Assembly: GCA_015493495.1 (NCBI GenBank)
Contig: WGDB01000146.1
Span: forward strand, 1-38,849
Origin: Helicobacteraceae bacterium
GTDB lineage: Bacteria; Campylobacterota; Campylobacteria; Campylobacterales; Sulfurimonadaceae
Direction of reading: 5' to 3'
Length of the DNA stretch: 38,849 bases
The translations under genes were made by a program, and so were the position numbers. Of the stretch, positions 1 through 38,849 are shown piece by piece (position 1 is the first letter of the stretch; every line of letters begins with the position of its first letter). The notes beneath the pieces are model-generated. The model was not told the origin of the DNA. It saw nothing but the letters and a program-made list of their open reading frames with translations, and did not search any database.

Positions 1-216
1 GAATTATGCAGGACTGCAAAATATAAATAGAGCATAAAAGGAAAAAATAAGGGGCTGTAGTTTTTAAAAGCTTCTTATACATGCCCCTCATGATTTCTCC
101 AAAACTCGCAACAGCATACTTTTGTAATCCAATTCTCAATCAAAAAAATACATTTACATATTTTTAATCATACTTAATGTATTATTCGTTTTTCAAATAA
201 TATATTAAGATTTTTC

Positions 217-1362
217 ATGACCATTGATTATGCTTCCGTAAACCAAAAACAGTTAGAACAAGATATAAACACGATTAAAAAAAACATAGGTAAACCTACT
301 TATGATGATTATTTACATATGCGTAAAATGGAACGTTGGGCACGTGCTTTTACTGTTTTGGGTTACTCCATGGCGTGGATATTTCCTTTAAACATATTAG
401 GGGCTTTGTTTATAGCTATAGGCAGTGTGGGGCGCTGGACCTGTGTTACCCATCCTGTGATGCATGGTGCATATGACAAGGTTGAAAAAGCACCTCGAAA
501 CTACACGAGAAAAGGGTTTGCTCGTGGCTGGAGAAGGCTTCTTGACTGGAATGACTGGATATCACCTGAAGCGTGGGAGTATGAACACAACATCATGCAC
601 CACTATTCTCTAGGTGAAAAAGATGATCCTGATAATGTAGAACTGAACCTGGAACAGGTACGTCATATTAAACTGCCTATGTTTGTGAAGTACATGGGCC
701 TCTTTTTGTTTACTATGGTCTGGAAGTTTGTGGTCTACTCACCTTCATGTTTAAATGCTCTTAACAACTTGCAACGTAGAAAAGCAGGTCAAGAGGAGCA
801 CTACAGCTGTATGCGTGCTGATGCATGGAACCCTTTAAAACCACAAGGCTTTCACCTGCTGATCAAGCTCTATTTACCCTATATCGCATTTAGGTTTGTC
901 CTCATACCTTTACTGTTTTTACCTTTTGGCAGTGACATCGCCTTAACGGTATTTTACACCACGTTGTTAGCAGAGGCATTTACCAACATATACTCTTTTG
1001 TGCTTATTCTCCCTAACCACTCAGCAGAAGACATCTACCGTTTTGAAGAGCCATCTGAGGGTAAAGGTGAGTTCTATCTTCGTCAGATCCTTGGCAGTGT
1101 GAACTATAAGACGGGTGGAGACTTAAATGACTTTTTACACGGTTGGTTAAACTATCAGATAGAACATCATCTCTTTCCTAATCTGCCTCTTTCTCAATAC
1201 CAGAAAATGCAGCCTATTGTAAAAGAGGTCTGTAAAAAGCATAACCTGCCATATCGTCAGGAAAGCGTCTTTAAACGTGTTTGGATGACGGTAGAACTTA
1301 TTGTAGGTAAGACCAACCTGTTAGTTATTAAAAGGGCTGAAGAACGTGCTGTAGCTGCTTAG
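217..1362 (+). CDS. Membrane fatty acid desaturase
   Basis: This is a di-iron integral-membrane desaturase that would put a double bond into membrane lipid acyl chains. The three histidine boxes are visible: HPVMH at residues 79-83, HNIMHH at about 124-129 and QIEHH at 314-318, the last being typical of front-end or acyl-lipid desaturases. Hydrophobic stretches lie at about 45-70, 155-175 and 220-260. The length of 381 residues is normal for the family. The ATG at 217 follows a very AT-rich leader (about 80% A+T) without a clear Shine-Dalgarno sequence. The gene stands alone, convergent with groEL. The exact position of desaturation cannot be read from the sequence. Confidence 0.9.
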   Translation: MTIDYASVNQKQLEQDINTIKKNIGKPTYDDYLHMRKMERWARAFTVLGYSMAWIFPLNILGALFIAIGSVGRWTCVTHPVMHGAYDKVEKAPRNYTRKGFARGWRRLLDWNDWISPEAWEYEHNIMHHYSLGEKDDPDNVELNLEQVRHIKLPMFVKYMGLFLFTMVWKFVVYSPSCLNALNNLQRRKAGQEEHYSCMRADAWNPLKPQGFHLLIKLYLPYIAFRFVLIPLLFLPFGSDIALTVFYTTLLAEAFTNIYSFVLILPNHSAEDIYRFEEPSEGKGEFYLRQILGSVNYKTGGDLNDFLHGWLNYQIEHHLFPNLPLSQYQKMQPIVKEVCKKHNLPYRQESVFKRVWMTVELIVGKTNLLVIKRAEERAVAA

Positions 1363-1550
1363 TTGAAGCGTGTCAGGTACTGCTTATCGAACTTTCAATG
1401 ATGACTTTACAAACAAAACATTGAATTCTGTCATCTAGTCGATATTAATAAGTATGAGTTTTGTTTTAGAAATGAAGATGAAGTTCTAATTGTTTATGTG
1501 GTTAAAGTGGCGCATTGTAAAGAAGTTTAGCAAGTAAGAAGAAAAGTATC

Positions 1551-1587
1551 GCTCAGCATAGGAGTTCAAGAAACCCCTATGTCGAGC
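1551..1587 (-). terminator. Rho-independent terminator after groEL
   Basis: An inverted repeat has an inner stem CATAGG (1557-1562) / CCTATG (1576-1581) and an outer stem GCTC (1551-1554) / GAGC (1584-1587). Read on the minus strand it is followed by a T-rich run (complement of 1536-1549). It lies 22 nt past the groEL stop, so it most likely ends the groES-groEL transcript. Confidence 0.6.
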
Positions 1588-1608
1588 AAGAGCATCAGCC
1601 TTAGCTGA

Positions 1609-3252
1609 TTACATGCCCATTGGCATACCTGGCATTCCACCACCCATATCACCGCCAGCTGGTGCTGCTGGTGTTGGTTCTGGGATATCGTGGATCGTTG
1701 CTTCTGTTGTGAGGAGCATACTTGAAACTGATGTTGCGTTGGTTAGGGCAACACGTGCTACTTTAAGTGGGTCGATGATACCCGCTTCAAACATATCAAC
1801 ATATTCGCCAGTTGCTGCGTTGAAGCCTGTAGTGTCGTTGTCTGCTGTTTCGATGGCATTTACAACAACACCCGCGTCAAAGCCTGCATTGGTAGCGATC
1901 TGCTTGACTGGTGCTTTTACAGCGCGTAGGATGATTTCACAACCTATCTTCTGGTCGCCTTCCAAGTCTGGTAGAGAGACCTTAGATGCTGCGCGTACAA
2001 GTGCTGCACCCCCACCGATGATGATACCCTCTTCAACAGCTGCTTTAGTTGCTGAAAGTGCATCGTCTACACGGTCTTTTTTCTCTTTCATCTCTGTCTC
2101 TGTTGCTGCACCGACTTTGATCACGGCAACACCACCAGAAAGCTTCGCAAGACGCTCTTGGAGTTTCTCTTTGTCATACTCAGAAGTTGTTGTCTCCATC
2201 TGTGTCTTGATCTCAGCGATGCGAGATGCAACCGCCTCTTTAGAACCAACACCGTTAACGATAACACTGTTGTCTTTGTCTATAACAACACGTGCAGCCT
2301 GTCCAAGATCTTGGATAGTTGTTGACTCCAGTGTACGACCGATCTCTTCAGAGATGATCTGACCACCTGTCAAGATCGCGATGTCTTGTAACATGGCTTT
2401 ACGACGATCACCAAAACCTGGTGCTTTTACAGCCGTGATGTTCAAGATACCGCGCATTTTGTTAACAACCAATGTTGCCAATGCTTCACCCTCAACATCT
2501 TCAGCGATGATAAGCATCGGACGGTTGGTCTTTTGTACTTGCTCAAGAACAGGAAGGATATCTTTGAGGTTAGAGATCTTACCATCAAACATCAAGATAA
2601 ATGGCTGCTCTATCTCTGCTGTCATCTTCTCTGTGTTGGTGATGAAGTAAGGAGAGAGGTACCCGCGGTCAAACTGCATACCTTCAACAACGTCAAGCTC
2701 ATCGCTGATACCTTTAGCCTCTTCAACAGTGATGACACCGTCTTGACCTACCTTGTCCATCGCTTCAGCGATCATGTCACCGATGCTTGTGTCAGAGTTT
2801 GCAGAGATACTTGCAACCTGAGCGATCTCTTTTTTACCCGCGACTTTCATAGAAGCCTCAGTAAGGTGTGTCAAGATCTCAGTCATCGCCTTATCCATAC
2901 CGCGCTTTACTTCTACAGGGTTTGCACCCGCAGTGATGTTACGAAGACCTTCAGTGAAGATAGCGTTGGCAAGAACAGTAGCAGTCGTTGTACCGTCTCC
3001 TGCTTCGTCTGCTGTGTTGGCAGAGACCTGCTTGACCAGTTGTGCGCCCATGTTCTCTAATGGGTCTTTTAGCTCAACTTCACGTGCTACTGAAACACCA
3101 TCTTTAGTAATAACAGGTGCACCGTATGAACGCTGTATCAAAACGTTACGACCGCGTGGCCCCATAGTGACTTTTACTGCATCGGTGAGTTTTTGAACAC
3201 CCTCTGCTAGCGCGTTACGTGCATTGTCTGAATAATGAATTTCTTTTGCCAT
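1609..3252 (-). CDS. groL: Chaperonin GroEL (Hsp60)
   Basis: This is the 60-kDa chaperonin that forms the double-ring ATP-dependent folding chamber with GroES in the cytoplasm. Its 547 residues match the family length. The N-terminus has the standard [15 protein letters not shown]-type start, the ATP-binding [10 protein letters not shown] stretch sits near residue 86, and the C-terminus ends in the flexible Gly/Met tail ([15 protein letters not shown]). It follows groES by 25 nt on the minus strand. The upstream AAGGAG-type site (complement of the run just after 3252) supports the ATG at 3252. It is the second gene of the groESL operon. Confidence 0.98.
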
Positions 3253-3277
3253 AATTGTTCTCCTTATAGTTTAATAG

Positions 3278-3538
3278 TTATTTGATGATTCCAAAAAGGT
3301 CGTCGAGTTCCATGATGAGATAGTTCTCACCCTCTACCTTAAACTCATTGCCCGCATACTTGCCAAAGACAACAACGTCTCCAACTTTTACGTTCTCTAC
3401 CTCTGTAGAGACAGCAACAACTTTTCCAGTTGATGGTTTCTCTGTAGCATTGTCAGGAATGATGATCCCTGACGCTGTCGTTTTAGCTTCTTCTGTACGT
3501 GAAACAAGTACACGTTTTCCAAGTGGTTCAAAGTTCAT
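3278..3538 (-). CDS. groS: Co-chaperonin GroES (Hsp10)
   Basis: This 86-residue protein forms the heptameric lid of the GroEL cage. Typical GroES features are visible: an N-terminal PLGKRVLV strand, the mobile-loop region [15 protein letters not shown], and a C-terminal [16 protein letters not shown]-type end. It is the first gene of the groESL operon and lies 25 nt before groEL. A HAIR-like inverted repeat at 3609-3629 sits about 70 nt upstream and suggests heat-shock control by an HspR-type repressor (inference). Confidence 0.97.
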
Positions 3539-3608
3539 GTGTATCCTTTATATGTAATATATGTTTTATGGTCGGAATTTTACAAAAATTAAGGCAACAA
3601 GTCAACAA

Positions 3609-3629
3609 CTTTAGTCTTAGAGACTAAAG
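3609..3629. promoter_or_regulatory. HAIR-like inverted repeat (possible HspR operator) upstream of groES
   Basis: CTTTAGT (3609-3615), seven bases, then ACTAAAG (3623-3629) form a perfect inverted repeat; the symmetry extends to 9 bp arms with a 3-nt centre. HspR sites (HAIR) are CTTGAGT-N7-ACTCAAG, so this has the same spacing and differs by one symmetric base per arm. It lies between groES (-) and the methyltransferase (+). The regulator call is inference; no CIRCE element was seen. Confidence 0.5.
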
Positions 3630-3719
3630 GATATTTATAGAGTTTATAAAAGATTAAAATTTGGAGATAAAACAGGTTTTATGATACATTGATAAAGAGA
3701 AATTTCATAAGGACAAGCG

Positions 3720-4325
3720 ATGTCAAGGTTTGATCAAAAAGCAAAAGAGTGGGATGGTTCAGAGCGTAGGCGCGAACTTGCGTTAAGTATTGCCGAGACC
3801 ATTATTAAAAATGTACCTCTGTCCAAAGAGATGCATCTTTTGGACTTTGGCGCAGGTACAGGCCTTATGACCAAATACCTCACACCTTTGGTAAAGAACA
3901 TAACGGCACTCGACTTCTCAAGTGAGATGTTAAAGAAGTTGGAAGAGAACGCAAAAACATGGGGTGGGGCCAAGGTTTCAATGGTACATAGTGATATATT
4001 GAAATATGAAAGTGAAACACAATTTGACGGCATTGTCAGTTCTATGAGTATGCATCATATAGAAGATTTAGAAGTCTTGTTCCAAAAGTTTTCTACGCTT
4101 TTAAGAGCTGATGGATTCATAGCCATCGCTGACCTTGATAAAGAAGATGGAAGTTTTCATGATGATGGCAACGAAGGTGTCCACCATTACGGTTTTGAAC
4201 AAGCCCTCCTAACCAAACTGGCAGAAGAAAATGGCTTTAGAGATGTGACTTTTATAGAGGCTTATACTTTTGAAAAAGAGAATAATCGAAATTATCCGGT
4301 GTTTTTAATGCGGGCATATATCTAA
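3720..4325 (+). CDS. Class I SAM-dependent methyltransferase
   Basis: This small cytoplasmic methyltransferase has a Rossmann-like SAM fold. Motif I is LLDFGAGTGLMTKYL at about residues 40-54, the acidic residue after strand 2 is in ITALDFSSEML, and a post-motif stretch reads FDGIVSSMSMHHIEDL. The length of 201 residues fits the stand-alone Methyltransf_11/25 type. The ATG at 3720 has AAGGA about 6 nt upstream. It is a single gene divergent from groES. The substrate cannot be told from sequence; small-molecule, quinone-like or lipid substrates are all possible. Confidence 0.85.
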   Translation: MSRFDQKAKEWDGSERRRELALSIAETIIKNVPLSKEMHLLDFGAGTGLMTKYLTPLVKNITALDFSSEMLKKLEENAKTWGGAKVSMVHSDILKYESETQFDGIVSSMSMHHIEDLEVLFQKFSTLLRADGFIAIADLDKEDGSFHDDGNEGVHHYGFEQALLTKLAEENGFRDVTFIEAYTFEKENNRNYPVFLMRAYI

Positions 4326-4348
4326 AGTTTGCTCTAAAGTTTTATGCT

Positions 4349-4378
4349 ATTGGGAAGAGGTTAAATATCTTTCCCAAT
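4349..4378. terminator. Bidirectional terminator-like hairpin
   Basis: ATTGGGAA (4349-4356) pairs with TTCCCAAT (4371-4378) around a 14-nt loop. It lies between the convergent methyltransferase and cytochrome c genes and could end both transcripts. No strong T tract is present. Confidence 0.45.
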
Positions 4379-4393
4379 GAGACATCATCATTT

Positions 4394-4795
4394 CTAGTGT
4401 TTACCAGGAGAAAGGTTAACCCCTCTTCGTTCTTCTGTGATATAAGCGATCAAAGCTGTCATACGAGGATCACTCAAGCGCATTTTTTTACCCTCAAGTG
4501 GGTTGGCAATACACCAATTGATCATTTCAGATATGGTAACAACTTTCCCTAACTGTTTTTGGAACTTTGGATAGGTCTCAGGATGAGTATTGGCTGCATT
4601 AGGGTGACATTCGTTACAGGTCACAGTATTACTTCCTAACCGAGGATTGGTAAAAACTTTTCTTCCCTCTTTAACAACAAACTGATATTCACTTTTCCAA
4701 TGTTTTAGATTCTTGTTTGAAAATTCATCTGCAGTTAGGCTTGTTGTTCCAAGCAATCCATAAATGACTGCTACTGACATTAATATATTTTTCAT
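4394..4795 (-). CDS. Periplasmic mono-haem c-type cytochrome
   Basis: A Sec signal peptide occupies roughly the first 22 residues, followed by one haem-binding motif CNECH (residues 60-64) and a SoxA-like stretch containing INWCIANPLEGKKM. The protein is about 133 residues and would act in the periplasm as an electron carrier or a small thiosulfate/sulfur-related cytochrome. The ATG at 4795 is preferred because AAGGAG ends 5 nt before it; a GTG at 4801 is also in frame. It is the last gene of the minus-strand operon rubrerythrin - peroxidase - phosphoesterase - cytochrome, 9 nt after the phosphoesterase. A SoxA fragment-like function is possible but unproved. Confidence 0.75.
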   Translation of the reverse strand: MKNILMSVAVIYGLLGTTSLTADEFSNKNLKHWKSEYQFVVKEGRKVFTNPRLGSNTVTCNECHPNAANTHPETYPKFQKQLGKVVTISEMINWCIANPLEGKKMRLSDPRMTALIAYITEERRGVNLSPGKH

Positions 4796-4804
4796 AATCA
4801 CTCC

Positions 4805-5881
4805 TTAATAGTGTTCTTGTGACGGAATCTTTTTTTCCTGAAAATCAATATCTTCCGGACGTTCATGTTTATGATTATATGCTACCGTTCTATTTTTATT
4901 ATTTGGCAATTGGTAATGTATGTTAGTACGCCCTGTATGCACATTAATCATCTGCCATCCTGTTGCATCACGCTCAAAGAACGGATCAGCTCTATTCATC
5001 TCTATGGTCATCTTTGGTAAATATGTTGGTTTTACTTTTGAATATGATTGAGGATATGGCCATGGCCATGCCGTTGACATCACAGAATTAAAAGAGATGT
5101 TGTTGATCTTGTTATATTGGATCTGATGCACATGTCCATAGATGACATTGACCTTGTCAAATGGTTTCAAGATATCTTGAATAAGATCTGCATCATCAGT
5201 CCAGAAGTTCCACCCTTTAAATATTTTTTGAAGTGGAGAGTGTGAAAAAACAACCAATGGTGTCTCTTTAGGAAGATCTTTAAGATCATTTTTCAACCAT
5301 TGTCTTTGTGCTTCTCCTACCATAAATGGAGAGCCATTTGGATCATCCAGTCCTGCCATTGTCTGCATTCTAGCCATTGGGTTTTTCCATTTATTTGTCC
5401 ACTCTTCATCAACTAAAATAGAGTTTAGAACGACAAAATGGACACCTTTATGCTCAAAACTGTAATGCGTATCCCCAAAACATTTTTGCCAATGTTCACC
5501 AAGGTCCAGATAATAGTCATGCTCTCCCATCATCATCTTCATAGGTGAATGAAGTGCAGACAAAATCTCTGCACCATGATCTATCTCTGCCGCTTTTCCA
5601 AGTTGCGCAAGATCCCCACCAAAAATTACAAAGTCTGGTCTAGGACTCATCATATTGCACTCTGCTACAGCGCGCTTAAGTCCCATGTCCCAGTTACGAA
5701 CAAATTTTGTTCCTTTGATCTGTTGTAAATGGGCATCTGAGATGAAAGCAAAGGTGAAATCTTCAACTTGTTTTTCTTCAGGTTTAGCCGACATTCCAAA
5801 TGCAACTTCTACAAGAGTGATCGGTAAGAGTGTTCCTGCAACCATCTTTGAAGATGATCTTATAAAGTCTCTACGTTCCAT
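4805..5881 (-). CDS. Tat-exported calcineurin-like metallophosphoesterase
   Basis: The N-terminus ERRDFIRSSSKMVAGTLLP is a twin-arginine signal, so folded export to the periplasm is likely. Metal-binding motifs appear in order: DAH (49-51), GGDL (88-91), GEHD (119-122, where most family members have GNHD), a HSPL motif near residue 215 and a GHVHQ motif near 249. The 358 residues match secreted 3',5'-cAMP-phosphodiesterase/acid-phosphatase-like members. AAGGAATAATT precedes the ATG. It starts 3 nt from the stop of the cytochrome c peroxidase, so it is in the same operon. Its substrate is unknown; the Asn-to-Glu change in the third motif is unusual. Confidence 0.85.
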   Translation of the reverse strand: MERRDFIRSSSKMVAGTLLPITLVEVAFGMSAKPEEKQVEDFTFAFISDAHLQQIKGTKFVRNWDMGLKRAVAECNMMSPRPDFVIFGGDLAQLGKAAEIDHGAEILSALHSPMKMMMGEHDYYLDLGEHWQKCFGDTHYSFEHKGVHFVVLNSILVDEEWTNKWKNPMARMQTMAGLDDPNGSPFMVGEAQRQWLKNDLKDLPKETPLVVFSHSPLQKIFKGWNFWTDDADLIQDILKPFDKVNVIYGHVHQIQYNKINNISFNSVMSTAWPWPYPQSYSKVKPTYLPKMTIEMNRADPFFERDATGWQMINVHTGRTNIHYQLPNNKNRTVAYNHKHERPEDIDFQEKKIPSQEHY

Positions 5882-5883
5882 AA

Positions 5884-7017
5884 TTATTCCTTTATCTGTT
5901 CATATTGTGGAGAAGTAAGCGCACGCATAAATGCTACAAGATCTATCATCTGCTCTGTACTGAGACCTAGTGGGCGAATACCTCCATCTAAAAACGGTGT
6001 AACAGGGTCAGTTGGGCTCATACGTCCACCAAAGTTGTACCAAGCAACTACCTCTTCCAGTGTTGACATACTTCCATCATGCATGTATGGGCCTGTTTTA
6101 GCTATATTTCGCAGTGTAGGGGTTTTAAAAGCACCCATATCATCACCTTCTTTTGAAAACGCATAACGTCCCAGCTCTGAAAACCGTTTATGTTCTAGGA
6201 CTAACTCATCACCTGCAACTTTATCTTTACCTTTTGCTATTTCTTTAGCTAGTATGTCTGAGTACTCTGAAGCAACCTCAAGTTCATCTTTACCAAGTGC
6301 TCTGAACCCAATACCAAGATTGTGAAAAGAGTTATCTGTAAAAATAGCGCTGGTTTGGCTGATGGTATGACAAGAAACACATCTTCCTTCTCCTACATAG
6401 ATCTCAAATCCTCGTTTTTCTTGAGCATTTAAAGCGTCTTCCTCATCTCCATACCAATAACGATCAAACTTGGAATTACCCGAAATAACTGTTCTCTCAA
6501 AACTGGCGACTGCTTTAGTAAAGTGTTCTATAGTAATCTCCTCCTTTGATACACCAAAGACTTCATTGAACTGCTGTACGTAATACGAATCGTTTTTTAA
6601 CATATCCGTTAAGTCATCCCATGAATGAAGACCACCCTCCACCGGATTGATCGGGGGAAACTTCGATTGTTCTTCAAGACTGGGTACTCGCCCATCCCAA
6701 AACTGAGATGTATAGTAAGCTGCATTTATGACTGTAGGTGCATTACGTGTCCCCATTCGTGCTCCAGTTTTGTCCGTAAAACCTTTTGAGACACTTAAAT
6801 GATCGCTAAAGGCTTTCTCCTGAGCATGACATGTGGCACAACTGACTTTACCATCGGCACTGAAGCGAGGATCATGATAGAGGGTATTACCAAGCTCTAT
6901 TTTTTCTTTTGTTTGTGGGTTGTCTTCTGGTACGGGTACTTCAGGTAATCCTAAAGGTGCCGAAAAGAGCGATGTACCAAAAAGAAAACTACTTATGACT
7001 ACTGATAAAACTTTCAT
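5884..7017 (-). CDS. Di-haem cytochrome c peroxidase (CCP/MauG family)
   Basis: This periplasmic enzyme reduces hydrogen peroxide to water with electrons from c-type cytochromes. There are two CxxCH haem sites: CATCH at 60-64 and CVSCH at 213-217. The family stretch with KTPTLRNIAKTGPYMHDGS lies towards the C-terminus. The ATG at 7017 is chosen because it begins a clean signal peptide (MKVLSVVISSFLFGTSLFSA) and has AGGGAG upstream; the longer in-frame extension overlaps rubrerythrin. Its 377 residues are close to the usual mature length plus signal. It lies between rubrerythrin and the phosphoesterase, which points to a peroxide-defence operon under PerR. Confidence 0.93.
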   Translation of the reverse strand: MKVLSVVISSFLFGTSLFSAPLGLPEVPVPEDNPQTKEKIELGNTLYHDPRFSADGKVSCATCHAQEKAFSDHLSVSKGFTDKTGARMGTRNAPTVINAAYYTSQFWDGRVPSLEEQSKFPPINPVEGGLHSWDDLTDMLKNDSYYVQQFNEVFGVSKEEITIEHFTKAVASFERTVISGNSKFDRYWYGDEEDALNAQEKRGFEIYVGEGRCVSCHTISQTSAIFTDNSFHNLGIGFRALGKDELEVASEYSDILAKEIAKGKDKVAGDELVLEHKRFSELGRYAFSKEGDDMGAFKTPTLRNIAKTGPYMHDGSMSTLEEVVAWYNFGGRMSPTDPVTPFLDGGIRPLGLSTEQMIDLVAFMRALTSPQYEQIKE

Positions 7018-7027
7018 TTCATACTCC

Positions 7028-7675
7028 CTAGTTGAGATGTTCTCGTTTAAAGAACTCTTGAGATGCCTTACACAATGGACAAGCTTTTGGTGCTTTTTTA
7101 CCACGGTGTACATGACCACATACTTCACAAACCCAAAACTCATCTTCACTACTTTGAAAAAAGCCTTCATCTTCTAAATGAGACTTAAGCTCTTGATATT
7201 CACGTTCATGTTCTACTTCAACTTTTGCAATAGCCTTCAGCAAACGGGCAATGTCATGGAAGCCTTCTTCTTTGGCAATAGCGACAAAATTAGGATACAT
7301 TTCAGTATGTTCATAATTCTCACCTTCCATTGCGATATCAAGATTTTTAAGAGTATTATGAATCTCAATACCATACATGAGTTTGTTGTAGGCCTTAAAC
7401 TCGGCTAGCGCATGATATTTCTCATTTTGTGCTGCTTCCATGAAATGCTCTGAAATAACATGCCAACCATCTTCTTTCGCCATCTCGGCAAAAAACTCAT
7501 ATTTGTTTCTAGCCATACTCTCACCTGCAAAGGCTTTCATTAAGTTCACAGCAGTTAAATTGGCAGTTGTCAATGTCATTGGCACTGCACAACATGTCAA
7601 TTCACCTTTACCAACTGTTTGGACTTCTATTTCACTTCCACAAACATTACATTTGTAACTTTCGTACTGTCTCAT
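7028..7675 (-). CDS. rbr: Rubrerythrin with N-terminal desulforedoxin-like and C-terminal rubredoxin domains
   Basis: This is a non-haem iron peroxidase of the cytoplasm. It has three parts: an N-terminal Cys4 iron centre (C9, C12, C28, C29 with adjacent CC as in desulforedoxin), a central four-helix ferritin-like di-iron domain (AFAGESMARNKYEFFAEMA and later EHEREYQEL), and a C-terminal rubredoxin site (C182, C185, C198, C201). The ATG at 7675 is preferred over 7711 because AGAGGTGGG lies just before it. It is the first gene of the minus-strand peroxide operon and diverges from the PerR-like regulator. Confidence 0.93.
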   Translation of the reverse strand: MRQYESYKCNVCGSEIEVQTVGKGELTCCAVPMTLTTANLTAVNLMKAFAGESMARNKYEFFAEMAKEDGWHVISEHFMEAAQNEKYHALAEFKAYNKLMYGIEIHNTLKNLDIAMEGENYEHTEMYPNFVAIAKEEGFHDIARLLKAIAKVEVEHEREYQELKSHLEDEGFFQSSEDEFWVCEVCGHVHRGKKAPKACPLCKASQEFFKREHLN

Positions 7676-7733
7676 TTTCCCACCTCTTTCTAAACGATAA
7701 TTTTTATTCATAACTATTGTATGATAATGAAAC

Positions 7734-7758
7734 TTAAATAGGAATTATTCCTATTTAA
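7734..7758. promoter_or_regulatory. 25-bp palindrome, probable PerR/Fur-family operator
   Basis: TTAAATAGGAAT (7734-7745), one central T, then ATTCCTATTTAA (7747-7758) form a perfect 12-1-12 inverted repeat. Its core keeps the 7-1-7 symmetry of PerR/Fur boxes. It lies 58 nt upstream of rbr and about 125 nt upstream of the regulator gene in their shared divergent promoter region. Which regulator binds is inference from position. Confidence 0.65.
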
Positions 7759-7883
7759 AAAGTATTACTATACAAATTAGTGCTAATCTTTCATAATATA
7801 ATTAAAATTTAGTTTTTAAAAAGTGTTTGATAAAATACACTTATATAAGTCAAACTATTCAAATAAATAAAAGGAGCTACCAT

Positions 7884-8300
7884 ATGTCTAGCTATCAAGA
7901 AATTTTACAAAACAACAATCTAAAAGCGACACACCAAAGAATAGCAATTCTTGAAGCTATTGATCATGCGGGTCATATTGATGTAGATAAGCTCTTTAAA
8001 AACTTGAGAAAACATTTTCCTACACTGGCTTTGGGCACCATGTATAGAAATCTTTCAGAAATGTCAGATAAACATATTTTATTAGAGGTCACGCTTCCTG
8101 GTCAAAAAGTAAAATATGAATTAAAAAAAGAACCACATATACATCTTGTTTGTAATTGGTGCGGAAAAATCGAAGATAGAATACTTGATATTGAAGATAA
8201 AATAAAAGAGTGTGAAGAAGAGAATGATTTTACAGTATTAGATAGTAATATTGTGTTTACTGGCCTTTGTAAAAAATGCCAAGATCAAAAAAAAGTGTAA
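7884..8300 (+). CDS. perR: Fur-family peroxide regulator (PerR-like)
   Basis: This 138-residue metal-dependent repressor has an N-terminal winged helix (LKATHQRIAILEAI at about 13-26, and TLALGTMYRNLSEM) and a C-terminal dimerisation domain. The four structural zinc cysteines are C90/C93 and C129/C132, and a histidine-rich regulatory-metal strand EPHIHLVC is present. The ATG at 7884 is chosen because AAGGAG (7871-7876) precedes it; an upstream in-frame ATG at 7827 has no such site. Its divergence from the rubrerythrin operon favours PerR over Fur, but sequence alone does not settle which metal is sensed. Confidence 0.85.
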   Translation: MSSYQEILQNNNLKATHQRIAILEAIDHAGHIDVDKLFKNLRKHFPTLALGTMYRNLSEMSDKHILLEVTLPGQKVKYELKKEPHIHLVCNWCGKIEDRILDIEDKIKECEEENDFTVLDSNIVFTGLCKKCQDQKKV

Positions 8301-8525
8301 CTACTACCCTCTCTTCTAGAGGAGGAAAGGCAATGGCATTAATTTAAGAGTTAAAAATACGGTGTTAATTTTTTTATAAAATAGTTTCAGCTGTTACGTT
8401 ATAGAAATGTTGTGTTTGGGTGGATACATTAGGTTGAAATGTACTAAATAGTACTAAACATCAATGTTTTGCGAAATTAAACATAGTAAGTATTTAGGAT
8501 AATTCCCAAGAATAGGGATTTGAAA
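8301..8525. other. Intergenic region left of the element
   Basis: No gene was seen here. A weak hairpin CCTCT/AGAGG follows the perR stop and may help termination. The stretch at 8449-8466 (TAGTACTAAACATCAATG) recurs at 27723-27740 with one mismatch, see findings. Confidence 0.5.
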
Positions 8526-8570
8526 TGGTGTCAAGAGGGGGACTTGAACCCCCGACCCCCGGCTTATGAG
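8526..8570 (-). repeat. attL: 45-bp tRNA 3' fragment
   Basis: This is identical over 45 nt to 24530-24574. It covers the CCA end, T arm, variable region and anticodon stem/loop up to the CAT anticodon of the tRNA at the other end, then identity stops (CTCGTT here against ACCAGT there). It is the displaced original 3' end of the tRNA gene and is not a working tRNA. Confidence 0.9.
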
Positions 8571-8715
8571 CTCGTTAAAGAGAACATGGAACACGCTACA
8601 AACCCCACCCATACATGCTTAGAGCAGTTTGAGAAGTGCCAAATGATTGCCTTTTTTCACCATCGCTAAGCCTTGATCCGAGGGAGAAGAGTGCATCATA
8701 AGAAAGGCACTTTAA

Positions 8716-10011
8716 TTAAACTCCAAAGTGTAATTCGCGATGGCAGTTTGGACATACAGCAATGGCATTATCTACGTTATCTTTTCCACCGTCAGCTAAT
8801 CTAATTTGATGATGTACTTCAAGATAGGGTGTATTGTCTTTGGCTCTAATAAATGGTGCATCACACCCACATTTCTCACATACACCATTAGCTCGTTCTA
8901 AGACTTCAACAATTACATCTGCATTACGTTTGAACCCTCTTGAGACTATTTGAACTTCAGAAGCATATTCACTTGCTTGTTCAAGACGTTTTCGTCTGCC
9001 TTGACTCATCAGCTTAGATTCTACAATGTTCTTCTCAAGTTCTGCATTGATATCATCCAAGAAAACTGGACTTTCAATCACATCTAGCTCATAAACTTCA
9101 GACCAACCACCTGCTTGAGACCTCGTGGCTTTAAGTGGTGTGCCATCACTCACCTTTACTAACATACTCACAGAAAATGGAAGGGCAAGCTTTCTTAGAT
9201 TTCTGATTGAAATTAAATTTACACATTCTTTGGTTTTAGTGTCATCACTATATTTGTATATCTCTTTTTCACCTGGCTGAAACTCTAAGATATGCTTGTT
9301 TAACACTTGAACTCTATTGGGATCAGAAACAAAGAGTTCACGCTTATCTTCCCACCCAATGATCTCTCCTATGTATTGAACAGTACCCAAGTTCGTAGTA
9401 GTTGAGATATAAAAGGTAATTGGATTGTCTGGAGTAGGTTCTTGCTCTTTTAAGTACACCGTTGTTCCACTGCTGTATGGCTGAATATAGGAGGTGATAT
9501 TTGGGTTAATCTCTTGGGCAGTAATAATCTCTGTTAAAACTGTCTCATAGACCCCATTCTCAAAGAAAGCATTATTTGATAACGGTTCAATGGTACTATT
9601 CTCGTTGTCCAAAATATATTTTAATAGTTCGCTCTTAATGGTTTGTTTTCCTAGTGGAATAGCATTGAGACCATTTTGTAAAAGGTGTGTTGAATCAAGT
9701 AAATCATTGTCTATAAATTGAATAAGTTTGAGTCTAAAATAATTATCGGCAGTAAAGCTATCAGATAAAATGTATTCCTCATCATTTGCTAATAACTCAT
9801 CTTCACCAATATCACTTTTGATTACAATGGTTTTGATAGCTATTTTTTGGATGGGCTTAGAAATGTAGATGTAGACAATATCTCCAATATTTATTCGATT
9901 GTTACTAGGGTTAGTCCAGTCTACCTCTCCCAACTCTTTAAAAGCATCTATAGCATTGAATTGTGAAGGATTACTACTTATTAACCAATTGGTAATTTCT
10001 GCTTTGCTCAT
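8716..10011 (-). CDS. HNH endonuclease with EVE/PUA-like N-terminal domain
   Basis: The C-terminal 60 residues form an HNH nuclease with a zinc ribbon: C378/C381, catalytic region EVHH at about 398-401, a DNA (Asp-Asn-Ala) stretch and CPNCH at 420-424. The N-terminus (WLISSNPSQF... GDIVYIYISKP) resembles an EVE/PUA-like domain that reads modified bases. This pairing suggests a modification-dependent (type IV-like) restriction nuclease. The ATG at 10011 (431 residues) is preferred, with AAGG about 8 nt upstream; a longer in-frame extension to 10092 is unlikely. It sits next to the integrase at the left end of the element. EVE assignment is by eye and less sure than HNH. Confidence 0.75.
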   Translation of the reverse strand: MSKAEITNWLISSNPSQFNAIDAFKELGEVDWTNPSNNRINIGDIVYIYISKPIQKIAIKTIVIKSDIGEDELLANDEEYILSDSFTADNYFRLKLIQFIDNDLLDSTHLLQNGLNAIPLGKQTIKSELLKYILDNENSTIEPLSNNAFFENGVYETVLTEIITAQEINPNITSYIQPYSSGTTVYLKEQEPTPDNPITFYISTTTNLGTVQYIGEIIGWEDKRELFVSDPNRVQVLNKHILEFQPGEKEIYKYSDDTKTKECVNLISIRNLRKLALPFSVSMLVKVSDGTPLKATRSQAGGWSEVYELDVIESPVFLDDINAELEKNIVESKLMSQGRRKRLEQASEYASEVQIVSRGFKRNADVIVEVLERANGVCEKCGCDAPFIRAKDNTPYLEVHHQIRLADGGKDNVDNAIAVCPNCHRELHFGV

Positions 10012-10124
10012 GATCAAACCTTTGTTTAGTATGCGGTAAGAATAATAAAAAAAAGTGTGGAAATAATGTGAGTACAAAATGTAATAAAACATCTTGTACT
10101 AATAGGAAAGAAAGGGGCTTAGAA

Positions 10125-11333
10125 CTATGCAAACAGCTTATCAACACGCTCATCACGTTTGTTCTCATTTACGTTTGAGTGCTTGATGTAATAATCCATA
10201 GTTGTACTCAATTTTTTGTGTGTGAGTTGTTTTTGGATATATGGCAAACTGACTCCCATCTCAAGCATATTACTGGCGAATGAATGTCTAGTCGCATACA
10301 ATGTTCGATACTCGATGTTTAACTTTTTTAAAAGTGGCTTGAAGTAGGCATCTACAATAGCCTTGGGCTGATAAAATGGCTTCAGAGTGTTTGGATTAGG
10401 AAAGATCCACTCTTGACTCTTAGACGTGCTCTTTAGAGCTAATAACTCTTGCTTTACAGGTTCAGGCATGTCTATCACATTGATCGTACCAGTCTTGGTA
10501 CTATTTCTTAACTTACCATGACGTATGCTTCTTTGCAGAGTGATTTTATACTCTTCGAAATCTATATCAGAATACTTAAGGGCTATCGATTCGCCAGTTC
10601 TAATACCGCAATAAAACAGCGTAGTAAGATAAGGTTTTAACCAACCATCAGCTGCTCCTAATATAGCCTTGACTTCTTCCGATGAGTAGTAGTCATGCTC
10701 AGGTTTATCGCGAGTCACAAATCGTTTGGATCGCCTGTCTACCAAGTCCATTAGATTTTTGCTCAAATACTCATTCATGTAGGCAAACTTGAAAATCATG
10801 TTCATGACACGATGGTACTTTTTATATCGTGAAAAACTCATAGGGTGTTTAGTCAATAGCTTTTTCTTCCACTCTTTGAGATCAGAGACCTTGATATCAT
10901 CTAAAAGCATCTCGTCAAAGTCTTCCGCAATATGTTTCTTGTAGATGTTTTCGTAGTCTAGTTGTATGTCAGCCATTCGGTTGTCACTCTCTTCTTGTAT
11001 AGCATCCCACGCAATATCTTTGAAGTAAACATTGCCATCGGTTAGGTCATTATTCTCAAGAAAGTGGTTGAATGCAATAGCGAATTTATCTCGCTCAATT
11101 TGTTGCATCAACCGTTTAGTATAAGGCTTCCCTAGACTAAATCTAGCACGATCTTTACCCTGTGTTCTATATGTTGGATAGAGTCGGTAATCAATATAAA
11201 GGATGTTCTTGTCGTTTGAATAGACTCTAACACTCTTTATAATTTCATTTAGCTCAATGGCACTATTTACTTGGATAACGTTCTTGGATTTACGTTTATG
11301 GGGTATATCCGTTTTGGGTTGTGTTACTCTCAT
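10125..11333 (-). CDS. int: Tyrosine recombinase (integrase)
   Basis: This site-specific recombinase is the likely enzyme for integration into and excision from the tRNA gene. The catalytic C-terminal domain shows Arg 245 (CGIRTGES), a Lys-containing beta-hairpin near 280, YATRH with Arg 349, His 372 (QLTHKKLS) and the nucleophile Tyr at 381/382 (TTMDYYIKH). The first box histidine is replaced by Tyr 346, which is seen in some phage integrases. The middle (about 110-205) is a SAM-like core-binding domain. An AAGGAG site precedes the ATG at 11333. The length of 402 residues is normal. It lies about 1.6 kb from attL, as usual for tRNA-targeting integrases. Confidence 0.93.
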   Translation of the reverse strand: MRVTQPKTDIPHKRKSKNVIQVNSAIELNEIIKSVRVYSNDKNILYIDYRLYPTYRTQGKDRARFSLGKPYTKRLMQQIERDKFAIAFNHFLENNDLTDGNVYFKDIAWDAIQEESDNRMADIQLDYENIYKKHIAEDFDEMLLDDIKVSDLKEWKKKLLTKHPMSFSRYKKYHRVMNMIFKFAYMNEYLSKNLMDLVDRRSKRFVTRDKPEHDYYSSEEVKAILGAADGWLKPYLTTLFYCGIRTGESIALKYSDIDFEEYKITLQRSIRHGKLRNSTKTGTINVIDMPEPVKQELLALKSTSKSQEWIFPNPNTLKPFYQPKAIVDAYFKPLLKKLNIEYRTLYATRHSFASNMLEMGVSLPYIQKQLTHKKLSTTMDYYIKHSNVNENKRDERVDKLFA

Positions 11334-11430
11334 AACAGCTCCTTTAGATTTAAGTATAGGTCTAAATAAGTGCTATACACTTGTTCAGACACTTTTATAA
11401 TATGTGTTTATGTAGTCTTGAACCAGCACA

Positions 11431-11469
11431 AAAGAGGCTCTACTACCCAAAAGGTAGTAGAGCCTCTTT
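11431..11469 (-). terminator. Strong terminator hairpin after the polymerase operon
   Basis: AAAGAGGCTCTACTACC (11431-11447) and GGTAGTAGAGCCTCTTT (11453-11469) form a perfect 17-bp stem with a 5-nt loop. On the minus strand it ends in a short T run, 12 nt past the stop of the last polymerase frame, and would end that operon before the integrase promoter. Confidence 0.75.
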
Positions 11470-11480
11470 GGGAGTGCTGT

Positions 11481-12206
11481 TCAATCCATAAACATGGTCA
11501 CTGGATTGCTCAAACCTCTATTGACAAGAAGATCGATCCAGTCCTTAAAATTGTTATCGCTCTCATAGTGCATGCGTTTGAGCATGTAGCGTATAAGAGC
11601 TCGATTGCTTGTACTGTTAAAGATAACATTGGAAACAAAGGGAACACGCTTAGCATTTTTGAGACTGTTGACCGTAACAGTGACCTTTGTATATGCAAAC
11701 CTGTTCACAATGTGATCATACTTTGGAACATCACTGTTAAAAGGGTGTACTCCCTGGATAAGTGCTCTGCAAAAGTGTCTCACACAGTCAGCTTGGGAAC
11801 TACCTCTATTTCGTACATTTTGCTTTGACCTGTTGGCATAATAATTGACAAGCTCAGGTGTAGCTCTTATCCCCTTCTTCTTTCGTAAAGTATTCATCAC
11901 CGCTCGATGTGCTTTAAACTCATCCATGGTCTTAAACGGTCGTGTAGACCCATCACTTAACACTTCACGTTTAAAGTCATAATCAAGACCGTACTTCTTT
12001 TCCTCAGTCATCATCACAATGTCATTAGTGTCACTGTCATCATCGAGAACATCTAAGATGGTGCTAAGTCTTATTTGATCATAAGTCTTTATCTCAGTAT
12101 CGTGACAGTGCTCTAATAATGTACGAGCCTGTTCATCTCTAGAACCATCAAGCCTATGACCGACTTTTGCCAATAAGGGGTAGATAATCTTTGTATTAGT
12201 TTTCAC
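11481..12206 (-). CDS. Family B DNA polymerase (piPolB-like), C-terminal part
   Basis: This frame continues the polymerase past the KTRG motif: about 241 residues starting KTNTKIIYPLLAKVGHRLD, with a thumb-like stretch KKYGLDYDFKREV and a long C-terminal region without other recognised motifs. It overlaps the middle frame by 11 nt and is shifted +1 to it. A GTG at 12206 with GGAG 6 nt upstream is a plausible start; TTG at 12218 is also in frame. Skipping the T of the middle frame's TAA stop (AAC-T-AAT) would join the two frames. It could be a separate subunit made by coupled re-initiation, the product of +1 frameshifting, or a piece of a damaged gene. Confidence 0.7.
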   Translation of the reverse strand: MKTNTKIIYPLLAKVGHRLDGSRDEQARTLLEHCHDTEIKTYDQIRLSTILDVLDDDSDTNDIVMMTEEKKYGLDYDFKREVLSDGSTRPFKTMDEFKAHRAVMNTLRKKKGIRATPELVNYYANRSKQNVRNRGSSQADCVRHFCRALIQGVHPFNSDVPKYDHIVNRFAYTKVTVTVNSLKNAKRVPFVSNVIFNSTSNRALIRYMLKRMHYESDNNFKDWIDLLVNRGLSNPVTMFMD

Positions 12207-13062
12207 TGTAAGCTCCAATCTGACCTCTAGTCTTTATGTTATAGACACTGTTGACAGCATGCTTTATCTCAATAAACTCATCTTCATCCCAAGCTTTACG
12301 AGCATTTTTGAGTAGAACTAAAGCAGGAAATTCTAGAAGCTTTTGATAAAGTATGGGATCAACGTCTTCAAACTTCTTAAAGATTTTATCGCCACTCTCC
12401 AATGCTTTATAAATATCATCGTGAAATGTATCTTGTAAACAGTCATGAAAGGCTGGATCGTTTTTACTGCTGGTTTTATAGAGCACACCGTCTGTAGTGG
12501 CTGAGATCGTCAAATAATCATGCCCTTGAGTGTTTAACTCATCCATAGCGACTAAAAGAGAAGCAAGTGAAGCTCTTAGCCCACCTGTGATCATAGTTGC
12601 AAAGTAAGCTTGAGATACAGCAGAAAAGCCACTTGTAAAAGCTCCAGTTTGACGAAGATCGAAACCACTTTTAGGATTGATGCCTTGTCCAGTCTTGCCA
12701 TATAAAGTATTTGCAACAAGCTTGTATAGACCGTCTCGGAGTTTATCCTTATCTATCTTTGCTTGATTACGTTTGTCAATAAGATGTTTCATGGCATCTC
12801 TAAAAATAAAACCATCTAAACTCTCTACTACGAAAGCCTCGATATATTTTATTTCTGCACCCTGTCTAATCGCTAGATTGATTTCTGGGATCGTTGAGAC
12901 AGTCCTACCTTCAAGTGGTTGGACTAAACCATACTTGGCATCACGTACACTGAGAGAAGGGTGTAAAGTGTCATCAGGAAAGCTAAACTCTATGTCCGCA
13001 AAACCTACCACCAATTTACTACCATCAAAGTCTGCAACAGCTTTTTTAATTTTATCAATCAT
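12196..13062 (-). CDS. Family B DNA polymerase (piPolB-like), palm/fingers part with motifs B and C
   Basis: This 288-residue frame carries polymerase motif B (K114-LVANTLYG), motif C as TTDG (189-192) in place of the usual DTDS, and KTRG (277-280). In family B enzymes a KxY motif normally sits there; TTDG with KTRG is the pattern I recall for primer-independent PolB. Between the start and motif B lies a region of TPR2-like length. The ATG at 13062 overlaps the stop of the exonuclease frame by 8 nt and has AGGA 7 nt upstream; a TTG at 13068 is also possible. The frame is +1 relative to its upstream neighbour. Without the other two pieces it would lack motif A and the proofreading domain. Confidence 0.8.
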   Translation of the reverse strand: MIDKIKKAVADFDGSKLVVGFADIEFSFPDDTLHPSLSVRDAKYGLVQPLEGRTVSTIPEINLAIRQGAEIKYIEAFVVESLDGFIFRDAMKHLIDKRNQAKIDKDKLRDGLYKLVANTLYGKTGQGINPKSGFDLRQTGAFTSGFSAVSQAYFATMITGGLRASLASLLVAMDELNTQGHDYLTISATTDGVLYKTSSKNDPAFHDCLQDTFHDDIYKALESGDKIFKKFEDVDPILYQKLLEFPALVLLKNARKAWDEDEFIEIKHAVNSVYNIKTRGQIGAYSEN

Positions 13063-14125
13063 CACCAAGTCCTAGACTATAGTTGTTCTTCTTGAGTACC
13101 TTATATTCAATCACTTCAGGTGCAGTCCCAAAGTCTGCAATAGGCAGCATTCCCATAACACTTGGATAAGCTGAAGAGAAGTCTATATCCAAGATAAGCT
13201 CACCTTTGACCTCACCAACAACATAAGAGTTGTTAAGACCGCCAAGGTAAGCTCTTTGTGCAAGGTTCAAACCTTTTTGATAGATGCTGTTGTCTTGTGT
13301 AAATTGGGACTCAAATGTACCTTCTGGAAAGTGCTTGAGTATATACTTCTTGTATATTTTCACAGTGGCACTTCCAATAGTTGTAAAACGTATGTTAGTG
13401 GAACCGTTAATAGTGTTTAAGATGTACTGCAGTTTGATAAAAAGCATCAGAGTGATAACAGCATCATGAACGGCATACTCTTCAAAACGATCAGGATCAC
13501 ACTTTAGTAGTGTCAGCATGTCTTCTTTCTCAGCAACTGTCAATGGCTTCTTGTGGTACTTCTCATCTAGCAGAGAACTCGCCTTCTCTAACGTACGGTG
13601 TGAAAGTGGAAGCAATAGCATCGTGTCGCCAAGAATAAGTTTGATGTTTATAACCTTTTCACTTTTGAGCTTAAAGGGAAAACGTATAGATCTATATGTG
13701 AGGAGAGTGTTGTATGCAAAATCGAAATATTTTGATATTTGTTTGCGGTTAGAGAACATTGAGAATTCCGCTGCGCAGAAGTGACAGACTAAAGTTATAC
13801 GATATTCCACAATCTCAGCGTCCAAAACACCTGCAAGATCATAGATCGTTTGAAAAACATCGTTACTGCTTAAGCGTTTATCGTCATCTATATAAGTGAT
13901 CTTGGTCTCATACGTACCTGTCTTTGTATTATAGACTGCGAACTGAAAACTCAGACAGAGATTATTATATTCATCGATACGAGTGTACTCAGTATCGACG
14001 GCTGCAATGATCTCTGGGTCTTTCTTCTTCTCTTTCTTCTTCTTGTCTTTGCTCAGATGCTCAGAGGGCGTTCCCTCCGAGTCTGAAATCTCTCCATTGG
14101 GAAAGATCCCAACGTAGTCGATCAT
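13055..14125 (-). CDS. Family B DNA polymerase (piPolB-like), exonuclease domain and motif A
   Basis: This 356-residue frame has the 3'-5' exonuclease motifs Exo I (D44-T-E46), an Exo II-like stretch (HFCAAEFSMF) and Exo III (YAVHD), then polymerase motif A DFSSAYPS with catalytic Asp 315. A lysine-rich charged segment lies at 26-36. It stops (TGA) 41 residues after the motif A aspartate, where other family B polymerases run straight on. Its ATG overlaps the stop of the upstream gene (ATGA). Skipping the T of GAT-T-GAT at the stop would fuse it to the next frame. The three pieces add up to about 885 residues, a plausible size for piPolB. Confidence 0.85.
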   Translation of the reverse strand: MIDYVGIFPNGEISDSEGTPSEHLSKDKKKKEKKKDPEIIAAVDTEYTRIDEYNNLCLSFQFAVYNTKTGTYETKITYIDDDKRLSSNDVFQTIYDLAGVLDAEIVEYRITLVCHFCAAEFSMFSNRKQISKYFDFAYNTLLTYRSIRFPFKLKSEKVINIKLILGDTMLLLPLSHRTLEKASSLLDEKYHKKPLTVAEKEDMLTLLKCDPDRFEEYAVHDAVITLMLFIKLQYILNTINGSTNIRFTTIGSATVKIYKKYILKHFPEGTFESQFTQDNSIYQKGLNLAQRAYLGGLNNSYVVGEVKGELILDIDFSSAYPSVMGMLPIADFGTAPEVIEYKVLKKNNYSLGLGDD

Positions 14126-14598
14126 GAGGCTTTCTCAAGTCCCATATCGAAGTTTTCTTCATTACCAGCAACTTTTTCAGTTTCAAGAACTTCTAGAGTG
14201 TTCTTTGTTACCAATAAGTATGCGTCAAAGAGAGTTTTTTTAATACGATGTTGATGACTGTACTTCCAAGTCGTATCCGCTCCATATGTATGGGTATAAA
14301 TCTTAATGATGACATATGCATTTTCTACAGAATAGTGTAGAGCTTTCCCGTCTTTAGCATCTCTACCTGCGTCGGCATTCCCTTGTTGTGTATTGCGCAA
14401 AGGGAACTGAGTTGGCTTATCCCCACGTTCTGACCTAATGGCATCAAACTTGATTACTTTGGATTCAAGTAACCAGTCGGCTATCCCATCCTCGTTTGTC
14501 AATACTAGAAAATTGGTTTGTTCAAACCGGTTTTTACCAGCTTCAATAATGGATTGTGTTTTTATAGTGCTTTCTGCACTTTTTGTTAGAGTAGACAT
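14122..14598 (-). CDS. Hypothetical protein, first gene of the polymerase operon
   Basis: I do not recognise this 158-residue protein. It is soluble, with no membrane segment or signal peptide, an asparagine/aspartate-rich middle (RNTQQGNADAGRDAKDG) and an acidic C-terminus. AAGGAG lies just before the ATG at 14598, which is a better start than the in-frame ATG at 14628. Its stop overlaps the polymerase start by 4 nt, so translation is coupled. A role as a replication accessory factor such as a DNA-binding protein is suggested only by position. Confidence 0.7.
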   Translation of the reverse strand: MSTLTKSAESTIKTQSIIEAGKNRFEQTNFLVLTNEDGIADWLLESKVIKFDAIRSERGDKPTQFPLRNTQQGNADAGRDAKDGKALHYSVENAYVIIKIYTHTYGADTTWKYSHQHRIKKTLFDAYLLVTKNTLEVLETEKVAGNEENFDMGLEKAS

Positions 14599-14662
14599 TA
14601 TGTCTCCTTCTCTTGATAATAGAAACATCTATATAGTTGTTTCTACAGTTGTTTGACGAGAG

Positions 14663-15169
14663 TTAGATACCCTCGTGTTCCTTGGTGTTATTTGCAGAAT
14701 AAAAATCCTCAAAACCAGACCAATTAACTATAAAAAAGTTTTTATAGTCAGGATCAAATTGGGGAAATGTTGCAGTAAAAACCATAGTCTTATCACCAGT
14801 CCAACAGGTCGTGTCAACTAGACATACATCAACTACATACTGACTCAATTGATACCCAACAACGGATTCATCTGCTATCAGTTTTTTGTAAATGTATTCC
14901 GCTTCAGCTAAGAAAATCACCATCCCTACAACGGGGGTATGGATTATAAATATTGGCTCCTCCTCCCATATACCTGTTCTAACGTTAGACGGAGTCATTC
15001 TTAACTCTTCTCCAGCAAAACTAATCATTTTGATACCCTTTTTTTTTAGTACATCGGTAGAATGAAGAACAAGCTCTTCAAATAGCTGACAAGAACGAAA
15101 TGCTCTTCTAAAGGTGATTTTAACGCGATGTAGAATGCGATAATGGGTATTTTTAAGAGAATTAAACAT
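14663..15169 (-). CDS. Hypothetical protein
   Basis: This 168-residue frame has no family I recognise. It ends with an acidic tail (YSANNTKEHEGI). The ATG at 15169 lacks a clear ribosome site; an internal ATG at residue 48 (MISFAGEE) follows an AAAGGG run and could be the real start, giving about 121 residues. It lies 64 nt upstream of the polymerase-operon gene on the same strand and diverges from the gene at 15243, so it may belong to the replication module of the element. Confidence 0.55.
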   Translation of the reverse strand: MFNSLKNTHYRILHRVKITFRRAFRSCQLFEELVLHSTDVLKKKGIKMISFAGEELRMTPSNVRTGIWEEEPIFIIHTPVVGMVIFLAEAEYIYKKLIADESVVGYQLSQYVVDVCLVDTTCWTGDKTMVFTATFPQFDPDYKNFFIVNWSGFEDFYSANNTKEHEGI

Positions 15170-15242
15170 GCTATTCTAGGGAGTGTGTGTTAATATAAAC
15201 AGATAAGACAGCTTTATAGTTTATAGGGCATAAATAATATTT

Positions 15243-16112
15243 TTGAGGTACCTACTATTGCATAATTTAAAAAAAATTAAAATCTGTCCAATATGTGACT
15301 CAGATAAAGAGACTACCTACCTTGGTATATCGTATGTAGGCACCCACCTTGAAAAATTATTCGTCTGCAAAAATCGGTATAAACATAGAGAAAATAAATA
15401 TGTCTATTATGTAGCAAAAGTAAGAACTGAAATTCCTCATAAAAAAAGCCAAGATAAAGAGGGACAAAAAGATAAACCACTTACTCATAATGAAAAGTCC
15501 AAGAAACGTACTGAAATTAATGATAAGTATGAGTCTGTTATCGTTATAAAGGATGAACAGAGGTTTACAATAAAACTTTCACAAAGAGTCATGTGCCCAA
15601 AATATCAAGAACATGAAGACCAGACTGAGAATACTGAATTCAAGTACGTGAATGTCAAGGGTAATGAAAATCGGTTTTATTGCAGAGGACATCAAATTAA
15701 GAAACATAACGTATATGAATTTAGGTACACACCCGTTAAAACAACTTACAGACTAAAAGACTTACTTGAACAGATATCAGAACACCTTTTGAAGCGACTT
15801 AGAAAGATCCATGACAGCAAACAAGTATATGACGTTAAGATAGATAAAGAAGGTCTTGTAGACTATCTATTGTCGATCAAACTATCGACTTATATCATTG
15901 CTAGATTATTCCATACTACTCAAAACAAAATTTACAATATAAAGAAAAAGAGGGAAGAACAATATATTGCCGCAGTGCGAAAAGTAAATTCAGACCCTTC
16001 GACTAAGAGTAAAAATAGCAGTGTGTTCATGCTACAAGTCGAACTCACAAACGAAGACTACGTGAGGATCACTTTGGAAAAAAATTATAAGCCCACAAGT
16101 AAAAAAAAATGA
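15243..16112 (+). CDS. Hypothetical basic protein with zinc-knuckle-like N-terminus
   Basis: The 289-residue product is very rich in Lys and Glu and begins with a CPICDSD...FVCKNRYKH pattern that could bind zinc, plus CPKYQEH and CRGHQ further on. A segment near 205-240 (YLLSIKLSTYIIARLFHTTQNKIYNIKKKRE) looks like a helix-turn-helix of resolvase or sigma-4 type. There is no ATG; TTG at 15243 or 15258 (GAGG about 10 nt upstream) must serve as start. It diverges from the rest of the replication module. DNA-binding regulator of the element is a reasonable guess only. Confidence 0.55.
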   Translation: MRYLLLHNLKKIKICPICDSDKETTYLGISYVGTHLEKLFVCKNRYKHRENKYVYYVAKVRTEIPHKKSQDKEGQKDKPLTHNEKSKKRTEINDKYESVIVIKDEQRFTIKLSQRVMCPKYQEHEDQTENTEFKYVNVKGNENRFYCRGHQIKKHNVYEFRYTPVKTTYRLKDLLEQISEHLLKRLRKIHDSKQVYDVKIDKEGLVDYLLSIKLSTYIIARLFHTTQNKIYNIKKKREEQYIAAVRKVNSDPSTKSKNSSVFMLQVELTNEDYVRITLEKNYKPTSKKK

Positions 16113-16474
16113 AAATATCTCCCTCTCCCCATAGCGACTAACTACACCGAATTATATGACCCCCGGCTCTATGAGTTGGGTGAGTAAAGAGCAGACTGTG
16201 TGCCTAGCGTGCCAATAGTGAGATTTTCATTGAACTATGGGGTCGAAAATTGAGACCATTTTGTATCGAATCATTACAAAACAATTTTTTTGTAATTTTT
16301 GATATAAACATGGGCATAGTATTTTGGTGAATAAGTTGTACGATCAACTTGTTTTCTAGGTCAAGTGAGTTTTGTTTTGTTTTAGGCATAATTTTGCCTT
16401 GTAAATTCAAATTGACAATCTGAATAGGTATAATTCGAAATAAGGATGTATGCATTGAAAAAAATTGATCCATC
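16113..16474. other. Non-coding junction with internal att-like scar
   Basis: No convincing gene was found. GACCCCCGGCT (16158-16168), one extra C, then TATGAG (16170-16175) repeats the anticodon-arm part of attL/attR (8554-8570). It is followed by TAAAGAG, as attL is. The rest is AT-rich and probably holds the promoter of the methyltransferase fragment. Confidence 0.6.
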
Positions 16475-16801
16475 ATGTATTTATTGGAAGATATTGAAAA
16501 TGAATTATCGGGGCTAAAACCCGAGACATTCCCAAAGCGATATAGTTTTCATAAGTATTGGGGAAAAAGACCAGCAAATATATTTAGTGAATTAATAGAT
16601 TTTTTTTCTAATGAAGATGAAAAAATCCTTGATCCATTTAATGGTAGTGGGATAACAATAACTGAAGCTATTATAAAAGATAGACAAGGCTATGGATTTG
16701 ACCTAAACCCTATTGCAGTTGATTTAACAAGGGCTACAATAGAGCATACAAGAGTTAAAGACTTTTTGCAACGTTCAAATGATTTAGTTAGTCGTTCATA
16801 G
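16475..16801 (+). pseudogene. Truncated DNA methyltransferase (N-terminal part)
   Basis: The 108 residues match the start of a DNA amino-methyltransferase: a KYWGKRPANIF motif, SAM motif I as ILDPFNGSGITI and an acidic GFDLNPIA after strand 2. The catalytic (D/N/S)PP(Y/F) motif and the target-recognition domain are missing, and the protein stops shortly after. A working enzyme would be about 250-450 residues. This looks like a leftover of a restriction-modification gene cut off when the neighbouring operon was acquired. Confidence 0.7.
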
Positions 16802-16923
16802 CTCATTGTAAAATACCTTAATATGATTGTTAATACATATATTCGCATTACTCAGCTTCAATTATTATGAAGAGACCCTTATGTTAAGAAACGAAAAAAA
16901 ATATATTATGATATTGTTTTAAT

Positions 16924-17058
16924 ATGAAACACAATCAAAAAGAAGTATTCGAGCATATTGATATTATTAAAGCTAAAGAGAAAAAGACTCAACAAGAAAA
17001 TGTTAAATCACTCAAGATAGTTACAGAAGAGATTAAAAAGAGTTTGCAAATGATATGA
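16924..17058 (+). CDS. Possible small charged peptide before the Septu-like operon
   Basis: A 44-codon frame from ATG 16924 encodes a highly charged, probably helical peptide (many Lys, Glu, Gln). There is no clear ribosome site. It ends 29 nt before the ATPase gene. It may be real or chance; the remaining sequence between 16802 and 17087 shows nothing else. Confidence 0.25.
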   Translation: MKHNQKEVFEHIDIIKAKEKKTQQENVKSLKIVTEEIKKSLQMI

Positions 17059-17087
17059 TCTGTAAAAGTATAAATGGAGTTCGATAA

Positions 17088-18749
17088 ATGGTAATAATTT
17101 TTATCCGAGATGGAAAGACCCCTAAACAATATAGAAAACAAAATAGAATAGAATTAAAACCTGACGTACCTTGGGATCATTCGAGATATAAGCCGTGGGA
17201 TGACCATGGTTATAAAACTGCATTTTCTGCCGTATTATATTTTAAAGAGAAAGAATATGAGTTACCTCTAATAAAAATTTTACTTGAGAATCAAACAGAT
17301 ACCCATAAGTATTTGAAAGGGTATTTAGAAGAATTAGGGTCTCGTTCCTTTGAGTTTCCTATTGAGAATATTAAATATGTTTCTTTGCCGACTGATACCG
17401 AATTTTATCAAGTGCTAAAATCGTTATTAACGAAAAATGAGGTTGAACAAGTAATAGAAGAACTATATGACGCGAGTTATATTAAACATACCGATGCTCA
17501 TAAAGAGAATAAGTTTTTATTAGAGACAGAAGGTTTTAATAGTTCATTACTCCGTGACATGACCGCTAGGAGTTCTTTTGAAAATGGATGGTTGATGCTA
17601 GAGGAAAGAACTATTTCTAAAAATGAAATGTTTAAACTCCAATTTCAATTAGATAGTTTTTCAAACCAACACAAAATAGATATAAATTTTAAAAAAAGTA
17701 TTTTTCCGAGTAATATCAATATATTAATTGGAGCGAATGGAACAGGAAAGTCACAAACATTGAATGTATTTATGAGACAGTTATTAGGGATTGATCCTCC
17801 TAACACGTCAAGTAAGCTACCTGTTTTTAATAAAATAGTATTAATAGCTTATAGCCCATTCGAAAATTATTTAACGTCATTAAATGAGCAGAAAATTAGA
17901 GTAAAAAGTCAATATAAATACTTTGGGTTTAGAACGGAACAAGATACATATAAAAAAGAACAACCTGCAATTGATACAGTTGAGGGTCTTTTTAAAATCA
18001 TAGAAGAAGATGATGAAAAAGACTTCCTGGAAAACAGAATCAATAAACTAGATGCACTGATGAAAATTTTAAAAAAGGCCATTGTATTTGACAATATCGG
18101 ATTAAAACTAGATGGTGACAGTAGCTCAATATTTCAGGCTAATAATGAAATAGTCGATGATGTTTACATTATAAATGATGCAGCAGAATTTTTATTAGTC
18201 AGCGAAAGTTTAAAAAAAGTAGTTGATAGTGAGAAAGGTATTGTATTCACAAAGAATGATATGAAAATTCACCTTAGTTCGGGACAGCAAATTTTCTCAC
18301 ATTTGATTACGTGCGCGGTTAGTGCTATACGCCAAGACACTATGTTATTAATAGATGAACCTGAAATATATTTACACCCAAATTTAGAAGTTGAATTGAT
18401 GAACTTACTTAAAGAGATGCTGGAAGAGTTTAATTCTTACGCAATCATTGCAACACATTCATTGATACTAACACGGGAAGTTTCAAAAGACTATACTGTA
18501 ATATTTAAGCAAAAAGAAGAGAACATTAACTGCATGAACCCTCCATTTGAAACATTTGGAGGTGATATTGAAAAAATAAACTCCTACGTTTTCTTTGACA
18601 AAGATATTGACAAACCTTATGAATCATGGCTTCAAGACCTAGTAGACTTAGAAAACGGCTCTAAAAATGCAATAAAAAAATATATGAATGAATTAAATGA
18701 AGAAAGTCTGATTTTAATGAACGGTATGAGTGTGAGAAATGCCAAATAA
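17088..18749 (+). CDS. AAA/ABC-type ATPase, Septu PtuA-like
   Basis: This 553-residue ATPase belongs to the RecF/OLD/ABC-like group used by anti-phage systems. It has Walker A GANGTGKS (215-222), a signature HLSSGQQ near 394-400, Walker B LLIDEP (420-425) and an IIATHS H-loop near 455. The first 200 residues are not recognised. GGAG lies 8 nt before the ATG. It overlaps the following HNH gene by 11 nt. An ATPase plus HNH pair is the layout of Septu (PtuA/PtuB), in which the ATPase controls a nuclease that attacks nucleic acid on infection. Confidence 0.8.
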   Translation: MVIIFIRDGKTPKQYRKQNRIELKPDVPWDHSRYKPWDDHGYKTAFSAVLYFKEKEYELPLIKILLENQTDTHKYLKGYLEELGSRSFEFPIENIKYVSLPTDTEFYQVLKSLLTKNEVEQVIEELYDASYIKHTDAHKENKFLLETEGFNSSLLRDMTARSSFENGWLMLEERTISKNEMFKLQFQLDSFSNQHKIDINFKKSIFPSNINILIGANGTGKSQTLNVFMRQLLGIDPPNTSSKLPVFNKIVLIAYSPFENYLTSLNEQKIRVKSQYKYFGFRTEQDTYKKEQPAIDTVEGLFKIIEEDDEKDFLENRINKLDALMKILKKAIVFDNIGLKLDGDSSSIFQANNEIVDDVYIINDAAEFLLVSESLKKVVDSEKGIVFTKNDMKIHLSSGQQIFSHLITCAVSAIRQDTMLLIDEPEIYLHPNLEVELMNLLKEMLEEFNSYAIIATHSLILTREVSKDYTVIFKQKEENINCMNPPFETFGGDIEKINSYVFFDKDIDKPYESWLQDLVDLENGSKNAIKKYMNELNEESLILMNGMSVRNAK

Positions 18750-19590
18750 ACTACTTATACCTGAAATAAAAGATATCGATTTAATAGATGATATTGTTTC
18801 AGAACGAACAAGAAATCCTAACAAAGCATTTTTTAACGGATATGAAGCTGATTGGAAAAAACGAGTAAATGAGTACACAGATAAGTGTGGTAACCCTGAA
18901 AAAATAAATGTTTCTACAATACAGGAAGAGGATAAATCACGTTTTATTAATTTATATACTGCTCCAACAGGTATTGTGAGAAAAGATATTATAGATGTCT
19001 TACGAGATCATTCATTAGCTATGTGCCCTTTCTGTAGTGAAGCAGGTAGACCAACTACTTTAGATCACTTTTTACCCAAAGATACATACCCTGAATATAG
19101 CTTGTTGTCAGCTAACCTTGTTCCCGCTTGCGATGCGTGTCAAGGAGTAAATGCAAAAGGCGCTAAAGCATTAGATGCGGAAGGTAGACGCTTGTTTTTA
19201 CACCCATATTATGACATTCCAGAGGGTGCTGAAATTATTATATTAACAATAAAAGCTCCATACGATAAGGGCTCAAGCTTTAATTTAAGCGTAAATGATG
19301 AGCTTGATACTGATTTAAAAGAATTATGCGTAAGACACATTAAAGAGTTGAACATTGAGGGGCGCTTTAGGCGATGGTTTAAATCAGAATATCTACGGTT
19401 GAAAAAACTAGTATTATCCTTATTGGAAGAAGATGACGATCCTGATATGGTTTTAATGGCAATTAGACTTTTTTATCGCAAAAATAAACTTATGGGTGTA
19501 AACTACTGGGATACGGTTTTTTATAAAGCAGTATTATCTAATAGCGATCTATTAGAATTTTTGAAAGACAAAGAAAATTTAAGGATATAA
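18739..19590 (+). CDS. HNH endonuclease, Septu PtuB-like
   Basis: The HNH core is CPFC (96-99), LDHFLPK with the catalytic histidine about 14 residues later, and CDAC (131-134), a Cys4 zinc-stabilised HNH fold. The 283-residue length fits PtuB. Its ATG overlaps the end of the ATPase gene, so the two are translated together and probably form a complex. The C-terminal half is helical and charged with no motif I can name. Confidence 0.82.
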   Translation: MPNKLLIPEIKDIDLIDDIVSERTRNPNKAFFNGYEADWKKRVNEYTDKCGNPEKINVSTIQEEDKSRFINLYTAPTGIVRKDIIDVLRDHSLAMCPFCSEAGRPTTLDHFLPKDTYPEYSLLSANLVPACDACQGVNAKGAKALDAEGRRLFLHPYYDIPEGAEIIILTIKAPYDKGSSFNLSVNDELDTDLKELCVRHIKELNIEGRFRRWFKSEYLRLKKLVLSLLEEDDDPDMVLMAIRLFYRKNKLMGVNYWDTVFYKAVLSNSDLLEFLKDKENLRI

Positions 19591-20487
19591 ATGTCTAAAA
19601 TAATACGATTTGAATATTTACGCTTAACCATTGTGGATAAGAAGACTGATAAGTCAATTTCTTTTAAAGAAATAGTTAGTGCTCTAGAAAGTAAGCCATT
19701 AGATATTTCAAAAAAAGATCATCGATATCAATGTAAAGAAGGAGTTTGTAGCAGAGCTTTCTCTCATATTGATAATGTTGACAATGGTGTTTTAGTGAGT
19801 TTTGCTCGTTACGATAAACAGGAGCTTACAGGAAGCTTTTTAAAAAATGGTGATTTAGAATATAGTATTACAGAGAAAGTCAAGGCTGCAACAAAACGAG
19901 ATGACATCGCTTTAAAAGAATATAATCGTGTGAAAGTATTTTGTAACGGTATAGTCATTTTTCAAAAAAACAGAAAAGCAAATTCAGCATTGCAATTACG
20001 CGAATATTTGAATTATCACTTTAAAAATCTATATACTATTGAACTTGTACCGGTTTACATGGATGACTTATTTGAAGCTCTAGATAGTGGTGAAATACAA
20101 AATATGACGTTATCTGTTGGATTTGCGCCAGAAGGATCTTTTGATGTATTTGAGAGTGAAAACTATACTGGTGCTGCTACATGTGAACTTAAGTTTAACG
20201 CGGATAAAGAGCATTTTCTAAAGAAAAGTTTCTTTGTTGGAGCCCTCACCAAAAAAGCTTTACAGCAATTTGGTGTACTTGATAAAGGAATAATAACGGG
20301 GGCGACTGCTAAGTTATCTAATAGGCGAGCTAGAGTTTCATTAGAGGAATATCAATTAAGCGATCAACGCTCTTTCGCTGATATAAGCCCATATTTAATG
20401 ACGCCAAATAAATATTTTGATGAGATGTATACAAAACATAAAGAGTTTCTTGATACATATATTAAAAGAGATGGTAGGTATGACTAA
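19591..20487 (+). CDS. Unknown third gene of the Septu-like operon
   Basis: This 298-residue protein begins at the base after the HNH stop, with AAGGA 5 nt before the ATG. I recognise no domain. It is soluble, with mixed alpha/beta character, a basic patch (KVKAATKRDDIALKEYNR) and a C-terminal segment rich in Asp and Tyr. The one-base stop/start overlap with the membrane gene behind it shows coupled translation. It could be a sensor, an adaptor or a second effector; the sequence does not say which. Confidence 0.7.
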   Translation: MSKIIRFEYLRLTIVDKKTDKSISFKEIVSALESKPLDISKKDHRYQCKEGVCSRAFSHIDNVDNGVLVSFARYDKQELTGSFLKNGDLEYSITEKVKAATKRDDIALKEYNRVKVFCNGIVIFQKNRKANSALQLREYLNYHFKNLYTIELVPVYMDDLFEALDSGEIQNMTLSVGFAPEGSFDVFESENYTGAATCELKFNADKEHFLKKSFFVGALTKKALQQFGVLDKGIITGATAKLSNRRARVSLEEYQLSDQRSFADISPYLMTPNKYFDEMYTKHKEFLDTYIKRDGRYD

Positions 20488-20888
20488 TGGATAACGTGAT
20501 TTTATCAATTATAAAAGAACTATTAGCGATTAGCATTGGATTTGTAGGATTGATTTTTACAGCTTTTAGTATTCTAATGACACTATCTGATGAGCATTGG
20601 AAAATTAAGAAATTAATGCAATCGGAAGAGTATAAACTATTTATCAATTCTTTGTTTAGTTTAGGTGTTTGGTTTTTAGTGTTTTTTTTATTCTCAATAA
20701 TGATTCTAATAGTAGAACCACTGTTAAAGTTAAATTATTCCGCATTTGCAGAGTACAGTTTGTATTTGTATATTTTCGCGCTAGTCTTATTGTCAATAAA
20801 AACAATGTTTATATTAAATAAGTTTAAAAAAATAGTAATATTATTCGCAGATCGTAGTAAGCCTATGCTAGGGGAATTCGATAAATAA
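20487..20888 (+). CDS. Small membrane protein, fourth gene of the Septu-like operon
   Basis: The 133-residue protein has three predicted membrane helices at about 8-30, 52-75 and 87-108, with a basic cytoplasmic-looking tail. Its ATG shares an A with the previous stop (TAATG). No family is recognised. A membrane protein at the end of a nuclease operon could be an effector that permeabilises the membrane or an anchor for the complex; both are inference. Confidence 0.7.
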   Translation: MDNVILSIIKELLAISIGFVGLIFTAFSILMTLSDEHWKIKKLMQSEEYKLFINSLFSLGVWFLVFFLFSIMILIVEPLLKLNYSAFAEYSLYLYIFALVLLSIKTMFILNKFKKIVILFADRSKPMLGEFDK

Positions 20889-20940
20889 TACTACTTAAAA
20901 TAGAAAGAAGAAGAAATTACAGTATTTTATTGGACTAAAT

Positions 20941-21198
20941 TTACTCTTCGTTCTTGGGCTTCAAAAACTCCCTAACATCTAAATCGAGTGCTTTTGCCAA
21001 ACGGTAAAGGTGCTCCAGATTAAAATGTTTCCCATCCCTTAATAGTTCCGCTTTCCCATAAAATGATGGTGCTTGATGCCCAATCGTCAACGCCATGTCT
21101 AACTGACTAACTTTCTTCTCTTTACGAATACGTTTAACATTATTGCTGATGAGACGATAGAAATCTTCTATTTCTTCAGAGGTATATTCGATGTGAAT
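20941..21198 (-). CDS. Xre-family helix-turn-helix regulator without a standard start codon
   Basis: Reading the minus strand from 21198 gives about 85 residues with a clear Xre/Cro-type HTH: NVKRIRKEKKVSQLDMALTI, then a recognition-helix region, and LEHLYRLAKALDLDVREFL at the end. The frame is open from a TAA at 21231-21229 but has no ATG, GTG or TTG before the HTH. Only ATA, ATC or ATT codons are available (ATT at 21198 gives the best fit); the first ATG would remove helix 1. It diverges from the membrane operon at 21348 and probably represses it. The start may be a rare codon, or the gene may be broken. Confidence 0.65.
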   Translation of the reverse strand: MHIEYTSEEIEDFYRLISNNVKRIRKEKKVSQLDMALTIGHQAPSFYGKAELLRDGKHFNLEHLYRLAKALDLDVREFLKPKNEE

Positions 21199-21347
21199 GA
21201 TTAAGCCTATAGGGGTAAATTTGTATTGTTATCATTGTATAGATTAGGAAAAATCATAACAACACCCAATGGGGGTGAAAAATTATCAAAAACTAGGCAT
21301 AATTAACAAAATCTTGTAAAAGATAATATTGATTGGAGATATGTAGC
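21199..21347. promoter_or_regulatory. Divergent promoter region with two GGGGTrAA repeats
   Basis: GGGGTAAA (21212-21219) and GGGGTGAA (21272-21279) are direct repeats 60 bp apart between the Xre gene and the membrane operon, and the second lies in a small hairpin CACCC/GGGTG. They may be operators of the Xre protein. The rest of 20889-20940 holds nothing I can name. Confidence 0.35.
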
Positions 21348-22130
21348 ATGAGTGGATGTATTAAGGGTAGAAGTTTTTTTGCGATAGCAAGAGCGAGTTT
21401 AGGAACTACTTTGTTTATTGTTGTGGTTGTTTTAGGCGTGGCATACGGTGCAATGTATTACTTTGATATACAGATAGATTACGTGAAGTATCAAGACGAA
21501 TTAGTATATTCATTAGCTGCCTTTTCAAGCATTCTTTTTCTATATACATTGAGAAAGTATTACAAGAAATTAAGAAGTTTTGAACAATACTTGCGTATAA
21601 GCGATATATCGTCATTTATAGTGCAACATGCCGATGAGATTGGCTTGACTGAGGATGACAAGTATATTGTAGAAGAAGTTACTACGTTGATGAAGAGGCA
21701 TGATGTTGATATATCGGCGATAAAACGCTGTAAGAAAAAAGATATCATTGAGGCCTATAAAAAAACAATCTCATCAGATGACTTCAGGGATATGAGACGT
21801 GCATTAAAAAAGGCAAATCCGGTAGTAGCTACAGAGATGACTGATGAAGAGATGGACGCTATGATTGATGACCTAGACGCTCGCATAGGTGCTGGTGATC
21901 AAGCAAAACCCTTAATATCGTTATTTTTTGCCAAAAACGCGAGGGATTTAGAGATCACTACAGATCCTGACAGAGCGTATGAGATATTTAAAGAGCTTTA
22001 TAATGGAAGTTCGGGTGGAATGATTCATGTCTACGCATTAGAAACTTATTCTAAGAGTGACGTTGTAGATTGTTATAGAGAACAAGTAGAAGACCCTGAG
22101 TTTCTAGCCCTAAGAGAGGAGACAAAGTAA
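21348..22130 (+). CDS. Membrane protein of unknown function
   Basis: About 260 residues with two membrane helices near the N-terminus (about 13-35 and 50-68) and a long acidic, helical cytoplasmic part (TDEEMDAMIDDLDARIGAG). ATG 21348 is preferred with GGAG 9 nt upstream; the TTG at 21333 is less likely. It shares its N-terminal half with the gene at 22521: the pattern of two helices, then a charged stretch ending in KRCKKKDIIEAYK here and KRFKKCSGCIYDGYK there. It heads a three-gene operon. No family was recognised. Confidence 0.6.
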   Translation: MSGCIKGRSFFAIARASLGTTLFIVVVVLGVAYGAMYYFDIQIDYVKYQDELVYSLAAFSSILFLYTLRKYYKKLRSFEQYLRISDISSFIVQHADEIGLTEDDKYIVEEVTTLMKRHDVDISAIKRCKKKDIIEAYKKTISSDDFRDMRRALKKANPVVATEMTDEEMDAMIDDLDARIGAGDQAKPLISLFFAKNARDLEITTDPDRAYEIFKELYNGSSGGMIHVYALETYSKSDVVDCYREQVEDPEFLALREETK

Positions 22131-22408
22131 TGGAATTTGTATACGGCACTATGATTGTCCTTTTTACGATGTTTGGTTTCTATGGTATTTTTAAGATGTC
22201 TCAATCAGAGGGTAAAAGTGAAATGAATGGGATTCGTACTCGATATGGTGGAGGCAGCTTTATTGGTGGTCTGGTAAGCAGTTTTATGCAATTTTTTTGG
22301 TTGATATTTTTAATTGGATCATTTAGTCTTGCTGGATGGGCTTTGACCAAAATAGGTGATTTAGAGTCTACTGGGAGTCAAAAAGCTCATACTGGGAAGG
22401 AATTTTAG
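22130..22408 (+). CDS. Small membrane protein
   Basis: A 92-residue protein with an N-terminal helix (5-22) and a second (50-72) joined by a glycine-rich link (RYGGGSFIGG). It overlaps the upstream stop by one base (TAATG). The two-helix, glycine-rich form suits a holin-like or partner membrane protein, but no family is recognised. Confidence 0.6.
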   Translation: MEFVYGTMIVLFTMFGFYGIFKMSQSEGKSEMNGIRTRYGGGSFIGGLVSSFMQFFWLIFLIGSFSLAGWALTKIGDLESTGSQKAHTGKEF

Positions 22409-22627
22409 ATGGAAAGAACAATGGATACGCGATTGACAGATCATATAGCTAGGACTGTGGAAGCGACCAATGCACCTATACAGCGATTTGGAATTGGTAT
22501 GATATTTAGACAGGGCTTTGATGGAGACAGGAGCGTTATTAGTGCTCTTGTGCTTAATAGGATTTGGAGTTATATATTTTCTCGACTCTACTATAGATAT
22601 AGAGAGCTATCTTGCATCGTATCTTAA
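22409..22627 (+). pseudogene. Likely N-terminal piece of a frameshifted membrane-protein paralogue
   Basis: This frame starts at the base after the previous stop and encodes 72 residues. The first 35 or so look like a protein start; the part after about residue 40 reads like out-of-frame sequence. The paralogous membrane sequence continues in the +1 frame from 22521. Together they would give one protein like that at 21348, so a single-base indel or a recoding event near 22515 is suspected. Confidence 0.45.
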
Positions 22628-22946
22628 TATTTTATTCGCTTCAATATCGATTCTATATCTGTATAGGTTTGTTAGTAGGTTCAGAGCCGTTAAAGGTACT
22701 GAGAGAGACATGGTTGTTGGGGCAATACAGTACTTTATAAGTAGTTTAGCTTTTGAAATTCACCTCCTTGATAATAAGAAGGAAATTATCTCACACGTGT
22801 TGGGTCTTATGGAAGAAACTGGAATAAATTCAGATCAGATAAAAAGATTTAAGAAGTGTTCTGGATGCATCTATGACGGATATAAAAATGCTTTAGAAGA
22901 GAGCACCTTTAATTATATGAGGGAGAAAAAGTTTTTATATAAATAG
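22521..22946 (+). CDS. Membrane protein, paralogue of the gene at 21348 (possibly frameshifted)
   Basis: The 141 residues carry two membrane helices (about 4-22 and 34-50) and a charged helical tail. It matches the N-terminal half of the protein at 21348: an LxxLxxIGFGVIYFLDxxID-like segment and SISILYLYRFVSRFR against SSILFLYTLRKYYKK. ATG 22521 has AGGG upstream, so it could be translated on its own, or be joined to the frame at 22409. Confidence 0.55.
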   Translation: METGALLVLLCLIGFGVIYFLDSTIDIESYLASYLNILFASISILYLYRFVSRFRAVKGTERDMVVGAIQYFISSLAFEIHLLDNKKEIISHVLGLMEETGINSDQIKRFKKCSGCIYDGYKNALEESTFNYMREKKFLYK

Positions 22947-22995
22947 TCGTGTATCTGTAAGTTTTCTTCTAATGTAAAAAAAAATGATGTAGTCG

Positions 22996-23022
22996 TGGAG
23001 AGAGATATTATAAAACTCTCCA
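22996..23022. terminator. Weak terminator-like hairpin between convergent genes
   Basis: TGGAGAG (22996-23002) and CTCTCCA (23016-23022) pair around a 13-nt AT-rich loop between the convergent membrane operon and the minus-strand operon. Confidence 0.35.
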
Positions 23023-23037
23023 TGTATTCTCCTAGCA

Positions 23038-23382
23038 CTAAATTTTAAAGATATCTTTTATTTGAGTAAATGATATTATCTCTTCACTCACAAATAGACT
23101 AAGCCCAAAATCAGCATGAAGTATCAATAGTACTTGGCAGTACCCTTCATGCTCTTCTATCAGTTCAAGACAGTCTACTAAAGGTCGTGTTGTATGACGA
23201 GTTATGATAGCGTTCAGCTCAATAGGGTTAATAAGCTCTTCAAGTTTTTCTATAACTATGAAATTCCCATACTCAGGATACTTATAGTCATCAGGCAATC
23301 TATCAAACTCTTTCAACACTCCAGCTTTTAGAACAGGATCATTAATCTTCTCAACATCTGCCCTTGATAATATTTCTATCAT
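23038..23382 (-). CDS. Hypothetical protein at the end of the DUF2958-type operon
   Basis: A 114-residue soluble acidic protein with no family I recognise. Its start overlaps the stop of the small membrane peptide by 4 nt (ATGA), making it the fourth gene of a tightly coupled operon. Part of its C-terminal coding sequence (about 23090-23135) recurs as a diverged fragment at 27767-27813 outside the element, so the family is carried by other elements too. Confidence 0.65.
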   Translation of the reverse strand: MIEILSRADVEKINDPVLKAGVLKEFDRLPDDYKYPEYGNFIVIEKLEELINPIELNAIITRHTTRPLVDCLELIEEHEGYCQVLLILHADFGLSLFVSEEIISFTQIKDIFKI

Positions 23383-23486
23383 CTCTTCTTCTTTGTAGCA
23401 ACGGCTTGACGTTCAGCCTCTAAGATAACCACTATCCCTATCGCAACACATTTCACTGCAATACAAAACACCTTTGCTCCTACCAT
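23379..23486 (-). CDS. 35-residue membrane peptide
   Basis: ATG at 23486 (AAAGGAG 5 nt upstream) opens a 35-codon frame: one hydrophobic helix (about 3-22: VGAKVFCIAVKCVAIGIVVI) then a basic tail ending in KKKR. Its start shares an A with the stop of the upstream gene and its stop overlaps the next start by 4 nt, so it fills the gap exactly. That fit and the strong ribosome site make a real small gene likely. The function is unknown. Confidence 0.6.
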   Translation of the reverse strand: MVGAKVFCIAVKCVAIGIVVILEAERQAVATKKKR

Positions 23487-23971
23487 CACTTCTCCTTTAC
23501 GAGTTTGAACAGTTGAGTAGAGTGGTCTTGTCCATTATTGTAATAGATGATCTTGGCGTGTTTTTTCATATCATCTATAGCTCCGACTTGACGACCTAAC
23601 ATACGTTTTTCACCTACCTTGAACTCATCTGTCAACAAGAGAGTGTAGCTTTCTTCCTCAATTTTCACTGAGACCAGTCTCTTATCAAAGTAGCTTTGAA
23701 ATAACTTCTCCAACTTCATTTTTGATTTTCGCAGATCAATTTCCTCTCGCTGTTTTTTCGTACTCAAAATGTAGCGATAAACGTGCCTAGCATCGCCAGT
23801 TTTTGATTTTCTTGGTTCGGGTGTGCCTTTGGGTGGTTTCGCAGTAGAAATCGCAGGTTTCGCAACTGTGGTGTTTTCTACTACTTTCTGCTCTTGTTTT
23901 GAGAGAGCAGTTTTGACTGTAGCAGTTACATCGATAGTATCAACGTCTTTAGGTGTAGGTGTTTTCTTCAT
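23486..23971 (-). CDS. Hypothetical protein with disordered N-terminus
   Basis: The first 60 of 161 residues are rich in Thr, Pro and Lys and probably disordered; the rest (about 62-160) is basic with alternating strand-like segments (SVKIEEESYTLLLTDEFKVG). No domain is recognised. Its ATG overlaps the stop of the DUF2958 gene by 4 nt (23968-23971). Confidence 0.65.
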   Translation of the reverse strand: MKKTPTPKDVDTIDVTATVKTALSKQEQKVVENTTVAKPAISTAKPPKGTPEPRKSKTGDARHVYRYILSTKKQREEIDLRKSKMKLEKLFQSYFDKRLVSVKIEEESYTLLLTDEFKVGEKRMLGRQVGAIDDMKKHAKIIYYNNGQDHSTQLFKLVKEK

Positions 23972-24276
23972 GATGCTTCTCCTTTGACTACTGAGAGTCT
24001 TACAGGAGTAAAGCTAGTATCACGCTCGATGCCTAATCCTAACTTACCTTTAATGCTGTCTAGTTCACTGAGTGTAAAGTAACCTAGCTCATGCTCTAGC
24101 CCTTGAACATAACCGAAACAAGTATCACCATCACTCTTAGAGAGTTCTATTATGTACCATGTCCAGTTACTGTCAGGAGTAAAGAGCTTGATGTGACAAA
24201 GTGGATCTGTAGCGTTCTCTTGTGTGTATAAGTCTGGTAGTGCAGACAACAGTTCTTCGTTTAGTAGTTTGCTCAT
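23968..24276 (-). CDS. DUF2958-family protein
   Basis: About 102 residues show the DUF2958 pattern: LLNEELLSALPDLYTQE at the start, a DGDTCFGYVQGLEHELGYFTLSEL core and a GLGIERDTSF end. These small proteins are common on plasmids and integrative elements and often accompany anti-restriction or replication genes; their activity is not settled. The ATG at 24276 is chosen because AAGGAGG precedes it; the ATG at 24303 is in frame but poorer. It is the first gene of a four-gene coupled operon at the right end of the element. Confidence 0.75.
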   Translation of the reverse strand: MSKLLNEELLSALPDLYTQENATDPLCHIKLFTPDSNWTWYIIELSKSDGDTCFGYVQGLEHELGYFTLSELDSIKGKLGLGIERDTSFTPVRLSVVKGEAS

Positions 24277-24303
24277 GGTGAGCCTCCTTGAAATTAATAT
24301 CAA

Positions 24304-24529
24304 GGTTAGAATATGTGTTTATAAACAGTGGAAAGATACATATACAGAAGAGGGGAGAGTAGAAAGAAAAATCTGTAAATAGTCACTAAAAGAGATGTGA
24401 GACAAGAGTGGGTCAAAAGAGGGACAAAAATTAATAGAGGGCCAGGAAGTTATGCGTGAAAATTGGTATGATAAAATATATTGAAAGTGATGTTAAAGTA
24501 CGTATTTTGGGGAAACTCTTTAAAGTATA
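24304..24529. other. Right end of the element, non-coding
   Basis: No gene was found in this 226-nt stretch between the DUF2958 operon and attR. It probably holds the operon promoter and recombinase arm sites, but no clear repeat was seen. Confidence 0.4.
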
Positions 24530-24574
24530 TGGTGTCAAGAGGGGGACTTGAACCCCCGACCCCCGGCTTATGAG
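24530..24574 (-). repeat. attR: 45-bp repeat forming the 3' half of the tRNA
   Basis: Identical to 8526-8570. This copy restores the 3' part of the tRNA, from the CAT anticodon to CCA, so integration keeps the tRNA functional. Confidence 0.9.
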
Positions 24575-24606
24575 ACCAGTGCTCTAACCAGCTGAGCTAC
24601 CGTGAC
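24530..24606 (-). tRNA. tRNA with CAT anticodon (elongator Met, or Ile2 if modified)
   Basis: A 77-nt cloverleaf reads on the minus strand: acceptor GTCACGG with TCTTGAC (one mismatch and one G-U), D arm GCTC/GAGC, anticodon stem CTGGT/GCCGG around loop CTCATAA (anticodon CAT), T arm GGGGG/CCCCC with loop TTCAAGT, and an encoded CCA. It lacks the initiator-type CGCGGGG start, so it is not initiator tRNA. Met or lysidine-modified Ile cannot be told apart here. It is the integration site of the element. Confidence 0.88.
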
Positions 24607-24705
24607 ATGCTTTAAATAGGGTGGAATTATAGTCAGGTAATCCTTTGATTTTCCTTTGACAATGAAGAATATTTGGAATGTTGTGAAGTTTTATTGAGAT
24701 TTATC

Positions 24706-24744
24706 GCCTCTTTTGATGAACTACAAGTGTTAAAGAAAAGAGGC
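24706..24744 (-). terminator. Terminator-like inverted repeat after the lipoprotein gene
   Basis: GCCTCTTTT (24706-24714) and AAAAGAGGC (24736-24744) are perfect 9-bp arms with a 21-nt loop, 16 nt past the lipoprotein stop. No T run follows, so termination is uncertain. Confidence 0.4.
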
Positions 24745-24759
24745 AAGATGCTTGATTGA

Positions 24760-27585
24760 TCAGTAATTGGTATCAGCCGTGATACCGGCAGTACCATTTT
24801 GTCCATTACTACCCAAAGAGAGTCCGCCGCGTCCGGCTTGACCACCGGAACCTTTCCCCAGGAGGGTGTTGTTTTGTGTATAGTCGGGATCAACACTGTT
24901 ATTGTGAATGTAGACACCATAGGAGACACCGCCGCAGCCGCCACCGCCGCCACCACCGTGACCACCGTTACCGCCAGCGCCTCCAGCACCACCATTTCCA
25001 CTCAGACCACTGCTGTCGGCAAGGCCCGATTGACCACCTGCAGCACCTTGACCGCCATGACCACCAAACCCGCCATTGCCACCGTTACCGCCATCACCGT
25101 TTTTGATGGTGTTTCCAAGAAGGGTTGGAAAACTGCTTGAGCTTGTTGAAAAAGTGATGAACACAGCAAATGAACCGCCACCGCTCCCTCCGGCGTTACC
25201 GCCCATACCGGCACGTCCGCCGCCGCCGCCACCACCACCGGAGCCACCAAGAATATCTGTAGTACCACAACCGTCATTGTCATCAATACCGCCGCCAGCT
25301 CCACCGCCGCCACCGCCATTTCCATCTGTACCGTTTTGACCATTCGTACCACTTGCAAGGCTCCATTCTCCGTTGCTCACACTGCCGCCGGGTGACAGGC
25401 AACCGGTGCCTCCGGCTCCGGATGACCCATCTGCGCCATCTGTCCCATCAATGGCATCTCGTTCATAGCCACCTGTCGCATAAGTAGTACAGTCACTATT
25501 AGTCTGAATGTCATATCCACCGATACCACCACTACCTGGAGTTGCTCCTGTACCATTTGCACCGGGAGGCTGCTGGTCGTTGTTGTTTGGACATTGTACT
25601 GCACCACCGTTGCCTCCAGCTATTCCATCACCACCGTCACCGGCTGTTCCCTGATTACCTGGTGTTGCTGCGGAGTTTATACATTCTGCATGATTTGCTG
25701 TCCCGGAATTAAAAGCATCTTGTCCATCAACACCAGAAGTACCATCCATACCATCAGGACCATCACTGCCTGGACTCCCTGCAGCTGCATTACCTCCACT
25801 TATCTGGTTGGATACTAAAGTAAAATGACTGTCACTGTCATTGATCCAAAGTGCATACGTACTTCCTAGAGACTGGTCGGTACCATTGATACTAAAACCT
25901 TCAATGCGTGTCTGTTGTGTGATGCTGTCTGCGATCATAGTTTTGTTTTGTGATGGGTCACCGGTGATAGAGGTTGTCTGTCTTTCTATCTCTCTTTGCC
26001 AGGTCAGCGGGTCATATCCACCAAGTAGATCGATGCTGTTATGGATGGTGACCTGTTCTCTGTAGTTACCGGCTGCCACCAGGACTTTATCACGTCCTGT
26101 TGAGATCGCTTGTGCGATACCCTGGGTAACAGTGAGACAAGGGTAGTCACTGCCTCCTGTTATATAAGGACTTAGACCACAACTGCCATCATCTATGGAA
26201 TGTGCGTCACTGCCCGAGACATAGATCGCTGTCGGATCGATAGCGGGTGACACGGTCACATGGACAAGAGCCAGATTGGAAAGGTGGCCTTGCAGGTCGC
26301 CAACGATATAGCTGATAGTTGCATTGCCGACAAAGTTGGATGCCGGGATGAAGGTCATTACTCCCTGGCTGTTCACACTCCATACATTGGAGTCACTGTC
26401 GACCAATGTGTTTTGAACACCTGCAGCTGCAAGGTTAAGGTCGACACTTGCTGTGTCAAGGTCTGTATCGATGTCATTTGTGAGGATATTGAAACTGACT
26501 GCCTGATCGACAGAGGTTGTAGCATTGTCTTCGACAGCTACTGGTGCATTGGGGTCAGGCAAGTCAAGTGTTGTAACATTGTTCTGGACATAAGAGGAGT
26601 TGTTGTCAGCTGCGTCAAAAGCATTGAGCTTATAGACATAAGTCGTCTCAGCGTCAAGAGCGGTGTCGTCATAAGATGTCTCTTGCTGTGTTACCAGCAG
26701 CTGTGTCGGTGAACACCCGCTCCCTTTACATCGGTATAAACGGTATCCCTGAACACCGACAGCATCATATGACGCTTTCCATGCAAGATGTGTTGTTGAT
26801 GAAGATACTGCTGTTATGTTCAGTTGTGATGGTGCTGTCGGAGCTGTACTATCAGTGGTTGAAGCTATACTGAAGAAGATAAGATAATCATCATCGTTTA
26901 TGACTCCTGCAGTATCTTTACATCGCACATAGTATATATAAGTCTTACCATTTTCAAGTGCTCTTATGTGTTGTGAATGTTCCTGGGCACCTGTCGATGA
27001 AAAGGTCTCTGTCATCACATCATAGTTTTGTTCAGGGAGTGTCGCATAACGACAAGTGGCATTTTTGTCTGTATGAAGTCCTATGGTCACTTCGGTTGTT
27101 CCTTCAACGATGACGGCGTTAGGAGATGCATCAGAGCGAACGGCAGGCACACCTGAGCTACACGGTGTCGTTGTCGTGTTGTCATCTTTCGAGGCATAAC
27201 TGAAGAAGATAAGGTAATCATCATTGTTTGTGACTCCTGCAGCATCTTTACATCGTACATAGTATATATAAGTCTTACCACTTTCAAGTGCACTTAGGTG
27301 TTGTGAATGTTCCTGGGCACCTGTCGATGAAAAGGTCTCTGTCATCACATCATAGTTTTGTTCCGGGAGTGTCGCATAACGACAAGTGGCATTTTTGTCT
27401 GTATGCAGTCCTATGGTCACTTCGGTTGTTCCTTCAGCGACGACGGCGTTAGGAGATGCATCTGAGCGAAGTGTAGGCAGATCTGAGCTGCACTGTGTCA
27501 CTGTAGTGTTGTCATCTTGCGAGCTACAGCCAGACAAGAGTACTAATGCTAGCGTGATTGTGAAGATATAAATAATATTTTTCAT
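24760..27585 (-). CDS. Large glycine-rich surface lipoprotein with repeats, FN3, Ig-like and beta-helix-like regions
   Basis: The 941-residue protein starts with a lipoprotein signal (lipobox LLSGC, Cys 20). Two nearly identical 110-residue units follow (about 26-245). Next come an FN3-like domain (about 250-345, with YRLYRCKGSGC), a VCBS/Ig-like domain (about 352-455, VSFNILTNDID... and ATISYIVGD), a DUF1565/pectate-lyase-like beta-helix part (about 460-600), and a long region of Gly-rich, collagen-like runs (GGAGGNGGHGGGGGGG) to the end. It is probably anchored in the outer membrane as an adhesin or extracellular-matrix protein. The plus strand of the Gly-rich part shows long spurious reading frames. 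Confidence 0.8.
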   Translation of the reverse strand: MKNIIYIFTITLALVLLSGCSSQDDNTTVTQCSSDLPTLRSDASPNAVVAEGTTEVTIGLHTDKNATCRYATLPEQNYDVMTETFSSTGAQEHSQHLSALESGKTYIYYVRCKDAAGVTNNDDYLIFFSYASKDDNTTTTPCSSGVPAVRSDASPNAVIVEGTTEVTIGLHTDKNATCRYATLPEQNYDVMTETFSSTGAQEHSQHIRALENGKTYIYYVRCKDTAGVINDDDYLIFFSIASTTDSTAPTAPSQLNITAVSSSTTHLAWKASYDAVGVQGYRLYRCKGSGCSPTQLLVTQQETSYDDTALDAETTYVYKLNAFDAADNNSSYVQNNVTTLDLPDPNAPVAVEDNATTSVDQAVSFNILTNDIDTDLDTASVDLNLAAAGVQNTLVDSDSNVWSVNSQGVMTFIPASNFVGNATISYIVGDLQGHLSNLALVHVTVSPAIDPTAIYVSGSDAHSIDDGSCGLSPYITGGSDYPCLTVTQGIAQAISTGRDKVLVAAGNYREQVTIHNSIDLLGGYDPLTWQREIERQTTSITGDPSQNKTMIADSITQQTRIEGFSINGTDQSLGSTYALWINDSDSHFTLVSNQISGGNAAAGSPGSDGPDGMDGTSGVDGQDAFNSGTANHAECINSAATPGNQGTAGDGGDGIAGGNGGAVQCPNNNDQQPPGANGTGATPGSGGIGGYDIQTNSDCTTYATGGYERDAIDGTDGADGSSGAGGTGCLSPGGSVSNGEWSLASGTNGQNGTDGNGGGGGGAGGGIDDNDGCGTTDILGGSGGGGGGGGRAGMGGNAGGSGGGSFAVFITFSTSSSSFPTLLGNTIKNGDGGNGGNGGFGGHGGQGAAGGQSGLADSSGLSGNGGAGGAGGNGGHGGGGGGGCGGVSYGVYIHNNSVDPDYTQNNTLLGKGSGGQAGRGGLSLGSNGQNGTAGITADTNY
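26870..27535. repeat. 330-bp tandem duplication inside the lipoprotein gene
   Basis: Two adjacent copies with a 330-bp period (landmarks CATCGCACATAGTATATATA at 26921 and CATCGTACATAGTATATATA at 27251) encode the two 110-residue units. They differ at only a few scattered bases, mostly near the outer edges, which suggests a recent duplication or gene conversion. Confidence 0.85.
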
Positions 27586-27838
27586 CTTTGTACCTTTTCT
27601 GTATTATGAGAGATAGTCATTAAAGATCAAAAAATAAACTATCTACTTATAGTAATTATACATTTTACTCAATAAAAAGTTTGTACACAGAAGGAAAATA
27701 AGGGTTAGCCCCTGAATCCTTCTAGTACTACACATCAATGAATCATTAGACCAGCGCTCCAATCTCTACAAATAAACTCAGGCCAAAGTCAGCATGAAGT
27801 GTCGATAGCACTTTTTTGTTTTTATCCTATAATATGTG
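27586..27838. other. Intergenic region with relic of an integrated element
   Basis: No intact gene was found. The stretch 27723-27740 matches the DNA left of attL (8449-8466) at 17 of 18 bases; 27748-27762 resembles the anticodon/D side of the tRNA; and 27767-27813 is a diverged fragment of the element gene at 23038-23382 (minus frame reads LHADFGLSLFV as in that gene). The adhesin promoter must also lie here. Confidence 0.55.
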
Positions 27839-28396
27839 ATGGATAAAAAATTAAAAAAATATATTGAACGGTATGATCACATACAAGATTGTGCAAACCA
27901 TGAACTTAAGCCCAACGGTGGAATGATCGTTTTGATCAATCAAGAGACAGAATGTGAAATAGTCATTGAAAACAGTGTTTATGCACTAGATAGTTTTCAA
28001 GCGGTACTGATAAATGCTTATGAGGTCTCTGTAGATATTCAAGCAGATAAAGCTTTAAACCTTATAGCTATACGCTTCAAAGGTGCAGGCGCCTCTTTCT
28101 TTTATGAAGGAGAGATGGAGCAACTTATGCAGATGCCTAAAGCACCTATTTTTATAGAAAAAAACATTTTAGAAAACAGACTTGATAGCTATTTAAAAAA
28201 TCGTTTAACAGCCAGTCAGTTGCCTTTTAATATTATGAAGATCATAGATTTGTTGGACACTCAAGGCAGTGATTACAAGATAGATGAAGTGATGGCTATT
28301 GCGAATATCCCAAGGAAGATATTGGACAAGATATTTAATTTGAGGACTGGGTTGAGTTTCAAAGCCTACGCTTCATTGCGTAAATTTGATGACTAA
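27839..28396 (+). CDS. AraC-like protein with short DNA-binding end
   Basis: This 185-residue protein has a cupin/DUF6597-like N-terminal half (about 20-110) and a C-terminal segment resembling the first half of an AraC helix-turn-helix (IDEVMAIANIPRKILDKIFNLRTGLSFKAYASLRKF). The second helix-turn-helix that AraC proteins normally have is absent, so it is either a short variant or truncated. ATG 27839 and GTG 27836 are adjacent possible starts; no clear ribosome site is seen. It is a lone gene next to a relic region. Confidence 0.6.
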   Translation: MDKKLKKYIERYDHIQDCANHELKPNGGMIVLINQETECEIVIENSVYALDSFQAVLINAYEVSVDIQADKALNLIAIRFKGAGASFFYEGEMEQLMQMPKAPIFIEKNILENRLDSYLKNRLTASQLPFNIMKIIDLLDTQGSDYKIDEVMAIANIPRKILDKIFNLRTGLSFKAYASLRKFDD

Positions 28397-28451
28397 GATT
28401 TTTGTGTTCCTGTGTAAATGGGTATTTGTACGTTGAGACCAAAAGTTGAAA

Positions 28452-28471
28452 ATAGATTAGTTTTAATCTAT
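28452..28471. terminator. Hairpin between convergent genes
   Basis: ATAGATTA (28452-28459) and TAATCTAT (28464-28471) form a perfect 8-bp stem with a 4-nt loop between the AraC-like gene and the small protein on the opposite strand. Confidence 0.4.
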
Positions 28472-28487
28472 CCTCGCTATTGATGTC

Positions 28488-28850
28488 TTACGCGGCTTGG
28501 ATGAAAAGAAGGTACTTTTTGTCTTGTAGAGACTCTCCAAAGCCGATGATCTCTTGGTCTATGCGTTGGCCAGCGGCACTGTAAGAGACTTTAACCTCAT
28601 ACATCATGGCCTCGTTGGAGAGGCTGTTGAGCTTTTGGAAGGTCTGAAGAGCGTTGAGAGCTGTTTTTCCTAGAAAGAGAAAGAGCTTTTTTTGGGTATC
28701 GTCTACTTTGTAAAGAGCGACATTACTCTCTCCTACGGGAGTGAACTGACCCTCTTTCGTCTCTTGGAGTTGCATGACATTCATAGTGAAGGCAGGGTCA
28801 TCTTGAATGGCTTCACGTATATCTTCGATGAGGTCAATGAGTACCTTCAT
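28488..28850 (-). CDS. Hypothetical protein downstream of glutamate dehydrogenase
   Basis: A 120-residue soluble protein with a hydrophobic core and no recognised domain. It lies 5 nt after gdhA on the same strand, so it is probably co-transcribed. A role linked to nitrogen metabolism is suggested only by position. Confidence 0.7.
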   Translation of the reverse strand: MKVLIDLIEDIREAIQDDPAFTMNVMQLQETKEGQFTPVGESNVALYKVDDTQKKLFLFLGKTALNALQTFQKLNSLSNEAMMYEVKVSYSAAGQRIDQEIIGFGESLQDKKYLLFIQAA

Positions 28851-28855
28851 TTTTT

Positions 28856-30238
28856 TTAGACTCCTTCTGCGATCATAGCGTCTGCAACACGCTTAAAGCC
28901 TGCGATGTTGGCACCATCGACATAGTTGCCTTCTACACCATACTCTTTGGCTGTCGCTGCAACATTTTCACAGATCTCTTCCATAGTCTGTTGGAGTTTG
29001 GCATCGACCTCGTCAAAGGTCCATTTTTGCATGGCAGCATTTTGACTCATCTCGAAACCGCTGACTGCAACACCACCAGCATTGGCTGCCTTGGCTGGAG
29101 CGAGGCAGATGTCACTGTTTAACATAAGGTGAACAGCCTCTGTTGTCGATGGCATGTTGGCGCCCTCTGTCACACTCTGACACCCATTGGCGATAAGATT
29201 TTTGGCATCGACTTCGGTGAGTTCGTTTTGTGTCGCACATGGAAAGGCTGCGAAACATGGGATGTTCCATGCTGCGTGACCACCTTTAGGGTAGTCAGAA
29301 ACAGGGATGTACTGTGCTTCTGGGTGTGTGACGATATACTCTTCCAAAGAGACACGACGTTGGAGTTTAAGCTCTTTTAGTAGTGGTAAGTCTACACCAC
29401 GAGCATCATAGATGGTTCCTTTTGAGTCGGTACAAGTGACAGGGATGGCACCTAAGTGTTGTAGCTTTTCGATAGCATGAAGGGCAACATTACCAGCGCC
29501 ACTGACAGCACAGATCTTCTCTTTTAAGCTCTCTTTGCCCTCAAGTTCCAACATCTTTTGTGTAAAGTAGACGGCACCGTAACCTGTTGCTTCCGGACGC
29601 ATAAGAGAGCCTCCAAAAAAGTAAGGTTTACCGGTTAAGACACCTTCAAATGCTGAAGTGATCTTTTTATATTCACCAAACAGGTAACCGATCTCACGGC
29701 CACCCACTCCGATATCACCGGCAGGCACGTCAATACGTGGTCCAATATACTTGTGAAGTTCACGCATAAAAGCAGAACAAAACTTCATAACCTCAAAGTC
29801 ACTTTTACCTTTAGGATCGAAGTCACTTCCTCCTTTTGCACCGCCAATAGGCAGACCCGTCAGAGCATTTTTCAAGATTTGTTCAAATCCTAGAAATTTC
29901 AAGACACCTTCATTAACACTGGGGTGAAAACGTAAGCCTCCCTTGTAAGGCCCCAGTGCATTGTTGAATTGCACACGGTAACCTGTGTTAACCTGCGCTT
30001 CGTTGTTGTCATCAAGCCATACGACTTTAAACTTGATGACGCGGTCTGGTGTGATAAGTCGGCGAACGATGGCGTTTTTGGCACTTTTATTATAGATCTC
30101 ATCAGACTTGAAAAGTGGAAAGATAGAAAGAAGCACCTCCTCCATAGCTTGGAAAAAGACATCGTCTTCGGCACAGTTTAAGTTTTTTAGCTTAGCGATC
30201 TCTTCTTTAGCATTGACAATAGTGTTTATTTTTCTCAT
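28856..30238 (-). CDS. gdhA: NADP-type glutamate dehydrogenase
   Basis: This cytoplasmic enzyme makes glutamate from 2-oxoglutarate and ammonium using NADPH, giving ammonium assimilation. At 460 residues it has the size of hexameric bacterial GdhA. The catalytic region GLPIGGAKGGSDFDPKGK with the active-site lysine lies near residues 120-140, the dinucleotide fold has VSGAGNVALHAIEKL near 250, and a C-terminal VAVSGFEMSQNA segment is present. It diverges from the nuo operon and precedes one small gene. Confidence 0.96.
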   Translation of the reverse strand: MRKINTIVNAKEEIAKLKNLNCAEDDVFFQAMEEVLLSIFPLFKSDEIYNKSAKNAIVRRLITPDRVIKFKVVWLDDNNEAQVNTGYRVQFNNALGPYKGGLRFHPSVNEGVLKFLGFEQILKNALTGLPIGGAKGGSDFDPKGKSDFEVMKFCSAFMRELHKYIGPRIDVPAGDIGVGGREIGYLFGEYKKITSAFEGVLTGKPYFFGGSLMRPEATGYGAVYFTQKMLELEGKESLKEKICAVSGAGNVALHAIEKLQHLGAIPVTCTDSKGTIYDARGVDLPLLKELKLQRRVSLEEYIVTHPEAQYIPVSDYPKGGHAAWNIPCFAAFPCATQNELTEVDAKNLIANGCQSVTEGANMPSTTEAVHLMLNSDICLAPAKAANAGGVAVSGFEMSQNAAMQKWTFDEVDAKLQQTMEEICENVAATAKEYGVEGNYVDGANIAGFKRVADAMIAEGV

Positions 30239-30559
30239 TTAGAACCTTGTAAATAGTATGGTGTATTATAAGATAATTCTGATTATTACACCACCAGTTA
30301 ATCAGCTCAAATCTCAAGAGGAAGGTAAGCGGTGAGTTTCAAGAAAAATGAGAAGAGATGCAGCAACATAGCTAAGGCGAGGTTCTATTTGTTTGAAGTG
30401 TTGTTTCTTCTCATACCTCCCGTAGAACAAGGGTCGTTTTATAGATGCTCTTTCAAAATTGAAGATGAAAATATGTTGGAATTAAGATGAAATGAGTCAT
30501 AATTTAACTATATAAAGTATTATAAAAATTTATTTTTGATTTAAAGGTTTCTCCTACAT
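30239..30559. promoter_or_regulatory. Divergent gdhA / nuo promoter region
   Basis: No gene was found. An imperfect inverted repeat pairs TGAGAAGA (30349-30356) with TCTTCTCA (30406-30413), and CAACA (30364-30368) with TGTTG (30399-30403). The last 60 nt before nuoA are AT-rich (TATAAAG, TATTATAAAA) and probably hold its promoter. Exact -35/-10 sites cannot be assigned. Confidence 0.4.
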
Positions 30560-30919
30560 ATGAACAGCTCTCTTCTTCTGGCTTCGATCATGGTGACCGT
30601 TTTGGTTGTCTTGTTACCGCTTCTTTTTCATCTGACCCGCTACCTGGGTGCCAAGAGCGATAATGTCCGTAAAAATGAACCGGTAGAAGGCGGGATCAGA
30701 GTCACTCATAAAGATGCTTTTGATGCTTTCAATGTCAAGTTCTTTCTAGTTGGAATTATCTTTTTGGTCTTTGATGTCGAGGTCCTTTTTATCTTCCCTT
30801 GGGCCTTAAACTTAAGAGAACTTGGTCTGTTTGCGCTGCTTGAGATGTTTGTCTTTGTAGGCCTTCTTGTAGGGGGACTCCTTTATGTTTACCGTTCGGG
30901 AGTCTTAAAATGGACGTAA
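30560..30919 (+). CDS. nuoA: NADH-quinone oxidoreductase subunit A
   Basis: The 119-residue membrane subunit has three helices (about 5-27, 63-83, 90-112) and the conserved loop with Glu/Asp in FDVEVLF. It is the first gene of the complex I operon. Its stop overlaps the nuoB start by 10 nt. Confidence 0.96.
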   Translation: MNSSLLLASIMVTVLVVLLPLLFHLTRYLGAKSDNVRKNEPVEGGIRVTHKDAFDAFNVKFFLVGIIFLVFDVEVLFIFPWALNLRELGLFALLEMFVFVGLLVGGLLYVYRSGVLKWT

Positions 30920-31428
30920 GTAATACCCACCTCTTGGATGAGGCTGTCGTCACAACGACTATGGATGCTGTGGTCACTTGGGGTAGAGAAGCTTCTCTGT
31001 GGCCTTTTGTTTTTGGAACGGCCTGTTGTGCGATAGAGTTTATGGCAACAGCGGCGAGTCGTTATGACATTTCTCGCTTTGGTGCTGAGGTACTCCGTTT
31101 TTCTCCACGTCATGCTGACCTATTAGTGGTGGCAGGCACTGTGAGCTATAAACAAGCTCCCATCTTAAAACAGATCTACGACCAGATGCCTGAGCCTAAA
31201 TGGGTGGTTGCTGTGGGTGCCTGTGCTTCGACAGGTGGTTTTTATGACAACTACACCACGCTGCAGGGTATTGATGAGATCATCCCGGTAGATGTCTATG
31301 TGGCAGGGTGTCCACCACGACCGGAGGCGATCATTGATGCTGTTTTGGATATACAGAGACAGTTGAAGCGTGAGCCCAAGTTCAGTGTCAGAAACAGTGA
31401 CTTTAAAGGCAAACTTGATGATCACTAA
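30910..31428 (+). CDS. nuoB: NADH-quinone oxidoreductase subunit B
   Basis: This 172-residue peripheral subunit binds iron-sulfur cluster N2, the last before quinone. The cysteine motif is seen as ACCAIEFM near residue 38, then GACASTGG near 102 and VAGCPPRPEAI near 130. Its end overlaps the nuoCD start. Confidence 0.97.
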   Translation: MDVSNTHLLDEAVVTTTMDAVVTWGREASLWPFVFGTACCAIEFMATAASRYDISRFGAEVLRFSPRHADLLVVAGTVSYKQAPILKQIYDQMPEPKWVVAVGACASTGGFYDNYTTLQGIDEIIPVDVYVAGCPPRPEAIIDAVLDIQRQLKREPKFSVRNSDFKGKLDDH

Positions 31429-33043
31429 GACTGTAGAGAGCGGCGCACTTTACGGCGTGTTGCTAGAGGCCAAAGAACATGATGGTTTTACACTCCTTTT
31501 AGATATTACAGCGGTTGACAACCTTTATAGAAAACACCCTACAAACTGTCGTTTTGAACTTATTTACATCTTACGTCATGAAAGCTTTGAAGAGACGCGT
31601 ATGATCAAGGTCTTGGTTGCTGATGCTGATGAAGGGGTTGAGAGTATTGTTCCACTTTTCAGTGCTGCAGAGTGGGCGGAGCGTGAGGTGTATGATCAGT
31701 ATGGTATACACTTTAAACACCATAAGATGCTCAAGCGTATTTTAAACCACAACGAATTTGTAGGCCATCCGCTTAGAAAAGATTATGAGATCACCAAGGG
31801 GCAGTACTGCACCACTTCTCAAGATCTTATGGATGAGATGGCACCGCTGCTTGAAGAGCGTGCTCTGGACATGAGAGCTGATGACCTTATGATAGTCAAC
31901 CTCGGACCTTCTCACCCTGCAAGTCACGGTACGATCAGGACTCTGGCAGCGCTTGACGGTGAGACCATCGTAGCGGCAGCATGTGAAGTGGGGTATCTGC
32001 ATCGTGGTTTTGAGAAGAGCTGTGAAAACCACAACTATAATCAGATCATCCCCTACACAGACCGTCTGAACTACTGTTCGGCGCTGATGAACAACATCGC
32101 TTTTTCCAAGACGGTAGAAGAGATGTTAGAGGTGACACTGCCTGATAGAGGGATCTTTATCAGAGTGATCCTCTCAGAACTCTCACGCATTATCGATCAT
32201 CTGGTCTGTTTGGCGGCTGGACTTTTGGACATGGGTGGACAGACCAACTACTGGTACCTCTTCAATCCGCGTAACAACGCGTATGACTTCCTCTCTAAAC
32301 TGACCGGTGCCCGTTTGACCAACTCCTACATGCGCATCGGTGGTATGACACATGATCTTTATGCGGGGTGGAGAGAGGATCTTGAAGATGTCTTGGTGAA
32401 GATAGACGAGGGGATCACGGACTCTTTGAAGATGATCATGCACAACCGCATCTATAATGACCGGATCCAAAATGTCTCTCCTGTCTCTGCAAAAGAGGCC
32501 ATAGACTACGGTTTTACAGGTCCTAATCTAAGAGCAAGTGGTGTGGCCTATGATCTTAGGGTTTCCAATCCCTATTACTACTACGATACCTTTGATTTTG
32601 AGATGGTTGTGGGTTCAGTGGGAGATACGTATGACCGTATGATGGTCCGTTTTGATGAGATGAACGAAAGTATGAAGATCATAAAACAGGCGATGAAACG
32701 TATACCTGATGGCCCTATCAATGTGGATGACAAACGTATCACCATGCCAAGCAAAGAGGCTGTTTACGGTGGGATCGAGGGGATGATGAACCAGTTTAAG
32801 TTGGTCATCGATGGCGTCAAGGTACCCGAAGGTGAATATTATGGTGCGTTTGAGGCAGCCAATGGTGAGTTGGGTTTTTACATCGTGAGTGATGGCAGCG
32901 GCACTCCTTACAAGGTAAAGGTACGGCCTCCGAGCTTTTATCATATGCAGGCCTATCCCAAGATCATTGAGAACTATCAGGTGGCAGACGCCATTATGAC
33001 CTTAGGGAGTCTTAACATTATTGCAGGGGAGATGGACCGATGA
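31418..33043 (+). CDS. nuoCD: Fused NADH-quinone oxidoreductase subunit C/D
   Basis: This 541-residue protein joins a short NuoC domain (about 1-130; SAEWAEREVYDQYGIHF and the HPLRKDY link) to a complete NuoD (49-kDa) domain (LGPSHPASHGTIR near 167, then a GDTYDRMMVRFDEM stretch and a C-terminal FYHMQAYPKIIENYQVADAIMTLGSLNIIAGEMDR end). ATG 31418 overlaps the nuoB stop by 11 nt and follows AAGG; a longer in-frame start at 31370 is inside nuoB and unlikely. It forms the quinone-site module of the peripheral arm. Confidence 0.95.
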   Translation: MITKTVESGALYGVLLEAKEHDGFTLLLDITAVDNLYRKHPTNCRFELIYILRHESFEETRMIKVLVADADEGVESIVPLFSAAEWAEREVYDQYGIHFKHHKMLKRILNHNEFVGHPLRKDYEITKGQYCTTSQDLMDEMAPLLEERALDMRADDLMIVNLGPSHPASHGTIRTLAALDGETIVAAACEVGYLHRGFEKSCENHNYNQIIPYTDRLNYCSALMNNIAFSKTVEEMLEVTLPDRGIFIRVILSELSRIIDHLVCLAAGLLDMGGQTNYWYLFNPRNNAYDFLSKLTGARLTNSYMRIGGMTHDLYAGWREDLEDVLVKIDEGITDSLKMIMHNRIYNDRIQNVSPVSAKEAIDYGFTGPNLRASGVAYDLRVSNPYYYYDTFDFEMVVGSVGDTYDRMMVRFDEMNESMKIIKQAMKRIPDGPINVDDKRITMPSKEAVYGGIEGMMNQFKLVIDGVKVPEGEYYGAFEAANGELGFYIVSDGSGTPYKVKVRPPSFYHMQAYPKIIENYQVADAIMTLGSLNIIAGEMDR

Positions 33044-33477
33044 GTTTTAGCTTCACTAAGGCCAACCTTGAGCGCATAGAAGTGTTAAAAAATCGTTACC
33101 CTTCAACGCAGGCACTCTCTCTGCCTTGTTTGTGGATGGCACAGTATCAAGAGGGTTACATCACACTTGATGCTATCGATGTTATCAGTGAGACTATAGA
33201 CGTTCCGGCCATGGAGATCTACCGTGTGGCGACCTTTTACACGATGTTTCATCTTGAAGCAACACAGAAAAAACGGGTTTTAGTCTGTAAGACCCTCTCT
33301 TGTAAACTTTGTGGCAGTGAGGGCATTTTAGAACATCTCAAAGGGCATGATGTTTTGGTGGAGCATGTAGAATGCCTGGGCTCTTGTGGTACGGCACCGG
33401 TGATGCAGATCGATGATGTTAATTATGAAAATCTGACACCTGAGAAGGTCGACACCATTTTGGAGGCCTTGAGATGA
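33040..33477 (+). CDS. nuoE: NADH-quinone oxidoreductase subunit E
   Basis: This 145-residue thioredoxin-like [2Fe-2S] subunit has CKTLSC near 87-92 and ECLGSCGTAP near 126-135. It starts with a four-base ATGA overlap with nuoCD. Having true NuoE and NuoF suggests the complex can take electrons from NADH, unlike the Campylobacter complex. Confidence 0.94.
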   Translation: MSFSFTKANLERIEVLKNRYPSTQALSLPCLWMAQYQEGYITLDAIDVISETIDVPAMEIYRVATFYTMFHLEATQKKRVLVCKTLSCKLCGSEGILEHLKGHDVLVEHVECLGSCGTAPVMQIDDVNYENLTPEKVDTILEALR

Positions 33478-34694
33478 GAGAAGCGCTTATCGTCAGTCGC
33501 AAGTTCTCTTTAGAAGAGAGTCACACTTTAGCGGTGGCACAAGAACATGGTGCTTATAAAACCCTAAAAAAACTTCAAAACCTCTCACCGCTTGAAGTGA
33601 TAAAGATCATTAAAGAGAGCGGACTGCGAGGCAAGGGTGGCGGTGGTGCACCTGCAGGGAATAAGTGGGCTTTAATGCCGCAAGAGAGTGAAAAACCCTC
33701 ATTTTTGGCAGTTAATTGTGATGAGAGTGAACCGGGCACCTTTAAAGATCGTCAGATCATCACCAAAGATCCTCATCTGCTTATAGAAGGGATCCTGCTT
33801 ACCTGTTACGCGATCAAGGCGATACATGCCTATGTCTATATTCGCGGGGAGTACTATCAGTATCAACAGGTTTTGCAAGTAGCGGTTGATGAGGCTAATG
33901 CTGCAGGACTTTTGGGTGATGTAAAGATCACACTGCATCGCGGTGCAGGTGCTTATATCTGTGGTGAGAAGTCAGCACTGTTGGAGTCTATGGAGGGTAA
34001 AAGAGGCCATCCAAGACTCAAACCCAAACAGCCGGAACCTGAGTGGTATTTTGGCAATCCGACCTTGGTGAACAACGTAGAGACCATCGCTTCGGTCCCC
34101 TTTATACTCGAGCATGGTGCTGAGGCTTACAGATCCTACGGTACTGAAAGAAGTCCGGGAACCCTTCTGTTTGCCATGAGTGGTCATGTAGAGAGACCGG
34201 GTGTTTATGAAGCGGAGTTCGGTGTACCGATGATGGAGTACATCAACCATTTTGGCGGTGGTGTCAAAAATGGTAAAAAGCTTAAAGCGGTGATCCCCGG
34301 TGGAGCATCAACCGGTGTGCTCACGGCCAAAGAGGCTGAAGAGGTACTTTTGGACTATGAGTCACTGCGGGCTATGGGTGTCTCGCTGGGTACGGGCGGT
34401 ATGATCGTGATGGATGAAGAGACCTCTATGGTCGCGGTCTTGAAAAACCTGTTGGAGTTTTATCATGAGGAGTCTTGTGGGCAGTGCACTCCTTGTAGAG
34501 AAGGAACAGGATGGGTAGACAAGTTGGTAGGTAAGATCTTGGATGGACGTGGCAGCAGCGCTGATATCGATGAACTTTTAGAGATCGCCGAGACGATGAA
34601 TGGCAAGACGATCTGTGTCTTTGCACCAGCAGTCTCTGCCGTGATCGTCTCGTTTTTAACCCGTTTTAGAGATGAATTTGAGGCGGCATTATGA
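33474..34694 (+). CDS. nuoF: NADH-quinone oxidoreductase subunit F (FMN, NADH-binding)
   Basis: The 406-residue subunit has the NADH/FMN glycine-rich motif GLRGKGGGGAPAGNKW near residue 52, a second GAGAYICGEKSALLESMEGK near 160 and the [4Fe-4S] site ESCGQCTPCREGTGW near 331-345 with a further Cys in TICVFAPA. It overlaps nuoE by 4 nt (ATGA). Confidence 0.96.
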   Translation: MREALIVSRKFSLEESHTLAVAQEHGAYKTLKKLQNLSPLEVIKIIKESGLRGKGGGGAPAGNKWALMPQESEKPSFLAVNCDESEPGTFKDRQIITKDPHLLIEGILLTCYAIKAIHAYVYIRGEYYQYQQVLQVAVDEANAAGLLGDVKITLHRGAGAYICGEKSALLESMEGKRGHPRLKPKQPEPEWYFGNPTLVNNVETIASVPFILEHGAEAYRSYGTERSPGTLLFAMSGHVERPGVYEAEFGVPMMEYINHFGGGVKNGKKLKAVIPGGASTGVLTAKEAEEVLLDYESLRAMGVSLGTGGMIVMDEETSMVAVLKNLLEFYHEESCGQCTPCREGTGWVDKLVGKILDGRGSSADIDELLEIAETMNGKTICVFAPAVSAVIVSFLTRFRDEFEAAL

Positions 34695-36058
34695 TGGTTC
34701 AAGTTATCGTTGATGGTAAAAATTATGAGGCTGAAGAGGGCTCACTGCTGATCGATCTTCTGATAAAAGAGCAGATCAAAGTACCCTATTTTTGTTACCA
34801 TGAAGCCCTTGGTGCAGATGGGAACTGTAGAATGTGTATGGTCGAGATCGCAGGACAAAAACGTCCACAGATCGCTTGTGACACTCTGGTCAAGCCGGAT
34901 ATGGAGGTCTCTTCCAAAAGTGAAAAGATCGAAAAAGTTCACACCGATATCTTGGAACTTGAACTTATCAACCACCCTGTAGACTGCCCGACTTGTGATC
35001 AAGCGGGAGAATGTTCACTGCAAGATTTTTATATGGACTATGGTCTGCATGAGAGTAAGGTGAGGATAGAAGAGAAAGTCAAACATGACAAACATGTAGA
35101 CTTGGGTGCCAATGTCATGTTAGATCAGGAACGTTGTGTGCTCTGCGCACGTTGTACCCGTTTTACTGATAAGATTACCCATACTCATGAGCTCGGCATC
35201 ATTGGACGCGGAGACGAGGCGAAGGTGAGTACTATGCCCGGACGTAAACTGCACAACCCATATGCCATGAACCTCGTTGACATCTGTCCGGTTGGTGCTT
35301 TGACGAGTAAAGATTTCAGGTTCAAGCAGCGGGTCTGGTTTTTAGAGACGGCCAACTCTGTCTGTCATGGCTGTGCCAAAGGGTGTAATATCTACATAGA
35401 CCATCACAAGATCAAGTATGAAGATGATATGATCTACCGTTTTAGACCCAGACGCAACGATGCGGTCAATGGTTTTTTTATCTGTGACGCGGGGCGTTTG
35501 AGTTACAAGCTTTTACAAAACAACCGCCAGACAATGATACGTCACAAAGATGAGATAATCTCTGAAGAAAAAAGTATCGCACTTTACCAATCCCTGCTAA
35601 AACAGTATAAAAACAGTATCACCGTAGTGATCGATGCGAACTTGTATAACGAAGAGATAGAAGCCTTGGTGGATTATGCTCAAAGGATCGGTGCTGAGGT
35701 CTGTGCTCCTTTGGAGTGTTATGATGATACCGAGTTTGCAGACACTATGTTGAAAAGTGCCAAACGTGCAGCCAACTATGAGAAAGTTGTTAAGATGGGT
35801 CTTGATAGAACGATGCCTAAAACATCAGGTCTCATCATCAACTTTAATCATACCGAGACCTTTTATGCTGAGATGCAGATCGATTTTAGTACCCATCAGC
35901 GACCTAATGCCAGTTTTATCTTGCCGATTGCTGCTTATAGTGAGCAGAGCGGGAGCTTGACCAATGAAGATGGCTTAGTGCAGATGTGTGAGAAAGCGGT
36001 TCATAAAAACAGCCCATCACCAACACTGCGTGAGTGGTTGCAGAAGGTGGGTCTATGA
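34691..36058 (+). CDS. nuoG: NADH-quinone oxidoreductase subunit G, short form
   Basis: At 455 residues this is much shorter than the 700-900 residues of classical NuoG; the molybdopterin-like domain is cut down. The N-terminal [2Fe-2S] site (C34, then NCRMC near 46-49), HPVDCPTCDQAGEC, CVLCARC with DICPVGAL, and an extra CHGCAKGC cluster site are all present. ATG 34691 overlaps the nuoF stop by 4 nt; ATG 34694 is next to it. Confidence 0.92.
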   Translation: MMVQVIVDGKNYEAEEGSLLIDLLIKEQIKVPYFCYHEALGADGNCRMCMVEIAGQKRPQIACDTLVKPDMEVSSKSEKIEKVHTDILELELINHPVDCPTCDQAGECSLQDFYMDYGLHESKVRIEEKVKHDKHVDLGANVMLDQERCVLCARCTRFTDKITHTHELGIIGRGDEAKVSTMPGRKLHNPYAMNLVDICPVGALTSKDFRFKQRVWFLETANSVCHGCAKGCNIYIDHHKIKYEDDMIYRFRPRRNDAVNGFFICDAGRLSYKLLQNNRQTMIRHKDEIISEEKSIALYQSLLKQYKNSITVVIDANLYNEEIEALVDYAQRIGAEVCAPLECYDDTEFADTMLKSAKRAANYEKVVKMGLDRTMPKTSGLIINFNHTETFYAEMQIDFSTHQRPNASFILPIAAYSEQSGSLTNEDGLVQMCEKAVHKNSPSPTLREWLQKVGL

Positions 36059-37350
36059 GTACTGCTTCTGTCTTAGTGGCTGTTTTTTCTCTAATCTTGG
36101 GAGCACTTTTGGCACTTCTGACTATCCCCGTTCTGGTCTGGCTGGAGCGACGGATCGCGAGTCTGATCCAAGACCGTTTGGGACCGAATCGAACGAATAT
36201 CTTCGGTTTTCGTCTGGGTGGTGTAGTGCAGTCTTTTGCCGATGTGGTCAAACTGCTTTTAAAAGAGGAGTACTACCCCTCACATATCAAGATGGGGCGT
36301 TGGCTCTTTATGTTGGCTCCGGTCATCACCTTCTCGGCAGCACTGCTGGCTTTTATGGTGATCCCTTTTGCAGACACTTTGAACATAGGGGATGAGGCAC
36401 TCCGTATACAGGCACTGCCTGTCGATTTTGGTGTCTTGTGGTATTTGGCCATAGGTGCTGTGGGTGTTTTAGGTGTGGTCTATGGTGGTTGGCTTTCTCA
36501 TAACAAGTATGCCTTGCTTGGTGCCGCGCGTGCAGGTTCGATGGTAGTGAGTTATGAACTGCCTTTGGGTCTGAGTGTTTTGGCTCTGGTCGTCACCTAT
36601 AATACAGTAGACTTTAACGCTATGGTGCAGTGGCAGAGTGGTACCTTTTTTGGCTTTTTGCCGGCTTGGGGTATTTTAGTGCAGCCCTTGGGTGGGATCA
36701 TCTTGATCATCGCGCTTTTTGCTGAGACCAACCGTAACCCTTTTACGGTGGCAGAGGGTGAGAGTGAGATCGTAGCCGGTTATATGACCGAACATACTGC
36801 GATGAAGTTTGCCATGTACTTTATGGGAGAGTATGTCGCGATGAACAGTGCAAGTGCCGTTATCATCACCATGCTTTTTGGAGGGTACCAACTTCCTTGG
36901 GTCTCTACTGAGATGTTGTTAACGCACTTTTCGAGTTTTGCTTTAGCTGTTATGGTGGTGTTGCCTGTTTTAGTAGGTATCATCATCAAATGGATGCGTA
37001 AAAACAACACTGTCCGTGGCAGTGTCTCTACTGATGGTGGACGTGGTTTTGAGACCAAGGTCTTGAGCAGTGCCTTGATCATAATGACCCTTTTTATAGA
37101 GGGTGTTTTTATCTATTTGGGATTTTTTACCGAGAACATCCTGGCCAATACTTTGGCGGTGGCACTCTTTCAGATCATGGTCTTTGTGGTGAAGTTGATG
37201 CTCTTTAACATCTTTTTTATCATCATACGCTGGACAGTACCGAGGTTTCGCTACGATCAGGTCCAGCGTTTGGGGTGGTACTATCTCTTGCCATTAGCCC
37301 TGCTAAATCTATTGGTGACAGCCATCATCGTTGTAGGAGTCTCTTCATGA
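36055..37350 (+). CDS. nuoH: NADH-quinone oxidoreductase subunit H, long form
   Basis: This membrane subunit builds the quinone tunnel. The signatures WLERRIASLIQDRLGPNR near residue 28 and AEGESEIVAGYMTEH near 235 are clear. The protein has 431 residues, where about 320-350 is usual, with an extra membrane-helix region of roughly 80-90 residues between about 290 and 375 before the standard C-terminal PRFRYDQVQRLGW end. ATG 36055 overlaps the nuoG stop by 4 nt. Confidence 0.93.
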   Translation: MSTASVLVAVFSLILGALLALLTIPVLVWLERRIASLIQDRLGPNRTNIFGFRLGGVVQSFADVVKLLLKEEYYPSHIKMGRWLFMLAPVITFSAALLAFMVIPFADTLNIGDEALRIQALPVDFGVLWYLAIGAVGVLGVVYGGWLSHNKYALLGAARAGSMVVSYELPLGLSVLALVVTYNTVDFNAMVQWQSGTFFGFLPAWGILVQPLGGIILIIALFAETNRNPFTVAEGESEIVAGYMTEHTAMKFAMYFMGEYVAMNSASAVIITMLFGGYQLPWVSTEMLLTHFSSFALAVMVVLPVLVGIIIKWMRKNNTVRGSVSTDGGRGFETKVLSSALIIMTLFIEGVFIYLGFFTENILANTLAVALFQIMVFVVKLMLFNIFFIIIRWTVPRFRYDQVQRLGWYYLLPLALLNLLVTAIIVVGVSS

Positions 37351-37871
37351 GCCAAAAGATCAAGACAGTCAAACGCTATGGCGAACGTTTCCAGGACAAA
37401 CTCTATCTGCCTGCGATCTATGATGGTGTCAAGGTAACCTTTAAACACCTCTTTGACAATGTGACGGATATGAATGCAGTAGACACTTTGGAGTACCCGG
37501 AAGAACAGCCCAAAGATATCAGTGAACGTTATCGTGGACTGCACCGTTTGACCCATCGTGAAGATGGCAGTGAAGCCTGTGTCGCCTGTTTTATGTGTGC
37601 CACGGCGTGTCCGTCGAACTGTATTTTTATAGAAGCTGAAGAGCGTGAGGATGGTGTGGATGAGAAACGCCCTAAAAGCTTTTTCATCGACACCTTAGAG
37701 TGTGTCTTTTGTGGCTATTGTGTAGAGGCCTGTCCCTGTGACGCCATTAGAATGGACACAGGAATCTTCTCTTTGACGGGTAACAGTCGTGAGGATTTTG
37801 TGATGGGTAAAGAGCAGTTGCTCTCTCACAAAGGTGCATTTGGAGAGGAGAACAGTCGTGCTAGAACTTAG
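37347..37871 (+). CDS. nuoI: NADH-quinone oxidoreductase subunit I
   Basis: The 174-residue subunit binds two [4Fe-4S] clusters: CVACFMCATACPSNC near 71-85 and CVFCGYCVEACPCDAI near 117-132. ATG 37347 is chosen for its ATGA overlap with nuoH; the upstream in-frame start at 37275 lies inside nuoH. Confidence 0.95.
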   Translation: MSQKIKTVKRYGERFQDKLYLPAIYDGVKVTFKHLFDNVTDMNAVDTLEYPEEQPKDISERYRGLHRLTHREDGSEACVACFMCATACPSNCIFIEAEEREDGVDEKRPKSFFIDTLECVFCGYCVEACPCDAIRMDTGIFSLTGNSREDFVMGKEQLLSHKGAFGEENSRART

Positions 37872-38370
37872 TCTTTTTGTTATTTTGGCCCTTTTTATAG
37901 TGGGTGGTGCTGTCGCGACTATCACAAACCGACAACCCCTTTTTAGTGCCTTTGGCTTTTTAGTGAGTATGTTGGCGATGGCGGGCGTATTTGGACTTTT
38001 AGAAAACCAATTTTTGGCCCTTGCTCAGATCATGGTCTCTGTGGGCGCGGTAGTGGTCTTAAATATCTTAAGTATTATGACTGTTAATGCTAAAGAGGAG
38101 AACTTGCCTAAAGAGCTCCATAAATACCGATGGATCCTTTTGAGTGCTGTTTTGGTCTCTCCTGTGACCTTTCTGATCTACAAAAGTATGTCCATGGCTT
38201 ACCAACACTTTAGCAGACTCGAAACAGTGAGCACCAAAGTGATGGGTGAAAGACTCTTTAGTGCGTGGGTACTCCCTTTTGAGATCGTCTCTATCTTGCT
38301 GTTAACAGCTATGGTGGGTGCGATAGTGATCGCACGTAAAAAAGATGTGATAGCAAAGGAAACACGATGA
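37858..38370 (+). CDS. nuoJ: NADH-quinone oxidoreductase subunit J
   Basis: About 170 residues with five membrane helices. GTG at 37858 with AGGAG 8 nt upstream is the likely start and overlaps nuoI by 14 nt; a GTG at 37834 is less likely. A central GLLENQFLALAQIMVSVGAVVVL stretch matches the family. Confidence 0.92.
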   Translation: MLELSLFVILALFIVGGAVATITNRQPLFSAFGFLVSMLAMAGVFGLLENQFLALAQIMVSVGAVVVLNILSIMTVNAKEENLPKELHKYRWILLSAVLVSPVTFLIYKSMSMAYQHFSRLETVSTKVMGERLFSAWVLPFEIVSILLLTAMVGAIVIARKKDVIAKETR

Positions 38371-38681
38371 CACCTGAACCTTTTTTCTTTTTGGCCGCGC
38401 TTCTTTTTAGTATTGCCCTGGTTGGTGTGGTAAGCCGTCGTAACCTTTTTGTGATCTATATGTCCATAGAACTGATGTTGACATCAACCTCTCTGGTCTT
38501 GGTCATCTTTTCCAAGGTTTTAGGCAGTGCTGATGGCTCCGTGATGGCACTCTTGATGATCGCCGTCATCGCAGCGGAAGCGGCACTTTTCTTGGCTATG
38601 ATCATTCACCTTTATCGTCGTAACAGAACCTTGGACAGTGAGATGTGTGACGAGTTGAAACAGGAGGCCAATAATGCTTAG
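38367..38681 (+). CDS. nuoK: NADH-quinone oxidoreductase subunit K
   Basis: The 104-residue membrane subunit has three helices and the family pattern YMSIELMLTSTSLVLVIF with the conserved Glu, then AAEAALFLAMIIHLYRR. It overlaps nuoJ by 4 nt. Confidence 0.94.
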   Translation: MTPEPFFFLAALLFSIALVGVVSRRNLFVIYMSIELMLTSTSLVLVIFSKVLGSADGSVMALLMIAVIAAEAALFLAMIIHLYRRNRTLDSEMCDELKQEANNA

Positions 38682-38849
38682 TCTTATCGTGGTGTTGCCT
38701 TTTCTTTCAGCACTTTTTTTGGGAGGCCTCTACTTAAGCCGTCCACAACTGCAAAACAGTTTCATCTACACCGCAGTTGGGATCGCTTCACCAGCCATAA
38801 GCGCCATACTCTCATTTGTGGTGCTTCTTCGTATGTTTGCAGATGGAAA
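38674..38849 (+). CDS. nuoL: NADH-quinone oxidoreductase subunit L, cut by the window end
   Basis: ATG 38674 follows AGGAGG and overlaps nuoK by 8 nt. The 58 visible residues are hydrophobic (MLSLIVVLPFLSALFLGG) as in the first helices of NuoL. The position after nuoK supports the call; the rest lies outside the window. Confidence 0.85.
   Translation, partial: MLSLIVVLPFLSALFLGGLYLSRPQLQNSFIYTAVGIASPAISAILSFVVLLRMFADG

What the first reader, a model, noticed from the sequence alone, without database searches (positions are those of the whole stretch)
11481..14125. Polymerase encoded in three overlapping frames with two +1 junctions
Exonuclease plus motif A, motifs B/C plus KTRG, and the C-terminal part sit in three frames. 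Both junctions are +1, both sit at a stop where skipping one T restores the frame (GAT-T-GAT and AAC-T-AAT), and both also have a ribosome site (AGGA, GGAG) for re-initiation. Two independent junctions of the same kind argue against simple decay, as does the lack of any other stop. The polymerase may be a three-subunit enzyme or made by recoding.
Basis: partly seen in the sequence, partly recalled or inferred. Interest (0 to 1): 0.85.

Follow-up and report, generated by a model that had tools for sequence, protein, structure and literature searches.

The report
Pipolin DNA polymerase split into three
A bacterial mobile element encodes its own DNA-copying enzyme as three overlapping genes instead of one; the first cut is shared by related elements in other bacteria and puts the two halves of the active site on different proteins, so this looks like a true multi-part enzyme and not a broken or misread gene.

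Summary
A family-B DNA polymerase of the pipolin type (piPolB) lies in three frames at 14125-13055, 13062-12196 and 12206-11481 (minus strand). It sits in a 16.0-kb integrated element with 46-bp perfect att repeats at a tRNA-Met gene and a tyrosine recombinase. All exonuclease and polymerase motifs are intact.

Each junction has a Shine-Dalgarno 4-mer 6-7 nt before a start codon that overlaps the upstream stop. These are the only such sites in the gene that open a long ORF.

The deciding evidence is comparative. Three elements from two other families of the same order (G703 twice, G743) carry the same polymerase (37-46% identity by part) split at exactly junction 1, with a Shine-Dalgarno site and ATGA overlap. 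Their frame relation differs from the window's, so the split and re-start are conserved and the frame is not. That rejects recoding, sequencing error and decay for junction 1.

Junction 2 is found only here. No frameshift was seen in 29,332 aligned residues elsewhere in this assembly, but an error or recent mutation is not excluded.

Verdict: a two-subunit piPolB lineage, with this copy most likely three-subunit, made by coupled re-initiation. New variant of a known kind.

The parts
8525..8570 (-). attL: 46-bp copy of the 3' part of the tRNA-Met gene, left end of the element
   Evidence: perfect 46/46 direct repeat, spacing 16,004 bp
24529..24574 (-). attR: 46-bp repeat inside the intact tRNA-Met gene, right end of the element
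24530..24606 (-). tRNA-Met (CAT), integration target
   Evidence: ARAGORN and Rfam
13055..14125 (-). piPolB part 1 (356 aa, ATG): 3'-5' exonuclease and motif A (first catalytic Asp)
   Evidence: 37-38% identical over the part to separate N-subunits of G703 and G743
13070..13073 (-). Shine-Dalgarno AGGA of part 2, 7 nt before ATG 13062
   Evidence: equivalent site in all three split homologues
13055..13062 (-). junction 1: ATGATTGA, start of part 2 overlaps stop of part 1
   Evidence: same split position in L124, L129, L150
12196..13062 (-). piPolB part 2 (288 aa, ATG): rest of palm, fingers, motifs B and C, KTRG
   Evidence: Pfam DNA_pol_B_2 5.8e-8; 45% identical to the separate second subunit of G703
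12213..12216 (-). Shine-Dalgarno GGAG of part 3, 6 nt before GTG 12206
12196..12206 (-). junction 2: GTGAAAACTAA, start of part 3 overlaps stop of part 2
   Evidence: fused in all homologues examined
11481..12206 (-). piPolB part 3 (241 aa, GTG): C-terminal part (thumb and C-terminal region, inferred)
   Evidence: 37-38% identical to the C-terminal half of the G703/G743 second subunit
10125..11333 (-). tyrosine recombinase, about 47% identical to that next to the split polymerase in G703
   Evidence: Pfam 3.5e-20
14122..14628 (-). 168-aa protein, overlaps the start of part 1 by ATGA; a small gene is also coupled upstream of the G703 polymerases, not clearly homologous
8716..10092 (-). HNH endonuclease, like type IV restriction enzymes
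17088..18749 (+). defence cargo, PDC-M01A ATPase
   Evidence: PADLOC 2.4e-142
18739..19590 (+). defence cargo, PDC-M01B
   Evidence: PADLOC 6.7e-89

Best explanation
This is the replicative polymerase (piPolB) of an integrated pipolin, made as separate polypeptides from one mRNA. A ribosome ending part 1 re-starts at the overlapping ATG of part 2, and one ending part 2 re-starts at the overlapping GTG of part 3, each helped by its own Shine-Dalgarno site. The chains are inferred to assemble into one exonuclease/palm/fingers/thumb enzyme. The motif A aspartate is on chain 1 and the motif C aspartate on chain 2, so the active site forms only in the complex. The first split is ancestral to a clade of pipolins in at least three families of this host order; the second arose on the branch leading to this copy. 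Shown: the anatomy, the conserved split 1, the element boundaries. Inferred: coupled translation, assembly, activity, and that split 2 is real and functional.
For: (1) Split 1 is conserved in L124, L129 and L150 with separate N (345-358 aa) and second (528-541 aa) ORFs and the same gene order, N, second subunit, recombinase. (2) All four copies have GGAG, AGGA or GGAGG 7-8 nt before ATGAT at junction 1. (3) Overlap is 4 nt in three copies and 8 nt here, so the frame is not conserved but the re-start is. (4) The split forms are one clade with 100/100 support. (5) The G703 second subunits differ with dN 0.028 and dS 0.30, i.e. purifying selection after the split. (6) All catalytic motifs are intact. 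(7) Both junctions fall in gapped loops of the family; in the model of the intact relative L008 they map to 422/423 and 683/684, between secondary-structure elements. (8) Chance of the anatomy under random indels is about 1e-3 or less. (9) No frameshift in 29,332 aligned residues of this assembly. (10) The att repeats are identical, so there is no sign of an old decaying element. (11) Tajima test shows no acceleration of part 3.
Against: Split 2 is seen in this one copy only; all relatives, split or not, are fused there. No reads could be examined. No expression, assembly or activity evidence exists. If split 2 is recent, the relative-rate test could not detect loss of function. The element does hold at least one remnant gene (methyltransferase fragment 16475-16801), so some decay occurs in it.
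Confidence: 0.74

Rival explanations
1. The ancestral state is a functional two-subunit polymerase (split 1), and junction 2 is a recent frameshift mutation or an assembly error, so the present copy is either a two-subunit enzyme misread or a newly damaged one.
For: Junction 2 is fused in G703, G743 and all single-frame relatives; an AAAA run lies in the overlap; the element has a methyltransferase remnant.
Against: GGAG + GTG start exactly at the junction, 3-4% by chance in other genes and 0.1-0.3% in this one; 0 frameshifts in 29,332 aligned residues of this assembly; part 3 otherwise intact and not accelerated; 4 extra residues lie at the junction relative to G703/G743, more than a single-base slip would give.
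Confidence: 0.2
2. Programmed +1 frameshifting joins the three frames into one polymerase.
For: Skipping one T at GAT-T-GAT and AAC-T-AAT would restore the frame; both A-site codons are stops.
Against: In three homologues the same junction has a different frame relation with an ATGA overlap, so a +1 signal is not conserved. The P-site codons GAT and AAC re-pair poorly after a +1 slip (AUU, ACU). The Shine-Dalgarno 4-mers sit 6-7 nt before start codons, as for initiation, not next to the shift site as in prfB.
Confidence: 0.04
3. A pseudogene: both frames broken by ordinary decay.
For: Most relatives are single-frame; insertion-broken piPolBs occur elsewhere (L007, L009).
Against: Split 1 is conserved across families with purifying selection; no other stop; all catalytic residues kept; intact recombinase and perfect att repeats.
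Confidence: 0.05

Closest known systems
Pipolins and primer-independent family B DNA polymerase (piPolB)
   Same: PolB with exonuclease, motifs A/B/C and KTRG; tyrosine recombinase; tRNA att repeats; restriction and defence cargo; patchy distribution (PMC7385651)
   Different: Known piPolBs are described as one gene; here the polymerase is two conserved ORFs in the clade and three in this copy
Split gene 43 (43A/43B) of T4-like Aeromonas phages 25 and 44RR
   Same: A family B replicase encoded as separate polypeptides; for phage 25 the parts co-purify and have polymerase activity (PMC2988022)
   Different: There the split comes with an endonuclease gene or an untranslated insert between the parts; here the parts overlap by 8 and 11 nt with no insert, and there are three
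Split PolB3 of Methanobacteriales and Nanoarchaeum
   Same: Family B polymerase gene cut in two (PMC4104785)
   Different: Attributed to erratic intein excision or trans-splicing; no intein sequence is seen at these junctions and the polymerase is of another PolB branch
phi29-type protein-primed polymerases
   Same: Best solved-structure match of the L008 model
   Different: No terminal protein identified here; piPolB has KTRG and is primer-independent in the characterised members

Membership tests
piPolB | PolB exonuclease motifs and motifs A, B, C with catalytic residues | tested here: met
   all conserved in alignment with 16 relatives; Pfam DNA_pol_B_2
piPolB | KTRG motif in place of KxY (from general knowledge) | tested here: met
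   KTRG in window, G703, G743, L008, L007, L006
piPolB | homology to piPolBs of known pipolins or plasmids | tested here: met
   Staphylococcus plasmid polymerases matched, E 2e-4 for part 2 alone, 2e-19 joined; their piPolB status is from general knowledge
piPolB | primer-independent DNA synthesis | not testable with these tools
   biochemical property
piPolB | single polypeptide (usual, not strictly defining) | tested here: not met
   three ORFs here, two in G703 and G743
pipolin | piPolB gene between terminal direct repeats, often at a tRNA gene | tested here: met
   46-bp repeats 8525/24529 at tRNA-Met; definition PMC7385651
pipolin | tyrosine recombinase | tested here: met
   10125-11333
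programmed +1 frameshift gene | conserved frame relation and slippery site at the junction | tested here: not met
   overlap 4 nt in three homologues, 8 nt here
split (multi-subunit) polymerase | split position conserved with own start signals in independent copies | tested here: met
   junction 1 in four loci, three families; junction 2 seen in one copy only
split (multi-subunit) polymerase | parts assemble and are active | not testable with these tools
   needs co-purification and assay

The most novel reading that the evidence does not exclude
A three-subunit primer-independent DNA replicase whose two active-site metal ligands lie on different polypeptides, with splitting that proceeds stepwise (one to two to three chains) within one family of mobile elements and may serve to control replicase assembly by translational coupling.
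Probability: 0.45. Interest if true: 0.75.

Novelty: new variant of a known kind. Interest (0 to 1): 0.62.

Why it matters
A conserved cut between motif A and motif C means the polymerase active site must be built from two proteins. Gene splitting of family B polymerases is known from phages and archaea, but I found no report of it in pipolins in the literature held here. The clade gives single-chain, two-chain and apparently three-chain forms of one enzyme, a natural series for asking why replicases split and how they reassemble. Natural split points in a self-priming polymerase are also practical for split-enzyme designs in DNA amplification. Annotation pipelines and piPolB-based pipolin searches would miss or mislabel such elements as truncated.

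Tried and rejected
Recoding: rejected because the frame relation is not conserved. Assembly error for junction 1: rejected by three independent homologues. Phage or plasmid relatives of the close type: none in viral contigs or phages; plasmids gave only distant ones. Genome scans of kin found no close copy until a multi-sequence profile was used; a last search of 160 kin of G743 added none. The G370 match is a 167-residue C-terminal remnant cut by other sequence and a contig end, so it does not inform on splitting. PDB sequence searches found nothing; the fold search did. The AlphaFold model of L008 has modest confidence (mean pLDDT 62.8), so only loop positions were taken from it. A second structure job was not used: a joined window protein is not a letter-for-letter product of the DNA.

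Full report
OBSERVATION. The three ORFs exist as described. Part 1 (14125-13055, 356 aa) carries the three exonuclease motifs and motif A. Part 2 (13062-12196, 288 aa) carries motifs B and C (TTDG) and KTRG. Part 3 (12206-11481, 241 aa) is the C-terminal region. Junction 1 reads AGGACTTGGTG-ATGATTGA, so the ATG of part 2 lies 7 nt after AGGA and overlaps the TGA of part 1 by 8 nt. Junction 2 reads GGAGCTTACA-GTGAAAACTAA, so the GTG of part 3 lies 6 nt after GGAG and overlaps the TAA of part 2 by 11 nt. No other stop breaks the three parts.

WHAT THE ELEMENT IS. A 46-bp perfect direct repeat (8525-8570 and 24529-24574) duplicates the 3' part of a tRNA-Met gene (24530-24606) and delimits 16,004 bp. 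Chromosomal genes flank it (FUR and rubrerythrin on the left). Inside are an HNH nuclease like type IV restriction enzymes, a tyrosine recombinase, the polymerase, and a PDC-M01A/B candidate defence pair. Terminal repeats at a tRNA gene, a piPolB and tyrosine recombinases are what characterise pipolins (PMC7385651). PolB with KTRG and relatedness to Staphylococcus and Fusobacterium plasmid polymerases and to Rhodobacterales integrated copies make it a piPolB. The predicted structure of the intact relative L008 matches phi29 DNA polymerase best. Kinship of the host is known only as an unnamed order in the search tool.

CHANCE AND ERROR. Among 18 Shine-Dalgarno 4-mers in the gene, only those at the two junctions precede a start codon of a long ORF. 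Simulated one-base indels in 231 host genes and nine piPolB relatives give a start with a Shine-Dalgarno site near the new stop in 3-4% of cases, and 0.1-0.3% in this gene itself; both junctions together would be about 1e-3 or less. Comparing about 753 kb of this assembly (window included) with 800 kb of a complete genome of the same genus gave 0 frameshift-like breaks in 29,332 aligned residues, so a sporadic assembly error is unlikely, though raw reads were not available.

RELATIVES. Distant relatives (22-36% identity) are single-frame genes of about 875-1,101 aa, apart from two disrupted by inserted DNA (L007 by IS66, L009 near its contig end). A profile search of the host order then found the close ones. 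G703 carries two elements (L124, L129) and G743 one (L150), in two other families, each with a separate N ORF of 355, 345 or 358 aa and a second ORF of 528, 528 or 541 aa. Over the parts, identity to the window is 37-38% (part 1), 45-46% (part 2) and 37-38% (part 3). The second ORF begins exactly where part 2 begins (MI..F..LL..). The stop and start overlap by 4 nt (ATGA) in all three, with GGAG, AGGA or GGAGG 7-8 nt before the ATG. The order N subunit, second subunit, tyrosine recombinase is the same, and the window and G703 recombinases are about 47% identical. The split polymerases form a clade with 100/100 support, the window copy being sister to the other three, and the single-frame L008/L007 pair is their nearest neighbour in the tree (89/96). 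Between the two G703 second subunits dN is 0.028 and dS 0.30, i.e. strong purifying selection after the split.

INFERENCE ON JUNCTION 1. Position, start codon and Shine-Dalgarno site are conserved across families while the frame relation is not (4-nt overlap in three copies, 8-nt here). This is what separate, translationally coupled subunits predict and what programmed frameshifting, sequencing error or decay do not. The cut lies after motif A, in a highly variable loop of the family, at L008 residues 422/423 between a strand and a short helix. The two catalytic aspartates (motif A and motif C) are therefore on different chains.

INFERENCE ON JUNCTION 2. It is private to this copy; G703, G743 and the single-frame relatives are fused there, so by parsimony it arose on this branch. 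It too lies in a variable loop, after KTRG (L008 683/684, next to a low-confidence stretch 686-697), with four extra residues relative to G703/G743. Part 3 shows no excess change in Tajima tests (23 versus 21 and 20 versus 23 unique changes), while part 2 shows some excess with one outgroup (25 versus 8) and not with the other. The start signals make a working third ORF likely, but a recent mutation or a local error is not excluded; I give about 0.75 for a real third subunit and above 0.9 for the two-subunit split.

MECHANISM. Most likely one mRNA (upstream 168-aa gene, part 1, part 2, part 3) is read with termination-reinitiation at each overlap, and the parts assemble. That split family B polymerases can assemble and work is known for phage 25 gp43A/gp43B (PMC2988022), and split PolB genes occur in archaea (PMC4104785). 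Assembly and primer-independent activity here are inferred, not shown.

COMPARISON AND NOVELTY. It is a pipolin by the features tested. Multi-ORF piPolB was not reported in the passages searched of the pipolin papers held here (PMC7385651 speaks of truncated forms; a term search of PMC9710591 found nothing on split polymerase genes), but the main later pipolin survey is not in the library, so novelty is judged with that caveat. Filed as a new variant of a known kind.

Noticed in passing
window 17088-19590: PDC-M01A/B candidate anti-phage defence pair, followed by two uncharacterised genes (19591-20888), as pipolin cargo.
   Followed up: partly
window 16475-16801: Fragment of an N6/N4 DNA methyltransferase (profile positions 160-218 of 221 only): a remnant gene inside the element.
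   Followed up: partly
L007 1842-7386 (Pseudosulfitobacter plasmids): A piPolB of about 935 aa interrupted by an IS66 element, matched in 30 related plasmid records.
   Followed up: partly
L009 8800-8919: Tabrizicola piPolB, 94% identical to L010, loses its last ~140 residues to unrelated repetitive sequence at the contig end.
   Followed up: yes
L124 and L129 (G703): Two pipolins in one genome whose second subunits are 95% identical but N subunits only 64%, suggesting recombination or different selection on the exonuclease chain.
   Followed up: partly
L124, L129, L150, upstream of the N subunit: A conserved ~130-200 aa protein (38-50% identity) precedes the split polymerase in G703 and G743; the window has a 168-aa protein in the same place without clear similarity. 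Possibly an accessory replication protein.
   Followed up: partly
L141 / L147 (G370): A 167-residue piPolB C-terminal remnant of the same clade, 61% identical to G703, near a tRNA cluster with several tRNA-Met genes.
   Followed up: yes
window 26836-27465: 300-bp tandem duplication (90% identical) in a 941-aa Ig/fn3-domain protein next to the element.
   Followed up: no
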